Positions 1 to 56,249 of a stretch of 56,249 nucleotides of DNA are shown here, one piece after another. The first letter of the stretch is position 1; every line of letters starts with the position of its first letter. The stretch is from positions 9,276 to 65,524 of the forward strand of contig MFRL01000010.1 of the NCBI GenBank assembly GCA_001784565.1. Direction: 5' to 3'. The stretch is from Candidatus Melainabacteria bacterium GWF2_37_15 (lineage in GTDB: Bacteria; Cyanobacteriota; Vampirovibrionia; Gastranaerophilales; UBA9971). Made by a program: the position numbers and the translations under genes. The notes beneath the pieces were generated by a model. That model was given only the letters and a program-made list of their open reading frames with translations, was not told the origin of the DNA and ran no database searches.

Positions 1-163
1 CATAGGCTTTATCGAGCAAATCTGATGTTTTTCTAAGATCAATAATATAAATTCCATGCCTTTCCCCATAAATATATTTTTTCATTTTAGGGTTCCAGCG
101 CTGGGTCTTGTGTCCAAAATGGACTCCTGCTTCCATTAATTCAAGCATTGATGCTACGGGCAT
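1..163 (-). CDS. rpsB: 30S ribosomal protein S2 (N-terminal part, cut by window edge)
   Basis: The first 54 codons of ribosomal protein S2 read on the minus strand; the rest lies beyond the window. The reading starts [20 protein letters not shown] and continues with [12 protein letters not shown] and [10 protein letters not shown], the conserved S2 N-terminus. S2 binds the 30S body and recruits S1. The ATG at 163 is preceded by a strong ribosome-binding site (AAGGAGAAG) at normal spacing, which fixes the start. Nothing else of its operon (tsf usually follows) is visible. Identification is firm although the gene is partial. Confidence 0.95.
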
Positions 164-300
164 ATTTTACTCTTCTCCTTTAATTTTACTCATAATTTTC
201 TTATTCTAGATATTAACACAAAGAAAAAAACTATATTCAACTTTAATTTACGGCAAAACTAGTTTAAAATAAACATAGTATAAATTGTAACAACAACAGG

Positions 301-452
301 CGTCATTGCGAGCCGTGGATGTTGGCCAGCAAGCGAAAATGCAACTTGCGAAGCAATCTTCCTGGTTGGGATGCAAGCTTACATAGAGACATGGAAGATT
401 GCTTCGGAACTACCTTGCTTTATACAAGCGGATTTTAATGCCTCGCAATGAC
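301..452. repeat. 150-bp nested palindromic repeat, copy A
   Basis: The outer arms are GTCATTGCGAG at the left and CTCGCAATGAC at the right. Inner arms GAAGCAATCTTCC and GGAAGATTGCTTC sit between them, so the whole element can fold as a two-level cruciform. A second copy of the same length and architecture lies at 23795-23943, and related fragments lie at 18346-18433. It fills most of the 326-base space between rpsB and the TPR gene. No gene is seen there, apart from the presumed rpsB promoter in the AT-rich part near 190-290. Confidence 0.85.
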
Positions 453-489
453 ATTGAGTACCAATTACATAAATTATTAAAAAAATTAC

Positions 490-1413
490 ATGACAGAAAA
501 ACAAAAATTAACACTGGATGAAATAGAAAATGAATTGGGAAAAAATCCCCAAAACATTAAGCTGCGGATTTTGTACGCTGAAGCCTTGATTGAAGAAGGT
601 TTTTTACTTGACGCCCAGGATGAATACAAAGATTTAATCAAAGCTTTTCCAGAAGACCCTGAAATAATTTTTAACCTCGGGGTAACATATGAAAAACAGG
701 GCAAATTTGATAAAGCGCTGAGTTTATATGAAAAGGCCGCTGACCTTGCGCCGGAAGACCCGGATTTCAGGTATAACGTAGCATTTATGCTTGATAAAAA
801 AGGCGAAACTCAAAAAGCCCTCCAAGAATACAAAAAAACCATTAAATTAAATCCTGAGGACGCCAATGCACACTTTAATATTGGGTATTTATACGCCCAG
901 AATAACCAGTCTGACCTCGCCCTTGAATACTTTAAAAAAGCAAAAGAACTTAATCCTGAAGATATTTATGCACGCTTTGATCTCGCGTTTGAATATAAAA
1001 AGACAGGTGAAATAGATAAAGCGCTGGATGAATATCTTGATCTTGTTAAAGTATGTCCGAGCTATAGCTGGGCGTATTTCAACATTGCCTGCATCCTGCA
1101 TGAAACAGGAGATAAAAAACGGGCGATTGAATATTTTCACAAAACAGTTGAAGTTAACCCTAAAGATATTGAAACCTTTAAAATCTTGTCAGACATATCA
1201 CCGACAAAGACTAAAGCCCTGGAATACCTCAAGGAAGGGCTTAAACACAATTCGAAAAACGGTGAACTTCATTACTATCTTTCAAAAATTTATAAAAAAA
1301 TGGGACAATTGGAAAAGCAGCTTCATCACTTGAAAAAAGCTTTAGAAAATGAGGATACGCTTTTTGTGAATCCGCTGCTTGTCGCAAAGGAAATTAGAAC
1401 ATGTACTGGCTAA
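490..1413 (+). CDS. Tetratricopeptide repeat (TPR) protein
   Basis: A 307-residue protein made almost entirely of tandem 34-residue TPR units from about residue 20 to 290. Each unit shows the usual pattern, for example FNLGVTYEKQGKFDKALSLY and the N-P-E-D inter-repeat turns (LNPEDANAHFNIGYLYAQ). TPR solenoids act as protein-protein interaction scaffolds; no catalytic domain, signal peptide or membrane helix is seen, so a cytoplasmic adaptor role is inferred. No Shine-Dalgarno sequence precedes the ATG, so the start is chosen because the first helix begins there. Its last 20 bases overlap the end of the convergent porin gene. The partner is unknown. Confidence 0.85.
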   Translation: MTEKQKLTLDEIENELGKNPQNIKLRILYAEALIEEGFLLDAQDEYKDLIKAFPEDPEIIFNLGVTYEKQGKFDKALSLYEKAADLAPEDPDFRYNVAFMLDKKGETQKALQEYKKTIKLNPEDANAHFNIGYLYAQNNQSDLALEYFKKAKELNPEDIYARFDLAFEYKKTGEIDKALDEYLDLVKVCPSYSWAYFNIACILHETGDKKRAIEYFHKTVEVNPKDIETFKILSDISPTKTKALEYLKEGLKHNSKNGELHYYLSKIYKKMGQLEKQLHHLKKALENEDTLFVNPLLVAKEIRTCTG

Positions 1414-2734
1414 GCACAACAAGCCTCTTGCCGTCTGCTCCCAATTTATTATGAGAATATACAAAATCACACAATAACTTGATATTCTGCTTATCAAAGT
1501 AGTAGTTAACTCCTGCAGTATATTCGCTAAGACGGTTTTTGCCAGTGTTAACGTTTTCATCAAACAAGTCTACACGACCAACCAGTTGTAACTTGTCAGT
1601 TAAGTAGTATGAATTATGCACATACCAACCTGAAGCGTATTGATGACTAGCGTTATACCCATTCTTTTTGGCGTATTCAGCACGAACAAAATATTTTCCA
1701 CGTTGATATTCTCCGAAATAACTGTATGTATTGTGTGAATAGGTGGTTTTGCCGTAGTCGTATCCACCTCCGAGTTTTAATTTTCCATATTTTGGCGTTT
1801 TATGGAATGGATTTATGGCTGCCGTAAATGCGTATTCCATGTCTGAATTTCGGGTGTCAGTGGTGTTTAATCCGCTGCCATTATATACGCCGGCATAATA
1901 GTCAACTAAACCATGGTCACCTGTGATTTTAATACCCATATCTCTTTGATCACCAAATTTTCTTGAAATCTGTGATCTTTCTGCAGTTTCAAGTGTGTAT
2001 GGTGATTGAGAACCTTCCAGTCCAATAGGCTTCCTTGTCTGGCCAAGGTATATATTGTGTTTAGGTAAAATATCTGTTCCCACATAAACATCACCCAGAA
2101 GACCGTTTGTAGAGCTGGTGAAATTCCTGCTGGGGAATGTGTTTATAGCGTAGAACAAGTGCGGACGCAAATTCCCTTTAAAAGTTACATCAGCAGTAGG
2201 CACAGAAAAATTTGATGCCCTGCCGTCAAGACCTTTTCCAAAGAAGTTTCCCGTATACTGCGCCTGTATAGCTCCTGCAATTTGATGATTTTCTCCTATA
2301 CGGGCTTTAAAAGTATGTTCCTGCGCTTCTTCAATTTTTTCTACCCGCCCTGTTAACATTGTAAGTTCATTACTGAACTCATTTTTCATAATTTCCAACT
2401 GGTTTTTTTCGATTTCACTTGGCACAACTTTTTCTTTTTCAATCTTACCGATCAGGTTTACCAATATTACAGCTGCTTCGTTACGGGTTAAAGGCTGGTT
2501 TCCTGAAAAATTATCCTTACTGTCACCTAATAAAAGACCATACTTATAGGAAAGATCCTTTAAGGATTTATAAGCCCAGTGACTCTTATCAAACTGTTTT
2601 CCCGGCTCTGTAATAACGTACTTTGCGTTATGGTAGGCCTCAAGATCAGACAATGAAGTAGTTTCGGAAAATGCGGGTAATCCTAAAAATAATGATGCTG
2701 CAACACCCAGTGTTATAACCTTTTTAACAGACAT
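1394..2734 (-). CDS. SLH-domain outer-membrane porin
   Basis: A 446-residue protein with a signal peptide (MSVKKVITLGVAASLFLGLPAFSE), one S-layer homology domain at about residues 45-100 (HWAYKSLKDLSYKYGLLLGD, PLTRNEAAVILVNLI), a short coiled coil at about 105-140, then a long beta-rich region with alternating aromatic strands ending in the terminal phenylalanine SQYMF. This SLH-coiled coil-barrel order is that of cyanobacterial SLH porins, where the SLH domain binds wall polysaccharide and the barrel forms a channel. It is the best taxonomic pointer in the window. The 3' end overlaps the TPR gene by 20 bases. The substrate cannot be read from the sequence. Confidence 0.88.
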   Translation of the reverse strand: MSVKKVITLGVAASLFLGLPAFSETTSLSDLEAYHNAKYVITEPGKQFDKSHWAYKSLKDLSYKYGLLLGDSKDNFSGNQPLTRNEAAVILVNLIGKIEKEKVVPSEIEKNQLEIMKNEFSNELTMLTGRVEKIEEAQEHTFKARIGENHQIAGAIQAQYTGNFFGKGLDGRASNFSVPTADVTFKGNLRPHLFYAINTFPSRNFTSSTNGLLGDVYVGTDILPKHNIYLGQTRKPIGLEGSQSPYTLETAERSQISRKFGDQRDMGIKITGDHGLVDYYAGVYNGSGLNTTDTRNSDMEYAFTAAINPFHKTPKYGKLKLGGGYDYGKTTYSHNTYSYFGEYQRGKYFVRAEYAKKNGYNASHQYASGWYVHNSYYLTDKLQLVGRVDLFDENVNTGKNRLSEYTAGVNYYFDKQNIKLLCDFVYSHNKLGADGKRLVVLSQYMF

Positions 2735-2860
2735 ACAACAAACTCCTAAAATTTATGTAACGTAGAAAAACATATTATAGATTTTGTAATTTTTTTTGAA
2801 ATCATTTGAATAATGGGTTAAATTTTGTATGATATATTCTAAGTAATAGGAATTAAAAAA

Positions 2861-3922
2861 ATGAGTAATTACACCGGTTTAATCAATAAATACAGGAATT
2901 ATCTACCCGTCAGCGATAATACGCCAGTAATAACAATTAATGAAGGCAATACGCCTCTTATAAAAGCAGAAAATTTGGCAAAAATAATAGGCATAAAAGC
3001 AGATTTATACCTGAAATATGAGGGCGCTAACCCCACTGGAAGTTTTAAGGACAGGGGCATGACAATGGCGGTTTCCAAAGCTGTAGAAGAAGGAAGTAAC
3101 GCCATAATTTGCGCCAGCACCGGTAACACCAGCGCAGCAGCCGCAGCTTACGGTGCTAAGGCTGGATTAAGAACATTTGTACTTATACCTGACGGATACA
3201 TTGCACTGGGCAAACTGTCACAGGCAATGATGTACGGCGCAGAAGTAGTTGCGATTGATGGGAATTTTGACGAAGCACTTGAAATTGTAAGGGATATGGC
3301 TGAAAAATATCCTATAACACTGGTAAATTCAGTTAACCCATACAGAATTGAAGGCCAGAAAACCGCTGCATTTGAAGTTTGTGACGCATTGGGCAAAGCA
3401 CCTGATTATTTATGTATCCCAGTGGGCAATGCAGGCAATATAACCGCTTACTGGAAAGGTTTTAAAGAATATTTTGATAAAAAAGTTGTTCCAAATTATC
3501 CGAAAATGTGCGGATTTGAAGCAGAAGGCGCAGCTGCAATAGTCAAAGGTGAAAGAATACCTAAACCTGAAACCATAGCAACCGCTATACGAATCGGTAA
3601 CCCTGCAAGCTGGCAGCAGGCAGTTAATGCATACAAAGAATCAGGCGGAATGATTGATTTTGTAACTGATGATGAAATTATCCATGCTTACAATCTTATG
3701 GCACGCACTGAAGGCGTACTTGCGGAACCCGCCAGTGCAGCGTCTGTCGCAGGACTTATAAAAGCATCAAGAGCAGGCAAAATTGACCCTGATAAGACTA
3801 TAGTCTGCGTGCTTACCGGCAATGGGCTGAAGGACCCTGACGCAGCCATCAAGTATTCCGGCTGTGAGGTCAAAAAGACATCCTCAGATATTAAAGATAT
3901 TGTTAGCGTGCTGGGTTTGTAA
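2861..3922 (+). CDS. thrC: Threonine synthase
   Basis: A 353-residue PLP enzyme converting O-phosphohomoserine to threonine. The N-terminal [13 protein letters not shown], the PLP lysine motif GSFKDRGM (Lys63) and the glycine-rich phosphate loop [12 protein letters not shown] near residue 190 are all present. Length fits the short bacterial ThrC class. The start ATG follows TAATAGGAATTAAAAA, a modest ribosome site. It is divergent from the porin and its last 20 bases overlap the end of the hydrolase gene on the other strand. Threonine dehydratase-like fold-II enzymes are relatives, but the overall motif set and length favour ThrC. Confidence 0.93.
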
Positions 3923-4874
3923 ATGTTTCTATAACAAAGTCATTGACAGCCTTTAAGGATGATTCGCCCATATTTCTATGGTCTCCATCTTCTGACATGT
4001 TAAATTTTGTTCTCCTATAAGGCCTTGCTTTTAATAGTTCGTTTGACATTATGCTTGGGACTACCATATCATTCCTGGCGCATACGATAAGTGTTGGTGT
4101 GTTTTGAACTTTTTTCAAGTTTTCTATAACATTGAAGCTTAAATCTAACGGACGTTTAGGCATTTCTTCCACAATATCTCGTAAATCAGGAATATCTTTA
4201 AATAGTCCTAAATTTGTATAAATATCAGCAAATTTCTGTCCTCTTCCATCTGATAGAAGCTTATCCATACTTGTTATAGTACCTTCAAGAATCAATCCGG
4301 CCAGAGGTTCCCTTGAGCCTAGATATGGAGCCACTGCTGCAATATGTGAACCAGGCGAGCCGCCTAATGAAATTGCATGTACAAGTGTGCGGCTATTTGG
4401 GATACCTTCTTTATTTGTAAATTCAAGTGCTGCTTCAACTGTGTCATTAAGGGTTGTATCCCTCATATCTTTTATTTCAGGTCCAATATTGGCATTTACG
4501 CCATAGCGTGGGTATTCAACAAAAAGCGCACCGATTCCAAGTTGTTTTTTATGATCTAACATCCTTAAAGCAGCATCCTGCATTTTATCAAAAGGAGACA
4601 TATTACCGTGACAAAATATCTCCACACCTTTTCCTTTTTCTGTTGGCGGCGAATACCAGGATTTAACCTTCATACCGTTTTTCAAAGTAAGGGTAATTTC
4701 TTTATATTCTTTTTTTATTTCAGGATTTAGGTCAGTAGGGGCATTCATTGGAATAAAAACAAATCTGGCTTTTGTTTCAGCGACTTCTTTATCGCTATAC
4801 TTAGATGATCCAGAGAACATAACATTTGGTGAAAGATTATTTGGCCGTATTGGTGAAAAATTACTTAAATACAT
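3903..4874 (-). CDS. Alpha/beta-hydrolase fold protein with N-terminal tag
   Basis: The nucleophile elbow [10 protein letters not shown] (an A-x-S-x-G variant of G-x-S-x-G), an upstream HGNMSPFD oxyanion region, and a late acid/histidine pair ([18 protein letters not shown]) place this 323-residue protein in the alpha/beta-hydrolase fold. The substrate is unknown. I chose the ATG at 4874 rather than one 36 bases upstream because AAGGAAAGG lies just before it. The mature domain is preceded by about 30 residues containing NVMFSG, resembling the V-x-F-x-G tag on other proteins here (36363-38147, 47523-47945, 55747-56046). No classical signal peptide is visible. Confidence 0.75.
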
Positions 4875-4995
4875 TTTATTTTTTCCTTTCCTTTTTGCCT
4901 CACTAAACATATAAAACTCGTGAAAATAAAAATTAACCTCTTTTAAAAAAAATTTTTTTGATAATAAAATTGTGTTCTAAAAGGAGTTTATAACT

Positions 4996-5790
4996 ATGCA
5001 AATAAATTTTTACCAGGTTGATTCATTTACAGACAAACCATATTACGGAAACCCCGCGGGAGTAGTGGTTTTAGACGCACAGGCTGATGAAAGCTGGATG
5101 CGAAAAATCGCTGAGGAAATGAACTTATCAGAAACAGCTTTTGTTTATCCGATAAGTGCTAATAATTACAATCTACGCTGGTTTACACCTGTAGCAGAAG
5201 TTGATTTATGCGGACATGCCACACTTGCTGCCGCCCATATACTGTGGGAAAAAGAGTTTGTTAAAAAATCAGAACAAATAAGGTTTCAGACGAAAAGTGG
5301 GGAGTTAATCTGTTGTAACAATGATGGTTTAATCCAAATGGACTTTCCAAAAGAGGAGGCCAGTGAGATTTCAGTTCCCGAGGAATTATTAAAAGGCGTT
5401 GGAGTTGAAGTTTTATACACAGGCAAAAACCGCATGGACTATATAGTGGAAGTTGAATCAGAAAAAATTGTAAAAAATCTGACGCCTGACATAAACATGC
5501 TGAAAAAAGCTGGTATGAGAGGTGTAATAGTAACCAGCAGGTCAGATAATTCCGAATTTGATTTTGTTTCAAGATTTTTTGCTCCTGCAGTTGGCATAGA
5601 AGAAGACCCGGTAACCGGTTCAGCACATTGCTGCCTTGCTCCGTATTGGGCAAAAAAGTTAAATAAAAACCAATTTAAAGCGCTCCAACTATCTAAAAGA
5701 CAGGGCGTACTCTATTTAGAATTGAATAATGACAGGGTTAAAATTAGCGGTAATGCTGTTACTGTATTTGAAGGCAGGATTTTGTATTAA
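4996..5790 (+). CDS. PhzF family isomerase/epimerase
   Basis: A 264-residue protein of the PhzF/diaminopimelate-epimerase-like fold. Diagnostic motifs are the opening FYQVDSFTDKPYYGNPAGVV, the catalytic glutamate in MNLSETAFVYP, the LCGHATLAAAHIL segment and EEDPVTGSAHCCLAPYW. PhzF acts in phenazine synthesis, but most homologues are of unknown function and no phenazine gene is nearby, so the substrate is open. A good ribosome site (AAAAGGAGT) precedes the ATG. The gene stands alone between two minus-strand genes. Confidence 0.9.
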   Translation: MQINFYQVDSFTDKPYYGNPAGVVVLDAQADESWMRKIAEEMNLSETAFVYPISANNYNLRWFTPVAEVDLCGHATLAAAHILWEKEFVKKSEQIRFQTKSGELICCNNDGLIQMDFPKEEASEISVPEELLKGVGVEVLYTGKNRMDYIVEVESEKIVKNLTPDINMLKKAGMRGVIVTSRSDNSEFDFVSRFFAPAVGIEEDPVTGSAHCCLAPYWAKKLNKNQFKALQLSKRQGVLYLELNNDRVKISGNAVTVFEGRILY

Positions 5791-5795
5791 TTTTA

Positions 5796-6128
5796 TTAGA
5801 CCAGTTTATTAAGCCTATTTTTAAATCCTTTTATTGTATTAAGAGTGTTAGGAATACCATAAGAATTATAAGTCCATTCAACTAACTCTTTATTTTCAAT
5901 AATTCTATCTGATAACCTGGCGGCTTTATCTTTATATCCTAGTTTTGACAAAATTTTACTACCAAGTTTTAGAACCGGGTATTCAGCTGCATAACCAACT
6001 AAAGTAGCAGCTCCGGCAATATTACCTTTACCATGTCTTGTTATAGTTTCAAGGGGGCCTGTTAGCGGTCTTTGAAGTATATTATCAACTCTGGTAACGA
6101 AAGATTCTATTTTCGAGCCTATTCTCAT
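5796..6128 (-). CDS. Small hypothetical protein
   Basis: A 110-residue protein I do not recognise. It has a basic C-terminus (IKGFKNRLNKLV) and a small-residue-rich hydrophobic middle (GNIAGAATLVGYAAEYPVLKLG, with a glycine/alanine face) that could be one membrane-associated helix. The ATG at 6128 is preferred to that at 6140 because GGAG lies six bases before it; the longer reading would add four residues. It ends five bases from the stop of the PhzF gene on the other strand. Confidence 0.6.
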   Translation of the reverse strand: MRIGSKIESFVTRVDNILQRPLTGPLETITRHGKGNIAGAATLVGYAAEYPVLKLGSKILSKLGYKDKAARLSDRIIENKELVEWTYNSYGIPNTLNTIKGFKNRLNKLV

Positions 6129-6253
6129 TGATTTCTCCATTTTTTATATAATAATTAAATAAATTACTACTAAATAAAAAATTTTACAATTAGGGTTAAA
6201 CTAAGCTGATTTTAATTGTAAAATCGTGTTAGAAAAAAGACATAATATTATTA

Positions 6254-8074
6254 ATGAAAGAGAAAACGGTGATGCTGGAAATTATGCAGGATAAAGTTGT
6301 TTCAAAAATCAAAACCCGCTGGTGCGGAAAAATAACGAAAAATGATATTAACCAGAGAATAAATATAGCGGGATGGGTCGCTACTGTCAGGGACCTTGGC
6401 GGAATTATTTTTGCGGAAATCAGGGACAGGACGGGCGTTATTCAATTAGTAGCTGACCCGGGTAAAAACCCGGAAATCCACAAAATACTTGAACAATTAA
6501 GGGATGAATATGTCATAGCAGCGTCAGGTATTGTTACACAAAGACCTACAGAAACATTCAACCCGAATTTAGGCACAGGCACAATAGAAATTTATCCTGA
6601 TAAGGTTGAAATACTTAACAGGGCAGAAACTCCACCGTTTATGATCGACACAGACCAGGAAATCAGTGAGGATTTACGCTTAAAATACCGTTACCTTGAT
6701 ATTAGAAGACCTAAAATGCTTAATAATCTTATATTAAGGCATAATATTGTAGCTGCAATAAGGAATTTCCTGAATGCTCAGGAATTTATAGATGTGGAAA
6801 CCCCTGAATTAATCAGGACTACACCGGAAGGAGCAAGGGATTACCTTGTCCCAAGTAGGATATACCCGGGCAAATTTTTTGCACTACCGCAATCACCCCA
6901 GATTTTTAAACAGCTTTTAATGGTTGGTGGCATTGAAAGATACTACCAAATAGCAAAATGCTTCCGTGATGAGGCGCAAAGAGCTGATAGACAGCCTGAA
7001 TTCAGCCAGGTTGACCTTGAAATGTCTTTTATCGACTGTGATGACATAATTGCTATTACAGAAGGCATTGTTGTAGAAGCTTTTAAATGTGGAGGAATAG
7101 AGTTAACTCCACCATTTATGCATTTAACATATAAAGAAGCAATGGAAACATACGGTTCTGACAGACCTGATACCAGATTTAACCTTAAGCTTATTGATAT
7201 AAGCGATATTATGGAAAAAAGTTCTTTTACAGCTTTTGCAGACCAGGTTAAGGCCGGAGGCTCAGTGAGAGCGCTGTGCGTTTCGGGAATTTCCGAATAC
7301 AGCAGAAAAGATATGGATGACATAAGAAATCTAGCTGTTTCCTTTGGCGCAAAAGGGTTGGCATGGATAACCTACGGGCTGGACGGCTCCATAAAATCAC
7401 CTATCTTTAAATTTCTCACAGAAGAAGAAGTAGGAATCCTTCAGCAGAGGACAAATGCAAAACCTGGCGATATAGTATTTATTGTGGCAGATAAAAATAA
7501 AGTAGTATTTGATGTTCTTGGCAGGTTGAGGCTGCATTTTGGCGATAAACTGAACCTGATTGATAAATCAAAACACAATCTGCTCTGGGTTGTTGACTTC
7601 CCAATGTTTGAAGTAGACGAGGAAACCAATGGTTTATCCGCTGTTCACCATCCATTCACTTCACCAAATCCTGAAGATGCTGATTTATTAAATACAGACC
7701 CTATTAAATGTAGGGCTCTCGCTTATGATATCGTGTATAACGGTAATGAATTGGGCGGTGGCAGTATAAGAATACATAATCCTGAACTTCAAAGAAAAGT
7801 ATTTGAATTGTTAGGCTTATCAGACGAAGAAATAAAAGAAAAATTTGGCTTTATGGTCAATGCTTTCAGATATGGCGCACCTCCGCATGGTGGACTGGCT
7901 TTAGGTCTTGATAGAGTGGTAGCACTTATAGCCGGGACTAACTCAATAAGAGAAGTTATGGCATTCCCAAAAAGCAGCCAGGCTCGTTGCTTAATGACTG
8001 ATGCGCCGGCAGAAGCATCTGAAGAACAGCTTCAGGAACTGCACTTAAAAATTATTATGCCGCATAAGAAATAG
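6254..8074 (+). CDS. aspS: Aspartyl-tRNA synthetase
   Basis: A 606-residue class II synthetase that charges tRNA-Asp. The N-terminal OB-fold anticodon domain (INIAGWVATVRDLGGIIFAEI), class II motif 2 (CFRDEAQRADRQPEFSQVDLE), the inserted bacterial GAD domain (about residues 300-430) and motif 3 (GLALGLDRVVALIAG) are all in order, at the usual length. The start is uncertain: Met1, Met7 and Met11 are all possible and none has a strong ribosome site. Whether it is discriminating or also makes Asp-tRNA-Asn cannot be decided here. It converges on the flagellin gene with one base between stops. Confidence 0.96.
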   Translation: MKEKTVMLEIMQDKVVSKIKTRWCGKITKNDINQRINIAGWVATVRDLGGIIFAEIRDRTGVIQLVADPGKNPEIHKILEQLRDEYVIAASGIVTQRPTETFNPNLGTGTIEIYPDKVEILNRAETPPFMIDTDQEISEDLRLKYRYLDIRRPKMLNNLILRHNIVAAIRNFLNAQEFIDVETPELIRTTPEGARDYLVPSRIYPGKFFALPQSPQIFKQLLMVGGIERYYQIAKCFRDEAQRADRQPEFSQVDLEMSFIDCDDIIAITEGIVVEAFKCGGIELTPPFMHLTYKEAMETYGSDRPDTRFNLKLIDISDIMEKSSFTAFADQVKAGGSVRALCVSGISEYSRKDMDDIRNLAVSFGAKGLAWITYGLDGSIKSPIFKFLTEEEVGILQQRTNAKPGDIVFIVADKNKVVFDVLGRLRLHFGDKLNLIDKSKHNLLWVVDFPMFEVDEETNGLSAVHHPFTSPNPEDADLLNTDPIKCRALAYDIVYNGNELGGGSIRIHNPELQRKVFELLGLSDEEIKEKFGFMVNAFRYGAPPHGGLALGLDRVVALIAGTNSIREVMAFPKSSQARCLMTDAPAEASEEQLQELHLKIIMPHKK

Positions 8075-8075
8075 G

Positions 8076-8882
8076 CTAAAGCAGAATTGAGGCTATAGCC
8101 GCACTCTGGTTAGCCTGTGCCATTAAGCTTGCTGAAGAGTTCTGCAATATCTGGTTTTGTGTTAACTTGGAAACTTCACTTGCTACATCCACGTCAATTA
8201 TGCGTGATTGTGCTGATGTAATGTTTTCATTCTGCACGAACAGGCTTGTGACTGTACTTTCGAGCCTGTTTTGCATAGCACCTATTTCTGACCTTTTACT
8301 ATTAATATTATTTAATGCCTCATCAATTCTATCAAGAAAGTCCGGCGCTGTGCGGTCTAATTCCAGATCATCCGCTTTTACGCCGCCGCTTAAGGCTTCT
8401 CCTGCGTTTAATGAATTTAATTCTTTGTCTGCATTTGCTCCTACTTGAAGAGAAAGTTCTGAATCAACGTCTTCCAGCAGATTAACATCATTAAATTTTG
8501 TTGATTTTGCTATCCGGGTAATATCTTCGGTTAATCCGTCAATTTCCGCGTCAATTGCCGCACGGTCTTCTTCGCTATATGTACCATTTTCCCGCTGAAT
8601 TGTGAGTTCTCGAATCCTTTGCACATTATTATTTATTGAACTTAAACCTGATTCTGCCGTGGATAGCATATTTAGCCCGGTTTGCGCATTTTCAATTGCC
8701 TGCATCGAGCCTCTTCTTTGGGTTTCCATTTCCTCAGAAATAATTAGGTTAGCCGCATCTTCCATCGCAGTCATTTGCTTACCGTAAGAAAGCTTTACCA
8801 TGCTTACTTCCAGATTTTTGGTTGCTGTTGCTAAACTTCTTTGTAATAACAAAGATGTTGTATCATTTATCTCAAAGCTCAT
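8076..8882 (-). CDS. Flagellin-like protein
   Basis: A 268-residue protein with the two conserved ends of flagellins: an N-terminal D0/D1 helix pair (KNLEVSMVKLSYGKQMTAMEDAANLIISEEM, residues about 22-52, followed by QAIENAQTGLNMLSTAESGL) and the C-terminal partner (RSEIGAMQNRLESTV, then SSASLMAQANQSAAIASILL). The central variable part is very short, so it is at the small end of the family. The usual leading M-x-I-N-T-N and the SG-x-R-I-N-x-A-x-D-D-A-A-G core are diverged. No other flagellar gene is in the window. A palindromic site lies upstream at 8963-8998. Assignment to the flagellin superfamily is firm; that it builds a working filament is inferred. Confidence 0.85.
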   Translation of the reverse strand: MSFEINDTTSLLLQRSLATATKNLEVSMVKLSYGKQMTAMEDAANLIISEEMETQRRGSMQAIENAQTGLNMLSTAESGLSSINNNVQRIRELTIQRENGTYSEEDRAAIDAEIDGLTEDITRIAKSTKFNDVNLLEDVDSELSLQVGANADKELNSLNAGEALSGGVKADDLELDRTAPDFLDRIDEALNNINSKRSEIGAMQNRLESTVTSLFVQNENITSAQSRIIDVDVASEVSKLTQNQILQNSSASLMAQANQSAAIASILL

Positions 8883-8962
8883 AATCTGACCTCATGTCAT
8901 TTCCTAACCATGGCTATATTAATACATTCCACATTTTATAGTATTTTTAACAATTTTAATCA

Positions 8963-8998
8963 AAATTGTTACAATATTTGAGATATTTGTAACAATTT
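8963..8998. promoter_or_regulatory. Inverted repeat between flagellin and the 79-aa gene
   Basis: Arms ATTGTTACAATAT (8965-8977) and ATATTTGTAACAAT (8983-8996) face each other around a 5-base centre, in the leader between the two minus-strand genes, about 80-115 bases before the flagellin start. A further AACAATTTTAAT half-site lies next to it at 8950. The symmetry, length and location fit a dimeric regulator site; no U-tract follows, so a terminator is less likely. Confidence 0.55.
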
Positions 8999-9001
8999 GT
9001 A

Positions 9002-9241
9002 TTAACTTACCGCCGGTCTGGCACTATTTAAAAACTGTTGAGTAGCTTCATCTTTTTTCTTTTTAAGATATGAAGTTGCTTTTACAATTGCCCATTGGAC
9101 TTCAGCCATTTCTTTTGCATATCTCCAGTATGTCTCGGGCGAACGCATTAATACTTCTGCTTCACTCGCATTATTCATACGCTCTTTAGCATACTTTTTG
9201 ACTAACATCTTGTCTATGTGGTCTTTAGCACCTATTGACAT
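9002..9241 (-). CDS. Small hypothetical protein upstream of flagellin
   Basis: A 79-residue, mostly helical, lysine-rich protein (KYAKERMNNASEAEVLMRS, then SYLKKKKDEATQQFLNSARP) with no signal peptide or membrane helix. A clear ribosome site (AGGAGTATT then ATG) supports it. It precedes the flagellin gene in the same direction, with about 120 bases and a palindrome between. I do not recognise the family; a link to flagellin is suggested by position alone. Confidence 0.6.
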   Translation of the reverse strand: MSIGAKDHIDKMLVKKYAKERMNNASEAEVLMRSPETYWRYAKEMAEVQWAIVKATSYLKKKKDEATQQFLNSARPAVS

Positions 9242-9303
9242 AATACTCCTGATAACGCGTTTAATACCTTATTTATATAAAGTAAAAAAACATTAAAAAA
9301 TTG

Positions 9304-10938
9304 CTAGCTCAATGTCATCTCACAATTTTTACAATCAAAATCGAGCCTGTATTTATTATGTTCACAAGTCAAATACAGCGGTTCATTTGATTTTCCACAC
9401 AGGTTAAACTGGTACTTCAAACAATGCTTTGTAATCATAAGCTTTTTTTCTGCCATATTAATACCTGATTCGGCAGCTGGCTCAATAGTTTCCACCCCAT
9501 GTCGTGTATAAAACTGTCTTGCAAATTTATTCAGCACATTAGCGGAATAATCAAGATTCTTTTGAGAATATGGAAAGTTATTGAGAATAATTTTAAACAC
9601 ATTTTGGAGATAATTCTGCATTCTTTCCTGCTCAATCATTACAATAGCCTGTCTTCTTAACTCATTCAGGACACCTACAGGAATAAAGGGAACGGGATCA
9701 ACGTTAATATTGATTTCTTCAGCAACAAAATCAGTATCACCGAGTTTTGACAGTTGTTTTTTAATGTTTTGTATTGCCATTTCGCTGTTTTTAGCCGGCT
9801 CAAATTTTTCATTCGCTAATTTTAATAATTCATTATTAAAATTAATTTTTATCTTTATTTTTCTTTCAATTTTAAGCGCTTTAAGGCGTTTTATGTACTC
9901 ATGATCAAGGTTTCTATAAATAAATGTGCCTTTTTTAATTGACTTGAAATTGTTTGTTCCCTGAAGCTCACCCTGCTCGTCAAAATATGTAACCCCGTCG
10001 CCATTATTTAGCTTTGCTTTCTCAATTTGTCCCATAGGCTCGCCAATATGCTTTGGGGAATCAAAAGCAGCTATGTCTTTATTTCGTCCCTGTAAAAAAT
10101 AAGTAGTATAGCCTCTATTAAAGGTTTTATCAGGGTTAAAGTCGAATTCAGGGGCAGTTTTGTCAATTTTATGCCTGTAATAGCTAACTATGTTTTTAAT
10201 ATAGTTAGTATCCTTAAGCCTTCCCTCTATTTTAAACGAGGAAATTCCTGCATTTATCAGGTCATCAAGGTGTCCTGATAAATTTAAATCTTTTAATGAC
10301 AGCAAATATTTATCTTTAGCAAGTACGTTACCTTTGGAATCAGTGAGGGTGTATTGTTTCCGACAGGGCTGTGCGCATTCGCCCCTGTTGCCACTCCTTC
10401 CCCCGTTAACATAGCTTAAATAGCATTGACCGCTGTAACTTACACATAATGCGCCATGCACAAAAAATTCAAGATCAATGTTCGTCTTAGTTTTTATCTC
10501 CCTGATTTGCTCTAAACTCAATTCTCTTGGCAATATTACTCTCTGAAACCCAACCTTTTCAAGAAAATCAACCTTTTCCCAAGTGTTGTTGTAGCATTGT
10601 GTGCTGGCAAACAATGGGATTGGGGGCAAATCTAACTCCAACAGTCCCATATCCTGGATAATAATCGCATCAGCGCCAAGTTCGTACAGTCGCTGGATTA
10701 GCTCACGGGCATCGAGGATCTCTTTGTCGGTCAGTATTGTATTAATGGTTACATAAACCTTTACCCAGTGTTTATGGGCAAATTTAACCAGTTTTTCAAT
10801 ATCGTCAAGGCTATTTGCGGCGCTTGACCGTGCGCCGTACCTGCTTGATCCAATATAAACAGCATCAGCACCGCATTGGATTGCGGTAATACCTGTTTCA
10901 AGGTCTTTTGCAGGGGCTAGTAATTCTGGCTTTTTCAT
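9304..10938 (-). CDS. U32 family protein, RlhA/YdcP-like
   Basis: A 544-residue member of the U32 'peptidase' family. It opens with KPELLAPAKDLETGITAIQCGADAVYIG (a TIM-barrel start), carries the U32 signature region YVNGGRSGNRGECAQPCRKQ near residue 185 with two of the cysteines expected for an iron-sulfur site, and ends in a further collagenase-like domain and a cysteine-rich tail (CGKSNEPLYLTCEHN, CKNC). E. coli relatives hydroxylate 23S rRNA C2501 (RlhA) or tRNA (TrhP); the GRSGNRGECAQPC pattern looks RlhA-like, so RNA hydroxylation is inferred. Its start codon lies only 19 bases from that of the divergent M48 gene. Confidence 0.85.
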   Translation of the reverse strand: MKKPELLAPAKDLETGITAIQCGADAVYIGSSRYGARSSAANSLDDIEKLVKFAHKHWVKVYVTINTILTDKEILDARELIQRLYELGADAIIIQDMGLLELDLPPIPLFASTQCYNNTWEKVDFLEKVGFQRVILPRELSLEQIREIKTKTNIDLEFFVHGALCVSYSGQCYLSYVNGGRSGNRGECAQPCRKQYTLTDSKGNVLAKDKYLLSLKDLNLSGHLDDLINAGISSFKIEGRLKDTNYIKNIVSYYRHKIDKTAPEFDFNPDKTFNRGYTTYFLQGRNKDIAAFDSPKHIGEPMGQIEKAKLNNGDGVTYFDEQGELQGTNNFKSIKKGTFIYRNLDHEYIKRLKALKIERKIKIKINFNNELLKLANEKFEPAKNSEMAIQNIKKQLSKLGDTDFVAEEININVDPVPFIPVGVLNELRRQAIVMIEQERMQNYLQNVFKIILNNFPYSQKNLDYSANVLNKFARQFYTRHGVETIEPAAESGINMAEKKLMITKHCLKYQFNLCGKSNEPLYLTCEHNKYRLDFDCKNCEMTLS

Positions 10939-10957
10939 TTGGTGGTACTATTATATT
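10939..10957. promoter_or_regulatory. 19-bp divergent start-to-start gap
   Basis: Between the ATG of the minus-strand U32 gene and the ATG of the plus-strand M48 gene there are only 19 bases. A TATAAT reads on the minus strand at 10955-10950, about 11 bases before the U32 ATG, and TACTAT reads on the plus strand at 10946-10951, six bases before the M48 ATG. Neither gene has a ribosome site. The -35 elements would have to lie inside the opposing coding sequences, and both messages would have almost no leader. Confidence 0.5.
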
Positions 10958-11683
10958 ATGAAAAAATTATTTTATTTTTTGACCATTTTTACACTATTTT
11001 TCTGTACAGTTTCTTGCTCGCTTGCTCAAGAAACTCAGAAACTTTACGGTAATGTTGAAGAAAATCTCGAACTGGTCAACACAATCGGGCAAAAAATCCT
11101 AAAAAGTAACAATTTGTCCGACAAAATCAAGTTCCTCGTAGCGGAAGAAGACCACGTCAACGCTTATGCAAACATTAAAGACGAAGTTTACATCTATAGA
11201 GGGCTTTTAAAAGTTGTCGAAACTGAAGACGAGCTGGCAGGCGTAATTTCTCACGAAGTAGGCCATATAAAAAATGAACATGTTAAAAAACAGGCATTTT
11301 TGCAAATAATAATGAAGCCAATAACCTCCTCAATTTCTTATATCACGGACAAACTCTGGATTAATAAGCTCGCAGAGTACATGGGAATCCTGACAATAAT
11401 GAAAGTGAGCCGAAGTGCTGAATATCAGGCAGATTCAACAGGTGCAGACCTCATGGTTAAAGCCGGATACAACCCGCTGGGTATGATTTCTGTATTAAAC
11501 AGGATCACCGAAAACCAGCTGGACATCATTTCAACCCATCCATCAGGAGATAAGCGGCTTGTGCATTTGTACGATTATTTAAGCTCTAACTATGCTGAAC
11601 AAGTAAAAAATGGTTATCCAACAAAATCATATGCTGAATTTAAAGCATATATGGATGAAGTTTTAAAAAACCGTAACAAGTGA
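10958..11683 (+). CDS. M48-family zinc metalloprotease, exported
   Basis: A 241-residue protease with an N-terminal signal sequence (MKKLFYFLTIFTLFFCTVSC) that may end in a lipobox-like cysteine at 20. The zinc motif HEVGH is at residues 99-103 (VISHEVGHIKNEH), and the third ligand glutamate is in SAEYQADSTGADLM. A late HPSGDKRLVHL matches the M48 C-terminal HP-x-x-x-x-R. The size and layout resemble the small periplasmic M48 proteases (LoiP/BepA core) without TPRs, which cleave misfolded outer-membrane proteins; that role is inferred. It is divergent from the U32 gene. Confidence 0.88.
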   Translation: MKKLFYFLTIFTLFFCTVSCSLAQETQKLYGNVEENLELVNTIGQKILKSNNLSDKIKFLVAEEDHVNAYANIKDEVYIYRGLLKVVETEDELAGVISHEVGHIKNEHVKKQAFLQIIMKPITSSISYITDKLWINKLAEYMGILTIMKVSRSAEYQADSTGADLMVKAGYNPLGMISVLNRITENQLDIISTHPSGDKRLVHLYDYLSSNYAEQVKNGYPTKSYAEFKAYMDEVLKNRNK

Positions 11684-11757
11684 TATGAAGGGGCTTTTAG
11701 CGGCGCCTTACACATTTTTTGTTTTCTTTTTGGGTTGTCCTTGACGTATTAAGTCAC

Positions 11758-11804
11758 TTTTAAGAGGGGAGCTGGACGCTACGCATCCAGCTTCCCTCTT
11801 AAAG
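11758..11804. terminator. Long hairpin between convergent genes
   Basis: Left arm TTTAAGAGGGGAGCTGGA and right arm TCCAGCTTCCCTCTTAAA pair over about 17 bases with one bulge. It sits between the M48 gene and the minus-strand gene 11826-12995. There is only a weak T-run after it on the plus strand (CATTTTT), so bidirectional termination is likely but not certain. Confidence 0.6.
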
Positions 11805-11825
11805 AACATTTTTAACGCCAAGTTT

Positions 11826-12995
11826 TTATCTTTCGCTGAGTTTTTTAAGGTCTCTTTCTGCGTTTTTAATGGAAAAAGTCGCTATAGGCTGTCTGGTTCT
11901 GTTGTCGTAAAACACAAGCCAATGCTTTTTCTTCGGGTTATCAACGGAAAACGACAATCTTCCTATGGCTCTGGAATTTGGAGCGATTTTTTTGAACCAT
12001 AAATCAGTATGACCAAATGGTGAAGCATAATATACAGTTTTGTATTCGCTTAAAAGCGCCATATCAAATGTGCTAAAGGTTTTCTTTGTTTTATTTTCAA
12101 TATCAATGGTCAATGTTATAGTATTTAACTCGCCAAAGGGGTCTTTTTCAAGATTATAGCTCGTTATTTTTACATTTAAACCATCGTACACAAGCTCTTT
12201 ATCCCTGAGCGATTCTTCTGTTAAAACAGGGAGCTCCATTTCTTCAGCGATTTTTACCTTAATTTCATCACCTGGCGCAATAAGTATCTCTTTGCCTTTT
12301 CTCACCATTGAAGCAGTAAGACCGACTACAGCGCCAACTCCTGCTCCTCCTGCCACAGTTGTGCCTTTACTTGCAACAGCCGCACCAAGTCCTAAAAATT
12401 TAAAAGCAAGCAGCCCGCCTATAATGCCACCCGCCACTGTATATGCCGTATCTTCCAGCACTATCTTTGCGGTTTCAGAAGCAGGGTGTCTTTTTGTTGT
12501 CATACTGGCTTCTATTGGTATTTTCCTGTTATCAGGAGTAATAAGATAGTCAAATTTTACGTTTATATAACCGTCCCGGCCCAACCTTTTGCTGTTCTGG
12601 ATTTTAGTAACTGTCCCATGAGCTACGGTTCCGCTGGGAATTACAACCCCGCCTTTTTTTACGGCAAAGTCATCAGTTACTTCAGCAAAGAATTCATCTC
12701 CTACCTGGTTAAGGCCGGTACTTATGACAGAAGACACGGTCATTTTAAGTTTTGCACCTTCACGAACTTCTTCCATTTCACCTGTAAAAATGTCTGAGTG
12801 CTCGCCCTGCTCGTCATAATTAACACGACCACGCAACGTACCTTTTAAAGGCTGTGCATTTTCATCTACCTGGTATTCAAGCTGTTTTACTTCATGATCT
12901 GTGAGGTTCTCAGCATAACAAAAACCTGCATAATTAAACGCAAACAGGCAAATTAAAATTACTGAAAGAACCCTCTTCTTCATACATTTAATCAT
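11826..12995 (-). CDS. Exported protein with central glycine-rich hairpin, function unknown
   Basis: A 389-residue protein with a clear signal peptide (KKRVLSVILICLFAFNYAGFCYA). The middle has a beta-rich domain (GDEFFAEVTDDFAVKKGGVVIPSG; residues about 90-180) resembling domains of envelope/secretion channel proteins. Next comes a glycine/alanine-rich hydrophobic hairpin at about 190-235 (GGIIGGLLAFKFLGLGAAVA), then a C-terminal beta domain. Two ATGs (12995, 12983) are equally possible; neither has a ribosome site. I cannot name the family; an envelope-associated role is inferred from the export signal. Confidence 0.65.
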   Translation of the reverse strand: MIKCMKKRVLSVILICLFAFNYAGFCYAENLTDHEVKQLEYQVDENAQPLKGTLRGRVNYDEQGEHSDIFTGEMEEVREGAKLKMTVSSVISTGLNQVGDEFFAEVTDDFAVKKGGVVIPSGTVAHGTVTKIQNSKRLGRDGYINVKFDYLITPDNRKIPIEASMTTKRHPASETAKIVLEDTAYTVAGGIIGGLLAFKFLGLGAAVASKGTTVAGGAGVGAVVGLTASMVRKGKEILIAPGDEIKVKIAEEMELPVLTEESLRDKELVYDGLNVKITSYNLEKDPFGELNTITLTIDIENKTKKTFSTFDMALLSEYKTVYYASPFGHTDLWFKKIAPNSRAIGRLSFSVDNPKKKHWLVFYDNRTRQPIATFSIKNAERDLKKLSER

Positions 12996-13048
12996 ACACT
13001 AGTTTTTAGGAACTTTCATTAAAAGTTGGAATAAATTAACCTCATGGC

Positions 13049-13417
13049 CTACTCAGCAACTTCTGCTTCATAGGAATCCCTGATTTTTTCCTTTATTAAA
13101 AAAGCTATGTTTTTTGCTACACTGCTCTGCATATCTTCCGGGCAGTTTTCAAGCATTTGCACTGCTGTCCTTATTGTTTCATTGAGGTCGTACCATCTTT
13201 CACTTCCTCTTTCACAGCGACCATCTTCTACAGCGCTTAAAATATCCTCAACTGACCTGTAAGAGTCAGCTTCTATGTTATGTTCAATTATAATTTTGAT
13301 TAAATTAAAGGCTATTTTTAGCTGAAACTGGTCATCTGTTGTTTCCAGTATCCGCATTGCCTTTGAAAGTATCGGGTCTTTGTCATACCAACGCCGGTTT
13401 TGTTCCTTGTTTTTCAT
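13049..13417 (-). CDS. Small helical hypothetical protein
   Basis: A 122-residue acidic, helical protein with two similar motifs, NRRWYDKDPILSKAMRILE (residues about 8-26) and SERWYDLNETIRTAVQMLE (about 76-94), which suggests an internal duplication of a RWYD-x-x-x-x-I-x-x-A-x-x-x-LE unit. No signal peptide or membrane helix. It starts inside the last 35 bases of the PHP-glycosyltransferase gene, so it is probably translationally coupled to it. The family is not recognised. Confidence 0.65.
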   Translation of the reverse strand: MKNKEQNRRWYDKDPILSKAMRILETTDDQFQLKIAFNLIKIIIEHNIEADSYRSVEDILSAVEDGRCERGSERWYDLNETIRTAVQMLENCPEDMQSSVAKNIAFLIKEKIRDSYEAEVAE

Positions 13418-15791
13418 ATTCGTCCTGCTCTATACTTTGCTCCTGGGTATAAAATTTCCACGTTTCTAAAAACGCATCTTCAAAAGAACGATTTTTCATA
13501 TATTCCAGAGATCTTTCAGACATTGTACAAAGTTTTTCTTTATCAAGCAAGCTTTTTATACCATTGTAAAGGGAATCTTCGTTATTTCCTTTTATGATTA
13601 TTCCTGTTTCATTAGGGATTATATTTTCCATAGGACCGCCGCCGTCAGTCACAATAACAGGAGTCCCACAAGCCTGCGCTTCCAGTACCACGTTACCGAA
13701 TGTATCGGTAGTTGACGGGAAAACAAACAAATCGGCTTCAGAATAAAGTTTTATAAGTTCATCTCCCTGCTTATAACCCAGGAATTCAACATTTGCACCT
13801 TTCATGTACTCACGCATTTCATCTCTGTATGGCCCGTCGCCTACGACCTGAAGCACAACATTACTGTATTCCGCTGATATTTTTTTAAATGCATCCGCAA
13901 GCAAATGAAGGTTTTTTTCCCTGGAAACTCTTCCTACATAAAGAAGCTTGATTATTTTGTCATCTTTGGGCGCAATAGGCCTGAATTTACTTGTATCAAC
14001 GCCTCTTGGATACAATTTCAGTTTTCTACTGTCTATTCCTTTACTTTCCAGCTCGTTTTTCATTGCATTTGATGGCACAAACACCATATCCAGCTGGTTA
14101 TAGTACCATACCATGTACTTCCAGGCCAGTGACTCAAGGCTTGGATCGCCTGTTAAATGAGCCAGATACTGCGGAAAAGCTGTATGATAAGTCCCAAATA
14201 TCGGCTTTTTAAGTAATTTGGATATAGATAATGCTGCTAAACCAACTAAACCGGGCGTCGCAACGTGTATATGCGTAAAGTTTTCGTTGTAGCAATAATC
14301 AAGCATCTCAAGAAACGGCGGGTAATAACAATTTAAATCGGAATATGTCGGCATTTCGTACTGACCCACCGGCTCAAATACCTTTTCATCAAGTATTTTT
14401 TCGGGATCGTGCGCACAGGTAACTATTGTATAATCTTTCCCTGTTTTCCTTGCAATTTTCAGATTCTGCTGGAGCGTTTTTGCTACTCCGTTAACATCGT
14501 AAAAAGTGTCCGAAAAGTGGACTACTTTTACTTCTTTTTCCCTGCTGACAGTTTTTTCCTGAAGTTCACGCGCAAATTTTTTATTTTTCTCAAATGAATG
14601 ATACGCAATAAAATAAGGCGCAACAAGGAAATACAGGGAGCCTGCCGAGCCTAATGTATGAAAAATATCAAACACATTACCGTTTTTAGCTGTATTAAGA
14701 ATGTAATTAATCAGGTGTGAAATACCGCAATTTATATTACTGTTTGCCACTTCAAACCATTTATCTGAAATATTATCAGGCGTGACATCTTTTATTATGT
14801 CTTTATGCCTGGTTACCATTGTTTTATTGATAATTTTAATCATGGAATTCGAAAGCAGCTGTGAGTTTTCACCTTCCAGCCCATTAATATTATCCCTGAA
14901 ACTTGATATAAACTTTGAAATTAAGTCCTCATCACGTTTTTTATTAAGCAAAAGCCTGTCAATTATTTTAAGGCTGGTATCTTTTGTGACAAATCTTTCA
15001 ATGTCAAACCTGCTTGCATAAAACTGGTAGGCAATGCTGTACAGGTTATGGGCAAAACCCGCGGGAGTAAGCTCAGTTCCACGCTCCTCAAATTTCCCTT
15101 CATTAATTACCTTATTTAGAAACTCCTTAACACTCAAACATTTTTCTGATTCAGTGTACTTTCTAGCAATTTTTATACCTGTATGATCGTCTGAACCGGC
15201 TGTAAAAGTTTTTTTCCATGCTACTCCCACAGGCTGTATGTCATATTTAGCGGAAAGATCATCAATAATCTGAGGTGTGAGGTTATTTAACAAGAATTTC
15301 AATATGGTATTTTGTTCAGCTTCACGTGAACCATTGAGTTCAAAAGTATTGAACAATACCAGCAGTTTTTCATAATGCTCCTGCGTAAGCCTGTTATTTA
15401 CCGAATAAAGCGGATGCGCAACTGAATGGAAAATATCATTTTCAACGAGATAATCTCTGAATTCATAAATATTATGTCTTAGGTTCATCATTTCCTGGTA
15501 TTGGAATTCCCTGATGTCATAGGTTAAAATATGCACCTTACAGTCATCTTCAGGAAATCTGCTGGTTACTTCGCAGCTTATAAAGGTATTCGGGTATTTT
15601 AAAATTTCCAGACAGCCTGTGATTTCGTTATGGTCTGTAATTGTATAGCAATTCATGCCCATTTTTTTGGCGGCATGATAGATTTCCTCCGGTTCAGTAA
15701 AGGATTCTGAACATCCAAATTTCCTTAAAAGCCAGTTACTGGGCTGATCAGAATACTTAGAATGAACGTGCAGATCAGCTTTCCATTTCAT
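13383..15791 (-). CDS. PHP-domain / GT4 glycosyltransferase fusion
   Basis: An 802-residue two-part protein. Residues 1-250 form a PHP metal-dependent phosphoesterase domain: DLHVHSKYSD at 6-15, ITDHNEITG near 55, later SDDH-T-G. After a helical linker (about 250-430), residues 430-790 form a GT-B fold GT4 glycosyltransferase, with SREKNLHLLADAF, VVGDGPYRDEM and the donor site TTDTFGNVVLEAQACGTPVI. The GT4 half resembles enzymes adding mannose or glucose to lipids. PHP-GT4 fusions occur in several bacteria, but the substrate pairing is unknown; sugar-lipid synthesis is inferred. The small 13049-13417 gene overlaps its 3' end. Confidence 0.85.
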   Translation of the reverse strand: MKWKADLHVHSKYSDQPSNWLLRKFGCSESFTEPEEIYHAAKKMGMNCYTITDHNEITGCLEILKYPNTFISCEVTSRFPEDDCKVHILTYDIREFQYQEMMNLRHNIYEFRDYLVENDIFHSVAHPLYSVNNRLTQEHYEKLLVLFNTFELNGSREAEQNTILKFLLNNLTPQIIDDLSAKYDIQPVGVAWKKTFTAGSDDHTGIKIARKYTESEKCLSVKEFLNKVINEGKFEERGTELTPAGFAHNLYSIAYQFYASRFDIERFVTKDTSLKIIDRLLLNKKRDEDLISKFISSFRDNINGLEGENSQLLSNSMIKIINKTMVTRHKDIIKDVTPDNISDKWFEVANSNINCGISHLINYILNTAKNGNVFDIFHTLGSAGSLYFLVAPYFIAYHSFEKNKKFARELQEKTVSREKEVKVVHFSDTFYDVNGVAKTLQQNLKIARKTGKDYTIVTCAHDPEKILDEKVFEPVGQYEMPTYSDLNCYYPPFLEMLDYCYNENFTHIHVATPGLVGLAALSISKLLKKPIFGTYHTAFPQYLAHLTGDPSLESLAWKYMVWYYNQLDMVFVPSNAMKNELESKGIDSRKLKLYPRGVDTSKFRPIAPKDDKIIKLLYVGRVSREKNLHLLADAFKKISAEYSNVVLQVVGDGPYRDEMREYMKGANVEFLGYKQGDELIKLYSEADLFVFPSTTDTFGNVVLEAQACGTPVIVTDGGGPMENIIPNETGIIIKGNNEDSLYNGIKSLLDKEKLCTMSERSLEYMKNRSFEDAFLETWKFYTQEQSIEQDEYEKQGTKPALV

Positions 15792-15909
15792 TTAAATCTT
15801 CTTTCCTTAACACTTATTACCCACCCGAGTATTATATCTGGTTTCTGTTAAAATTTTATTATAATTGAATTATAATTATATTAGGAAGCACCAAATGGGG
15901 AGTAAATAA

Positions 15910-17298
15910 TTGTTTGAAACATTATCTGAACGTCTTCAAAATACAATAAAAGACATTTCAGGCAAAGGTAAAATTACTGAAGAGAACATGAACGATGCCT
16001 TAAGGGAAGTCCGCAGGGCTTTATTGGAAGCGGATGTAAGCCTTAAGGTCGTAAAAGCATTTATTTCAAATATAAAAGATAAGGCAATTGGCGAAGAAGT
16101 TTTAAAAAGTATTACTCCGGGCCAGCAGCTTGTAAAAATCGTATATGATGAACTTGTTCAATTACTTGGCGGGCAAAATGTACCGATTTCAACTGAGGGA
16201 AAACCTAATATAATAATGCTGTTCGGCTTGCAGGGTTCTGGTAAAACCACCACAGCCGCAAAACTTGCGCTTAAAATACGCAAAGGCGGCAGGAATCCTC
16301 TCATAGTAGCAGCGGACGTTTACAGGCCGGCAGCTATTAAACAGCTCCAGTCACTGGGTAAACAGGTTAATATACCCGTATATGCCGAGGAAGACAGCAA
16401 AGATGTAAGGCAAATAGTGACTTCCGCCATAAAATTTGCTAAAGATGAAGGCTATAATAGTGTAATAGTTGATACAGCAGGCCGACTCCAAATTGACACA
16501 GAACTCATGGCAGAGCTGTTAATACTTGACAGGCTGTTTGAACCTGCTGAAAAACTTCTTGTAATTGATTCTATGATGGGGCAGGAAGCGGTCAACGTTG
16601 CACAAACCTTTGATGAGCAGCTTGGTATTACAGGTATTGTGATGACAAAGCTGGATGGTGATTCCAGAGGCGGTGCAGCGCTCAGTGTTGTGCAATCTAC
16701 AGGAAAGCCCGTAAAATTTGCCGGTATGGGTGAAAAGATGGATGCATTGGAGCCATTTTACCCGGAAAGAATGGCACAAAGAATCCTTGGGATGGGCGAT
16801 GTAATTACTCTTGTAGAAAAAGCCCAGCAGTCGATAAATATTGAAGAAGCAAAGGAAATTGAGAAAAAGATCAGGGGTAAAGATTTTTCTCTTGAAGATT
16901 TTATGAAAATGCAAAAACAAATGAAATCCCTGGGTTCCCTGGATCAGATACTTGGAATGCTTCCTATACCGGGAATTAACAAAGCTGACAAGGAAAAACT
17001 TGCTTATGTAGGCGAAGGACAGCTTAAAAAAATTGAAGCATACGTAAACAGTATGACACCGGAAGAAAGACAGCACCCTGATATGATAAGCCCCAGCAGG
17101 AAAAGAAGGATTGCTGCTGGTTGCGGTGCGGAAATACCTGAAATAAACAGGTTTTTAAAAGAGTTTGATAATATGAAAAAAATGATGAGAAAAGTTACCG
17201 GTATGGCAAAGGGAGGCAAAATACCACCTGCAATGAAAGGCATGATGAAGGGGATGAAAATGCCACCGGGAATGGCAGGGAAATTTAAAGGGTTTTAA
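15910..17298 (+). CDS. ffh: Signal recognition particle protein Ffh
   Basis: A 462-residue SRP GTPase that binds 4.5S RNA and delivers ribosomes with signal peptides to FtsY. The N domain is followed by G1 GLQGSGKTTTAAKLA (residues 106-120), DVYRPAA, G3 DTAGRL and TKLDGDSRGG. The C-terminal M domain (about 300-462) has the RNA-binding ISPSRKRRIAAGCG segment and a methionine-rich tail (GMKMPPGMAG). The start is a TTG at 15910 with GGGGAG eight bases upstream; no in-frame ATG fits the family N-terminus (FETLSERLQNTIKDISGKG). It stands as a single gene. Confidence 0.96.
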   Translation: MFETLSERLQNTIKDISGKGKITEENMNDALREVRRALLEADVSLKVVKAFISNIKDKAIGEEVLKSITPGQQLVKIVYDELVQLLGGQNVPISTEGKPNIIMLFGLQGSGKTTTAAKLALKIRKGGRNPLIVAADVYRPAAIKQLQSLGKQVNIPVYAEEDSKDVRQIVTSAIKFAKDEGYNSVIVDTAGRLQIDTELMAELLILDRLFEPAEKLLVIDSMMGQEAVNVAQTFDEQLGITGIVMTKLDGDSRGGAALSVVQSTGKPVKFAGMGEKMDALEPFYPERMAQRILGMGDVITLVEKAQQSINIEEAKEIEKKIRGKDFSLEDFMKMQKQMKSLGSLDQILGMLPIPGINKADKEKLAYVGEGQLKKIEAYVNSMTPEERQHPDMISPSRKRRIAAGCGAEIPEINRFLKEFDNMKKMMRKVTGMAKGGKIPPAMKGMMKGMKMPPGMAGKFKGF

Positions 17299-17403
17299 AT
17301 TATCGTCATATTAAGCGAAACAACAGTGCTGGCATACCTGCCCGCAAAATGATATTGTAGATTGCATAAATGCACCCTAATTTGTAAGAAAATAGAAAAT
17401 AGG

Positions 17404-17427
17404 GTTGGGTCAATTTTTAATTGACTC
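17404..17427. repeat. Short hairpin repeat, GTTGGGTC family, copy 1
   Basis: GTTGGGTCAATTTTT then AATTGAC form an imperfect hairpin. The same 22 bases recur exactly at 56056-56077, and a shorter version occurs at 56202-56225. It lies in the 281-base space between ffh and the HTH gene. Otherwise that space holds only a doubled CGTTCGATTT at 17537-17557 upstream of the next start. Confidence 0.7.
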
Positions 17428-17579
17428 AATACCAAATAACTCACCCCTCACGCCGAAAACCCCCAAAACCCTGACAAAATATGCTATAATAAATATATAA
17501 ACGCTTTTGATAATAATAAAAATTTTTCGTTAAAAATCGTTCGATTTCGTTCGATTTTAGAAAAAAGAGGGGTTAGAGT

Positions 17580-17990
17580 ATGGTTAAAGAACTTACACCA
17601 AAACAATTGGAAGTTATTTTAGAATTCATCAAAATTGGTAAAGTTGAAGAAGCTTGTAAGCAAGCAGGAATAGCAAAATCAACCTATTATGAATGGCTGA
17701 AAATACCGGAATTCCAGGCAGAATTAAAACAACAACAGGAACAGGTTTATGAAAGCACAGTCTCAAGCATGAAATACCTGCTTTCTAAAGCAGTGGAAAC
17801 CCAGGAACAACTGCTGAACAGCGAAAATGAAAGAGTAAGGCTAAGAGTGTCATCCGCTATTATTAACAATGCTGTGAAAATCTTTGAAATGGCTAATTTA
17901 AACAAAAGACTTCAGGGTATTGAAAAACACCTGGATGAAATGGAGCAGCTTAAAGAACTCAGGAAAAAGCTTGATGAAAAGCGAATTTAA
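17580..17990 (+). CDS. phBC6A51-type helix-turn-helix protein
   Basis: A 136-residue protein with an N-terminal helix-turn-helix (residues about 10-45: VILEFIKIGKVEEACKQAGIAKSTYYEWLK) followed by a long helical, charged C-terminus. The HTH has the shape seen in phage small-terminase-like and transposase-like phBC6A51 proteins. No phage structural gene lies near, so this is probably a domesticated or remnant mobile-element gene. It is followed by an overlapping coiled-coil gene. A purine-rich leader (AGAGGGGTTAGAGT) precedes the ATG. Confidence 0.75.
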   Translation: MVKELTPKQLEVILEFIKIGKVEEACKQAGIAKSTYYEWLKIPEFQAELKQQQEQVYESTVSSMKYLLSKAVETQEQLLNSENERVRLRVSSAIINNAVKIFEMANLNKRLQGIEKHLDEMEQLKELRKKLDEKRI

Positions 17991-18507
17991 AGAAATAGAA
18001 AAAAGAATATACGAACTGGAAAAAAAACTGAAAATAGTGGATCCTTACAGTTTAGAGAAATGGGAACGTATTCAATTGTATGCTTTTAGCCGGGCATTAC
18101 AGGAAATATCAAAAGAAGAATATAAATTGCTGGAATTGCCTGATTACCTTAAATTTGCTGAGAAAATTTATGAAAGACTTGCGAAGTATTATATTGAAGA
18201 ACATAGAAAGCAGGAAAGATGGCGCAAAGAGGATGAGGAATACAGGGAAAAAGAAAGACAGCGCCGGGAAATAAGAAAACAGAGGAAACTGGAAGAATTA
18301 AAAAAGAAGGAAGAAGAAAAACTGCGAAAGCAGGAAGAATTTAACCGTCATTGCGAGCGCAGCAAAGGATCTCATCGTCATGTTGAGCGAAGCGAAACAT
18401 CTAGAGATTCTTCGGCTTTGCCTCAGAATGACGTGAAGGAGAATCCCAGCCCCCCACGCAAATCCATCCTATTTCCAGACAGAATCAACTGGGATGAATA
18501 TGGTTAA
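17974..18507 (+). CDS. Coiled-coil protein with in-frame repeat insertion
   Basis: A 177-residue highly charged protein, coiled coil from about residue 5 to 120 (many E, K, R, such as RWRKEDEEYREKERQRREIR). The ATG at 17974 is chosen because AGGA lies a suitable distance before it; an upstream ATG at 17920 would read deep into the preceding gene. It overlaps the HTH gene by 17 bases, so the two are an operon. Residues from about 125 to 153 (HCERSKGSHRHVERSETSRD and onward) are the translation of the genomic repeat at 18346-18433, which was accepted without breaking the frame. The real C-terminus (SILFPDRINWDEYG) follows. Confidence 0.7.
   Translation: MKSEFKEIEKRIYELEKKLKIVDPYSLEKWERIQLYAFSRALQEISKEEYKLLELPDYLKFAEKIYERLAKYYIEEHRKQERWRKEDEEYREKERQRREIRKQRKLEELKKKEEEKLRKQEEFNRHCERSKGSHRHVERSETSRDSSALPQNDVKENPSPPRKSILFPDRINWDEYG
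18346..18433 (+). repeat. Tandem CGTCATTGCGAG-type repeats inside a gene
   Basis: Two repeat units lie end to end in coding sequence: CGTCATTGCGAGCGCAGC followed by AAAGGATCTC, then CGTCATGTTGAGCGAAGC, ending in the reverse arm CAGAATGACG. These arms resemble those of the intergenic elements at 301-452, 23795-23943 and 32788-32880. The unit length keeps the frame open in the host gene. Confidence 0.8.
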
Positions 18508-18522
18508 TACTTATTTCTAACC

Positions 18523-20244
18523 TTAATTCCTGAATATTCGAGTATTAAGGGCTTCAATAAAATCCTCATCTAAATGCGCATTGTCAAAAATAACAACTCC
18601 GGCCGCACCAGCAGTTCTAATTGCTACTATCTGGCTTAAAAGGTTTGTAGGTGTCCCGGCAGTAAATGGCTCAAATAAACCCGGATATATCTTTACATTG
18701 TTGCACGTAATGCTCGCTATTTCATTAACTGACTTCTCCGCCCTGACATCATCACTACTCATTATCAAGGGGGTGAATGCATCTATATAACAGTTCTGTG
18801 CCCATTCCTTCCAGTTTTGTAGCTTGGCAATAGGTGTTTCTTCAATATTAGGAAATATAACAGCGGAAATAGTTATATCCTTTTTACCAACAACCTGTCT
18901 TAATTGGGATACAAGCTCGGTGACCTTTTTTTGCCGGTATTCTATCCACGCTGGCCATAAGCAGTGGCCTTCATTTATGTGTAACGGGTCTTTTCCTGTT
19001 AGTTTATTGAATTCGTCCCTTGCATACTTGGAATATCCCCATGTGGATTCAATATAACCGGGTACATCAGGTGTTAAACTTTTTGGATAGCGCACATAAT
19101 CTATATTTAGACCATCCACGTCATAATTAGAGGTTATTTCAGTTATTAAAGAAAGTAAGAACTGTCTAACCAGATGATTTGCCGGGTCAAGAAAATACCC
19201 GTTATGCTCGGATCCCGATGGCATTGGCACATCTTCCATTGCATTCCTTCTCTGGACATTTGCCCACTCAGGATATACAAAAAGTATGTGACCTGGCGTC
19301 TTCTTTACATCGTCATTTCCTGCATAAAATGCCTGGAACCACACGTGAACTTTCATATTCCTTTTATGCGCTTGATTAATCCACTCTTTTAGCGGATCCC
19401 AGCCCTGAAATTCAGCTCGTTGAAGTGTCAGGCTGTACGTGGTCATAGTACTGCTTGGAAATATGGTATATCCTTGATAATATGTTTCGAGAAAAATGTT
19501 ATCTATTCCTGTTCTTTTAAGTTTATCAAGGGTTTGTATTATTTCAGCTGTGTTTTTTTCAACCGGCCTTAGCCATACACCATGGAATTCATCTCGATAT
19601 GCAGGTATAGCATAATAAAAAGCCTTCTGTGAAAACAAAAGTGACGAGTTAATTTCATCCATAGCTTGCTTGTAGTTGCCCTGAGAAAGGTAGTATTTCG
19701 CGTTCTGAAAATTCCCCAGAGAGGAAGTATAATAGTTCTGCGCAGAAGTGTATTCGTAGCCGGGCAGGTTTCTTTTATAATGCAGTATTACTTTCTGAAC
19801 TTCATTAAGCCTGTGTTCAGCTTTATATAAGTAACTTTCAGGCGTTATAACGCTTTCTATTACTTTTCGAGCAGGATCAATTTTTACAAATGCTCCTTCT
19901 ATCAGATTCTGGTTTATCCATGTTTTCGCACGGCCATGCCCGCTAATAATGTAGCCATCCACCGGTATAAAAGAATTTGCCCCGTTAAAACCAAAAACTC
20001 TGCCATTTCTGACTGCAGCTTCCCGTCCAAATTCATTTGTACCGGTATAACTGCCATACTCAGGCGTATAAATTATTAGCTGGTTCGCGCCCCTGTAGCC
20101 CGGAAATTGAATACCCGGCTTGTTGCTAAGAGGAGTAGGGTTAACTGCGCTTATCTGATAAGTAGAAATCCTTGTGAATTGGTTATCTTCAGCAAGGACT
20201 CTACAACTAATTAATAAAAGGAAAATTAGTAACAGTTTTCTCAT
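18523..20244 (-). CDS. Secreted GHL10-family glycosyl hydrolase
   Basis: A 573-residue protein with a signal peptide (MRKLLLIFLLLISCRVLA). An N-terminal beta domain (about 40-135, GRVFGFNGANSFIPVDGYII) is followed by a TIM-barrel glycosidase of the GHL10/DUF187 type (about 215-560): EFHGVWLRPVEKNTAEII, then IDNIFLETYYQGYTIFPSS, MKVHVWFQAFYAG, DVDGLNIDYVRYP with acidic residues at the strand ends. The family is thought to cleave peptidoglycan or related glycans outside the cytoplasm. Its ATG overlaps the stop of the parvulin gene as ATGA (20241-20244), so the two are translationally coupled. Confidence 0.85.
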   Translation of the reverse strand: MRKLLLIFLLLISCRVLAEDNQFTRISTYQISAVNPTPLSNKPGIQFPGYRGANQLIIYTPEYGSYTGTNEFGREAAVRNGRVFGFNGANSFIPVDGYIISGHGRAKTWINQNLIEGAFVKIDPARKVIESVITPESYLYKAEHRLNEVQKVILHYKRNLPGYEYTSAQNYYTSSLGNFQNAKYYLSQGNYKQAMDEINSSLLFSQKAFYYAIPAYRDEFHGVWLRPVEKNTAEIIQTLDKLKRTGIDNIFLETYYQGYTIFPSSTMTTYSLTLQRAEFQGWDPLKEWINQAHKRNMKVHVWFQAFYAGNDDVKKTPGHILFVYPEWANVQRRNAMEDVPMPSGSEHNGYFLDPANHLVRQFLLSLITEITSNYDVDGLNIDYVRYPKSLTPDVPGYIESTWGYSKYARDEFNKLTGKDPLHINEGHCLWPAWIEYRQKKVTELVSQLRQVVGKKDITISAVIFPNIEETPIAKLQNWKEWAQNCYIDAFTPLIMSSDDVRAEKSVNEIASITCNNVKIYPGLFEPFTAGTPTNLLSQIVAIRTAGAAGVVIFDNAHLDEDFIEALNTRIFRN

Positions 20245-21416
20245 TCAGTTTTATCTTGCTCTTTAGGCTTTTCTGCTACAGGTTTTGTGCTTTGTTGTGC
20301 AGGTGCACTGTTTTTATTCATTTCCTGTAAAGCTTTTAGTTCTTTTTGTATCCTGTCAGGATTATACGATTCATTCAGATAAACTATACTAGCCGATTGT
20401 CTGGATGTTTCGATTAATGTTCTGAGAGCATCCATTTTTTTCTTGGATTCCAGATATTTTTTAATATGGACTGCTACTTCATCAAGTGGAGTGGCTCCAG
20501 CTTCTTTTCTGTCTATTACTTTAATAATATGGTAACCGAATTCTGTTTTTACAACATCACTTATTTGCCCCGGTTTTGTGGCAAACGCTACTTTGGAAAA
20601 GTCCGGCACCATTTCTTCCTTGGGGAAAAATCCAAGGTCTCCGCCTTTTGAGGCAGTAGACGTGTCTTCAGAATATTTCTTGGCTAATTCCTCAAACTTA
20701 GCAGGGTCTTTTTTAGCTTGCTGAAGTATATCCTGAGCTTTAGCCTGTTTCTCTTTTAATTTTTCCTGTACTTTTTTGTTTAAGTCATCTTCTGATAAAT
20801 TGGCGGTTGCATTTTCATTTTTTACCGCATCTTTAAGATCAGCTTCCGATGCGCTTATAAGTATATGAGCTGCTCTTACCTGTTCTCCATGTTTAAAGTG
20901 TGCTTCTTTATTTTCTTCATAGAATTTTTTAACTTCTTCGTCGCTTGCTCCATTATTTCCAACAATATTTTCCACAAGTTTTTGCTTTAAAAGATCAAGT
21001 TTTACATTATCTCTAAAAGTGTCTTCATCCAGTTTGCTGAGGGCAAGTATAGATTCAAACTTTTCCTGGCCTCCAATTTTAGTGATTATATCTTTTACTG
21101 CAGTATCAATATCTTTATTGGTGATTTTGAGTTTTCTTTGATCTGCTTCGTACTTGATTAATTCCATCAGAATCAGGGTATTAACTGTACTGTTCTTATT
21201 TATCAATAATAGAAATTTATTTTGCGGATTTTTAGCATCGAGTTCTCTTCCCTGAAGCATAGCATTGGTGCTTTGTTTAAATACTTTTTGGAACATATTC
21301 TCGGTTATTACGCGGCCATTCACCTTCATAATAGGAGAACTGGTGTCAAATTTTTTAATACATCCTCCCAGCAGCATTAAACTTAATGCCAGGAAACCCA
21401 GTGTTAGTTTTTTCAT
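20241..21416 (-). CDS. Parvulin-type peptidyl-prolyl isomerase lipoprotein (PrsA/SurA-like)
   Basis: A 391-residue extracytoplasmic foldase. It has a lipoprotein signal (LALSLMLLGGC, modified cysteine at residue 19), a SurA-like N-terminal helical domain (about 40-165), and a PpiC rotamase domain at about 175-315 (RAAHILISASE, DTSTASKGGDLGFF, VKTEFGYHIIKVIDR). The tail is proline/lysine-rich. The ATG at 21416 follows GGGAGG; a TTG at 21428 is rejected because the ribosome site would fall inside it. It is coupled through ATGA to the GHL10 glycosidase, which it may help fold. Confidence 0.9.
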   Translation of the reverse strand: MKKLTLGFLALSLMLLGGCIKKFDTSSPIMKVNGRVITENMFQKVFKQSTNAMLQGRELDAKNPQNKFLLLINKNSTVNTLILMELIKYEADQRKLKITNKDIDTAVKDIITKIGGQEKFESILALSKLDEDTFRDNVKLDLLKQKLVENIVGNNGASDEEVKKFYEENKEAHFKHGEQVRAAHILISASEADLKDAVKNENATANLSEDDLNKKVQEKLKEKQAKAQDILQQAKKDPAKFEELAKKYSEDTSTASKGGDLGFFPKEEMVPDFSKVAFATKPGQISDVVKTEFGYHIIKVIDRKEAGATPLDEVAVHIKKYLESKKKMDALRTLIETSRQSASIVYLNESYNPDRIQKELKALQEMNKNSAPAQQSTKPVAEKPKEQDKTE

Positions 21417-21491
21417 ATTGCCTCCCAATTTTTATACATACGATTGTGCGATATTTATGTTACAGAGTAATTATACTATAGTATTTTTTAT

Positions 21492-22310
21492 ATGGAAAAA
21501 GATTTTCGTTACATTTTAAAAATTCAATACCTCGGAACTGCATTTTCTGGAAGTCAGGTACAGCCTGCTCAACGGACGATTCAGTCTGAAATTGAACATG
21601 CAATAAATATCTTAACCAAAGAAAATAATAAAACTGTTTTTTCAGGAAGAACAGATGCTGGTGTGCATGCATTAGGCCAGGTCGTACATTTTGATACAGG
21701 GCATGAACTAGATAAAAGAAAGTTTGTGTATTCATTAAACGCGCTCCTGCCTGATCAAATCAGCGTAAAGGGGTTTGCACAAGTTGATAAATTCTTCCAT
21801 AGTCAGAGAAGCGCACGCTATAGATGGTATCGTTATATTATTAACAATACCCCGCATAAATCTATCTTGTTAAAAGACATAAGTTTACATATTCTGGAAA
21901 AATTAAATGTTGAAGAAATGCGCAGCGCATTGTGTTATCTCAATGGCTACCACGATTTCAGCAGTTTTAAAAGTTCCAATACAGATAATCCTGCAACACA
22001 CTGCAACATTTTGTATAGTTCATGTAGAAATTTTTCAGGTATTATATATTTAGATTTGATTGCAAATCGATTTTTGTATAATATGGTTAGAACAATCACG
22101 GGCACACTTATCGAAATAGGAAGGTGCAAGTATACGGCGGAACATATGGCAGACGTGCTGGAAGCTAAAAACCGCAAGTGTGCTGGTCCCACCGCAGATG
22201 CCCGAGGCTTAACACTAGTGAGTGTTGGTTACGATGAAAGGTACAATCTAAAGGAAATAATGAATACGGAGGCAATAAATGAACAAAACTTACTCTGCAA
22301 AGCCTCATGA
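21492..22310 (+). CDS. truA: tRNA pseudouridine synthase A
   Basis: A 272-residue enzyme making pseudouridine at tRNA positions 38-40. The catalytic aspartate is in [19 protein letters not shown] (near residue 55), with downstream [31 protein letters not shown] and a terminal LTLVSVGYD. The leader is short (TATACT at 21472, ATG at 21492) and has no ribosome site. Its last 32 bases overlap rplM. The truA-rplM-rpsI order matches cyanobacteria. Confidence 0.95.
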
Positions 22311-22725
22311 GGTAGAACAGAAATGGCATATTATAGATGCCACAGACAGGGAACTGGGAAGACTGGCTTCTTTGATCGCAAACATTCTACGGGGCAAGCA
22401 CAAACCAGAATACACACCTCATGTCGATATGGGTGATTTTGTAATTGTTACTAACGTTGAAAAAATTAAAGTAACAGGTAAAAAAGAAACTGATAAAGTT
22501 TATTATCATCATACTGGATACCCGGGAGGATTAAAGTCAATTAACTTCAGGGATATGATGCAGAAACATCCTACACGCGCTTTAGAAAAAGCAGTAAAAG
22601 GCATGCTCCCTCATAGTACATTAGGAGCAACACAGTTTAACAAGATGAAAATTTATGTTGGATCAGAACATCCGCATGCAGCTCAAAAACCAGTTGAATG
22701 GAAAAACCTGGAGGTAATTAAATAA
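22279..22725 (+). CDS. rplM: 50S ribosomal protein L13
   Basis: A 148-residue protein of the 50S early assembly set, with [22 protein letters not shown] and the [20 protein letters not shown] block typical of L13, then [12 protein letters not shown] and the late [10 protein letters not shown] strong GGAGG sits seven bases before the ATG, inside the end of truA. The stop overlaps the rpsI start as TAATG (22723-22727). Confidence 0.97.
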
Positions 22726-23120
22726 TGACAACGAAAGAATATAGAGGAACAGGACGCAGAAAGACCGCTATAGCTAGGGTAAAGCTTGTACCGGGTAAAG
22801 GAAAACTTATTATAAATAATAGAACCGGTAAAGATTATTTTGGTAATTTACCTACTATGGAAATGACTGTTTACAGACCGCTTGTTCTGACACAGAAAGA
22901 AAAAGAGTATGACATAAAAGTCAGTGTTATAGGTGGTGGAATCAGCGCACAGGCTGGCGCTATAAAACACGGTGTAGCAAGAGCTCTTGTTCTTATGAAC
23001 GAGGAAAACAGAGAAGTTCTACGTACTGAAGGGCTTCTTACAAGAGACCCAAGAGTAAAAGAACGTAAAAAATACGGACAAAAAAGAGCAAGGAAGAGAT
23101 TCCAGTTCTCAAAACGTTAG
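22725..23120 (+). CDS. rpsI: 30S ribosomal protein S9
   Basis: A 131-residue protein. YRGTGRRKTAIARVKLVPG at the start, GGGISAQAGAIKHGVARAL in the middle and the C-terminal tail KYGQKRARKRFQFSKR, which reaches toward the P-site tRNA, are all conserved in S9. It is last in the truA-rplM-rpsI operon and begins by a one-base TAATG overlap with rplM. A hairpin follows at 23152. Confidence 0.97.
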   Translation: MTTKEYRGTGRRKTAIARVKLVPGKGKLIINNRTGKDYFGNLPTMEMTVYRPLVLTQKEKEYDIKVSVIGGGISAQAGAIKHGVARALVLMNEENREVLRTEGLLTRDPRVKERKKYGQKRARKRFQFSKR

Positions 23121-23144
23121 TATTTATCTTTATCTATATTTATA

Positions 23145-23180
23145 AAAAAAGCCCCCTGTTAATTGCAGGGGGTAATTCTT
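23145..23180. terminator. Bidirectional intrinsic terminator
   Basis: CCCCCTG (23152-23158) pairs with CAGGGGG (23166-23172) around a 7-base loop. On the minus strand the stem is followed by CTTTTTTTATA, a strong U-tract, so it ends the minus-strand gene at 23228; on the plus strand it can also end rpsI (TAATTCTTT follows). Confidence 0.8.
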
Positions 23181-23227
23181 TAGAGGAGGGATCAGTAAAT
23201 GGATAAAGTGGATGTTTAGGGAAAATC

Positions 23228-23656
23228 TTATGAATGTGAGAATGTTTTGTATTCTTTTTCAATGTTCTTGAAAAGAAGTTTATCAACAGCTTCTACTTCT
23301 GTTTTAGCTGATTCGAGTAATACTTTTAGTCCTTCTGCATCCATTTCCAGCTGTTGATCCAAAGCATGGAGGACAGCAGTTTGTTCTTCATAGCTACCTG
23401 TTGGTACGGGATCTTGTTGTATAGGAACGCCGCCAACAGGATTGGTGAATCCTGGGAGTGCGCCCGGGGTCTGTCCATCATATAATTCAGAATAATCGTC
23501 TGTATCAAATACGTTATTGGATTGTTGGGATGCTATTTGCATTGATTGATCAAGTAAAGCTTTTCTTCTATTGAATATTAGTGTAAGTTTGTATTCAATA
23601 TCAGATTGATGTGCTTTAAGAAACAATAATCTAAATTTGTTTGCTGCAATACCCAT
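23228..23656 (-). CDS. Conserved small helical protein (LFLKAHQSDIEYKL type)
   Basis: A 142-residue protein with no signal peptide. The N-terminus has the pattern AANKFRLLFLKAHQSDIEYK followed by a basic helix and a Q/S-rich turn, and the end is a helix rich in E, K and D (LLESAKTEVEAVDKLLFKNI). From memory this pattern recurs in several paralogous, non-enzymatic proteins of gut Melainabacteria ('L-x-x-A-R-K-S-D-x-E'), but the function is not known to me; the central GGVPIQQDPVPTG segment looks flexible. Upstream is a shared promoter-like motif (23733-23757); downstream is the terminator at 23145-23180. Confidence 0.65.
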   Translation of the reverse strand: MGIAANKFRLLFLKAHQSDIEYKLTLIFNRRKALLDQSMQIASQQSNNVFDTDDYSELYDGQTPGALPGFTNPVGGVPIQQDPVPTGSYEEQTAVLHALDQQLEMDAEGLKVLLESAKTEVEAVDKLLFKNIEKEYKTFSHS

Positions 23657-23732
23657 AAAACTTTCCTATCCTCACTTACTTACCATTCACTTTTCACCTT
23701 ACATTTATATAAAAACAAAAGATATTTACAAA

Positions 23733-23757
23733 TTACATAAAAAGTATATACTGTTAC
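23733..23757 (-). promoter_or_regulatory. TATATACTTTTTAT promoter-like motif, copy 1
   Basis: On the minus strand it reads AACAGTATATACTTTTTATG followed by TAA, 77-100 bases before the 23656 start. The same motif with few changes lies upstream of 44182-45354 (45388-45413) and, in the matching orientation, upstream of the RHH gene (35918-35940). This is visible sequence similarity; a shared regulator or sigma factor is inferred. Confidence 0.45.
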
Positions 23758-23794
23758 AATTGTTTACAATTAAAAGCGTCGATGTCACAATACA

Positions 23795-23943
23795 GTCATT
23801 GCGAGCCATAGATGTCGGACTATAAGCTGATATATTACTTGCGAAGCAATCTTCCTAGCCCTATATAAGCTTTTATTCAGCATGGAAGATTGCTTCGGAA
23901 CTACCTTGCTATCTTCATGTTGGCCTTGATGCCTCGCAATGAC
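23795..23943. repeat. 150-bp nested palindromic repeat, copy B
   Basis: Same architecture as 301-452: outer arms GTCATTGCGAG and CTCGCAATGAC; inner arms GAAGCAATCTTCC and GGAAGATTGCTTC; also shared CTACCTTGCT near the right inner arm. The arms are conserved between the two copies while the loop sequences differ, as expected when the fold is what matters. It lies between the 23228-23656 gene and mfd. Confidence 0.85.
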
Positions 23944-24004
23944 AATATGGGGCAGGGTTGATGCGTTGTAGTTACACTATTTCCAATCATGCTAAAATTT
24001 ATTG

Positions 24005-27000
24005 ATGCTGGATAGCGTAATAACACAACACTATAAATTTCAAAAACTCCTGAAATATCTTGAAAATAACAGAACAATGCATTTGACAGGCTTAACAGGA
24101 GCGGCGAGGAGCTTTTTTGTCTCAAAATTGATAAAAAATGTAAAACGCCCTATATTACTTGTTACGCCTGACATTTCAACCGCTCTTAAATATACCAGAG
24201 AAATCAGAATTTTTTCCGGCAAAAAAACAAGCTTTCTTCCATCCCAGGAAGCCTCACCCTATGAACAGGTGTATTCTGACCCGGAAATAACAAAACAACA
24301 GCTAACAATACTGAAAGAACAGCCTGAAATTATTGTTACACCAGCTAAAAACCTGCTAAACACCTATTTGCCAAAACAAAAATCAAAAGATTATTCTGTA
24401 AAGCTAGGCCTAAAAACGAAAGCTGACCCGTTTGATACAGCCCAAAAACTGACAGAAATCGGGTACAAAAGGGTAACAACCGTTATAGATCCGGGTGAAT
24501 TCAGCCTGCGGGGTGATATTCTTGATATTTACCCTATATCAGGCGAGCCGGTCAGGTCAGAGTTTTTTTGCGATGAGGTTGAGAGTCTGAGGGTTTTTAA
24601 TATAGATTCCCAGCGATCAATCAGGAAAATAAGCAGCATTATTATTGAACCACGCTACAAAATTGTTATTAATAATGAAGAAAAAGAGAGTTTATTAAAA
24701 AAACTATCTCAAATGCCTTCCTCTCCTCACTTAGAGAATTTTATGGCTCGGTTTGAGGCAGATACATACACGGAAGGCATAGAATACCTCGCTCCGCTCC
24801 TGAGCGATACTTTTAGCAATATTTTTAACTATTTACAAAAAAACACGCTGGTTTTTATGCATGAATCTGCTGAAATCCAGCAAAGGCTGCATATTCAGGA
24901 TGAAAAGTACATTTATGAATACGAAAAGAACATAAATGAGGGCTTATCGCCCGAACTTCCATATTTATTGCACCTAAAGCCTGATGAAGTTATTGAAAAG
25001 ATGAATAAATACCCGGCTTTGCGGCTTGACAGCTTTATAGGCGATGAAGCGGAGATTATCGAGGAAGTGCCTAGCCAGCTCCCGCCAAAATTCCTCGCTG
25101 ATATGTATAGAGCCTGCGAATACATAACAAATCTTAAAAGACAGGATTACAGCGTTTTTGTCGATACAGAATATCCTGAACGAGTTGAAGCAGCCTTGAA
25201 AGAAATGGAATGCAACTGCCCTGTTATCCATAAAGGCTTTGAGGAAGGGTTTTTGCTGCCTGAAATGAATTTGGCTATTATTACTGACGCTGAACTTTTT
25301 AATAAACGAGCTAAAAAAGCCACGTTAGGAAAGAGAATCTCCAAAAAAGAAAGCCTGGATTACCTTGTGTCTGTGAATGACTTGAAAGAAGGCGACTTTG
25401 TAGTGCATTCCCGCCATGGCATCGGCAAATTTATTGGTATGACCAAGCAGGCAATCGACGGCCAGGAAAAAGACTATTTAACAATTGAGTACTCAAACGC
25501 AGACAAGCTGCACATGCCAGCAGAGCAAATCAACCTGCTTTCCCGGTATAGAGGCTCAGGCACTTTGCCCAAACTCTCTAAAATGGGCGGTATTGAGTGG
25601 TCAAACATAAAAAGCAGGGTTAAAAAAGGTATAGCAGATATTGCAGAAGAACTAATTAAACTGTATGCCCGACGAGCAAGAGTCAAAGGGTTTGCTTTCG
25701 AACCTGATAGCGCCTGGCAGATGGAAATGGAGAACGCATTCCCCTACACGGAAACACCTGATCAAATGCAGGCCATTATTGATATAAAAGCGGACATGGA
25801 ATCAGAAAAAGTGCTTGATAGGTTAGTTTGCGGGGATGTAGGGTTTGGTAAAACAGAGGTCGCATTAAGAGCAGTTTTTAAGGCAATTCTTTCAGGCAAG
25901 CAGGCTGCGATTTTAGCGCCCACGACCATACTTGCACACCAGCATTTCCTTACTTTTCAGGAAAGATTTAAGCCTTATCCTGTAAAAATAGAACTATTGT
26001 CACGTTTTAGAACCCCCAAACAGCAGAAAGAAACCATAAATAAATTGCTTACTGGTGATTGTGACCTTGTAATAGGCACACACAGGCTTTTACAGAAGGA
26101 CGTTCAGTTTAAAAATCCGGGGTTACTCGTAATAGACGAGGAACACAGGTTTGGAGTATCGCATAAGGAGAAAATAAAGCAGATTAAGTCGGAAATTGAT
26201 GTTTTAACTCTCACCGCAACGCCAATTCCCCGCACGTTAAATATGGCTTTGTCTGGCCTGCGGGATATGAGCTTAATCAATACTCCGCCGGTGAACAGGG
26301 CGCCTATAAAAACTTATGTTGGCCCGCATAATGAATCCCTTATCCGAACAGCAATTGCGCATGAACTGGAAAGAGAAGGCCAGGTTTATTTCCTGCATAA
26401 CCGTGTGGAATCAATTTACAGGGTAGCTGATGAACTTAAACAGCTCGTACCCGAAGCAAGAATAACAGTTGGCCATGGCCAAATGAAGGAGCGGGAACTC
26501 GAAAAGGTAATGTATGATTTTTCAGCAAACGAGTATGATATTCTTGTATGTACTACCATAATTGAGTCAGGTCTTGATATTCCAAATGTGAACACCATTA
26601 TAATTGATGATGCGGATAAATTTGGACTCGCCCAGCTTTACCAGATACGGGGAAGGGTTGGAAGGAGCGAGAGACAGGCTTATGCTTATTGTCTTTACAG
26701 ACCTAATAAACTGCTCACTCCAGAAGCTAAAGACAGGCTAAAAGCAATAAAAGATTTTACCACGCTTGGCAGCGGATACCAGATAGCTTTAAGAGACCTT
26801 GAAATAAGGGGCGTCGGCAACATACTCGGTCCTCAGCAACACGGACATATGCTGGCAGTTGGTTTTTACCTGTATTGTTCGCTTTTGGATGAAACAATCC
26901 AGGAATTAAAAGGTGAAAAAGTCCAGAAATGCGAGCCCACTATCGTTGATATAAACATAACCGCCTTTATCCCTGATGAATGGGTAGGCGATAAAGAGCA

Positions 27001-27421
27001 GAAAATGATTGAATATAAGCGCCTGGCTGATGTATCCAGCCGCAGGGAACTGGAAATATTGAGAGATGAGTGGACAGATAGATTCGGCGGCATACCAGCC
27101 GAAGTGGAACGCCTTATAAGAATTATTAACCTGAGACTTCTGGCTACAGAAATAGGCATAAACCTTGTCAGGGAAACAGGCGATGACATCAGGATATTTT
27201 CTGATTACACTACAGCAGAATTTAATATGTTAAAGCGTACTCTGGATTCTAAGATTTCTTCAAAAATGCGATGGGCCAAAACCCCGTTAAAGTCTGAAAA
27301 TGGCAGCTCGGTAATTATCATAAACAGCCTATACCTGGTTAATGACGAAAAACTAAATTTACTGGAAGATATTTTCACCGCAGCGGGAAATTTTAGTGTA
27401 AAATTAGATGAAACTTGTTAA
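24005..27421 (+). CDS. mfd: Transcription-repair coupling factor
   Basis: A 1138-residue Mfd that releases stalled RNA polymerase and recruits UvrA. The N-terminal UvrB-like module is followed by the RNA-polymerase-interacting CarD-like domain (KEGDFVVHSRHGIGKFIGM, near 460) and the helicase core with Walker A GDVGFGKTEVALRA, DEEHRFGV, LTATPIPRTLNMALSG and QIRGRVGRSERQAYAY. The TRCF C-terminal domain is present. The ATG at 24005 is preferred to the TTG three bases upstream; a TAAAAT at 23993 places the message start close to the ATG and there is no ribosome site. The AGGAG for the next small gene overlaps its stop. Confidence 0.96.
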   Translation: MLDSVITQHYKFQKLLKYLENNRTMHLTGLTGAARSFFVSKLIKNVKRPILLVTPDISTALKYTREIRIFSGKKTSFLPSQEASPYEQVYSDPEITKQQLTILKEQPEIIVTPAKNLLNTYLPKQKSKDYSVKLGLKTKADPFDTAQKLTEIGYKRVTTVIDPGEFSLRGDILDIYPISGEPVRSEFFCDEVESLRVFNIDSQRSIRKISSIIIEPRYKIVINNEEKESLLKKLSQMPSSPHLENFMARFEADTYTEGIEYLAPLLSDTFSNIFNYLQKNTLVFMHESAEIQQRLHIQDEKYIYEYEKNINEGLSPELPYLLHLKPDEVIEKMNKYPALRLDSFIGDEAEIIEEVPSQLPPKFLADMYRACEYITNLKRQDYSVFVDTEYPERVEAALKEMECNCPVIHKGFEEGFLLPEMNLAIITDAELFNKRAKKATLGKRISKKESLDYLVSVNDLKEGDFVVHSRHGIGKFIGMTKQAIDGQEKDYLTIEYSNADKLHMPAEQINLLSRYRGSGTLPKLSKMGGIEWSNIKSRVKKGIADIAEELIKLYARRARVKGFAFEPDSAWQMEMENAFPYTETPDQMQAIIDIKADMESEKVLDRLVCGDVGFGKTEVALRAVFKAILSGKQAAILAPTTILAHQHFLTFQERFKPYPVKIELLSRFRTPKQQKETINKLLTGDCDLVIGTHRLLQKDVQFKNPGLLVIDEEHRFGVSHKEKIKQIKSEIDVLTLTATPIPRTLNMALSGLRDMSLINTPPVNRAPIKTYVGPHNESLIRTAIAHELEREGQVYFLHNRVESIYRVADELKQLVPEARITVGHGQMKERELEKVMYDFSANEYDILVCTTIIESGLDIPNVNTIIIDDADKFGLAQLYQIRGRVGRSERQAYAYCLYRPNKLLTPEAKDRLKAIKDFTTLGSGYQIALRDLEIRGVGNILGPQQHGHMLAVGFYLYCSLLDETIQELKGEKVQKCEPTIVDINITAFIPDEWVGDKEQKMIEYKRLADVSSRRELEILRDEWTDRFGGIPAEVERLIRIINLRLLATEIGINLVRETGDDIRIFSDYTTAEFNMLKRTLDSKISSKMRWAKTPLKSENGSSVIIINSLYLVNDEKLNLLEDIFTAAGNFSVKLDETC

Positions 27422-27431
27422 GGAGATTGCT

Positions 27432-27554
27432 ATGAAAAACCAAAATCAAAAACAAACCCAAAAACCAAAAATTATATCAATTCGTAAATCCTGCTCAGCA
27501 GACGGAACAGGCCTTTCTCACTACATTCTTATGGATAAAAAAGCAAAAAAATAA
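27432..27554 (+). CDS. 40-aa candidate RiPP precursor peptide
   Basis: A 40-residue peptide between mfd and a radical SAM gene. It begins MKNQNQKQTQKPKIISIRK, a polar leader-like stretch, and ends KSCSADGTGLSHYILMDKK followed by AKK, with a single cysteine and a central G-T-G. AGGAG lies six bases before its ATG (overlapping the mfd stop) and its TAA overlaps the ATG of the radical SAM gene as TAATG, so translation is coupled. Short leader-plus-core genes placed next to a SPASM-type radical SAM enzyme are typical of RiPP precursors. The pair may match the CbpA/CbpB type annotated in databases, but that is memory only. No modification can be read from the sequence. Confidence 0.75.
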   Translation: MKNQNQKQTQKPKIISIRKSCSADGTGLSHYILMDKKAKK

Positions 27555-28891
27555 TGTTTAGCACTTTTGATATAAAACACCCCGATTATGTGGCACTTAT
27601 AGAGCCTGATAATGCCTTCTGGGCATTGGTTGAAAAAAACTCAGCAATTAATGATAAGTTTGTTAATGCTTATAAAAACAAAGCTGAAAAATTTTCCGAC
27701 GAAATGCAGAAACTGCGCTTCGGCCTTGCATTGAATGCTGTGTATATAAACCCTACCTCAAGATGCAACCTTAATTGCGTTTATTGTTATATTCCGCAGG
27801 AAATGCGCAAACATGGAGACGATATGTCCAGGGATGCGCTTTTTGAAGCTTTAGAAAAACTGTCAGGCTATTTTAAACAGGTAATGCCTGAAAACAGGCT
27901 CCCCCAGATCATCTTTCACGGTGCTGAACCCCTGCTGGTAAAAGAGGTAATATTCCCTGCCATTGAAAAATTTCAGGACAGATTCCGCTTCGGAGTCCAG
28001 ACAAACGGCGTATTGCTTGACGATGAGGCAATCGAATTTTTAACTGTTAATGGTGTAGGTATTGGCTTATCTTTAGATGCACCAATTAAGCAGATTGCGG
28101 ATAAAACTAGAAAAACCTGGGGTGGAGACAGTGTTTTTGAGAATACTATTAAAACAATACATAAGCTCAAAGGTTATGACGGCTATAACGTAATCACAAC
28201 CGTCACAAAGGAAAACATGCACTGCCTGTGTGACATGATTGATTTTTTTCATGAGCTGGAAATCCCCGCTGTAATGCTTAACATGGTGCGCTGTACCCTG
28301 CCGGGCGCACGAGAAGTGAAGCCTGATGATTATGAGGTTGCGCAGCATTTTATAAAAGCATTGGATAGAACGCATGAACTTTATAAAAAAACAGGCCGGA
28401 AGATTGTTGTTGCTAACTTTGCAAACATCCTTGTAAGCATAATGGCGCCAATGGCTAGGCGTTTAATGTGTGATATCTCGCCATGCGGCGGTGGGCGGGT
28501 ATTTTTCGCGCTTGCTCCTGATGGGGGGATGTTCCCTTGTAGTGAATTCATCGGCTTGCCTGACTTCAAGGGCGGTAACCTTTTCAGGGACGATATTAAC
28601 ACAGTCCTGCAAAGTGAATCTTTTAAGAAAGTTACCGACCGTAAAATAGAAGACATTAAACCCTGCGATAAATGCGCAATCAGGCATTTCTGCGGTGCGC
28701 CGTGCCCGGCAGAAGCCTACGAAATGAACGGCGGGATGAACAAGATTGGAGCATTCTGCGAGTTTTATGAAGAGCAGGTGCGGTATGCTTTTAGGCTTAT
28801 AGCAGATAATATTGTCGAAGATTACCTGTGGAGCGAATGGGACAAGGATACAGTCACACTGTTTGAGGCTTCTGCTTTAAACCGACTATAG
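27554..28891 (+). CDS. Radical SAM/SPASM peptide-modifying enzyme
   Basis: A 445-residue radical SAM enzyme. The 4Fe-4S SAM-binding motif is SRCNLNCVYCY (Cys71, Cys75, Cys78), followed by the barrel landmarks FHGAEPLL (GGEP-like), VQTNGVLL and GLSLDAP. The C-terminal SPASM cluster region has CSEFIGLPDFKGGNLF and CDKCAIRHFCGAPCPAEAY and a last CEFY. SPASM proteins mostly modify peptides (thioether, C-C crosslinks, epimerisation). The upstream 40-aa gene, coupled by TAATG, is its likely substrate. The last 38 bases overlap the convergent glycosyltransferase. No transporter, protease or leader-binding PqqD gene is adjacent. Confidence 0.85.
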   Translation: MFSTFDIKHPDYVALIEPDNAFWALVEKNSAINDKFVNAYKNKAEKFSDEMQKLRFGLALNAVYINPTSRCNLNCVYCYIPQEMRKHGDDMSRDALFEALEKLSGYFKQVMPENRLPQIIFHGAEPLLVKEVIFPAIEKFQDRFRFGVQTNGVLLDDEAIEFLTVNGVGIGLSLDAPIKQIADKTRKTWGGDSVFENTIKTIHKLKGYDGYNVITTVTKENMHCLCDMIDFFHELEIPAVMLNMVRCTLPGAREVKPDDYEVAQHFIKALDRTHELYKKTGRKIVVANFANILVSIMAPMARRLMCDISPCGGGRVFFALAPDGGMFPCSEFIGLPDFKGGNLFRDDINTVLQSESFKKVTDRKIEDIKPCDKCAIRHFCGAPCPAEAYEMNGGMNKIGAFCEFYEEQVRYAFRLIADNIVEDYLWSEWDKDTVTLFEASALNRL

Positions 28892-29930
28892 ATATCTTAG
28901 GTGGCCCTATGAGCTTATAATAAGCTTTAATGTAGCTGTCCACCATTTTTTTTCCTGAAAAATTATCTTCCACATGCTTCCTGCAGGCTGAACGATTAAT
29001 TTTATCAATATCATCAACTCTTTTAATCAGGTCATCAATATTATTTTCCACATATCCTGTAACACCGTGTTTTACTACTTCCGGGATAGAACCCTGATTC
29101 AAGGCAAGGACAGGGGTTCCGCAGGCCATGGATTCCGCCATTGTTAACCCGAAAGGTTCCGGCCATGTTACAGCATGGATTAATGCATGAGCATTCTTAA
29201 GCAGGTCAACTTTGGCTTTATGTCCTACTTCTCCTATGTATACTATTTTTTCATTATCAATGAGGTGTTTAACTTCACTTTCGTAGTATTCCCTGTCATT
29301 TACATCTATTTTTGCAGCAATAATAAGCTTCCAGCCGGTCTGTTTTGCTAATTTGATTGCCAAATGTACACCTTTTTCCCTGGAAATCCTTCCTAAATAG
29401 GTCAGGTAAGGTTCTTTAAGATTTGGTTTTTCCTGAAATTCAAATTGGTCAACATTGATACCGTTATAAACAGTAGAAATATAGTTTAATTCTTTATTCC
29501 CATTTCGCTGGGAATTGCTAATGGAAATATAGGGTAAATTTTTAAAGATTTTGTAGGCATTGACTTCTTCATTTACAACAAAAGCGCCGTGCAGGGTATT
29601 TATCATAGGCGCCTTCAAGAGTTTATGAAAGGGGAGCATCGCTAAACCGCAGTGATTATGTATTATGTCAAATTCGCCTGAAATTTCCATAACTTTGGCT
29701 GCGCTGATATTTTCAAAAAATGTGGGCATTAATGTTTTTGATTCTCTTAAGCTTTTTTGAACGGTATATTCCAACTTTGCAGAGGTATTTGAAGTTTTAG
29801 AAGCAATAAGAGTGACGTAATGGCCTCTTTTAGTTAGTTCTTCACATAAAATATGGACGATTAATTCCGTGCCTCCGTATGTTTTAGGCGGCACATCCTC
29901 CCACAGCGGGGATATTTGCAATATTTTCAT
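28854..29930 (-). CDS. GT4 family glycosyltransferase
   Basis: A 358-residue GT-B glycosyltransferase. The N-terminal LQISPLWEDVPPKTYGGTE loop binds the acceptor side, and the C-terminal half has the donor domain: TYLGRISREKGVHLAIKLA and TWPEPFGLTMAESMACGTPVLAL with the E-x7-E type glutamates. Relatives transfer sugars to lipids or polysaccharides. It has no membrane segment. It is the last gene of a minus-strand set after the HD-GYP gene, with about 80 bases between. The sugar specificity is unknown. Confidence 0.88.
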   Translation of the reverse strand: MKILQISPLWEDVPPKTYGGTELIVHILCEELTKRGHYVTLIASKTSNTSAKLEYTVQKSLRESKTLMPTFFENISAAKVMEISGEFDIIHNHCGLAMLPFHKLLKAPMINTLHGAFVVNEEVNAYKIFKNLPYISISNSQRNGNKELNYISTVYNGINVDQFEFQEKPNLKEPYLTYLGRISREKGVHLAIKLAKQTGWKLIIAAKIDVNDREYYESEVKHLIDNEKIVYIGEVGHKAKVDLLKNAHALIHAVTWPEPFGLTMAESMACGTPVLALNQGSIPEVVKHGVTGYVENNIDDLIKRVDDIDKINRSACRKHVEDNFSGKKMVDSYIKAYYKLIGPPKISIVGLKQKPQTV

Positions 29931-30009
29931 TACTTAAATCCTGATTTTACTGGCGTTGTTGGTATTTTTTAAGAATTTTTATGTAATGTCAATTGTTCGA
30001 CTGTCTAAA

Positions 30010-30978
30010 TTAGAGAAGGTGTACGGTTTCTGATTTAATAACAGCCATATACACAAATTTATTTAGTATTTTAGAATTAAATGATGAAGCTTCTTCTGTA
30101 AGTAATATTCTCATCGCTTCAATAGATTCTACAGGGCCTCTATATACCTTTTCTGATACCAGTGCATCATATACGTCAGCCACTGCAACAATTTGTGAAA
30201 ATTCTGATATCTGATTTCCTTTTAAGCCATAAGGATAGCCGTGCCCTTCCCATCTTTCATGGTGAGATAGTGCAACTTTTCCTACTGCATCGGGCAGGTT
30301 TAATGTTTTAATAATAAATTCGTATCCATATTCCACGTGTTTTTTTATTGTCTGCATTTCATCAGGTGTAAGGCTTCCCGGCTTATAGAGAATTTCTCTG
30401 GGAATCTGCATTTTCCCTACATCGTGCAGAAGTGCTGAAAAAACTAAATCTTTAAGTTTACTTTCACTGAATCCCAGTTCTTTTCCAATTATTGCGCTTA
30501 TTATAGCAACGTTAATATTATGAGAAAAAGTATAATAATCATGTATTCTGAGTTCATTTAAATTATTTATTTTTTCAAGTTTATTGGATACCTCATCCAG
30601 TATAATTTCCGTTGCTTCAATACAAGTTTGAATTTTTACAGGTGTTTTTTCTACTGCACACTGTAAAACATCTTTAACCCCTTTGATGAGATTTTCCTTT
30701 TTGTCTTCATCGATTATAGATTTGAATTCCGATGGCTGAGGCTTTTTTTCTAAAATCTCGTAGTCTTTTCCAATTATCAATTTTTGTGACTCAATCGGAG
30801 AAGCTGGTAAAACCAGATGCTCTTCATCACGCTTAAAAATTTTGCTGTGAGTGAGCATCATAAATATTTCAGGCGTAAATTCAGTTCCTTTATTATAAAT
30901 TATTGAACCTTCTTCATTGTAAAGATCGCAATCAAGTTTTTTTAAACCCACCAATTCTAAAGCTATAACGCGTCTCAT
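30010..30978 (-). CDS. HD-GYP domain protein, putative c-di-GMP phosphodiesterase
   Basis: A 322-residue protein whose C-terminal half is an HD-GYP domain: ALLHDVGKMQIP near residue 190 and HHERWEGHGYPYGLKG near 240 give the HD and GYP signatures. The N-terminal 100 residues have no recognised domain. HD-GYP enzymes hydrolyse cyclic di-GMP and act in motility/biofilm control. No GGDEF cyclase gene is in this window. A second HD-GYP gene lies at 51479-52510. Confidence 0.88.
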   Translation of the reverse strand: MRRVIALELVGLKKLDCDLYNEEGSIIYNKGTEFTPEIFMMLTHSKIFKRDEEHLVLPASPIESQKLIIGKDYEILEKKPQPSEFKSIIDEDKKENLIKGVKDVLQCAVEKTPVKIQTCIEATEIILDEVSNKLEKINNLNELRIHDYYTFSHNINVAIISAIIGKELGFSESKLKDLVFSALLHDVGKMQIPREILYKPGSLTPDEMQTIKKHVEYGYEFIIKTLNLPDAVGKVALSHHERWEGHGYPYGLKGNQISEFSQIVAVADVYDALVSEKVYRGPVESIEAMRILLTEEASSFNSKILNKFVYMAVIKSETVHLL

Positions 30979-31045
30979 TTAATTTGCCTTTATATTTATC
31001 TTTTAATATTAATACTAAAAAAATATTTTTCAATTTTCCTTTAAA

Positions 31046-32644
31046 TTAATTTAATATAAACTTATTTTGCGGGGTCTCTTTATATAGAAGTAATCCATAT
31101 TCCAGACTATCTACTATGGCAAGATATGTAGCTTCAATGATGTTTCTGCTTACACCAACCGTGTCCCATCTCTCAAATCCATCTGTTGTTTCTACATGAA
31201 CACGAGTTTTTGCGCCTGTTCCATCAGTCCCGTCCAAAATTCTTACTTTAAAGTCAGATAACTTAAACTTTTCCATTGTCGGATAAAATGGTTTAAGTGC
31301 AAGTCTTAAAGCTCTATCTACGGCATGCCCCGGTCCTTCGCCTTCTGACACTGTATGTAAAATTTCATTTCCTACTTTTATTTTTACTGAAGCTTCTGTA
31401 TTAAGATAACCCGTACCTCTAGTATCGGTCAGCACAGTAAAGCCTTTAAGTTCAAAATATTTTGGCTTAATATTTAAAACATCTTTAAGCATAAGCTCGA
31501 AGGAAGCGTCAGCGTTCTCAAATGTAAAGCCTTGCCACTCAAGGTTTTTAATTCTTTCAAGGATTTTTCTTATATCATCATTGGTAAGGTCGATCCCCAG
31601 ATTCATTCTGGAAATTTTTTCTTTTATAGAAGCCAGTCCTGACTGGTCGCTTATAAGTATTCTTCTCTCATTGCCTACTGTTTCAGGATTTATATGCTCA
31701 TAAGTGCTTGACTGCTTCATAACTCCGCTGGCATGAACACCTGCTTTATGAGTAAAAGCGCTGCTCCCTGTGTATGGGGCAAAATTATTTGACTTTTTGT
31801 TGGCAATCTCGCTTATTTGTCTTGAAACCGCAACAATCTTTGTTAAATTTTCGCCTAAAACGTTAATCCCCAATTTTAGTTGCAGCGCAGGAATTATTGA
31901 ACATAGGTTAGCATTTCCGCATCTTTCGCCATAGCCGTTAAACGTTCCCTGAACTTGATTTGCGCCTGCCTGGACAGCTATTATGGTATTAGCCACAGCC
32001 ATATCGCCGTCATTATGGGCATGTATGCCTAATACTGCATCTGGTAAATGTTTCGCTACTATTTCTGTTATTTCTTTAATTTCAGAGGAAAGACATCCGC
32101 CGTTTGTATCACATAGGATAATCCTTTCTGCTCCTGCTTGATGAGCAGCAGAAAGTGCTTTTAAAGCGTAATCAGGGTTCTTTTTATACCCGTCGTAAAA
32201 ATGTTCAGCGTCAAAGAATACTCTTTTACCGCAATTTTTCAGGTATGTAATGCTATCAGCAATCATACTGAGGTTTTCTTCAAGAGTAGTGCATAGTGCA
32301 TGCTCCACATGAAAGTCCCAGGTTTTACCGAATATGGTAATAATTTCTGTACCTGCCTGCAGCAGTTCGCTAAGCACTTTGTCATCTTCTGCTTTGCCGT
32401 TGGCTTTTCGGGTACAGCCAAAAGCTGTTATTTTCGCATGTTTTAATTCCAGACTTTTTGCCTGTTCAAACACTTCAATATCTTTGGGGTTTGCACCCGG
32501 CCAGCCGGCTTCGATATAGTCTACGCCAAGGTTATCAAGCAGTTTAATTATTTTAAGCTTATCATTGGCTGAAAAGTTTATGCCTTCTGCCTGCGCCCCG
32601 TCACGGAGAGTTGTGTCATATATTTCGATTTTATGTGTGGTCAT
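31046..32644 (-). CDS. cimA: Citramalate synthase
   Basis: A 532-residue HMGL-type enzyme condensing pyruvate with acetyl-CoA to (R)-citramalate, the first step of threonine-independent isoleucine synthesis. Catalytic region YDTTLRDGAQAEGINFS at residues 8-24, the IFGKTWDFHVEHAL segment near 105, GIHAHNDGDMAVAN and the C-terminal regulatory LeuA dimer domain (about 400-525) are present; length and the KTWDFHV motif match CimA more than LeuA. Its GAAGGG ribosome site lies in the end of the upstream 40-aa gene, and ilvN is farther upstream in the same direction, so it closes the branched-chain operon. Confidence 0.9.
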   Translation of the reverse strand: MTTHKIEIYDTTLRDGAQAEGINFSANDKLKIIKLLDNLGVDYIEAGWPGANPKDIEVFEQAKSLELKHAKITAFGCTRKANGKAEDDKVLSELLQAGTEIITIFGKTWDFHVEHALCTTLEENLSMIADSITYLKNCGKRVFFDAEHFYDGYKKNPDYALKALSAAHQAGAERIILCDTNGGCLSSEIKEITEIVAKHLPDAVLGIHAHNDGDMAVANTIIAVQAGANQVQGTFNGYGERCGNANLCSIIPALQLKLGINVLGENLTKIVAVSRQISEIANKKSNNFAPYTGSSAFTHKAGVHASGVMKQSSTYEHINPETVGNERRILISDQSGLASIKEKISRMNLGIDLTNDDIRKILERIKNLEWQGFTFENADASFELMLKDVLNIKPKYFELKGFTVLTDTRGTGYLNTEASVKIKVGNEILHTVSEGEGPGHAVDRALRLALKPFYPTMEKFKLSDFKVRILDGTDGTGAKTRVHVETTDGFERWDTVGVSRNIIEATYLAIVDSLEYGLLLYKETPQNKFILN

Positions 32645-32650
32645 TATTAA

Positions 32651-32773
32651 CTACCCTTCAGAATCTTTTGTTGTTTTATCCATTTCAAAAGCAAATTTAA
32701 ATAAATAATAAGATACTGCAAGAATTCCTATAGTTATTAAAATAGACATGTATAAAGTAAATGAATTATCCAT
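32651..32773 (-). CDS. 40-aa single-pass membrane peptide
   Basis: A 40-residue peptide, MDNSFTLYMSILITIGILAV then SYYLFKFAFEMDKTTKDSEG, with one transmembrane helix (residues about 8-29) and a charged tail. AAGGA sits seven bases before the ATG. It lies between ilvN and cimA and its 3' end carries the cimA ribosome site, so it may be coupled to cimA translation. No homologue recognised; it could be a real small membrane protein or a leader. Confidence 0.5.
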   Translation of the reverse strand: MDNSFTLYMSILITIGILAVSYYLFKFAFEMDKTTKDSEG

Positions 32774-32787
32774 TATTATTCCTTATT

Positions 32788-32880
32788 GTCACCCTGAACT
32801 TGTTTCAGGGTCTTACCAAGTTTCAATTGTAAGCTTTTTATAGATAGTTTGCAAGATTCTGAAACAAGTTCAGAATGACG
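32788..32880. repeat. Palindromic CTGAACTTGTTTCAG repeat element
   Basis: GTCACCCTGAACTTGTTTCA then GGGTCTT at the left and AAGATTCTGAAACAAGTTCA then GAATGAC at the right form a 93-base imperfect inverted repeat between the 40-aa membrane gene and ilvN. The ends resemble the ends of the GTCATTGCGAG elements. It may fold in the polycistronic message and separate the two halves of the ilv operon. Confidence 0.75.
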
Positions 32881-32886
32881 TTTTCT

Positions 32887-33405
32887 TTACCCTGCAACGG
32901 AAACCGAGTTGTAATTATTTACATTAAACTGCATTTCCCTTGATATGGCTACCTTGCCGGAACGCACAAGCTCACGGATCCCCAGCGGCCTCAACAATTC
33001 TATTAATGACTTTATTTTCGTATCATCACCCATTGCTTCAATAGTGTATGTCTTGACTGATACATCAACTATCTTCGCGTCAAATATTTCCGCAATACGC
33101 AGGATTTCCGAGCGAGCCTCATCTTTTGCATTGACTTTGATAAGGATTAATTCCCTCTCAATACTGTTCTCGCCGGTTATATCCACAACTTTTAGGGTAT
33201 TTACCAGCCGGTTGAGCTGTTTGCATATTTGTTCTATCACTCCATCGTCGCCTGTCGTTACGATAGTAACCCTTGAAAAGGCCTGATCCTGTGTGGGTGC
33301 AACAGTAAGACTCTCTATGTTGAATCCTCTGCCGCTGAACAGTCCGGCTATTCTGCTGAGTACGCCTGCTTCGTTTTGTACAAGAACTGATAATGTATGT
33401 TTCAT
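32887..33405 (-). CDS. ilvN: Acetolactate synthase small (regulatory) subunit
   Basis: A 172-residue regulatory subunit that binds IlvB and mediates valine feedback. The N-terminal ACT domain is HTLSVLVQNEAGVLSRIAG then LFSGRGFNIESLTVAPTQD (residues 3-40), with RELILIKVNAK and the second domain (FDAKIVDVSVKTYTIEAMG). The start ATG overlaps the stop of hepT as TAATG (33403-33407), so the small subunit is translated in continuity with the toxin-antitoxin genes. The symbol ilvH is equally used for this family. Confidence 0.95.
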   Translation of the reverse strand: MKHTLSVLVQNEAGVLSRIAGLFSGRGFNIESLTVAPTQDQAFSRVTIVTTGDDGVIEQICKQLNRLVNTLKVVDITGENSIERELILIKVNAKDEARSEILRIAEIFDAKIVDVSVKTYTIEAMGDDTKIKSLIELLRPLGIRELVRSGKVAISREMQFNVNNYNSVSVAG

Positions 33406-33770
33406 TATTGTTTTTCCTTTTCGTATAATTTTTTAAGTATTTCTTCTAAAGGTTTAACTAAAAGGGCAACATCTTTTTTGCCTGCGCCCCAAAGTGTCGT
33501 TAGATCAACTCTTTCATAACAATGAATAATAATGTTTCTCATTCCGATAATATTTCGCCATGGAATTTCAGGATATTTTTCTTGGATTTCTTTAGGTATT
33601 TTGTTTGCAGCTTCACCCAGGATTTCAAAAAGTCTTTCTATTGCTCGATATCTTAACATATCATCTTTAAAATCGTTAAAAGTTATATTATTTATTACTG
33701 CTTGAATATCCATACAAGCTTGAAGCATATCCTCAAAAGAGTCTATGTAATTTTTTTCAAACATAAACAA
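33405..33770 (-). CDS. hepT: HepT-type HEPN ribonuclease toxin
   Basis: A 121-residue HEPN-domain protein (DUF86). The catalytic R-x4-H with its following tyrosine is GMRNIIIHCYERVDL, Arg78 to His83 and Tyr85; the preceding LGEAANKIPKEIQEKYPEIPWRNI is typical of HepT. HepT is an RNase toxin inactivated by AMPylation of the tyrosine by MntA. It overlaps mntA by 14 bases upstream and ends TAATG into ilvN. Confidence 0.9.
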   Translation of the reverse strand: MFMFEKNYIDSFEDMLQACMDIQAVINNITFNDFKDDMLRYRAIERLFEILGEAANKIPKEIQEKYPEIPWRNIIGMRNIIIHCYERVDLTTLWGAGKKDVALLVKPLEEILKKLYEKEKQ

Positions 33771-34050
33771 CCTCAGATAAAATATGTTTCCCGGTGCGTT
33801 TTTTTAAAGAATTTTTCATAATAATATCAACTTTTTTACCAAAAATTTCAGAAAGCATATATTGTAGCCCACCTAGAGTAAAAAGGCTGGTGTCGGGTTT
33901 GTAATTAACTAAAATGTCAATATCACTATCAGGTTTTTGCTCATTACGAATATATGAGCCAAATAAGCCTATTTCCGTTACATTATAATCTTTTTCAAGA
34001 AGGGGCTTTAATTCTTTTAATTTATCTAAAATTTCATCTTTAGAATTCAT
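33757..34050 (-). CDS. mntA: MntA-type nucleotidyltransferase antitoxin
   Basis: A 97-residue minimal nucleotidyltransferase. The signature GSYIRNEQKPDSDIDILV (G31-S32 and Asp43, Asp45) matches the GS-x10-D-x-D motif of MNT antitoxins, which AMPylate HepT. It starts TAATG at the ilvB stop (34048-34052) and overlaps hepT by 14 bases. The gene pair therefore is embedded, not appended, within the ilv operon. The pair could be functional or a domesticated remnant; both catalytic motifs are intact. Confidence 0.9.
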   Translation of the reverse strand: MNSKDEILDKLKELKPLLEKDYNVTEIGLFGSYIRNEQKPDSDIDILVNYKPDTSLFTLGGLQYMLSEIFGKKVDIIMKNSLKKRTGKHILSEVVYV

Positions 34051-35798
34051 TACGAATATTCTCCCTGTATCTCTTCACAACCCTCTTTGCCCATAAGTAC
34101 GTTGCATATAGGCTCACCAGCCAGCACCCACGGGAACACCGCTTCCATGGAATCAACTATAAAATCAACAAATACAGGCCCGTCGGTCTCAAGCGCCCGA
34201 TTTACAGCAGCTTCAATTTCTTCTTCTTTGGTTACCCTGATACCTGTAGCTCCATAGGCTTCCGCGAGTTTTACATAATCCGGGCTTTCTATGTGGGTAT
34301 GCGAATAATGCTTGTCAAACAGCCTTTCCTGCCACTGCCGCACCATTCCAAGGTAGCCGTTATTTATAATAAATACCTTAACACCGATATTATTCTGCAT
34401 GCAGGTGCCTAATTCCTGGATATTCATTTGGATACTTCCATCACCCGCAATGTTTATAACAGGTTTATCAGGGCATGCAACTTTTGCGCCCACAGCAGCA
34501 GGGAAACCAAACCCCATAGTGCCTAGGCCGCCGGATGTTACGAACCTTCTTGGCTTGTCGAACTTGTATATAAGTCCTGTCCACATCTGGTGCTGGCCTA
34601 CTTCTGTGCATATTATCGCATCTTTATCTTTTGTGAGTTCGTAAATCCTTTCAATTACGGTTTGAGGGTTCATTTTCTCAGTTTTTACTGGCGATTTTAC
34701 TCTTTTTTGTTTCCATATATTTATCTGGTGTAGCCATTCAGCTTTTTTATCTGCTTTTTTCTGTATTTCTTCAGTGTTTATAATATTAAGCATATCAGCA
34801 ATGACCCGCTTCGCATCACCAACTATAGGTATATCAACAGGAACATTTTTACTGATTGAGCATGGGTCAATATCTATATGAATAACTTTAGCGTCAGCGC
34901 AGAATTTGCTTAATTTTCCTGTTACTCTGTCGCTGAAACGCGCGCCTACGGCTAACAGAACATCACAGTTTGCGGTCGCCAGGTTTGCCCAGTAGTTTCC
35001 GTGCATCCCTACAAGCCCAAGAGAAAGCTCATCAGTCCCCGGGTATCCACCAGTGCCCATAAGGGTATTTGCAACCGGTATATTAAGCGCTTTTGCAAGT
35101 TTTATAAGTTCTTCTGATGCGTCTGCCGCGATAACTCCGCCTCCGCACATTATTAATGGCCTTTCTGCCTTGCAAAGGAGGTTTAAAGCTTTTGCTACCT
35201 GGAGCGGATGGCCGTTATAGTTTGGGTTATATCCGGGAAGTTTAACTTTTTCAGGATATATAAACTCCGCTTTATTGGTTAAAATATCTTTTGGCATGTC
35301 AACTACTACAGGCCCGGGTTTTCCTGTCATGGCAATATGAAAAGCCTCTTTAATAACTCTTGGCAGGTCTTTTGTGTCTTTTACAAGATAGTTATGTTTA
35401 CAGCATGGCATTGTTATACCAACAACATCCGCTTCCTGGAAAGCATCGCCTCCTATGAGCGTAGATGCTACCTGGCCTGTAAAAACCACCAGAGGATAAC
35501 CGTCATAATAAGCATTTGCAAGTCCGGTAATTGTGTTACATGCGCCCGGTCCTGAAGTAACTAACGCTACGCCGGGTCTGCCTGTTACTCTTGTATATCC
35601 CTCTGCGGCATGGATTGCGCCCTGTTCATGCCTTACCAGATAATGCTTTATTTCTTCGCATTTATATAGTTCATCATAAATATGCAGTATTACGCCGCCC
35701 GGGTAGCCAAATAGTACATCAACACCCTCAGCTTTTAGGCATTCAATAAAAATTTGGGCCCCTGTAAGCGTTTTGATCTCAGTTTTTACTTTTGTCAT
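34050..35798 (-). CDS. ilvB: Acetolactate synthase large (catalytic) subunit
   Basis: A 582-residue ThDP-dependent enzyme. The catalytic glutamate is in LVRHEQGAIHAAEGYTRVTG near residue 57, followed by VTSGPGACNTITGLANAY; the FAD-dependent middle domain is about 200-340; the ThDP-Mg site is INIAGDGSIQMNIQELGT followed by NNGYLGMVRQWQ. It forms acetolactate or acetohydroxybutyrate for valine, leucine and isoleucine. First gene of the operon ilvB-mntA-hepT-ilvN-(small ORF)-cimA; upstream is the 317-base space that also serves the divergent RHH gene. Confidence 0.96.
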   Translation of the reverse strand: MTKVKTEIKTLTGAQIFIECLKAEGVDVLFGYPGGVILHIYDELYKCEEIKHYLVRHEQGAIHAAEGYTRVTGRPGVALVTSGPGACNTITGLANAYYDGYPLVVFTGQVASTLIGGDAFQEADVVGITMPCCKHNYLVKDTKDLPRVIKEAFHIAMTGKPGPVVVDMPKDILTNKAEFIYPEKVKLPGYNPNYNGHPLQVAKALNLLCKAERPLIMCGGGVIAADASEELIKLAKALNIPVANTLMGTGGYPGTDELSLGLVGMHGNYWANLATANCDVLLAVGARFSDRVTGKLSKFCADAKVIHIDIDPCSISKNVPVDIPIVGDAKRVIADMLNIINTEEIQKKADKKAEWLHQINIWKQKRVKSPVKTEKMNPQTVIERIYELTKDKDAIICTEVGQHQMWTGLIYKFDKPRRFVTSGGLGTMGFGFPAAVGAKVACPDKPVINIAGDGSIQMNIQELGTCMQNNIGVKVFIINNGYLGMVRQWQERLFDKHYSHTHIESPDYVKLAEAYGATGIRVTKEEEIEAAVNRALETDGPVFVDFIVDSMEAVFPWVLAGEPICNVLMGKEGCEEIQGEYS

Positions 35799-35917
35799 TA
35801 TTCCACCTGATTAATATATTCACTTATTTAATATTTCATTATATCTAAATAACCTTCGAATTGTATACCAATGTAAAGTTTTAGCAAAAATTATGGTTAA
35901 AAAAGGAAATTTTTCTC

Positions 35918-35940
35918 AATATATACTTTTTATATATATA
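35918..35940 (+). promoter_or_regulatory. TATATACTTTTTAT promoter-like motif, copy 2
   Basis: AATATATACTTTTTATATAT followed by ATA lies in the divergent ilvB/RHH space, in the same orientation as the plus-strand genes that follow. It matches the motif before 23228-23656 and 44182-45354. It is 61-83 bases before the short ORF at 36001 and about 180 before the RHH start. The remainder of the 35799-36115 space is AT-rich with no other clear signal. Confidence 0.4.
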
Positions 35941-36000
35941 TACAGAAAATAAAGATTATATACTGCATATATTAATTTATGTAACGAAATTGGAGTGTCT

Positions 36001-36144
36001 ATGCAATTTAACAATTTTTTAATGTTTTATATATATGGAGAGACTAATAAAGAAATAAAACTGAGGAATAGAGTTACAACAGATGTAGTAGAGAAACATT
36101 TTGGGAGGAGACCTTATGGCACGTGTACTTATTTCAATGCCTGA
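36001..36144 (+). CDS. Possible 47-aa leader ORF overlapping the RHH start
   Basis: ATG at 36001 follows GGAGTGTCT, a fair ribosome site, and reads 47 codons (MQFNNFLMFYIYGETNKEIK, then basic residues) to a TGA at 36142, ending 29 bases inside the RHH gene in another frame. It resembles nothing I know. Its overlap with the RHH start could couple or block translation of the regulator. It may be chance. Confidence 0.25.
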   Translation: MQFNNFLMFYIYGETNKEIKLRNRVTTDVVEKHFGRRPYGTCTYFNA

Positions 36145-36301
36145 TGAATTTTTAAGCAAGATTGACGGAGTTGCATTAGACGAACAGAGATCAAGAAGCG
36201 AGCTTATTAGAGAAGCGCTGAGAACTTATGTAAACAGAAGAAACATTAGATCAACAGCAACAGCTTCTAAAAACGCAGCTTTCTTAGAGTCAATTTTATA
36301 G
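36116..36301 (+). CDS. Ribbon-helix-helix (CopG-type) regulator
   Basis: A 61-residue protein with an RHH fold: beta strand ARVLISMPDEFLSKIDGVA then helices SRSELIREALRTYVNRR. RHH proteins bind DNA as dimers through the paired strands, often as antitoxins or plasmid regulators; no partner toxin follows, and a terminator comes immediately after. The ATG at 36116 is preceded by GGGAGGAG; an in-frame TTG at 36101 would be before that site and is not used. The protein is short and probably abundant (strong ribosome site, own terminator). Confidence 0.85.
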   Translation: MARVLISMPDEFLSKIDGVALDEQRSRSELIREALRTYVNRRNIRSTATASKNAAFLESIL

Positions 36302-36322
36302 GCTTAGCAGTAGGGATTAATC

Positions 36323-36349
36323 AAAACGACCGCATCAGCGGTCGTTTTT
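36323..36349 (+). terminator. Intrinsic terminator after the RHH gene
   Basis: ACGACCGC (36326-36333), loop ATCA, GCGGTCGT (36338-36345), then TTTTG. The stem is perfect and A- and T-flanked, so it can end transcription from both strands; the plus-strand RHH gene is the obvious user. Confidence 0.9.
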
Positions 36350-36362
36350 GTGTTTGTACTTA

Positions 36363-38147
36363 TTACTTACCGTCAGGCCGGTTTAAGCATGGTTTAAAGA
36401 TTTCTTTTTCCTTTCCTTCTGCATCAAATTCATAAAACTTCCCTTTTATATATACTTTAGAGAAATCAAGGCCCTTGGTTTTTGAGTCAAAATAAACATC
36501 TCCGCCAATATATTCTAACTTTCCTAAATCTTTTATCCGACTCGTGGAAAAATCAGCATCTTTTCCAATTGTTGTTAATTGCCCTAAACTTTCTATCTGG
36601 CTGTTAGAAAACCATACACTTTTACCAATTTTTGTTAATTGTCCTAAATCTTTTACCTTACTGTCACTAAAATAAGCATATTCGCCAATTGTCTTTAACT
36701 GCCCTAAATTCTCTACCTGACTGTTTGCAAAATAAGCAGTTTTTCCAATTGTTGTTAACTTCCCTAAGTGTTTTATCTGGCTTTCACCAAAATGGGCATC
36801 TAGACCGATTGTTGTTAACTGTCCTAAATTTTTAATCTTACTATGATTAAAATAAACAATTCCCTTAATCGTCTTTAACTGCCCTAAATTCTCTACTTGG
36901 CTGTTAGCAAAATAGGCATCCCCGCCAATTTCTGTTAACTGACCTAAATCTTTTATGGGAATATCTCTAAATTTAACACCTCTATTAATTTTTTTAATAA
37001 TTTTAAACAGGTCATTTTCTTTTATGCCTAAATCTTCGTAAGTAAAGTGTTCATCCGGTTGTATATATGCTGATATTTCAACCTTTCCATCATCAAGTTT
37101 TTTGGTTACCATTCCAAAATGTTCAAAGACCGCTGAATAATCGTTATTCGCAATAAAAGGTTCTAAGTTAATTTTAGCCTTATCAAATCTAATTTTAGCT
37201 TCTTCTGCTTGTTGTATTTCTTTCTCGCCACCCTTAAAGTTATTTTCTTTTATATAGTTTTTCACAACGTCTATATATTGCACTGGGATTTTATTATTAT
37301 TTCTCACATCTTCAAATTCAGATATAGTATCATTTTTAAAACTAATACTTACCTTTGTTTTTCCATTTTCAATATAAAGATGGTCATCACCCTCTTCAAG
37401 ATAAGCTCTCGCATGTCCTTCACCTTTTGTACACCAGGTTTCACAAGATAATGCCTGCATCTTCTTCACATTAGCTTCAAAGTTTTCAGGATCGTTTTTC
37501 TTTGATGGAATCCTCACCCACCCTGTCATTACTCCTGCTTCACTTGATACATCTTGATTTTCTAATCCTGATAATCCCTTCACCAGATTTTGCTTGTATT
37601 TATTGATGAAATTAAAATCCAGTCTTCCTCCTTTTTTTGTTGCATCCCGAAGTTCACCAATCGTATCAGCTAAAGCTCTTTTATCCAGGACTTCCGGTTG
37701 TTTACGATTGTTTGGTTTTAAATCCTTGATTATTGCGGAAAAAATTATACAGCCCAATGCAGGATTATCTTTAGTAAGAATATTTTCTTTTGTAATGTAT
37801 TGTTTCCATTCTTCCAGCTTTTTTATGCGGGCATCGCTGTCTTCTGTATGCTCCGGATCCGGTATTTTATACTGTTCTAAATTAATCAGCCCTTTCAGCT
37901 TTTCTTTTGCAAGATTTTGTATCTCATCAGGTGAATTGTATTGTGATAAAGGTAATTTAGAAAGACTTGCATACGCGTAAATATCTGGAAATTCCTTTAA
38001 TTTATCAGGCGTCAGCCCTTTAAAAGAAACCGTATCATGCGTTAGATTCCTTAACCTTGGTATATTCAAAATTCCAGCTCGCTCTAATGGGGCTGCTTTT
38101 CTCTGCAAAGAATTATTTTGTAGGCTTATAAAATTAATATTTAGCAT
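36363..38147 (-). CDS. Tagged protein with eight 20-residue leucine-rich-like repeats
   Basis: A 594-residue protein in three parts. Residues 1-45 include the tag-like DTVSFKG. The middle (about 50-395) is helical and includes WCTKGEGHARAYLEEGDDHL, a segment seen in uncharacterised repeat proteins. Residues about 415-575 are eight tandem 20-residue units of the form L-G-[QK]-L-x-x-I-G-x-x-A-x-F-x-x-S-x-[IV]-x-[NDHS], for example LGQLTTIGKDADFSTSRIKD. The pattern resembles short leucine-rich repeats like those of effector proteins (20 residues per turn). No signal peptide. An exported binding protein is inferred from tag plus solenoid; I cannot identify a function. Confidence 0.7.
   Translation of the reverse strand: MLNINFISLQNNSLQRKAAPLERAGILNIPRLRNLTHDTVSFKGLTPDKLKEFPDIYAYASLSKLPLSQYNSPDEIQNLAKEKLKGLINLEQYKIPDPEHTEDSDARIKKLEEWKQYITKENILTKDNPALGCIIFSAIIKDLKPNNRKQPEVLDKRALADTIGELRDATKKGGRLDFNFINKYKQNLVKGLSGLENQDVSSEAGVMTGWVRIPSKKNDPENFEANVKKMQALSCETWCTKGEGHARAYLEEGDDHLYIENGKTKVSISFKNDTISEFEDVRNNNKIPVQYIDVVKNYIKENNFKGGEKEIQQAEEAKIRFDKAKINLEPFIANNDYSAVFEHFGMVTKKLDDGKVEISAYIQPDEHFTYEDLGIKENDLFKIIKKINRGVKFRDIPIKDLGQLTEIGGDAYFANSQVENLGQLKTIKGIVYFNHSKIKNLGQLTTIGLDAHFGESQIKHLGKLTTIGKTAYFANSQVENLGQLKTIGEYAYFSDSKVKDLGQLTKIGKSVWFSNSQIESLGQLTTIGKDADFSTSRIKDLGKLEYIGGDVYFDSKTKGLDFSKVYIKGKFYEFDAEGKEKEIFKPCLNRPDGK
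36480..36960 (-). repeat. Tandem 60-bp coding repeats
   Basis: Eight units of 60 bases correspond to the protein repeats. Neighbouring units differ by substitutions but keep CCTAAATTCTCTACCTGACT and TGTTAACTGCCCTAA-like blocks (plus-strand view). The similarity suggests expansion by slipped recombination. Confidence 0.75.
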
Positions 38148-38214
38148 ACTCCTACAAAGAAGCTAAAACTATATAATTGCTTTTTTTATAAACTACTTTT
38201 ACAAAATTTAATAC

Positions 38215-39237
38215 TTACTTCTGACCGGCTTCTTTCATGTCCTTAAGATTCCTGATCTTAGCCACAAAGTAGAAAATAGCCATAAACAGGAAAATAAACG
38301 CCATTAAAATTAGGTAAAGACTTTGTGCGCCTACTATAACCGTAGCAATTACTCCGCTTGCCACGCAAACAAGGTATAAGACCCCGACTGCACGGTTTTG
38401 CGATAAGCCTGATTTGATTAATTTATGGTGGATATGGTCTTTATCAGCACACATAGGATTAGCGCCTCTCAACAGCCTTCTAAAGACTGAAAACGACATA
38501 TCCATAAGTGGAACACTGAATATCAGTATGGGTAAAAGCACTGACACTGCCACACCTTTAACCACGCCGGTGACCGATAGCCCTGCAAGCACAAATCCTG
38601 AGAAAAGAGCACCGGAATCACCCATAAAAATTCTTGCCGGGTAGAAGTTAAACAGGAGAAATCCCATTACAGACCCTGCAAGGAGCGCTGCAATAAGGGC
38701 ACTGGCAGGCTGGTTTGTGAAAATAGCAACTACTCCCAGTGTTACAGCAATGATTGTGACTACTCCGCCCGCAAGGCCGTCCAAGCCGTCAATAAAATTC
38801 ACAGCATTGGTTATTCCGACTAACCACAGAAGCGTTATAGGCAGGCTTAAAATACCAAGCATGAGGGGATCCCCAAACGGATTTGAAATGATGTCAACTT
38901 TTACACCAAGCAGGAACGCAATTAATGCAGCGCCAATCTGGATAAAAAGTTTTAACCCGGGAGGTAAATCATATAAATCGTCAACCAGTCCCAGCAGAAA
39001 CATTAGGCTTCCGCCGATAATTATGCCGGAAAGACAGTTGCCATTAGGATAATCCACTTTTGTTAAAACAACTATTATAAATGCCAGTACAGTACAGAGC
39101 CAAATAGCTATTCCGCCCAGTCGGGGGGTAGGTCTGCGGTGGACTTTTCTCTCGTTAGGCAGGTCTACAAACCCTTTTTTAATACAAAACTTTCTTATTA
39201 AAGGCACTATTACTACCGAAAGCAGAAACGCCAGCAA
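38215..39237 (-). CDS. MraY/WecA-type undecaprenyl-phosphate sugar-1-phosphate transferase
   Basis: A roughly 340-residue polytopic membrane protein of the glycosyltransferase 4 (MraY-like) superfamily. Diagnostic segments are FVDLPNERKVHRRPTPRLGG near the N-terminus, GLVDDLYDLPPGLKL (the DD motif), NAVNFIDGLDGLAGG and the FMGDSGALFSGF / DKDHIHHKL motif with the catalytic aspartates and histidines. It is of the WecA/TagO subtype (RKVH-R-P, HIHH), which starts O-antigen or wall polysaccharide lipid carriers. The start shown is a TTG at 39237 with a poor ribosome site; an in-frame ATT at 39270 has AAGGA eight bases upstream and would give 351 residues with a longer first helix. Confidence 0.88.
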   Translation of the reverse strand: MLAFLLSVVIVPLIRKFCIKKGFVDLPNERKVHRRPTPRLGGIAIWLCTVLAFIIVVLTKVDYPNGNCLSGIIIGGSLMFLLGLVDDLYDLPPGLKLFIQIGAALIAFLLGVKVDIISNPFGDPLMLGILSLPITLLWLVGITNAVNFIDGLDGLAGGVVTIIAVTLGVVAIFTNQPASALIAALLAGSVMGFLLFNFYPARIFMGDSGALFSGFVLAGLSVTGVVKGVAVSVLLPILIFSVPLMDMSFSVFRRLLRGANPMCADKDHIHHKLIKSGLSQNRAVGVLYLVCVASGVIATVIVGAQSLYLILMAFIFLFMAIFYFVAKIRNLKDMKEAGQK

Positions 39238-39332
39238 AAAACCCAGAATGTGTGTATCAAAAGTTAAAATAGCAATATTCCTTCTTCTGTACTAGATTAT
39301 ATTATTATAGAACAAAATTCTGATGTGATGAA

Positions 39333-40694
39333 ATGAATAAAGGCGAAATAATAGAACTGGAAATAACTAAACTTGTATATGGCGGTGAAGGCATCGGCAG
39401 ATATGACGATATGACTGTCTTCGTGTCTGATACTACCCCGGGTGATATCGTAAAAGCCGAGCTAATTTCTGTTAAAAATAATTACGCAAAGGCTATACTC
39501 AAAGAAGTTATTAAACCGTCTGAACAGCGAATAAAGCCCTTCTGCCCGCTTTCTAATGCGTGTGGTGGCTGTCAATGGCAATATATAAATTATGAAGAGC
39601 AACTCCGCGCAAAGAAAGTTATAGTTGAAGAATGCCTGAAAAAAATCGCAGGAACTGAAATTCCCGTCAAAGATACTATAAGCAGTTCAGAAACAAAAAA
39701 TTACAGATGCAAGATTCAGTTCCCCGTGCAGCAAACAAAGGTTTCAAAACGGTTTGTGGCAGGGTACTATAAAAAAGGCACCCATGACCTGGTGAATATA
39801 AAATACTGCCCGGCTCAGCCCGAAATAATAGATGAAATAACCGCATTCCTGAGAGAAAAGGCGGCTGAATTAAACCTTACAGCATACAATGAAAGAAATA
39901 AAAAAGGACTTATACGCCATTTTGTTTTCAGGTACAGCAAAACCGCACAGGATGTAGTACTTACAATTGTGATAAATGCTGAAAAAACTCCTGAAAACCT
40001 CATCAAACTCTGTGATTCGGTTAAAGAAAAGTTCCAACAAGTAGTGGGCGTGGTTGTTAATTTCAACACCAGCCATACAAATCTTATCATGGGCAAGAAT
40101 TCACAGCTTATACACGGCCGGGACTACATTGAAGAAATGCTTGACAGTAAAATATTTAAAATTTCGCATGATGCTTTTTTTCAAGTAAATCCTTTAACTG
40201 CCTCAAAAATATTTAATGAGGTCAGGGAAATAGTTAAGCAGAGGGTAAATAATCCGAGCATTTTGGATATTTATTCAGGTTCAGGCAGTTTCTCGATTTA
40301 TTTAAGCGATTTAGCGTCTGAAATAGTTGCCGTAGAGGAAATCGAAAGTGCTATTAATGATGGGAAAGAAAACATATTAAAGAATAATATCCAAAATATT
40401 CATTATATCAATGAAAACGCAGATACCGCTGTCCCAAAATTAGCAGCTGAGGGCAAAAAATTTGATGTAATAATCCTGGATCCGCCAAGAAAAGGGTGTT
40501 CCAAGGAAGTGCTTGAAGCAGTAAAGCAGCTTGCAGATAAATTCGTGATTTACATAAGCTGCGACCCCTCCACGCTTGCACGGGATTATAAAATATTAAG
40601 CGATAAGTTCACCGCAGAGTTTGTCCAGCCTGTTGATATGTTCTGCCATACATACCACGTTGAGTCCATCCTTGTCGCTCGTGCCAAAGATTAA
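39333..40694 (+). CDS. rlmD: 23S rRNA (uracil-5-)-methyltransferase RlmD-type
   Basis: A 453-residue SAM-dependent RNA m5U methyltransferase. An N-terminal TRAM domain (ELEITKLVYGGEGIGRYDDM) leads into an iron-sulfur cysteine set: CPLSNACGGCQWQ plus the later YCPAQ cysteine. The SAM motif is LDIYSGSGSFSIYLSDLAS, then LDPPRKGCSKEV and the catalytic SCDPSTLARDYKIL. Members modify 23S U1939 or U747, or tRNA U54; which one is not decidable here. The gene lies just upstream of the SOS-like pair but a clear promoter for that pair is inside the 50-base space. Confidence 0.85.
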   Translation: MNKGEIIELEITKLVYGGEGIGRYDDMTVFVSDTTPGDIVKAELISVKNNYAKAILKEVIKPSEQRIKPFCPLSNACGGCQWQYINYEEQLRAKKVIVEECLKKIAGTEIPVKDTISSSETKNYRCKIQFPVQQTKVSKRFVAGYYKKGTHDLVNIKYCPAQPEIIDEITAFLREKAAELNLTAYNERNKKGLIRHFVFRYSKTAQDVVLTIVINAEKTPENLIKLCDSVKEKFQQVVGVVVNFNTSHTNLIMGKNSQLIHGRDYIEEMLDSKIFKISHDAFFQVNPLTASKIFNEVREIVKQRVNNPSILDIYSGSGSFSIYLSDLASEIVAVEEIESAINDGKENILKNNIQNIHYINENADTAVPKLAAEGKKFDVIILDPPRKGCSKEVLEAVKQLADKFVIYISCDPSTLARDYKILSDKFTAEFVQPVDMFCHTYHVESILVARAKD

Positions 40695-40709
40695 ATTTTA
40701 AAGTTTCTA

Positions 40710-40737
40710 TTGACATTTATAGACACATGTCTATAAT
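40710..40737 (+). promoter_or_regulatory. Consensus promoter with overlapping palindromic operator
   Basis: The -35 TTGACA (40710-40715) and -10 TATAAT (40732-40737) are both perfect consensus, 16 bases apart. Between and into them lies TATAGACACATGTCTATA (40718-40735), arms TATAGACA and TGTCTATA around a 2-base centre. A dimeric repressor bound there would cover the spacer and the -10. The predicted start of transcription is at 40744-40745, on the ATG of the repressor gene. The obvious ligand is the LexA-like protein encoded next. Confidence 0.85.
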
Positions 40738-40744
40738 GATTAAT

Positions 40745-41323
40745 ATGCTAACTCAAAAACAAAAATCTTTTTTTGAAAAACTTAAGGCCACATACGGCAA
40801 AGACCCGCTGCCCAGCTTTGAAAACATCGCATGTGAATTCGGGTTTAAGCATAAAAACTCTGTATGGCAGTACTTTAAAAAGCTCAAAGAATACAGCTTT
40901 ATAAACAGCATCGGAGAAAAATTCTTCATTAACCCCGAGCATTTCGGCGCTGTTCTTTTTGCCACCCCTGTGAAGGCCGGCTTCCCCTCGCCTGCTGAAG
41001 ACTATGTTGAACGCAGAATATCACTGGACAATGAGTTTAAAATTGATTCCCCCTCAACTTTTATGTTCACAGTTAAGGGCGACTCCATGATAGATGCGGG
41101 CATATTTGAAGACGACATGGTCGTGGTTAAGAGAAAGTCCGATCCTACTAGCGGTGACATAGTCCTTGCCTGCGTGGATGGAGAATACACACTGAAAATA
41201 TTCAGAAAGAAAGGACAGGATATTTACCTGGAACCCGCAAACAAAAATTATGACGTTATTAAAGCTCAAAACAGTATGGAAATATTCGGTATTGTAACAG
41301 GCTCAGTAAGAAGATTTGTATGA
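40745..41323 (+). CDS. LexA-UmuD hybrid: HTH repressor with UmuD-like S24 peptidase domain
   Basis: A 192-residue protein. Residues 1-65 are a LexA-type winged HTH (MLTQKQKSFFEKLKATYGKD, then SFENIACEFGFKHKNSVWQY). Residues 70-192 are an S24 self-cleaving domain with the UmuD-style KAGFPSPAEDYVERR: cleavage site Ala78-Gly79, nucleophile Ser114 in KGDSMIDAGI, lysine 151 in GEYTLKIF. It thus joins the DNA-binding half of LexA to the UmuD-like half. The in-frame ATGs at 40727 and 40736 lie in the promoter -10, so 40745 is chosen, giving a leaderless message. Its TGA overlaps the umuC ATG (41320-41323). Confidence 0.85.
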   Translation: MLTQKQKSFFEKLKATYGKDPLPSFENIACEFGFKHKNSVWQYFKKLKEYSFINSIGEKFFINPEHFGAVLFATPVKAGFPSPAEDYVERRISLDNEFKIDSPSTFMFTVKGDSMIDAGIFEDDMVVVKRKSDPTSGDIVLACVDGEYTLKIFRKKGQDIYLEPANKNYDVIKAQNSMEIFGIVTGSVRRFV

Positions 41324-42483
41324 CAAAAAAAATAGCATTAGTTGACTGTGATTCGTTCTTTGTATCGTGCGAACAGCTTGTAAATCCTGCACTGCTGAAT
41401 AAACCCGTATGTGTAGCGAGTAATAATGACGGTTGCGTAGTTGCCCGCTCAAAAGAGGCTAAAGCCCTTGGAATAAAAATGGGAATGCCTGTTTTTATGG
41501 CAAGGAAAGAATTCCCCCAAGCTATTTACCTCTCTGGAAATATGAACCTGTACGGCGATATTTCGGAAAGGGTTATGACAAAGCTAAAAGAGTTTTCCCC
41601 TGTAGTAGAGGTCTATTCCATAGACGAGGCGTTTCTTGACTTTACAGGATTAAGGAGGATGTATAGGAAATCTTATCCTGAAATAGCAGCACATATAAGG
41701 AAAACAATAAAGGACAAAGTTGGCGTTCCTGTTTCAATCGGGGTCAGTAAAACAAAAGTACTTGCAAAGCTGGCATCAGAACGGGCTAAAAAATTAGATG
41801 GGGTTTATAATATAGGTTTTCGTTCTATTAATGACGAGCTTAAACGCATAGAACTCATGGAAATTTGGGGAATTGGTAACAATACAGCCGCCTTGCTCAA
41901 TAAATACGGAATTCACACAGCATACCAGCTTGCTATGCTTGATGATTTTAGGGTTACTAAGCTTCTTGGCAAAAAAGGTTTGGAGTTAAAGCTGGAACTA
42001 ACCGGCAATAGTGTTTATCCTGTGAGTGATAAATACGTGGCTCCAAAGTCAATTCAGAAAACAAGTTCTTTCGTTTCTTTTACCTCTGATGAAGCATATA
42101 TTAAAAGCTCGCTTAACTATCACGTGCACCGGGCCTGTAAAAAACTCCGGCAACTGAATTTAAAAGCTAAAACAGTAAATGTTATGTTAAGGACAAAGGA
42201 TTTTAAAGTAGTTTACCAAAAAATAACCCTATTTCAGCCTACTGATTTTGAGTTTGAAGTTTTTGACGCTGTAAAACTTATCCTGCCGGAAATTTACACA
42301 CCGGGGATTATTTACAGGAGTTCAGGAATAATACTGGAGGATTTATCAGAACAGGCCCAGCTTTCTATATTTTCGTCACGGGCAAATAGTGTCCGTAATA
42401 CTAATCTGGCGCAGTCATGGGATAAATTGGAAAGTAAATTTGGAAGGGGGATTGTTTATATGGGGACGGAGAAGAAATTATAA
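41320..42483 (+). CDS. umuC: UmuC-type Y-family DNA polymerase
   Basis: A 387-residue translesion polymerase. The catalytic acidic residues are in LVDCDSFFVSCEQLV (residue 9) and VEVYSIDEAFLDFTG; VASNNDGCVVARSKEAKALGIKMG is the UmuC-type substrate loop, and ASERAKK, EIWGIGNNTAALLNKYGI (HhH) and the little finger domain follow. It starts by an ATGA overlap with the LexA-UmuD hybrid gene, so one promoter serves both. Activation by the cleaved S24 partner, as in UmuD'2C, is inferred. Confidence 0.92.
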   Translation: MTKKIALVDCDSFFVSCEQLVNPALLNKPVCVASNNDGCVVARSKEAKALGIKMGMPVFMARKEFPQAIYLSGNMNLYGDISERVMTKLKEFSPVVEVYSIDEAFLDFTGLRRMYRKSYPEIAAHIRKTIKDKVGVPVSIGVSKTKVLAKLASERAKKLDGVYNIGFRSINDELKRIELMEIWGIGNNTAALLNKYGIHTAYQLAMLDDFRVTKLLGKKGLELKLELTGNSVYPVSDKYVAPKSIQKTSSFVSFTSDEAYIKSSLNYHVHRACKKLRQLNLKAKTVNVMLRTKDFKVVYQKITLFQPTDFEFEVFDAVKLILPEIYTPGIIYRSSGIILEDLSEQAQLSIFSSRANSVRNTNLAQSWDKLESKFGRGIVYMGTEKKL

Positions 42484-42509
42484 ACCAAACGTGATTTAAT
42501 ATTATTAAG

Positions 42510-43718
42510 ATGAGCGTGAATCTATTACAAAGAACGTTTGTTTCCCTGAAACATAAAAACTATAGGCTTTTTTTTACCGGGCAGTCCATCTCTATAATTG
42601 GAACCTGGATTCATCAAACAGCTCTTAGCTGGCTGATTTATGAATCCACGGGTTCAAAATTTCTCCTCGGCTTGATCGCCGCCTTGTCTTCACTTCCCAT
42701 GCTTCTTTTTTCCGTATTTGGAGGCGTTATAGCTGATAGATTCCCTAAAAAGCAGGTGGTTATTTCTACGCAGCTGATTTCAATGATACTTGCGGTAGTA
42801 CTTGCAGTGATAGTTTCCTTGAATATCTATAAAATCTGGCACATTGTCGTTATAACAATGCTGCTGGGAACCACGTTTGCGATTGATTTACCGGTAAGGC
42901 AGGCGTTTATAATTGAAATCGCAGGCAAACAGGATTTAATGAATGCAATAGCGCTTAATTCTTCCATGGTAAACTTTGCAAGAGTAGTAGGACCTGCTAT
43001 AGCAGGCATTGTTATGTTTAAATTCGGCATTTCGTGGTGCTTTATTTTAAACGCGATTAGCTTTTTGGCGGTATTAACTGCATTATTTAATATTAAGCTT
43101 CTTCCCGCACCGATAAATAAACGAACAGAGTCCATTACTCAATACACACTCAGCGGTTTTACGTATATCCGGCAAAATAAATTAATTCTTAACCTCCTGA
43201 TTTTAATGGCTTTAATGGGAATTTTTGGCTGGTCATACGCAATTTTAGTCCCCGCTCTGGCAAAAGACATATTTTTAAAAGGGGAACAGGGTTATGCAAT
43301 GCTGGTTTCCGCAAACGGTGTAGGTGCGCTGCTTGGTGCGTTATTTGTTGCATATATGGGGGAAAGCCCTCATAAAAAGACTATTATGAATTGTGGCATA
43401 TATTTTTTCAGTATAATGCTGTTTTTGCTTTCCTTAAGCAAAATTTACTGGCTAACCTTAATCCTTATTTTAGGTGCCGGAATGGGGCTGATAGTTTATT
43501 TTTCGTGTTCTACTGCCTTAATCCAATCTCATATTGAAGATTCAGTCCGCGGCAGGGTAATGGGGATCTGGACACTTATATTTGGCGGAACTGCCCCGCT
43601 GGGATGTCTTTTTGTAGGAATTATTTCTGAAAACTTTGGTGTGCCTGCAGCTTTGTTCTTAAGTGCGATTATTTGCCCTGTATTCACTTTTGTTATAAGC
43701 CGTCTTACTCAAGAATAG
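42510..43718 (+). CDS. MFS exporter (DHA3/enterobactin-exporter type)
   Basis: A 402-residue protein with 12 predicted transmembrane helices. N-terminal motif RLFFTGQSISIIGTWIHQTA and the loop GGVIADRFPKK (motif A-like) are the DHA3/MFS_3 pattern, as in EntS and macrolide efflux MefA-like proteins. Substrate unknown. It is 26 bases downstream of umuC in the same direction and may be cotranscribed, though the two functions are unrelated. The last 14 bases overlap the end of the convergent 43705-44055 gene. Confidence 0.85.
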   Translation: MSVNLLQRTFVSLKHKNYRLFFTGQSISIIGTWIHQTALSWLIYESTGSKFLLGLIAALSSLPMLLFSVFGGVIADRFPKKQVVISTQLISMILAVVLAVIVSLNIYKIWHIVVITMLLGTTFAIDLPVRQAFIIEIAGKQDLMNAIALNSSMVNFARVVGPAIAGIVMFKFGISWCFILNAISFLAVLTALFNIKLLPAPINKRTESITQYTLSGFTYIRQNKLILNLLILMALMGIFGWSYAILVPALAKDIFLKGEQGYAMLVSANGVGALLGALFVAYMGESPHKKTIMNCGIYFFSIMLFLLSLSKIYWLTLILILGAGMGLIVYFSCSTALIQSHIEDSVRGRVMGIWTLIFGGTAPLGCLFVGIISENFGVPAALFLSAIICPVFTFVISRLTQE

Positions 43719-44055
43719 GCGGCGGAGGCGGCAGTGTGTTGTTATTGTAATAATCATCATCAGCAGGTTTAACAGTTTTTACAGGTTTTGCTTGTTTATT
43801 GGAGCTAAAAGCGTCCTTAGTAGCTCTAAACATACTTTTAGAAACTGTCGTAATACTCCTGGCGGTTTTTTTCGTAATAAACCAGCCTGCTCGTAAGGTG
43901 TATTTTGTTACGTAATAGGTTAATTTAGCAGTGCAATCTATAGTTTTATCCGCAACAGTAGAAGCCGCACCTGCATATGCTTTTGAACATAGCAGAAAAA
44001 TACACATAATTGCAAGAGTAATTGCCAGAGTATTTGGTTTTTTAAATTTAAGCAT
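43705..44055 (-). CDS. Small basic exported protein
   Basis: A 116-residue protein with a signal peptide (AITLAIMCIFLLCSKAYAG, cleavage after about residue 28), a basic, aromatic region (KLTYYVTKYTLRAGWFITKK) and a low-complexity tail ending NNNTLPPPPPILE. No family recognised. It is probably periplasmic or envelope-anchored. Confidence 0.6.
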   Translation of the reverse strand: MLKFKKPNTLAITLAIMCIFLLCSKAYAGAASTVADKTIDCTAKLTYYVTKYTLRAGWFITKKTARSITTVSKSMFRATKDAFSSNKQAKPVKTVKPADDDYYNNNTLPPPPPILE

Positions 44056-44129
44056 GTTTATTATTATAAAACATGACTAAGAAACAGTGAAGTTTTTGAG
44101 GAGGGCAATCTTCAGCTAGCCCCCCTTAA

Positions 44130-44166
44130 AAGATATTGGAAACTCCGTAGGAGTCTCCAATATCTT
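44130..44166 (-). terminator. Long hairpin after the acidic protein gene
   Basis: AAGATATTGGA-a-ACTCC (44130-44146) pairs with GGAGT-c-TCCAATATCTT (44150-44166) around a 3-base loop: 16 pairs with one mismatch. Read from the minus-strand gene that ends at 44182, the stem is followed by TTTAAGG, so a terminator for that gene is likely. Confidence 0.6.
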
Positions 44167-44181
44167 AAATATAAATTAAAT

Positions 44182-45354
44182 TTATTTATCGTTTTCTTTT
44201 GGAGCTTCTTCAGCTGGAGCTGGTTCTGGCTGATCATTTTCAACTGGCGCTGCCTCACCGGTATCTCCAGAATGTTCTACAGGTTTAGGTTTTTCTTTTG
44301 GTGCTTCCTCAGCTGGAGCAGATTCTGTTGGAGCTTCTTCTGCAGGAGCTGCTTCATCGGAAGCTTTTTCTTCAGAAGCTGTTTTTGCAGGAGCTTTCTC
44401 TGCTACATTCTGTTCTGCAGGGGCATCCTCAGAAAAATCTACTTTATCCTTTATAAATTCACTGTCTCTATCTTCTGTGTCAGTGAAAACTTTTACTTGA
44501 GTTCCTGTTTCTTTATTAGAATAAAGTACATAATTTTGGTTATCTTCTTCGCCTTCTTCTGCAACATCCCAGTCTTCTACATTTCCGTCAAGGTTAACTT
44601 TGTCGTCATCGCCAATATTATGGATTTCTATATTATTTTTATCTCCACCAATATTGAAAATATTAGAACCTTCATCACCAAGGTATTTTATGTTTTGGTT
44701 ATCTTCATCAACCGTATAAGTATCGTTTCCATCTCCATCTACTATTTCTTTAAATTCAACTTTTTTAGCTTCAGGCTCTTTCGCTACTGGTTTTTTCTCT
44801 ACCGGAGCCGGCTCTGCTGGCACTTCTTGCGGGACTTCCTCAATTACTTCTTGAGGTGTTTCTACTGGCGATGCAGGGGCTGCTGCGGGCGCTTCTGTAG
44901 CTAATGCCTGAGGCGCTGCTTGTACTTGTTCTAATAATTGATCTATAGGATTATCTGCACGATAAGTGATAGGTGAAGCTGTTGTTTGAGCAAAAGGATT
45001 ATTAGTAAGAGTATCATTAACATTATTCAAAGCAGGATTATTGAAGTTAAACAAAGTTGTAGGCTGGGAAAGTGAACCGAATAGGTTGGTTCCGTTATTT
45101 GAGCCAAATAAGTTGGTTCCGGTGTTATTTCCAGATTGATTATTGTTTTGTTTGGATCGATTAAAATACTGATCCAGAGGATTATAACTACTATAATTTG
45201 TACTTGCGCTATATGTGCTGGGGTTAAATACGCTGGCCCCGGTTATGGCGGATACATATTGACTTTTACTGTCTTGTCTGTACTTATTAATAAGGTTATA
45301 AGCTGCTACAGCCTGGGTAGGGTTGCTTGAGCCCGTGATTGTCTGGTTTAACAT
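44182..45354 (-). CDS. Acidic low-complexity protein with RTX-like segment
   Basis: A 390-residue protein with no signal peptide. Residues 1-130 are Asn/Ser/Thr/Gln-rich (NLFGSNNGTNLFGSLSQPTT). Around 150-200 is an Ala/Pro/Glu-rich spacer. At about 205-265 there is VDGDGNDTYTVDEDNQNIKY then GGDKNNIEIHNIGDDDKVNL, resembling calcium-binding RTX repeats (GDGND-like, strand turns). The C-terminal 90 residues are Pro/Ala/Glu repeats such as PAEEAPTESAPAEEAPKE. These features suggest a secreted or surface-exposed protein, by inference. An AACAG-TATATA motif lies upstream at 45388-45413; a long hairpin follows at 44130-44166. Confidence 0.6.
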   Translation of the reverse strand: MLNQTITGSSNPTQAVAAYNLINKYRQDSKSQYVSAITGASVFNPSTYSASTNYSSYNPLDQYFNRSKQNNNQSGNNTGTNLFGSNNGTNLFGSLSQPTTLFNFNNPALNNVNDTLTNNPFAQTTASPITYRADNPIDQLLEQVQAAPQALATEAPAAAPASPVETPQEVIEEVPQEVPAEPAPVEKKPVAKEPEAKKVEFKEIVDGDGNDTYTVDEDNQNIKYLGDEGSNIFNIGGDKNNIEIHNIGDDDKVNLDGNVEDWDVAEEGEEDNQNYVLYSNKETGTQVKVFTDTEDRDSEFIKDKVDFSEDAPAEQNVAEKAPAKTASEEKASDEAAPAEEAPTESAPAEEAPKEKPKPVEHSGDTGEAAPVENDQPEPAPAEEAPKENDK

Positions 45355-45387
45355 AATAATTCTCCAATATGCACAATTTACTACTTA

Positions 45388-45413
45388 TTTATATAAAAAA
45401 TATATACTGTAAA
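45388..45413 (-). promoter_or_regulatory. TATATACTTTTTAT promoter-like motif, copy 3
   Basis: On the minus strand TTTACAGTATATATTTTTTA then TATAAA, 34-59 bases before the 45354 start. It parallels the motif at 23733-23757 almost base for base; the same layout suggests a promoter of an unusual sigma factor or a shared activator. Confidence 0.45.
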
Positions 45414-45469
45414 AAATTGTTATATTAAAAAAATATTAATAAAAAAATTTACATTTATTAATAATGTTC

Positions 45470-46555
45470 TTAATGAGTAAAAATGCTTCCTACCCAATCC
45501 CTAAAGATATAGTTGGCATCCTGCGGTCCAGGGCCGGCTTCCGGGTGAAACTGTACGGTATTTATGTTTAATTTCGGGCAACAAAAGCCTTCCACTGTAT
45601 TATCATTAACATTTATGTGAGTTACCTGCATATTATCCGGCAATCCTTCGGAACATACCGCATAGCCGTGGTTCTGCGAAGTCATTATAACTTTGTTTGT
45701 CCGGGTGTCAATTACAGGATGGTTGCTGCCCCGATGCCCAAATTTTAATTTATAGGTATCTGCCCCCATGGCAAGAGCGAGTATTTGGTGTCCCAGGCAT
45801 ATCCCGTATAATGGAAGTTTGCTGATCAGCTCGCCTGCTGCTTTTATTGCTTCTTTAGCATCTTTTGGATCTCCGGGCCCGTTGGAAAATAGAACTGCAT
45901 CAAAATTACCATCAAGCAGGGTTTGAGCTTCGACATCGTGCGGATATATATGCACTTCGCAGTCAAGTTTTACTAAATGCTTTACTATGCCAGTTTTTAC
46001 ACCCAAGTCAATCAGGGCTACTTTTTTCCCTGAGCTTTTAATTATTTCTACATCCTTTCTGGATACCTGTTTAACCACATCAGATGGAAAAACAAATTCT
46101 TTGAGTTCATTTTTTAAATTGTCTTTTAACTGCTTACCTAATGAGCCTGTGATATCTTCGGTGGTTATTGCGCAGTTCATTACGCCTTTTGCCCTGATTT
46201 TTTTTGTCAACATTCTTGTATCCACGTCTGTTACGCAAGGAATATTATTTTCTTTAAGATATTCACTCACGCTTTTTGTACTTTTCCAGTTGCTTTCGAG
46301 GTCAGACAATTCTTTCACCACAAACCCACGCACATGAACCCTGTCAGACTCGACATCTTCCTCATTAATGCCGTAATTTCCGATGAGCGGATATGTCATT
46401 ACCACGACCTGCCCCGCATAAGACGGGTCAGTGAGGATTTCCTGGTAGCCTGTCATGCCAGTATTGAAAACGATCTCGCCAAATGTTGTAATTTCCGCCC
46501 CGCAGGAAACGCCTTCGATTATTGTGCCATCCTCAAGTACTATATATGCTTTCAA
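45470..46555 (-). CDS. carA: Carbamoyl-phosphate synthase small (glutaminase) subunit
   Basis: A 361-residue amidotransferase that makes ammonia from glutamine for CarB. The N-terminal half begins KAYIVLEDGTIIEGVSCGAE and has GEIVFNTGMTGYQEILTDPS. The class I glutaminase half has the nucleophile in LYGICLGHQILALAMG near residue 245 and the catalytic His-Glu in TVQFHPEAGPGP near 335. A good GGAGAATCAAC precedes the ATG. It follows argB in the arginine cluster with 15 bases between; carB is not in the window. Confidence 0.96.
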   Translation of the reverse strand: MKAYIVLEDGTIIEGVSCGAEITTFGEIVFNTGMTGYQEILTDPSYAGQVVVMTYPLIGNYGINEEDVESDRVHVRGFVVKELSDLESNWKSTKSVSEYLKENNIPCVTDVDTRMLTKKIRAKGVMNCAITTEDITGSLGKQLKDNLKNELKEFVFPSDVVKQVSRKDVEIIKSSGKKVALIDLGVKTGIVKHLVKLDCEVHIYPHDVEAQTLLDGNFDAVLFSNGPGDPKDAKEAIKAAGELISKLPLYGICLGHQILALAMGADTYKLKFGHRGSNHPVIDTRTNKVIMTSQNHGYAVCSEGLPDNMQVTHINVNDNTVEGFCCPKLNINTVQFHPEAGPGPQDANYIFRDWVGSIFTH

Positions 46556-46570
46556 TGTTGATTCTCCTGT

Positions 46571-47434
46571 CTAATCCCGATGTATCATCGTACCAATACC
46601 TCTATCCGTGAAAATCTCAAGCAGCATGCTGTGTTCCACTCTGCCATCGAGTATGTGGACTGTTTTAACGCCTTTTTTAACCCCATCTATACAGCAGTCC
46701 ACTTTGGGGATCATTCCACCGGAAATCACGCCCTCTTTAATTAACTGCCCCGCTTCGTTTACTGTAATATTTGATATCAGAGAATGTGGGTCATTAACGT
46801 CTTTTAAAACCCCTTCTATATCGGTTAAAAACACAAGTTTTTCTGCCTGAAGTGCTCCAGCAATCGCAGAAGCAGCATAATCAGCATTCACATTATAGGT
46901 ATGGCCCTGCATGTCCTTTGCCACAGGTGCAATAACAGGTATAAAATCATTCTGGATCAGTGTCTTAATAAGTTTTGGATCAACGTTTTCAATTTCACCG
47001 ATGAATCCCGCATCTTTCCCGTCAATCAATTTCTTGCGTGCAGTAAGAATGTTGCCGTCTTTTCCGCTTATTCCAACAGCGTTAATGCCCTGCTTCTGGA
47101 TAATGGTGACAACTTCTTTATTGACTTTGCCTGACAACACCATTTCTACCACTTCCATGGTTTCCGCATCAGTTACCCGCAGGCCGTTTACGAATTCGGT
47201 CTTTATATCAAGGCGTTTTAAAAGTGTATTTATCTCATTTCCGCCGCCATGAACGATTACCGGACACATTCCAACAAGCTTCATAAGAGCGATATCTTGA
47301 ATTACGCTCTGCTTCAGTTCTTCATTCACCATTGCGCTGCCGCCGTACTTGATTACTACGGTTTTCCCGTAGAATGATCGGATGTATGGGAGCGCTTCTA
47401 TAAGTACTTTTGCTTTATCAATATATTGCTGCAT
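46571..47434 (-). CDS. argB: Acetylglutamate kinase
   Basis: A 287-residue kinase phosphorylating N-acetylglutamate. KTVVIKYGGSAMV near residue 25, VIVHGGGNEINTLLKR, EFVNGLRVTDAETMEVVEM and the late SGGMIPKVDCCIDGVKKG are the family signatures. I start at the ATG at 47434 (MQQYIDKAKVLIEALPYIRS), which matches the family N-terminus; the 53 residues upstream in the frame read through a hairpin (47447-47480) and do not resemble ArgB. No ribosome site is seen before this ATG, which lies 12 bases from the hairpin. Confidence 0.95.
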   Translation of the reverse strand: MQQYIDKAKVLIEALPYIRSFYGKTVVIKYGGSAMVNEELKQSVIQDIALMKLVGMCPVIVHGGGNEINTLLKRLDIKTEFVNGLRVTDAETMEVVEMVLSGKVNKEVVTIIQKQGINAVGISGKDGNILTARKKLIDGKDAGFIGEIENVDPKLIKTLIQNDFIPVIAPVAKDMQGHTYNVNADYAASAIAGALQAEKLVFLTDIEGVLKDVNDPHSLISNITVNEAGQLIKEGVISGGMIPKVDCCIDGVKKGVKTVHILDGRVEHSMLLEIFTDRGIGTMIHRD

Positions 47435-47446
47435 AGTACAAATAAT

Positions 47447-47480
47447 AACACGACCCGTATTTATATATACAGGTCGTGTT
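47447..47480 (-). terminator. Hairpin between the inserted gene and argB
   Basis: AACACGACCcGTAT (47447-47460) pairs with ATACaGGTCGTGTT (47467-47480). It lies 42 bases after the stop of the 47523-47945 gene and 12 bases before argB. Downstream on the minus strand comes ATTATTTGT, a weak U-tract, so it could terminate the inserted gene or act as an attenuator of argB. Confidence 0.55.
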
Positions 47481-47522
47481 AAATGCATTGCGTTATATTT
47501 GCTAATTAATCTTCCCTCAGCT

Positions 47523-47945
47523 TTAGCATAAATGACCTCCTTCACTCCTTCTATTCGAGTTCTTTTGAAGAGAAAGTCTAGCGTAAGCATCATTTATAAT
47601 AGCGATACGATCGCTTAAACTTAATTTTTTCATAAGTTTTTCTCTATCGCCATAAATATCACATTCTACTTTAGCGCCTGCCAGTGTATATGCAGGTTCA
47701 AGCAACTTTTCTGCTTCAATAGCTTTTAATTTTTCCATTGTGGTTTCGTTTTCAGGTTTTACAAAAATTTTATAGTAATATTCATTAGTTCGGCTGTCCT
47801 GTATTATAGAAGATCTGGAAATTTTAGGCCTATAGTTGTCTTTATCAGCTATTTTATATAATAAATTATGTTCATCTTCACGAACACTTACTTTCATTGC
47901 CTTAAAGCTAACTGGGTTGTTTGTCATCCCTACTCTATTTAACAT
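47523..47945 (-). CDS. Tagged hypothetical protein inserted in the arginine cluster
   Basis: A 140-residue protein. The start at 47945 has AAGGAG eight bases upstream; a longer reading (to 48119) is rejected because it runs into the argJ-side hairpins. The N-terminus MLNRVGMTNNPVSFKAMKVS carries the V-S-F-K tag shared with other genes here. The rest is a beta/alpha mixture with basic turns (YYYKIFVKPENETTMEKLKA) and no motif I know. No signal peptide. It sits between argJ and argB and is flanked on both sides by strong hairpins. Confidence 0.65.
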   Translation of the reverse strand: MLNRVGMTNNPVSFKAMKVSVREDEHNLLYKIADKDNYRPKISRSSIIQDSRTNEYYYKIFVKPENETTMEKLKAIEAEKLLEPAYTLAGAKVECDIYGDREKLMKKLSLSDRIAIINDAYARLSLQKNSNRRSEGGHLC

Positions 47946-48042
47946 TATTTTTCTCCTTTTTATCAATTTACAAATGGTTAAAAACCTGTAAAAAATAATG
48001 TTTCCTTTTTTGATAAAAATATTAAGCAATGTTAATTTTTTT

Positions 48043-48075
48043 GTTTGAGTGGCAGCCGAAGGTTGCCACTCAAAC
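48043..48075. other. Hairpin element 1 downstream of argJ
   Basis: GTTTGAGTGGCA (48043-48054) pairs with TGCCACTCAAAC (48064-48075), with CC and GG also pairing around a GAA loop and one mismatch. It is two bases from hairpin element 2. Neither strand shows a T-run after the stem, so a classical intrinsic terminator is not evident. Confidence 0.6.
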
Positions 48076-48077
48076 AA

Positions 48078-48110
48078 TTGAGGGAGGCCAGCTCTGCTGG
48101 CCTCCCTCAA
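48078..48110 (-). terminator. Perfect 15-bp hairpin after argJ
   Basis: TTGAGGGAGGCCAGC (48078-48092), loop TCT, GCTGGCCTCCCTCAA (48096-48110). The stem is GC-rich and perfect, 13 bases past the argJ stop, in tandem with element 1. It probably stops or stabilises the argCJ message; no U-tract follows. Confidence 0.6.
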
Positions 48111-48123
48111 GAAATTCAAATTT

Positions 48124-49362
48124 CTAAGTCCTGTATTCGCCGTTGATTTTTACATAATCGTAGCTTAAATCGCAGCCCCACGCCGTGGCCTCCTCTTTTC
48201 CATCTTCAAGTGTAAATAATATCTTGATTTCTTTCTCTTTTAACACTTTTAATGCTTTATCTTCATCAAAAGGAACAGGTTCCCCGCTTACGAAAGGAAT
48301 AATGGCTCCTGAGTTGCTTGAAAATTCAATGCATGTCTTCTCAGGGTCAAATTTAGCGCCGGAATATCCCGCAGCACATATAATCCTACCCCAGTTGGCA
48401 TCTGCGCCAAACAATGCAGTTTTTACCAGGTTCGAGGTTATAATTGATTTTGCGATCTTCTTTGCATCCTGCTTTGTTGCAGCACGCTTTACCGTAACTT
48501 CGAGAAACCTTGTAACACCTTCTCCATCCATGATTATTTGCTTTGCGAGGTTAGTATTTATGTAATGGAGCGCAGTTTTGAATTTATCATATTCTTTATC
48601 TTCAACATCTATAGGAGTATTGCCTGCTTTTCCATTAGCAAGCACTATTACCATATCGTTTGTGCTGGTATCACCATCTACTGAAATCATGTTAAACGTG
48701 TCATCCACGCTTTCTGATAACGCCTTTTGTAGTAATTCCCTACTTATATCAGCATCTGTTGTTATAAACGCCAGCATGGTAGCCATATTAGGGTGAATCA
48801 TGCCTGACCCTTTAGTTATCCCGCCGAATTTAACCTTTACGCCCCCGATTTGCGTTTCTATTGCTACTTGCTTGGGGAATGTATCCGTTGTCATTATGCC
48901 TTTAGCGGCCTTTTTGGCGGCTTCCTGGGTATTGTCCAGTGATTTGTACACAGTTTTTATGCCTGCTGTAAGTGTATCCATAGGCAGATGATTTCCGATA
49001 ACCCCTGTAGATGCTGTTAAAACAGAATTTTTATCAACATTCAGGCATTCAGCAAAAGTCTGCGCCATTAATTCATTGTTTTTCGCGCCTAATTCTCCCG
49101 TGCATGCGTTTGCAACGCCGCTGTTTACCACAATCCCACTGATTTTATTTGTGATATTTTTCTGGTTCCATAGTACGCACGAGGCTTTTACTAAATTCTG
49201 TGTAAAAACGCCAGCTGCTGTTGCCGGAACCTCACTCATAATAAGTGAAAGGTCTTTTTTCTTTTTTTTAATGCCTATATAATCTCCAGCCGCGTAAAAA
49301 CCCTGCGGCTCGGTTATACTGCCGGGGATGACGTGTATATTTTTATAAACAAGCTGGGACAT
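48124..49362 (-). CDS. argJ: Bifunctional ornithine acetyltransferase / N-acetylglutamate synthase
   Basis: A 412-residue enzyme that recycles acetyl groups in arginine synthesis. The self-cleavage site is in KGSGMIHPNMATMLAFITTDA near residue 190 (the threonine of the NMATML stretch), and the beta-chain begins there; the front half has VNSGVANACTGELG and the late ADANWGRIICAAGYSG matches ArgJ. Its start overlaps the end of argC by 20 bases. A perfect hairpin follows the stop. Confidence 0.95.
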   Translation of the reverse strand: MSQLVYKNIHVIPGSITEPQGFYAAGDYIGIKKKKKDLSLIMSEVPATAAGVFTQNLVKASCVLWNQKNITNKISGIVVNSGVANACTGELGAKNNELMAQTFAECLNVDKNSVLTASTGVIGNHLPMDTLTAGIKTVYKSLDNTQEAAKKAAKGIMTTDTFPKQVAIETQIGGVKVKFGGITKGSGMIHPNMATMLAFITTDADISRELLQKALSESVDDTFNMISVDGDTSTNDMVIVLANGKAGNTPIDVEDKEYDKFKTALHYINTNLAKQIIMDGEGVTRFLEVTVKRAATKQDAKKIAKSIITSNLVKTALFGADANWGRIICAAGYSGAKFDPEKTCIEFSSNSGAIIPFVSGEPVPFDEDKALKVLKEKEIKILFTLEDGKEEATAWGCDLSYDYVKINGEYRT

Positions 49363-50368
49363 TGTCTATACCTATCCTTTCATCAAGACCGAACATTATG
49401 TTCATATTCTGTACTGCCTGGCCTGCCGCGCCTTTTACAAGGTTGTCAATTGCGCCGATTATTACTATATTACCTGTCCGGTTGTCAATTTTGAAGTTAA
49501 CATCAAAGAAATTCGACCCCCTTACCCATCGGGTTTCAGGGTAGGTGTCTTTTTCCAGGATACGCACAAAATATTCATTTTTGTAATATTTCAGGTAAAC
49601 CTGCCTTATATCTTCATAAGTGAGCGATTTATCTTTTAATTTAGCGTAACACGTGGCTAAAATCCCGCGCTGCATTGGAATAAGATGCGGCGTAAAGGTT
49701 AATTTAACACCCAGTTCCTGCTCAATCTCTGGTGTGTGCCTGTGTGAGGCAATTTTGTATGCTTTAGTTGACTCATTGCACTCAGTAAAGTGAACGCTTA
49801 GTCCTAAAGACCTGCCTGCGCCTGTGACACCTGATTTAGCGTCTACAATTATCGAATCCTCTTCAATTAAACCTTCCCTGACAATTGGTAATAGGCTCAT
49901 AATGCTGCATGTGGTGTAACATCCGGGGTTTGCAATAAGCCTGGCGTTTTTAATCTTTTCTCTTTTCCATTCACACAGCCCATAAACTGCTTCATTTAGT
50001 AGTTCAGGCGCTTCGTGCTCAACGTTGTACCATTCCTGGTAAATTTCCTGGCTCTTAAGTCTGAAATCCGCGCCAAGATCAATAACTTTAACCTTTTTCA
50101 ATAATTCAGGCTTAATTTTTTTGCAGGCAATACCATGAGGCAGGGCAATAAACAGCACATCAACCTTGTCTGCAAGCTCTTCCAGGTTTTTTTCCAGGCA
50201 TTTTTCAGTGATTATATTATTAAAACTCGGATAAATACTTGCATAACTTTGACCAACGTAGCTGTGAGAAATAATGTATGAAATTTCAACCTGTGGGTGC
50301 TGTGCAAGAATTCTTACCAGCTCCTCACCTACATAACCTGTTGCTCCGACTATTGCTGTTTTGATCAT
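49343..50368 (-). CDS. argC: N-acetyl-gamma-glutamyl-phosphate reductase
   Basis: A 341-residue NADP enzyme. The nucleotide loop KTAIVGATGYVGEELVRIL opens it; the catalytic cysteine is in IANPGCYTTCSIMSLLPI near 149; KSGVTGAGRSLG and the late THRV-like segment (SHRHTPEIEQELG) complete the site. It is the first gene of the arginine cluster and its last 20 bases overlap argJ. Eight bases separate it from the nagA stop, so nagA could be cotranscribed upstream. Confidence 0.95.
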   Translation of the reverse strand: MIKTAIVGATGYVGEELVRILAQHPQVEISYIISHSYVGQSYASIYPSFNNIITEKCLEKNLEELADKVDVLFIALPHGIACKKIKPELLKKVKVIDLGADFRLKSQEIYQEWYNVEHEAPELLNEAVYGLCEWKREKIKNARLIANPGCYTTCSIMSLLPIVREGLIEEDSIIVDAKSGVTGAGRSLGLSVHFTECNESTKAYKIASHRHTPEIEQELGVKLTFTPHLIPMQRGILATCYAKLKDKSLTYEDIRQVYLKYYKNEYFVRILEKDTYPETRWVRGSNFFDVNFKIDNRTGNIVIIGAIDNLVKGAAGQAVQNMNIMFGLDERIGIDNVPACL

Positions 50369-50377
50369 TTCTAAATA

Positions 50378-51460
50378 TTAGCACACACAATTTCCGTTAA
50401 CAAAAGCAGCCTTAACCATAAGTGTTGCTTCATCCCATAGCACAATATCAGCATCCATTCCCTTTTCAATGCGGCCTGCATGTTTTAACCCGAGATTTTC
50501 TGCTGGATTACTAGAGCAATACATCAATAAATCCTTAAAGTCCACCATTCCTGCATTTTTTCTTATGACAGAATCAAGGAATATCAAACTGCCAATAAGA
50601 TTACCCTGTTCATTTATTGCAGCATCCCCTTTTTTAATTGTTATTGGAGTTGTTGCAAGGCAATCACTTATGAATATTACTTTTGAGGCTGGTTTTGTGC
50701 GCAAGATTAACTTTATTATGTCCGGGTGAAGGTGGTTATGATCTGCTATAACCTCAACGTATACGTCGTCACTAATCAGTGCCTCACGGATAATACCCGG
50801 GTTTCTATGGTGCAGAGGCTCCATAGCGTTAAAAATATGCGTGACATGTTTTAGTCCATGCAGGTTTTCAGCGGCGGAATGTCCTACAGAAATAATGACA
50901 CCTTTGTCTTTTAGGTAATTAGTCAGCTCAAGATTTTTATCCAGCTCTGGAGCAATGGTAATTATCTTTATTTCATCAGACTCAATTTGTTGGTAATTCT
51001 GCACAGTGGGAGTTAGAGTTAACTCTTTTGCGTGAGCGCCTTTGTATTTAGGGTTTATAAATGGACCTTCAAGGTTTATGCCAATAATTTTTGCAGCATT
51101 TTCAGGTAATTTAGCTTTTGCCTGAATAATATTGCTTATTTGTGTCTTAATATTATCAGGTGTGTCGGTCATTATAGTAGGACAAATAGCTGTAATACCG
51201 TGCTTAGGTAACTGTGTTAAAAATTTTACGATAGTATCCACGTCTGCTGTGTTAAAATCGCAGTCGTACCCTCCATGAATGTGTTGGTCGATGAGCCCCG
51301 GTGTAATAATACAGCCTTGAGCGTCTATACACTTCGCATTTGAAGGAATATCTTCTGTAATATCAACAATCTTACCTTTATGAACTAAAACATTCCCCCT
51401 GACTTTTTCTCGCCCGGGGTTTTGTATATATCCATTCGTAATTAAGGTAAATGTATTCAC
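50378..51460 (-). CDS. nagA: N-acetylglucosamine-6-phosphate deacetylase
   Basis: A 360-residue amidohydrolase giving glucosamine-6-phosphate. The metal site begins with LIDQHIHGGYDCDFNTAD, then EGPFINPKYKGAHAKE, GHSAAENLHGLKHVTHIFNA and DHNHLHPDI; the catalytic aspartate is likely in ISDCLATTP. Length is normal for NagA. It may feed recycled wall sugars. Neighbours are argC just downstream and the response regulator 18 bases upstream, but functions differ. Confidence 0.92.
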   Translation of the reverse strand: MNTFTLITNGYIQNPGREKVRGNVLVHKGKIVDITEDIPSNAKCIDAQGCIITPGLIDQHIHGGYDCDFNTADVDTIVKFLTQLPKHGITAICPTIMTDTPDNIKTQISNIIQAKAKLPENAAKIIGINLEGPFINPKYKGAHAKELTLTPTVQNYQQIESDEIKIITIAPELDKNLELTNYLKDKGVIISVGHSAAENLHGLKHVTHIFNAMEPLHHRNPGIIREALISDDVYVEVIADHNHLHPDIIKLILRTKPASKVIFISDCLATTPITIKKGDAAINEQGNLIGSLIFLDSVIRKNAGMVDFKDLLMYCSSNPAENLGLKHAGRIEKGMDADIVLWDEATLMVKAAFVNGNCVC

Positions 51461-51478
51461 TACTTATATTTTCAGCAA

Positions 51479-52510
51479 TTAACTGAAATTTGTCAAAAAT
51501 CCAGTGTCTTTTAACGTTTTTTGTTCAAAAATTTTAACTTCTTCTGTAGCGCATTCAATTGCTTTCGAAAAAGCATCAATCACTTTTGGACTAAATTGAG
51601 ATCCTGCTGTAGACCTGATTAAGTTTACAGCTTCGAGGTGCGGCATACTCTTTCTATAAGCTCTCTCTGAAGTCAGGCCATCATAAGCATCAGCTACGGC
51701 AATTATTTGTGATTCTATTGGTATTTCTTCTCCCTTAAGCCCGTTGGGATAACCTTTTCCATCATAATGTTCATGATGGCATTCTACAATTTTTATTACG
51801 TGATTGAGCTGTTTTATTTCCTGAAGAATTTTTATTCCAATGGTGAGGTGGTTTTTTATGAGTTCATATTCCTCGTCGCTAAGATCCCCGGGCTTGCTCA
51901 GAACGCTAACAGGTACCCCAATCATACCAATGTCATGTAATAATCCTGCAAGTTCAAGTTCACTCAGTCTTTCATCACTTAAACCTAACTCCTGACCAAT
52001 TTTTAGTGCAAAAAAAGTAACTCGTTTGCTTCTTCCTGAGGTGTAAGCATCTTTTGCATCCAGAGCCTCCATAATTGCAGAAATTGTGCCTGCAAATAAT
52101 TCTTTTAAATCACGCGCCAGTTTTTGATTATCATTGTTTAACTGGTATATTTCAAAACATGCTTCCACTACGTTTAAAAGCTCAGGCGGAGTCCACGGTT
52201 TTCTCACATATCTGTGAATTTTTCCCTGATTTATAGCGCTTATTAATATTTCAGAATCAGCAAACGCTGTAACAAGTAACCTAATAGAATCAGGACTCAG
52301 CTCAATAGAGTGTTTTAAAAACTCTGTACCATCCATTCCAGGCATTTTGTGGTCGGATATAATCATATCGACTCTCTCGTTCCTGAGAACTTCAAGTCCC
52401 TCGTGGCCTCCATTTCCTTGTAAAACGTTGTAATTTTTCCTCAACGTCCTTACAAATAACTGCAGGTTGTCCATTTCATCGTCAACTACCAGTATTGTAT
52501 ATTTATTCAT
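51479..52510 (-). CDS. Response regulator with HD-GYP output domain
   Basis: A 343-residue REC-HD-GYP (RpfG-type) protein. The receiver has LVVDDEMDNLQLF and phospho-acceptor Asp in MIISDHKMPGMDGTEF (near residue 53), with KPW in place of the usual KP lysine turn. The output domain has LAGLLHDIGMIGVP and HHEHYDGKGYPNGLKGEEIP, as in HD-GYP c-di-GMP phosphodiesterases. It overlaps the histidine kinase gene by 8 bases; signal transduction to c-di-GMP breakdown is inferred. Confidence 0.92.
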   Translation of the reverse strand: MNKYTILVVDDEMDNLQLFVRTLRKNYNVLQGNGGHEGLEVLRNERVDMIISDHKMPGMDGTEFLKHSIELSPDSIRLLVTAFADSEILISAINQGKIHRYVRKPWTPPELLNVVEACFEIYQLNNDNQKLARDLKELFAGTISAIMEALDAKDAYTSGRSKRVTFFALKIGQELGLSDERLSELELAGLLHDIGMIGVPVSVLSKPGDLSDEEYELIKNHLTIGIKILQEIKQLNHVIKIVECHHEHYDGKGYPNGLKGEEIPIESQIIAVADAYDGLTSERAYRKSMPHLEAVNLIRSTAGSQFSPKVIDAFSKAIECATEEVKIFEQKTLKDTGFLTNFS

Positions 52511-54176
52511 TTATTGCTTCTTCCAAATTTTCTGTTTCTTCCGGTTGTTTTGCATGTTGTTGCTGTTCCCAGTTTAACGGGATTTTAACAATAAACTTGG
52601 TTCCTTTTCCCTTTTCGCTTTTTACGTCAATAGTTCCATTATGGCTTTTTACTATTTTATAGGTAATTGAGAGTCCCAGTCCACTGCCTGAGCCTACAGC
52701 TTTTGTAGTAAAGAACGGGTCAAATATCTTGGGCAGAATTTCTTCGTCTATTCCTGAGCCCGTATCCTCAATTTCTATGACTACGCTTTCATTTTCAAGT
52801 CTGGTTCTAATATAAACATTCCCGTCTTCATCAATTGCCTGGGCTGCATTATCAATAATATTCATAAATACCTGGTTGATTTGACCGGCATAGCAGTTGA
52901 GCATTGGTAAATCAGAATATTCCTTATGGATATTAACTTTATTTTTGTATTTATTCATAAGTATACTTAATGTACTATCTATGCTTTCATTTACTTTTAT
53001 TTCCTTGATAACACCCTGGTCGAGCCTTGAGAAGTTTTTCAGCTCAAGCACAATATTTTTTGAGCGTTCCGCACCTTCAATACAGCTTTTTATGAGTTCA
53101 CGAATATCATCTTTTATGAAATCATATTCAACTTCTTCTTTAAAATTATTAATTTCGTCAATTTTATTGTTATTTTCATATTTTGTAATTATTTCAATCA
53201 AATTTTCGGAATATTCTTTTAAATGAGTCATATTGCCGTAAATGAAATTTATTGGATTATTTAGCTCATGCGCTACACCAGCAACCAGTTCACCAAGTGA
53301 GCGCATTTTTTCGTTATGCACAAGTAGTGCCTGAGCATCTTTTAATTCACTGTACGCTTTGTTTAGTTCTTCATTTTTGCTGCTTAACTGAACTGTTCGT
53401 TCTTTAACCTTTTGTTCCAGGGATATATACAAATCATCCAGTTTTTCCGCCATATAGTTAAAGGCTCTTGCAAGTATACCTATTTCGTCGTCACTTTTTA
53501 TAGGGGTTCTGTATGATAAGTTACCTTTTGAGAATTCCCAAACCCCAATTACAAGTTCTTCTATAGGTTTTGTAACTTGTCTTGCAAGTAATAAAGCTGA
53601 GAGAAAACCGAAAAAGACAAATGCTGCCCCTAGCATAAAATTCCCGTTTTTTAAAATTTCAACCAGGTTTAAAAGAGTTTTATCCTGAAAAAAGGAAATA
53701 ATAATAAAGTTATTATCAGAATAGTATTTTTTCAATGTAAGATTATCTTTATTTTCAATATTAAAACGTTTTTTAAAGTCTTCGTTTGCAAAAGGGTCAT
53801 TAACATCAGTTTTTTGTCCTATTAGTGTAGGCTCAGATGACCATACATATTCATTATTACCTATATTAACAACTCCTACATGTAAAACAAGATTATTTTC
53901 CAGCAGGTTATTTACAAGTTCCTCAAAATCTTTTGTTATACCCTCAGTAACGTAAAATTGCTGGTACTCTTTATATATAAGGCCGCTTACAGCATTAAAC
54001 CCGTTTTCTTTGTCACGTTTATATTGTTCCACGATAGGTGAACTTGCATAAATATTATATGCAGTTATAAAAAATACTGAGTAAAAGATTGAAACGCCTA
54101 TTATAATGGCAAATTTAGTTACCAGTGCGACTCTTTTTCTTTTAATCCGAGTTTCACTTGCGTTTTTTGTAACCAT
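52503..54176 (-). CDS. Membrane sensor histidine kinase with HAMP domain
   Basis: A 557-residue sensor kinase. An N-terminal transmembrane helix (about 20-45), an extracytoplasmic sensor region (about 45-175), a second helix (about 178-198), a HAMP domain (about 200-250) and a coiled coil lead to the phospho-acceptor segment MRSLGELVAGVAHELNNPIN, with the histidine near 302. The ATPase domain has NIIDNAAQAIDEDG, DTGSGIDEEILPKIFDPFFT and GSGSGLGLSITYKI. It is the partner of the adjoining HD-GYP response regulator. The ATG lies inside the end of the 54154-54381 small gene. Confidence 0.93.
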   Translation of the reverse strand: MVTKNASETRIKRKRVALVTKFAIIIGVSIFYSVFFITAYNIYASSPIVEQYKRDKENGFNAVSGLIYKEYQQFYVTEGITKDFEELVNNLLENNLVLHVGVVNIGNNEYVWSSEPTLIGQKTDVNDPFANEDFKKRFNIENKDNLTLKKYYSDNNFIIISFFQDKTLLNLVEILKNGNFMLGAAFVFFGFLSALLLARQVTKPIEELVIGVWEFSKGNLSYRTPIKSDDEIGILARAFNYMAEKLDDLYISLEQKVKERTVQLSSKNEELNKAYSELKDAQALLVHNEKMRSLGELVAGVAHELNNPINFIYGNMTHLKEYSENLIEIITKYENNNKIDEINNFKEEVEYDFIKDDIRELIKSCIEGAERSKNIVLELKNFSRLDQGVIKEIKVNESIDSTLSILMNKYKNKVNIHKEYSDLPMLNCYAGQINQVFMNIIDNAAQAIDEDGNVYIRTRLENESVVIEIEDTGSGIDEEILPKIFDPFFTTKAVGSGSGLGLSITYKIVKSHNGTIDVKSEKGKGTKFIVKIPLNWEQQQHAKQPEETENLEEAINE

Positions 54177-54381
54177 GTTTTATCTTTACTTTCCCTTGTT
54201 CAAACACTGATCCTATAAAATATCCAAAAAATCCTGCTGTAACAGCTCCTAAAATTCCATATTTAGCAGCAGAAAAAACCGTTGTATAATCCAGTGACAT
54301 TGAATTTAATAATACAATAGAACCCACAATTAATAAAGTGGAACATGATAAAACAGCAGCGATTCTTTGAGATAATCTAAT
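54154..54381 (-). CDS. Small two-helix membrane protein, probable AUU start
   Basis: An open frame of 75 codons reads IRLSQRIAAVLSCSTLLIVG, then a first helix ending near residue 27, a DYTTVFSAAKYG loop, and a second helix ILGAVTAGFFGYFIGSVFEQ followed by a basic tail KVKIKHGYKKRK. No ATG, GTG or TTG exists at its head; the only plausible initiator is ATT at 54381, eight bases after a strong AAAGGAG. A TAG stop lies farther upstream in frame. Its TGA overlaps the histidine kinase start by 23 bases. A membrane partner of the kinase is inferred from this coupling. Confidence 0.55.
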   Translation of the reverse strand: MRLSQRIAAVLSCSTLLIVGSIVLLNSMSLDYTTVFSAAKYGILGAVTAGFFGYFIGSVFEQGKVKIKHGYKKRK

Positions 54382-54531
54382 TGCAAATACTCCTTTAGTA
54401 TAATGGTTGTTCTACTCTCAGGTATAGTTTTTTGAAAAATCTAATTGAATAATATATTGATAATAAATTATTTTATCATTTTTTGTCATTTTTGGGGGAT
54501 GTTTACATAAATGAGTATTAAGGAAAGTATT

Positions 54532-55221
54532 ATGAAAGTATTTGTTGCATTTTTTTTGTTAATGTTTATGTTATTTACTGCTCCTGCGGTTTCACAACAA
54601 TACACTAATGATGAGGCGATAAACATCAGGGTGTATGAGGCTGTATCACCTTGTATAGTTGCTATTGATGCTGATATAAGTGAAGGTGTGTCAAGCGGTA
54701 CCGGTTGTATTGTTAATTCTAATGGCTTAATACTAACCAGCAAGCACGTTGTGGAAGGATTCAAGGATATAAAAATAACGCTTCCTGATGGAAAGAGCTA
54801 TCCGGGAAAAATAGTTACTGATAATATGGATGATGAAGATAGTGATTTTGTACTAATAAAAATTGATACTGACCGTTCCCTTCAGTCTATAAAGTTCGGG
54901 GATTCCTCAAGTGTAAAAGTAGGACAGAAAGTACTGGCTATAGGAAATCCTTTCGGGTTCAACAGAACCCTAACTACAGGCATAGTTAGCAGGGTTGATT
55001 TAAAAAGAAATAAAATCCAGACAGATGCTGCGATAAACCCGGGCAGTTCAGGCGGGCCACTTCTTAATGTAGATGGTGAGGTTATTGGGATTAACCAGTC
55101 CATATATAATCCTGACAATAACAAGTCAAATATAGGGATTGGGTTTGCGGTGCCGGTAAACGTAGCGAAGAAATTTATAGATGAAACAAAGAACGTGAAT
55201 GCGGCGTTATTTAAGGATTAG
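54532..55221 (+). CDS. Trypsin-like serine protease (HtrA-type, no PDZ domain)
   Basis: A 229-residue exported protease. Signal peptide MKVFVAFFLLMFMLFTAPAV then SQQ, with the catalytic triad His72 (ILTSKHVVEG), Asp105 (DSDFVLIKI) and Ser173 (NPGSSGGPLLN). The protein ends soon after the protease domain, so the PDZ domain of DegP-like proteins is missing. I take the ATG at 54532 (AGGA upstream at correct distance); the ATG at 54511 adds seven residues and lacks a good site. Likely periplasmic. Confidence 0.85.
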   Translation: MKVFVAFFLLMFMLFTAPAVSQQYTNDEAINIRVYEAVSPCIVAIDADISEGVSSGTGCIVNSNGLILTSKHVVEGFKDIKITLPDGKSYPGKIVTDNMDDEDSDFVLIKIDTDRSLQSIKFGDSSSVKVGQKVLAIGNPFGFNRTLTTGIVSRVDLKRNKIQTDAAINPGSSGGPLLNVDGEVIGINQSIYNPDNNKSNIGIGFAVPVNVAKKFIDETKNVNAALFKD

Positions 55222-55746
55222 GGCCTTCTATTTCGGATAATCCGAAATAATTGTGTAATATTTTGTGCATTTTGTGTGAAATTTGTGCCCCAATAGGGTA
55301 AATTAGGTATAATTTTTGGTTTTAAAACCAGCCAATTTTACGTCATTTTTGCCTTAAATCCTTTGTAATTGCGGCTTTTATTGATTATTTCAGGGAAATT
55401 GATCGCTATATATAGATTTTAATCTGTTCAAGTAGACATTTTTAGACATTTTTAGACTTTTTTTTAAATTTTTCCCAATTTCCCCTTTTTAATTTTTGAT
55501 TTTCGGAAATATAACTGTCTTAAAAGTTATCAATATTATTATACCATATTTGGGGTGGGATTGCGAGGGGTTAACGCTATTAAGAAATGTAAACGTGAAT
55601 TTTTGAGGATATAAGCGATTTTCCAGAAAGAGAGAAAATTTATTTACATTTAAAATATCAACATATATTTTTAGAAGTTTTAAATGAATAGATTATTTAA
55701 TTAATAATAGTAATTACAAGTAATTTAGCAGAAAAGGAGTATACAA
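55222..55746. other. 525-base AT-rich non-coding stretch with iteron-like repeats
   Basis: No convincing gene reads here on either strand. TTGTG occurs four times at 55251, 55263, 55272 and 55283, spaced 9-12 bases. TATTTCGGATAATCCGAAAT followed by A (55229-55249) and GGTTTTAAAACC near 55318 are palindromes. Three 10-bp direct repeats lie at 55433-55459. The stretch ends in a good ribosome site (AAAAGGAGT) for the gene at 55747. Confidence 0.6.
55433..55459. repeat. Three 10-bp direct repeats TAGACATTTT
   Basis: TAGACATTTT, TAGACATTTT and TAGAC followed by T-run start at 55433, 55443 and 55453, one helical turn apart. TAGACA is also the half-site of the palindrome in front of the LexA-UmuD gene (40718-40735), where the arms are TATAGACA. 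Confidence 0.65.
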
Positions 55747-56046
55747 ATGCTATCAATTAACTCATTACCAGTAACCAGACAAACCCAGCCATCTTTAAAA
55801 TTTGGTGTAGTAATGGATGGTGATACGTTTAGACGAGATTATGGTTTAGATAATATAAGAGAATCACAATCCCAACCAAAAAATGTTAATGATGCCGCTC
55901 GACTAATTAGTGATGCACTTGATAATGCAAGAAGTAACCATCATGAAAGTCTTAATGACATAAAAAATAATCTGGGTTATGAATTACAAAAATATCAAGG
56001 AGCTGACGTTGCTGATGTTGGCAAAAGACTAAAAGCAATGGCTTAG
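55747..56046 (+). CDS. Tagged small hypothetical protein
   Basis: A 99-residue protein that starts MLSINSLPVTRQTQPSLKFG, i.e. a serine/threonine-rich lead ending in the tag-like S-L-K-F-G, followed by a polar region (DTFRRDYGLDNIRES) and a helical end (DALDNARSNHHESLNDI, KNNLGYELQKYQG). No signal peptide. A clear AAAAGGAG precedes the ATG. The remainder of the window has only repeats. The function is unknown. Confidence 0.7.
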   Translation: MLSINSLPVTRQTQPSLKFGVVMDGDTFRRDYGLDNIRESQSQPKNVNDAARLISDALDNARSNHHESLNDIKNNLGYELQKYQGADVADVGKRLKAMA

Positions 56047-56055
56047 TTATTTAGT

Positions 56056-56088
56056 GTTGGGTCAATTTTTAATTGACCCTGCTTATCC
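56056..56088. repeat. Short hairpin repeat, GTTGGGTC family, copy 2
   Basis: GGGTCAATT and AATTGACCC form a 9-bp hairpin around a TTT-rich loop, then TGCTTATC. The first 22 bases are identical to 17404-17425. It lies ten bases after the stop of the gene ending at 56046 and may act as its terminator. Confidence 0.75.
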
Positions 56089-56098
56089 TAAACTTAAA

Positions 56099-56130
56099 CG
56101 TCATGCCGGACTTGATCTGGAATCTATCCA
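56099..56130. repeat. Half of a CGTCATGCCGGACTTGATCTGG-type repeat
   Basis: CGTCATGCCGGACTTGATCT then GGAATCTATCC is the left arm of a common bacterial palindromic repeat; no matching right arm is visible before the window ends, so it is partial or degenerate. Confidence 0.45.
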
Positions 56131-56201
56131 ATTAGCATTAATAAGACAGTTTGGTGCTATTATATCGGCGGGGTTGGGACCCCACCCTACTCCTATATAC
56201 T

Positions 56202-56225
56202 GTTGGGTCGCCGACCCTGCTTATC
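56202..56225. repeat. Short hairpin repeat, GTTGGGTC family, copy 3
   Basis: GTTGGGTCgccGACCCTGCT followed by TATC shares both arms and the downstream TGCTTATC with copy 2, but the loop is shorter. Another partial form, GTTGGGACCCCACCC, lies at 56173-56187. Confidence 0.65.
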
Positions 56226-56249
56226 GATTTAATCCATGTTTAAATAAAA

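Follow-up and report, generated by a model that had tools for sequence, protein, structure and literature searches.

Introduction

SPASM enzymes make PQQ and mycofactocin, and dynobactin carries a His-Tyr cross-link. The closest described relatives of the enzyme considered here include the ranthipeptide/SCIFF-type thioether maturases PapB and CteB, the dynobactin maturase DynA and the anaerobic sulfatase maturase anSMEcpe, whose D277 (in a PCD motif) we take, from structure work on anSMEcpe, to be the catalytic base. CbpA and CbpB form an already named pair of families (NCBIfam TIGR04164 and TIGR04163), and related families were probably defined by Haft and Basu in 2011. The family's model name, 'cobopep', is a hint that a cobalamin connection was known to its curators. 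The literature that we searched contained no description of CbpA/CbpB function or of its placement in the B12 regulon, and likewise no natural cobaltophore or natural peptide with such a cobalt or B12 role.

Here, we analyse a cbpAB pair located in a 56,249-nt stretch of DNA from Candidatus Melainabacteria bacterium GWF2_37_15 (hereafter the window), together with its relatives in public genomes. Judged by its profile matches, the window pair is a new, atypical member of the CbpA/CbpB family. The family itself is, on genomic evidence, part of the vitamin B12 regulon; the evidence lies in terminator-linked riboswitches, nearby cobalamin genes and a shared occurrence with such genes across genomes.

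Results

A CbpA/CbpB pair directly behind mfd

The window carries, all on the plus strand, mfd followed by cbpA and cbpB. Ten nucleotides separate the mfd stop codon (TAA, 27419-27421) from the cbpA ATG at 27432, and an AGGAG Shine-Dalgarno-like site (27421-27425) starts on the last base of that stop codon. The cbpA gene (27432-27554, TAA at 27552-27554) encodes a putative precursor peptide of 40 aa, MKNQNQKQTQKPKIISIRKSCSADGTGLSHYILMDKKAKK, in which an alignment of 60 cores delimits the conserved core IISIRKSCSADGTGLSHYILMDKK at residues 14-37 (27471-27542). Immediately 3' of it, cbpB (27554-28891) encodes a 445-aa radical SAM/SPASM enzyme, whose ATG (27554-27556) has one base in common with the cbpA stop codon (TAATG). 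The first-pass annotation of this DNA had described a 40-codon gene with its own AGGAG site between mfd and a radical SAM/SPASM gene, its TAA overlapping the enzyme ATG, and each of these elements was seen at 27421-28891.

The peptide scores 58.3 bits against TIGR04164 (CbpA; cut-off 35) over residues 15-38, and the enzyme 709.9 bits against TIGR04163 (CbpB; cut-off 375) over model positions 2-428 of 428. Given that both match above cut-off, the peptide gene is more than a chance open reading frame, and the earlier reading as a RiPP-type precursor with a SPASM maturase is supported by the same two profiles. These matches also bear out the name CbpA/CbpB, which the first-pass annotation had suggested; of the model numbers cited with it, TIGR04163 was right, whereas TIGR04165 was off by one and should read TIGR04164. 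The next-best NCBIfam models for the enzyme (DynA, PapB, sulfatase maturase, HxsB and SCIFF maturase) all score far under their cut-offs. As in radical SAM/SPASM peptide maturases, a CxxxCxxC motif (C71/C75/C78; CNLNCVYC at residues 71-78, 27764-27787) is combined with a seven-cysteine SPASM motif, and both domains are detected by Pfam. The extra cysteine clusters remarked on in the first-pass annotation correspond to a complete SPASM set, with C306, C311, C329, C371, C374, C380, C384 and C402 falling in the SPASM domain at 28469-28759.

On the minus strand of the window, at 33405-34050, a couple of small genes that overlap each other resemble a HEPN/MNT (nucleotidyltransferase) toxin-antitoxin pair, and a similar pair is found at L085:8131-8890 in the same genome.

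A near-invariant peptide core in many phyla

A scan of public genomes yielded 64 loci, of which 63 encode CbpB, at 53-71% identity. They are distributed over Planctomycetota, Verrucomicrobiota, Lentisphaerota, Thermodesulfobacteriota, Myxococcota, Pseudomonadota, Bacillota, Nitrospirota, Nitrospinota, Omnitrophota, Elusimicrobiota and others, and relatives of cbpAB span more than a dozen bacterial phyla. Phylum labels change 25 times along the CbpB tree, the minimum possible being 12, which suggests horizontal spread, with phyla read from bin names and thus an imperfect guide. The first-pass annotation had proposed a survey for conserved pairing, with absence of the short gene beside orthologous enzymes as the adverse outcome; CbpA was found directly upstream of CbpB in 56 of the 58 loci examined, and in the remaining two the available upstream sequence does not exceed 240 nt.

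The CbpA peptides are short and built on a single near-invariant core of about 22 residues, with the consensus [VI]IAxRK[SATG]CxAxG[TV]GLSHY[IV]LMDKK. R18, C21, G25, G27, L28, S29 and H30 (window numbering) are invariant in 60 of 60 cores, and the position of Y31 is Tyr in 58 and Phe in two (L025 and L056). The codons of the invariant residues show many synonymous variants across loci, which argues that selection acts on the CbpA peptide itself. Gammaproteobacterial precursors can carry tandem cores (L022:1124-1354, L040:2078-2464 and L041, about 7530-7920), with two complete copies each of a unit made of the VIAxRK stretch and CxAxGxGLSHYILMDK. As it is the whole core that is repeated, CbpB probably recognises the core itself.

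Cobalamin riboswitches and cobalamin genes accompany cbpAB

Cobamide riboswitches mostly control cobalt transport and cobalamin metabolism (PMC7689651). A cobalamin riboswitch (Rfam) lies 5' of cbpA and on the same strand in 46 of the 51 loci with enough upstream sequence, at a median distance of 138 nt from the CbpA core. By a strict rule, 41 of these 46 are followed by a strong hairpin and a T-run, and in three of the remaining five (L026, L053 and L054) a longer hairpin is visible on inspection. Judged by its order of elements, this arrangement corresponds to a switch that ends transcription upon cobalamin binding; a riboswitch followed by an intrinsic terminator implies that B12 would turn cbpAB off and B12 shortage would turn it on.

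The terminator hairpins between riboswitch and cbpA are alike even across phyla (AAAGGGTTCCG...CGGAACCCTTTTTTT in L006, L010, L015, L020, L034, L042 and others), as if riboswitch, terminator and cbpAB travelled as one cassette. Among cultured hosts, Sedimenticola hydrogenitrophicus carries a cassette that includes the riboswitch. At L036, where cbpAB stands under a cobalamin riboswitch, a TPP riboswitch lies 3' of cbpB (7697-7792). At L065 (5663-7920), about 1.9 kb and a gene on the opposite strand separate the riboswitch from cbpA, perhaps an insertion that uncoupled the two.

Cobalamin genes adjoin cbpAB in at least 13 loci. In L010, the operon cobC-cobU-cobT-cobS-cobQ/C-cbiB-btuR, preceded by a riboswitch of its own, runs divergently beside cbpAB; cobD-cbiB is located just upstream on the same strand in L013, and cbiB-cobD just downstream in L022. 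Likewise, cobT lies just downstream in L025 and L043, cbiE/T downstream in L067, and cobB near cbpAB, behind a second riboswitch, in L040. Two Pfam tallies of the neighbours showed that cobalamin genes recur and that no transporter, protease, client enzyme or immunity gene does. The lack of an adjacent transporter or protease, pointed out earlier for the window, is thus a family-wide trait, neither a transporter nor a peptidase family recurring among the neighbours.

Among 50 CbpB genomes, CobS was found in 43, CbiM in 37, CbiC in 32, CbiD in 29 and at least one of the four in 47; these counts are lower bounds, many bins being incomplete, and they stand without a matched background for genes (CobS and Cbi) that are common in bacteria. 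The corrin-ring markers CbiC and CbiD are both absent from 17 of the 50 genomes, 12 of which have CobS, which argues that cbpAB has a role beyond de novo synthesis. A strictly cobalt-insertion function, which we had considered, is weakened since a third of CbpB genomes are without ring-synthesis markers.

In the genome of the window, cobU-cobT-cobS-cobC share one contig, and a second contig holds cbiD, cbiM, cbiN and other cbi genes together with a porin and a weak cobalamin riboswitch (CobS and CbiD were identified by profile searches, the other names read from translations). On the latter contig (C32; L085:3896-6878), a small Cys-rich protein, the 24-bit cobalamin riboswitch and an outer-membrane porin-like gene are located between the cbi genes and cbiMN. 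A porin-like gene also stands behind a cobalamin riboswitch in genome G012 of the same order (L086:2299-3988), and such riboswitch-linked genes possibly provide an outer-membrane route for cobalt. In the 60 genomes covered from the order, CbiD is confined to three (G000, G011 and G012) and CbpB to two of these (G000 and G012; one-sided Fisher p about 0.002). CobS was not detected in G012 at the threshold used, but this genome does contain cobT as well as cobalamin riboswitches, and an AdoCbl riboswitch accompanies its cbpAB. At the level of the phylum, CbpB was found in the window's own genome only, while the other 385 of the 386 genomes sampled are without it; CbpB is therefore accessory rather than a required step.

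The window copy departs from its family

The window pair resembles its family in gene order, core and scores above the curated equivalog cut-offs, but differs from it in lying 10 nt behind mfd and in lacking two elements. Rfam searches of the window cbpAB returned 0 cobalamin riboswitch hits, also at permissive thresholds for a hidden or degenerate copy. In addition, the start of window CbpB is shifted inward by about 25 residues, and the protein is without the [SRG]xxxN[TS]GxGP segment (or close variants) that precedes the N-terminal region in the tabulated relatives. Outside the N terminus, it departs at only two otherwise near-invariant columns. Measured against these relatives, the window copy has lost the upstream riboswitch together with the beginning of CbpB. 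It is therefore probably expressed with mfd and through translational coupling, and not under B12 control. The sequence around the window cbpAB yielded no convincing promoter or terminator, so the co-expression with mfd is inferred. Since the riboswitch is missing, the B12 link of this copy rests on its relatives and on the B12 genes of its own genome.

In the related genome G002, mfd is followed immediately by the same convergent glycosyltransferase, and cbpAB was thus probably inserted at the window site. Phage carriage of cbpAB was sought with no match, and plasmid carriage gave one: a pair on the 278-kb plasmid pHY1 of Methylovirgula sp. HY1 (L102:7795-9374), close to pqqADE. This copy is likewise without a cobalamin riboswitch and without the N-terminal CbpB motif, making it a second case like the window.

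Structure and possible chemistry of CbpB

C71, C75 and C78, together with the eight SPASM-domain cysteines listed above, are invariant in 59 sequences. The SPASM cysteines would be enough for two auxiliary Fe-S clusters, so that all cysteines of a predicted three-cluster enzyme are invariant. An AlphaFold2 model of window CbpB, built with a 58-sequence alignment, has a pLDDT of 90.4, and its fold matches include anSMEcpe (Z 34.5), CteB (Z 34.2), ChlB (Z 33.9), TigE (Z 27.6) and PqqE; the first four, the closest folds, are all SPASM enzymes that modify peptides. CteB aligns over residues 1-420, including the short N-terminal region of three strands and a helix (residues 1-56, 27554-27721). We also weighed a catalytic or H-donor role for the invariant C247, by analogy with the epimerase EpeE, but make no such claim, as anSMEcpe has a Cys at the aligned place.

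CbpB shares the radical SAM domain and full SPASM domain of the ranthipeptide/SCIFF-type maturases, but reaches only 132 bits against the PapB model (cut-off 340) and 115 bits against the SCIFF maturase model (cut-off 425). CbpA, for its part, has no acidic residue at fixed spacing after its Cys (no CX3D), and the window peptide has one Cys rather than the six-Cys pattern. The second-best NCBIfam model for CbpB is DynA (NF041298), at 141.3 bits and far under its cut-off of 450; the near-invariant S-H-Y of CbpA recalls dynobactin, while the precursors are otherwise unlike. With anSMEcpe, CbpB has the fold in common and CbpA the C-x-[A/P]-x pattern, but the catalytic Asp277 is not conserved in CbpB, the target Arg is missing from CbpA, and no sulfatase gene adjoins the window pair. 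In the alignment, the Asp277 position falls in a PCSEF segment that is nearer to CteB. Similar to the PQQ and mycofactocin systems, CbpA/CbpB couples a short, widely conserved peptide to a SPASM enzyme; it differs from them in having no adjacent peptidase or further tailoring enzymes and, in relatives, in its B12-riboswitch control. As modelled, CbpB would most likely form a thioether or a C-C/C-N side-chain cross-link, formylglycine being less likely.

Discussion

The reading that we narrowly favour is that cbpAB constitutes a two-gene RiPP-type module of the B12 regulon, which would provide a modified peptide for cobalt or corrinoid handling under B12 shortage. In most relatives, B12 would cause termination and silence cbpAB, whereas shortage would allow readthrough of the riboswitch. 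CbpB would then recognise the CbpA core and modify it by radical chemistry in the stretch of the invariant Cys and G-x-G-L-S-H-Y, and the modified peptide, probably acting without a dedicated exporter, might help to obtain or handle cobalt or corrinoids when cobamides are scarce. In the window, the module would have been placed right behind mfd in a genome with cobalamin-synthesis genes. A more specific version, which we put forward tentatively, sees CbpA as the precursor of a radically modified peptide 'cobaltophore' or corrinoid chaperone, encoded on a transferable riboswitch-terminator-cbpAB cassette that occurs in many phyla and is switched on under B12 shortage. The modification of CbpA, its expression under B12 shortage and its cobalt or corrinoid role are all inferred from sequence.

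A core so extremely conserved across many phyla is more usual for cofactors than for antibiotics, and mature CbpA, or a small molecule cut out of it, might instead be a redox or catalytic cofactor like PQQ or mycofactocin. It would be produced when B12 is short, in order to aid corrinoid reduction and adenosylation or else to sustain a B12-independent bypass. PqqE among the fold matches and the location of the Methylovirgula pair near pqqADE point in the same direction. However, no dehydrogenase or other client enzyme recurs beside cbpAB, the nearby genes are cobalamin genes and not bypass enzymes, and the Tyr-to-Phe change in two cores makes a Tyr-derived quinone unlikely and disfavours a cresol product as well; overall, we consider a cofactor improbable. 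The same conservation speaks against maturation of CbpA into a secreted antimicrobial or signalling RiPP, as bacteriocin cores usually diversify. Although SPASM maturases related to CbpB (those of the PapB, DynA and DarE models) make such products, the control by B12 and the lack of a recurring exporter, protease or immunity gene render this reading very unlikely.

The core pattern C-x-[A/P/T]-x-G also resembles the sulfatase motif C-x-[A/P]-x-R, with Ala or Pro two positions after the Cys in 50 of 60 cores, and among the fold matches anSMEcpe ranks first by Z, level with CteB. Conversion of the CbpA Cys to formylglycine by a sulfatase-maturase-type CbpB is nonetheless the least probable of the readings considered: the motif Arg is Gly in every CbpA, the PCSEF segment takes the place of D277, and CbpB scores 126 bits against the sulfatase-maturase model, whose cut-off is 349. 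This score and the conserved peptide partner speak against placing the window enzyme in a sulfatase-maturase-only subgroup, which the first-pass annotation had named as the outcome that would undo its proposal. As to the window copy, it could be a stranded, decaying transfer that is no longer functional, considering its missing riboswitch and N-terminal segment, the empty site in a relative and the absence of CbpB from the other searched members of its taxonomic family. Yet both frames are intact, the core of CbpA and every cysteine of CbpB have been retained, only two departures outside the N terminus fall at otherwise near-invariant columns, a ribosome binding site is present with the cbpB ATG coupled to the cbpA stop, and the Methylovirgula plasmid copy has the same two deficits. 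Decay is thus possible but not favoured, and we assign it a low probability.

Taking the B12-regulon module as the preferred reading, an orphan RiPP family gains a testable hypothesis, namely that a conserved modified peptide may serve B12 or cobalt supply. The riboswitch found in most relatives would at the same time offer a clean induction handle for detecting the CbpA-derived natural product.

Follow-up and report, generated by a model that had tools for sequence, protein, structure and literature searches.

The locus analysed here raises the question of how a toxin-antitoxin pair came to lie flush between the genes for the two subunits of acetolactate synthase, and whether such a fit indicates long co-adaptation, as an earlier note on this DNA had proposed. 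The window (the whole stretch analysed, 56,249 nt, from Candidatus Melainabacteria bacterium GWF2_37_15) carries the genes on its minus strand in the order ilvB, mntA, hepT, ilvN. The upstream host gene ilvB (34050-35798; acetolactate synthase large subunit) matched TIGR00118 with 817.8 bits (cut-off 538), and the downstream host gene ilvN (32887-33405; regulatory subunit) matched TIGR00119 with 206.2 bits (cut-off 56.9). On the same strand follows cimA (31046-32644; citramalate synthase; TIGR00977, 723.9 bits, cut-off 450), which by synteny is the next gene of the ilvN unit in most relatives within the family. Between the host genes lie mntA (33757-34050), encoding a minimal nucleotidyltransferase antitoxin of 97 aa, and hepT (33405-33764 from ATG; an alternative start, TTG, lies farther upstream at 33770), encoding a HEPN ribonuclease-type toxin of 119 aa. 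The ORF positions and family matches agree with the placement of the pair between ilvB and ilvN that the note had claimed. Both outer junctions are TAATG, as it had also stated: the ilvB stop and mntA start meet at 34048-34052 and the hepT stop and ilvN start at 33403-33407, both on the minus strand, where the end of mntA and the start of hepT also overlap by 8 nt (ATGTTTGA, 33757-33764). Beyond ilvB, a CopG-like gene divergent from it adjoins an ORF of 594 aa (36363-38147) with repeated units such as 'LGQLTTIGKTAYF'.

In a Class I HEPN/MNT module, as defined in the part of the source used here (PMC7641770), a protein of PF01934 or PF08780 that carries RX4HXY is encoded beside a PF01909 protein that carries GSX10DXD. 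HepT of the window scored 90 bits with PF01934 (cut-off 23.5) and MntA 59.8 bits with PF01909 (cut-off 21). The RX4HXY motif of HepT is RNIIIHCY and the GSX10DXD motif of MntA is GSYIRNEQKPDSDID; both are intact, as claimed. G31, S32, D43, D45 and D75 of MntA were invariant across 15 MntA proteins, and mntA precedes hepT with the 8-nt overlap. Scores with the NCBIfam equivalogs NF047751 (HepT_toxin) and NF047752 (MntA_antitoxin) were 38.4 and 46.5 bits, both below the cut-off of 60, which leaves the pair outside these two entries. Judged by its sequence, the pair is a HepT/MntA-type (HEPN/MNT), type VII-like toxin-antitoxin module. It resembles HepT/MntA of Shewanella oneidensis (Class I, type VII), as far as that system is described in the same part of the source (PMC7641770), in its neighbouring small genes with the antitoxin first, its PF01934/PF01909 membership, its RX4HXY and GSX10DXD motifs and a third conserved Asp. 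It differs in scoring below the equivalog cut-offs, in lying flush in a biosynthetic operon and in a biochemistry that is predicted from sequence. In S. oneidensis, the HepT ribonuclease is silenced when MntA attaches AMP to the Tyr in the toxin's RX4HXY motif (PMC7641770, same part); the window pair would likely act by this published mechanism.

The ilvB-ilvN junction was compared across relatives. In a search that included the window's own locus, ilvB ended within 50 nt of ilvN at 20 of 29 ilvN loci, and adjacency of the two genes is therefore ancestral. The description of ilvB and ilvN as 'normally adjacent' thus holds outside the immediate clade but fails in the nearest one. The family tree was ((G000, G002), (g2, g4)), then (g5, g6), where G000 is the window's genome; G000 and G002 were sisters with a support of 100 (four genes) or 98 (RpoB alone). 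The junction is plain in g5 (gaps of 25 and 36 nt) and is 284 nt long in g6. At L015 the computed gap of -498 is an alignment artefact, and this junction was taken by eye. In G008 a stretch of 1.2 kb separates ilvB from the downstream ilvN, and a promoter-like element lies within it. All family genomes are incomplete drafts of many contigs, and the ilvB-mntA junction is known from one assembly.

The element, TTGTAA-N12-TGCGGTAAATT, precedes ilvN in three genomes (G001, G006 and G008); in G002 it stands 42 nt before mntA. With gaps of 10-20 searched, it was exact in 4/10 whole family genomes, at a single place in each and always before the ilvN unit (a second match in G001 was the same place with a longer gap and was counted once), and the backwards control of the pattern matched 0/10. 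The window has no exact element, and its one match with 3 mismatches, far away, is explained by chance; no match with up to 3 mismatches was found in 9 kb around ilvN of G003. A promoter scan gave 22 sites versus 17.8 in shuffles. The shape and place of the element suggest that it is ilvN's own promoter, and its unique occurrence before the ilvN unit in two genera argues that ilvN had this promoter before the pair arrived. At the four loci (L242-L245, from G008, G006, G001 and G002) the element may perhaps be an ilvN-specific operator as well.

G002 was the only relative found to share the position of the pair with the window. Its mntA, 88% identical to that of the window and of common ancestry with it, lies directly before ilvN. 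Between the two genomes mntA had a dN/dS of 0.074 and a dS of ~1.05, similar to the dS of ilvN (1.22). The tree and the common mntA indicate that the insertion predates the split of the window's genus from its nearest sampled genus, that of G002. In G002, however, what follows mntA is a remnant of hepT made up of 24 nt from its beginning and approximately 42 nt from its end, with the part between them deleted. Aligned with the two ends of the window's hepT, this remnant scored 33 (highest of 500 shuffles, 26) and 44 (highest of 500 shuffles, 31), and its frame stops after 13 codons. Dating the loss of hepT by the divergence of the remnant was dropped, the remnant being too short. The junction between remnant and ilvN is TAATAAAAAATG, 7 nt longer than the window's hepT/ilvN junction, and is not TAATG. 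ilvB of G002 lies on another contig, C119, where the gene after it is ShlB-like and convergent; a CopG-like gene stands upstream of ilvB in both genomes. Neither TAATG seam is thus conserved in the sole other carrier found, and the ilvB-mntA seam of the window is probably secondary. The earlier note had named loss of the catalytic residues within the lineage as a result that would refute it; this is the case for HepT in G002, where the gene is lost, but not for MntA.

We also determined how unusual the flush fit is. In ~313 kb of the window's genome, window included, 9 of 178 adjacent same-strand ORF pairs have a 1-nt TAATG/TGATG seam, so a single TAATG seam is ordinary. A fit on both sides is rarer. 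The comparison set was 71 other HepT loci (60 from a phylum search, one per genome, and 11 from the HepT search), of which 28 are flanked on either side by genes of the same direction. One of them, L163, has such genes within 20 nt on both sides; it overlaps each by 4 nt, one being a glutathione S-transferase gene and the other unnamed. One-sided overlap with the next gene recurs at L059 (family 9 glycosyltransferase; a locus of the window's own genome), L056 (HlyD) and L181 (NAD synthase), and the genes after L197 and L205 are also overlapped by their HepT units. The double flush fit of the window is unusual, but other cases exist. At L059 (3848-3855) and L056 (5268-5275) hepT ends in ATGARTAA, and these last 8 nt contain the start codon of the next gene, the glycosyltransferase gene and hlyD, respectively. 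A HigA-like HTH gene (L059, 2854-3141) lies directly upstream of this second mntA-hepT pair of the window's genome.

A second junction, between the type I secretion genes hlyB and hlyD, was found empty, filled and toxin-decayed within one genus. It is empty in G001, where it has its own TAATG seam, and empty without that seam in G007 and G003. In G006 it is filled by a PemK-like gene, mntA and hepT (L056, G006:C40, 4259-5275), and in G008 by mntA and the two ends of an internally deleted hepT (L229, G008:C44, 1501-1880). hlyD of G000 has no hlyB before it. In both the ilv and the hly operon the toxin gene was lost by internal deletion that left the start region of the next gene.

Decay of the pair was then followed across the order. 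Searched with a profile built from 15 MntA proteins, the 241 genomes gave 38 matches, spread over 25 of them. Of these matches 37 were examined (G397:C47 yielded no locus); one, G270:C39, lies at a contig end and was not counted, so that 36 loci remained. Both genes are intact at 26, MntA alone at seven, neither at three and HepT alone at none, in a tally that was seeded from MntA matches and hence favours intact MntA. HepT is deleted, truncated, frameshifted or absent at the seven MntA-only loci (G002:C155, G000:C64, G008:C44, G045:C5, G076:C1, G006:C177 and G002:C200, the last counted although it has no recognisable hepT remnant). The three 'neither' loci are in G085, with catalytic substitutions in both genes, and in G078 and G095, which are broken. 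HepT at G002:C26 and G006:C207 had been taken as broken; this was rejected, since the stops are natural ends, and both were counted intact. From the HepT side, an MntA ORF adjoins 15/15 matches of the HepT search and 71/71 surveyed loci; the MntA motif pattern missed four of the 71, and inspection found an MntA-like ORF at all four. Such one-sided decay is the pattern that a toxin and its antidote would be expected to leave. Orphan antitoxins are reportedly known elsewhere, e.g. in Klebsiella pneumoniae, where the families are of types II and IV by the title of the study (PMC7192599); both cases comprise an antitoxin without its toxin, but the Klebsiella families differ.

Some loci depart from the common pattern. 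At L177, L189 and L191, which are near-identical and belong to one genus, the HepT motif is intact and MntA lacks GSX10DXD (GD...SEVN or SQVN). These loci would represent either neutralisation without adenylylation or a dead pair, and they suggest that AMPylation is not universal for such pairs. At L063 (G085:C40) the His of the HepT motif and a catalytic Asp of MntA are both changed to Tyr, a joint catalytic decay; a close relative in G341 is intact. Elsewhere in the window's genome, L232 (G000:C64, 1501-1797) carries a solitary MntA with a hepT stub of 7 residues; among eight family MntA compared, it is closest to the paired MntA of G002:C117 (86% identity).

The history that we consider probable is that the pair entered between the ilvN promoter and ilvN, that the ilvB-mntA seam arose later by loss of the promoter region, and that HepT/MntA is an addictive or selfish passenger. 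The arrival of this type VII-like module in the ilv region would predate the divergence of the genera of G000 and G002. It most likely inserted downstream of the promoter that ilvN then had and ahead of the ilvN start codon, which would have placed it first in a unit transcribed through ilvN to cimA. Within the window lineage the promoter region would have been lost later, leaving the ilvB stop abutting the mntA start and giving one apparent, presumably co-transcribed ilvB-mntA-hepT-ilvN operon with TAATG seams; such a seam could arise by deletion from an arrangement like that of G008 (ilvB, element, ilvN). The promoter-like element common to other relatives points to the ilvB-mntA seam as the youngest part. 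In the G002 lineage ilvB would have come to lie elsewhere, and an internal deletion would have taken out hepT while leaving mntA and the start region of ilvN in place. Two costs would keep the passenger where it is: cells that lose mntA ahead of hepT would be punished, and deletions extending into ilvN would do harm. Against this history stands the absence of the element in G003: its presence in the ancestor of g1-g4 costs extra losses, and it may instead have been gained independently or by transfer. TAATG at both ends was also considered as a target-site duplication and rejected; the G002 junctions differ, TAATG seams occur natively (the 9/178 pairs above), and TAATG is present at the empty hlyB|hlyD site of G001. 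A phage donor was rejected (1 match in 50,697 phage records, at 29.5% identity; viral contigs gave no relative), as was a plasmid donor (1397 of 72,556 plasmid records matched, all below 60% identity).

The reading of the earlier note was a one-step, seamless insertion between ilvB and ilvN, with coupled translation, long co-adaptation and a dose of the pair that follows the demand for branched-chain amino acids. The exact TAATG at both ends, the single case of a both-side flush fit among the 71 other HepT loci, the ancestral ilvB-ilvN adjacency outside the clade and the age of the pair, which exceeds the g1/g3 split, agree with it. Nevertheless we regard it as unlikely. G002 has neither seam and has lost hepT, and its mntA lies behind the ilvN-type promoter-like element, not behind ilvB. 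Seamlessness as a sign of long co-adaptation was therefore not borne out, and neither was the link to amino acid demand: an Rfam scan of the window was empty, with no RNA leader found, and in G002 the pair does not follow ilvB.

MntA may instead have been domesticated, its lasting value being protection in trans from other HepT copies or from mobile HepT modules, with the window's hepT on its way out like that of G002. Toxin-less MntA loci do recur (7/36), and four HepT matches are kept at other places in G002. Counts of unique changes in toxin-less versus paired MntA (3:3 or 4:1, 6:5, 5:5) show that toxin-less MntA evolves no faster, which may reflect continued use; however, equal rates could also reflect recent toxin losses, the counts are tiny, and the window's hepT is intact. 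We consider this possibility rather improbable. A wider proposal, to which we give little credence, is that operon junctions of these bacteria are regular landing sites of HepT/MntA and that a cycle repeats there: the module inserts at the start of the host gene, a deletion then removes the toxin but leaves both ends of hepT and with them the host start region, and a solitary MntA is kept under constraint by a new role, either trans-protection or the adenylylation of some other protein. That the pair regulates its host operon (HepT might cut ilv mRNA, for example, or MntA might modify one of the two subunits, IlvB or IlvN) is very improbable. Its position, with mntA adjoining ilvN in two genera, would fit; but the same type of pair lies beside unrelated genes (those for HlyD, family 9 glycosyltransferase, NAD synthase and glutathione S-transferase), and hepT is dispensable in G002.

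Insertion of such a module into an amino acid operon is already known. The part of PMC2701414 (2009) used here reports that the lysine biosynthesis operon contains an inserted MNT-HEPN module in Thermus thermophilus HB8 but lacks it in HB27, and that another is inserted in a Deinococcus gene cluster. As in the Thermus case so described, HEPN/MNT of the window lies within an operon for amino acid synthesis, and close relatives differ in whether they carry it. Unlike it, the window concerns another operon and phylum, the insertion predates a genus split, and a stage with a decayed toxin can be recognised, as can the likely history of the promoter; it is by these readable stages that the window appears to stand out. 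Literature searches on ilvB/ilvN with HepT or toxin-antitoxin systems, on such systems in Gastranaerophilales and on toxin-antitoxin genes embedded in a housekeeping operon gave no title that concerned this case. The locus warns that a flush gene junction need not imply long co-adaptation. It offers a natural experiment from which one can read how a chromosomal toxin-antitoxin module comes into a host operon, merges with it and decays there, and the one-sided decay provides evidence from native hosts for HepT as the toxin and MntA as its antidote.

What the first reader, a model, noticed from the sequence alone, without database searches (positions are those of the whole stretch)
40710..40760. 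Leaderless self-regulated promoter of a LexA-like gene
TTGACA-16-TATAAT is perfect consensus, and an 18-base palindrome covers the spacer and -10. The expected start of transcription is seven to eight bases after the -10, i.e. on the ATG at 40745, so the message has no leader. Two earlier in-frame ATGs lie inside the promoter and cannot be used. The palindrome TATAGACA-CA-TGTCTATA is not the E. coli CTG-N10-CAG box, so a new operator type is likely.
Basis: partly seen in the sequence, partly recalled or inferred. Interest (0 to 1): 0.7.

Follow-up and report, generated by a model that had tools for sequence, protein, structure and literature searches.

The report
Leaderless promoter of LexA-UmuD hybrid repressor
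A gut-type bacterium controls an error-prone DNA-repair polymerase with a repressor that appears to shut off its own promoter, whose message seems to begin right at the start codon, and relatives show the DNA switch site and two of the protein's reading residues changing together.

Summary
At 40710-40737 lies TTGACA-16-TATAAT with a perfect 18-base palindrome (40718-40735), and ATG 40745 lies 7 bases past the -10. The gene encodes a LexA-type winged-helix domain joined to a UmuD-type self-cleaving domain, overlapping a umuC-like polymerase gene. In 75 intact relatives from one bacterial order the same promoter-operator is kept; in 69 of 75 the start codon is 6-9 bases past the -10, none with a Shine-Dalgarno match of 4 or more, against 63 of 74 umuC starts. 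So the leaderless reading is well supported, though no RNA was available. The operator is not wholly new: AGAC-N4-GTCT has the register of the Gram-positive GAAC-N4-GTTC and cyanobacterial GTAC-N4-GTAC LexA boxes, both present in front of orthologues. Operator type tracks two recognition-helix residues without exception, though over only about two evolutionary changes. Copies without an intact DNA-binding domain lack the operator (0 of 9). Most exact sites lie at this cassette (44 of 59), so the regulon is essentially one operon. Most likely one RecA-triggered cut both lifts repression and makes the UmuD'-like subunit; that step is inferred.

The parts
40710..40715 (+). -35 hexamer TTGACA
   Evidence: TTGACA in 49 of 75 relatives, TTGACT in 17
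40718..40735 (+). 18-base palindromic operator TATAGACA-CA-TGTCTATA; core AGAC (40721-40724)-N4-GTCT (40729-40732)
   Evidence: palindrome 8/8 in 52, 7/8 in 18, 6/8 in 5 of 75 relatives; column counts
40732..40737 (+). -10 hexamer TATAAT, four bases shared with the operator
40744..40745 (+). predicted transcription start (inferred from -10 spacing; 7th base after the -10 is 40744, first purine is A40745)
   Evidence: inference; in 62 of 75 relatives the gap is exactly 6 so that +1 would be the A of ATG
40745..41323 (+). LexA-UmuD hybrid repressor gene, 192 aa, starting MLTQKQK
40745..40930 (+). codons 1-62: LexA-type winged helix-turn-helix (H4-17, H25-32, H37-49, E53-56, E59-62)
   Evidence: AlphaFold2 model; full-length LexA matches
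40850..40870 (+). codons His36 to Gln42 of the recognition helix; His36 and Trp41 vary with operator type
40976..40981 (+). Ala78-Gly79 self-cleavage site
   Evidence: A-G in 75 of 75 relatives; aligns with E. coli UmuD Cys-Gly
41084..41086 (+). catalytic Ser114 (E. coli LexA Ser119)
   Evidence: 75 of 75
41195..41197 (+). catalytic Lys151 (E. coli LexA Lys156)
   Evidence: 75 of 75
41320..42483 (+). umuC-like Y-family polymerase gene, overlapping the repressor gene by 4 bases
   Evidence: gap -4

Best explanation
This is the autoregulated promoter of a two-gene SOS cassette. The first gene makes a repressor built of a LexA-type winged-helix DNA-binding domain and a UmuD-type self-cleaving domain; the second makes a umuC-like translesion polymerase. 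A repressor dimer sits on the palindrome, which overlaps the spacer and the -10, and so blocks RNA polymerase. When RecA filaments form on damaged DNA the repressor cuts itself between Ala78 and Gly79 (inferred from conserved residues), the promoter opens, and the released C-terminal half can serve as the UmuD'-like partner of UmuC (inferred, untested). Transcription starts on or one base before ATG 40745, so the message has no leader and is read from its 5'-terminal AUG (inferred from sequence comparison, no RNA data). The regulon is essentially this one operon.
For: Conserved promoter-operator: 75 of 75 intact relatives. Leaderless: start codon 6-9 bases after the -10 in 69 of 75 (exactly 6 in 62); ATG in 75 of 75; Shine-Dalgarno match of 4 or more in 0 of these 69 but 63 of 74 umuC starts in the same loci; 6 relatives have 23-46-base gaps and 4 of those 6 have such a match. 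Repressor-operator link: operator found by one scan in 76 of 78 copies with the DNA-binding domain (the two misses differ only in the outermost base) and 0 of 9 copies without an intact one; residue 39 (E. coli LexA numbering) is His in 46 of 46 with xGAC half-sites and Ser in 29 of 29 with GAAC/GTAC; residue 44 is Trp in 50 of 50 with xGAC or GAAC, and Lys/Ala/Val/Arg in 25 of 25 with GTAC; PMC3091678 lists both positions among E. coli LexA's DNA contacts. Where umuC is split off with its own promoter (5 genomes) it carries the same operator. Protein: TIGR00498 lexA matches residues 2-191, UmuD subfamily NF007621 passes its cut-off; best PDB sequence hit UmuD, then LexA; model has three helices and a two-strand wing, UmuD' Z 16.0 and full-length LexA Z 14-15. 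Cleavage A-G, Ser, Lys 75 of 75. No other LexA/UmuD homologue found in its genome; recA present in 13 of 13 genomes tested. Exact operator sites: 44 of 59 in 286 genomes lie at this repressor (38), umuC (5) or recA (1); the remaining 15 compare with 41 control sites (my tally; places checked).
Against: No transcript 5' end, binding or cleavage assay. Operator type changes only about twice on the tree, so the residue-operator match cannot reach significance by independent pairs. The upstream gene ends 16 bases before the -35 with no evident terminator, so read-through messages with a leader are possible here. Acinetobacter UmuDAb, the nearest tested analogue, could not replace UmuD in E. coli (PMC4807011), so the dual role may fail here too. 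TIGR00498 lies just under its cut-off for the window protein (108.5 against 110.95). Pfam's LexA DNA-binding model was not reported at E 0.001.
Confidence: 0.78

Rival explanations
1. Same autorepressor, but not truly leaderless: transcription starts a few bases upstream, or the gene is mostly read from messages running in from the upstream gene, and translation uses an SD-less short leader.
For: Upstream gene on the same strand ends at 40694, 16 bases before the -35, with no terminator evident.
Against: Gap of exactly 6 bases in 62 of 75 relatives with ATG in 75 of 75, and SD-like matches of 4 or more only in the long-gap relatives; upstream sequences differ among relatives while the promoter does not.
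Confidence: 0.15
2. The protein is a full SOS master LexA for the genome, with many targets whose operators are too degenerate to see here.
For: It is the only LexA-like protein found in its genome; one relative (G212) has a perfect operator about 150 bases upstream of recA.
Against: In 20 AGAC-type genomes sites with up to 1 mismatch number 70 against 113 control sites; in 12 GTAC-type genomes the only site common to all is this promoter; 10 recA upstream regions read have no AGAC-type site.
Confidence: 0.1
3. The palindrome is the operator of some other regulator and the LexA-UmuD protein is simply downstream.
For: No binding data exist.
Against: Operator absent in 9 of 9 copies without an intact DNA-binding domain; operator type follows recognition-helix residues; the site moves with umuC when the operon is split.
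Confidence: 0.05

Closest known systems
Acinetobacter UmuDAb (UmuD with an N-terminal DNA-binding region, represses umuDC operons)
   Same: UmuD-type C-domain, self-cleavage site, represses its own and umuC-type genes, genus lacks LexA (PMC4807011 and PMC11332147 passages, PMC8565304 passages).
   Different: UmuDAb's N-terminal ~78 residues do not align with LexA by BLASTp and its operator has an unusual central core; here the N-domain aligns with LexA over its length and the operator is a plain LexA-type box in the GAAC/GTAC register; no DdrR-type partner was looked for.
LexA of Gram-positive bacteria and cyanobacteria (GAAC-N4-GTTC, GTAC-N4-GTAC boxes)
   Same: Winged-helix domain, half-site register, A-G cleavage site, Ser/Lys dyad; orthologues in this order carry exactly these two boxes.
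   Different: C-domain nearer UmuD, fused into a umuC operon, AGAC-N4-GTCT operator, one-operon regulon, leaderless gene.
HdiR-UmuC of Lactococcus/Streptococcus
   Same: A self-cleaving repressor regulating itself and a UmuC homologue (PMC8565304 passages).
   Different: HdiR clusters with phage repressors (PMC8565304 section 19), not with LexA; its operator was not compared here.
Lambda cI and transposon tetR leaderless messages
   Same: Repressor genes translated from a 5'-terminal AUG (PMC4965119 passages call them naturally leaderless); that both are autorepressors is recalled.
   Different: Chromosomal SOS-type regulator; here the operator overlaps the -10 and the leaderless geometry holds in 69 of 75 relatives.

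Membership tests
LexA (transcriptional repressor, TIGR00498) | Full-length match over the curated cut-off | tested here: inconclusive
   window protein 108.5 bits against 110.95, residues 2-191; 53 of 286 genomes of the order have a match over the cut-off, among them orthologues of this gene and some other LexA proteins
LexA (transcriptional repressor, TIGR00498) | Winged helix-turn-helix N-domain | tested here: met
   AlphaFold2 model H4-17, H25-32, H37-49, E53-56, E59-62; LexA-DNA structure 3jso aligned over 163 residues, Z 14.0, rmsd 9.5 over both domains
LexA (transcriptional repressor, TIGR00498) | Ala-Gly cleavage site and Ser/Lys dyad | tested here: met
   75 of 75 relatives
LexA (transcriptional repressor, TIGR00498) | Controls several SOS genes including recA | tested here: not met
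   No surplus of sites over control; recA site in 1 genome; degenerate sites could be missed
UmuD (Pol V autoproteolytic subunit) | UmuD-type C-domain over the curated subfamily cut-off | tested here: met
   NF007621 116.8 bits against 110; best PDB hit UmuD 80.5 bits; UmuD' Z 16.0
UmuD (Pol V autoproteolytic subunit) | Gene next to umuC | tested here: met
   umuC-like gene overlaps by 4 bases
UmuD (Pol V autoproteolytic subunit) | Cleaved form activates UmuC | not testable with these tools
   needs a mutagenesis or polymerase assay
Acinetobacter UmuDAb | N-domain not alignable with LexA; core-type 21-bp operator | tested here: not met
   N-domain aligns with LexA; operator is AGAC-N4-GTCT
Leaderless mRNA | 5' end at or within a few bases of an AUG start | not testable with these tools
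   geometry and missing SD agree; no RNA data

The most novel reading that the evidence does not exclude
One protein is both the repressor and the polymerase's UmuD subunit, so that a single RecA-driven cut opens the promoter and arms the mutator enzyme. Because its regulon is one operon, the operator is free to change (GAAC, GTAC, AGAC/GGAC) in step with two recognition-helix residues, without the gene duplication invoked for other LexA motif shifts. The same leaderless, operator-on-the--10 layout recurs in an unrelated MarR-family gene of this order, so leaderless self-repression may be a common design in these bacteria.
Probability: 0.35. Interest if true: 0.75.

Novelty: new variant of a known kind. 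Interest (0 to 1): 0.6.

Why it matters
LexA binding motifs are known to shift widely between bacterial groups (17 reported; PMC8565304 section 20) and the model given there rests on gene duplication. Here a mostly single-copy orthologous family shows three operator forms with matching recognition residues and a near one-site regulon, so each step can be rebuilt and tested at one promoter. It also offers a natural comparison of leaderless and leadered versions of one gene.

Tried and rejected
Looked for further operator sites in the own genome: with up to 3 mismatches to the 18-mer, 8 sites including this one against 16 control sites; none of the other 7 has fewer than 3 mismatches. Order-wide exact 14-mer: 59 sites in 57 of 286 genomes; by my tally 38 at the repressor gene, 5 at split-off umuC, 1 at recA, 15 elsewhere (4 in genomes with a homologue, 11 without), against 41 control sites. 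Considered an RNA hairpin role for the palindrome: rejected because it lies upstream of the predicted start and has no U-run. Considered that the operator is wholly new: rejected, see the GAAC and GTAC orthologues. Tree-based test of residue-operator coupling: 2 independent pairs for residue 39 and 1 for residue 44, all agreeing, p not below 0.5, so the coupling rests on exact agreement and on the known contact positions. Rfam on seven loci: nothing above a gathering score. Calditrichaeota hits L066 and L068 are ordinary-looking LexA genes with GTAC-N4-GTAC sites and leaders. Literature: no paper on LexA regulation in this order turned up in searches for LexA with Melainabacteria and operator (0 papers) or with Gastranaerophilales (2 papers by title unrelated, listing only). 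Rows dropped before the counts of 75: of 78 copies with the DNA-binding domain, L012 (no intact frame found), L013 (truncated second copy in G007) and L125 (cut by a contig end). The nine copies without an intact DNA-binding domain (L116-L124) and L011, L115 and L126-L129 (cut or distant) were kept apart; the two split G129 pieces were not in this set. The first automatic choice of operator in L096 was a wrong AT-rich palindrome and was replaced by the site at the promoter.

Full report
What is there. The window lies in a 2.27-Mb draft genome (G000, 92% complete). Named public records of relatives are mostly titled Candidatus Gastranaerophilales. At 40710-40737 there is TTGACA-16-TATAAT, and the perfect palindrome 40718-40735 covers most of the spacer and four bases of the -10. 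Shuffles give 1.7 such palindromes per window by chance, so the palindrome alone is ordinary; its overlap with a perfect promoter was seen in 0 of 200 shuffles. ATGs at 40727 and 40736 lie in frame inside the promoter; ATG 40745 is the start that matches the conserved protein beginning (MLTEKQK, MLSEKQK and the like in relatives).

The gene. The 192-residue product matches the UmuD subfamily NF007621 over its cut-off (116.8 against 110 bits) and lexA TIGR00498 over residues 2-191 just under its cut-off (108.5 against 110.95). In the PDB the best sequence hit is UmuD for residues 70-188, followed by LexA, with E. coli LexA aligned over residues 2-189. An AlphaFold2 model from 38 sequences (mean pLDDT 80.7) shows three helices and a two-strand wing, a low-confidence linker holding the cleavage site, and a C-domain; the structural aligner puts UmuD' first (Z 16.0, 106 residues, rmsd 3.1) and full-length LexA at Z 14-15. 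So it is a LexA-UmuD hybrid. The next gene, overlapping by 4 bases, is a umuC-like polymerase.

Relatives. An order-wide search found relatives in 90 of 286 genomes. I fetched their loci and read 78 copies that keep the DNA-binding domain, 75 of them intact, plus nine without an intact one. Every one of the 75 has the promoter-operator: -10 TATAAT in 43, CATAAT in 31, CATAAA in 1; spacer 17 in 63; palindrome 8/8 in 52, 7/8 in 18, 6/8 in 5.

Leaderless geometry. The gap from the -10 to the start codon is 6 in 62, 7 in 5, 8 in 1 and 9 in 1 of 75; the other six have 23-46. All 75 start with ATG. With a simple score (longest match to AAGGAGGTGA within 20 bases), 0 of the 69 short-gap genes reach 4, against 63 of 74 umuC starts in the same loci and 4 of the 6 long-gap genes. 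Within the window itself, 23 of 38 non-overlapping open frames of 150 codons or more reach 4 at some start in the first 30 codons. Leaderless initiation depends on an AUG at the 5' end (PMC4965119 passages). In 12 whole genomes the pattern TTGACA-15..18-TATAAT-5..8-ATG occurs 22 times, once in each genome at this gene; in G000 nowhere else.

Operator code. Half-sites fall into xGAC (AGAC or GGAC; 46 relatives), GTAC (24, plus one GCAC/GTAC) and GAAC (3, plus one GAAC/GTAC). Seen from the centre these share one register, AC-N4-GT; GAAC-N4-GTTC is the B. subtilis and GTAC-N4-GTAC the cyanobacterial LexA box (PMC3091678 passages). Recognition-helix position 39 (E. coli numbering) is His in all 46 xGAC and Ser in all 29 others; position 44 is Trp in all 46 xGAC and all 4 GAAC-bearing, and Lys, Ala, Val or Arg in all 25 GTAC-type. 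Both are among E. coli LexA's DNA-contacting residues (PMC3091678 passage). The tree of the C-domain needs only two changes of operator type, so this is consistent but not statistically independent evidence. Copies without an intact DNA-binding domain have no such site (0 of 9).

Regulon. Exact TAGACANNTGTCTA occurs 59 times in 286 genomes against 41 control sites; by my tally 38 at the repressor, 5 at umuC genes split off from it, 1 near recA, 15 elsewhere. With one mismatch allowed in 20 AGAC-type genomes there are 70 sites against 113 control sites; in 12 GTAC-type genomes only this promoter is shared by all. recA is present in 13 of 13 genomes; ten recA upstream regions could be read, and none has an AGAC-type site. 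So the regulator seems to serve its own cassette. Five genomes with a second operator in front of umuC (L016, L020, L022, L076, and G107 as L174) have weakened first operators (GGAC or mixed), which suggests that the second site took over.

Mechanism. Shown by sequence: promoter, operator, conservation, cleavage residues, operon. Inferred: repression by steric block, RecA-triggered cleavage, leaderless translation, UmuD' role of the released half. The cleavage site A-G and the Ser/Lys dyad are invariant in 75 of 75. The nearest tested analogue, UmuDAb, represses umuDC genes but could not replace UmuD in E. coli and has a different N-domain (PMC4807011, PMC11332147 passages), so the dual role stays open.

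Judgement. Self-cleaving repressors that control umuC-type polymerases are known (UmuDAb, HdiR; PMC8565304 passages and sections 19-20). New here are the LexA-domain/UmuD combination in this order, the AGAC-N4-GTCT operator, its matched variants among orthologues, and the conserved leaderless layout. I found no report of it in the searches named under Tried and rejected.

Noticed in passing
L205-L234 (and L195-L197), other genomes of the order: A MarR-family gene (one product checked in Pfam) has the same layout with another palindrome: TTGACAATAGTTAGATATCTAACTATAAT; pattern found in 40 of 146 genomes. In 27 of 30 loci with a readable gene (two of them apparently not MarR-like) the start codon is 6 or 7 bases after the -10 in 11, 10-15 in 3, and 21 or more in 13.
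   Followed up: partly
L023, L025-L041, L070-L085 and others, between repressor and umuC: In many AGAC-type genomes an 80-400-base gap before umuC holds a UUCCUCC or AUCCUUCCUAAUA motif with a G+C-rich stem and U-run, like an attenuator; stems differ in sequence but keep pairing in the six group-A sequences folded singly, while the consensus folds were weak (-1.48) or nil. No Rfam match above gathering.
   Followed up: partly
L176:638 (G212): Perfect operator TATAGACAGATGTCTATA about 150 bases upstream of recA, in one genome only.
   Followed up: partly
L165 (G220 recA promoter): TGAACATTTGTACA, a GAAC/GTAC-type site, upstream of recA in a genome whose own repressor is of the His/Trp type.
   Followed up: no
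L181:1454-1764 (G007): A truncated second copy holding only the DNA-binding domain, with its own perfect operator, beside a full copy elsewhere in that genome.
   Followed up: no
L117-L124: UmuD-like genes of the same family lacking the DNA-binding domain, next to umuC, without the operator.
   Followed up: partly
45684-45711, minus strand: A second perfect TTGACA-TATAAT pair in the window, inside the open frame at 45470-46555; probably chance.
   Followed up: no
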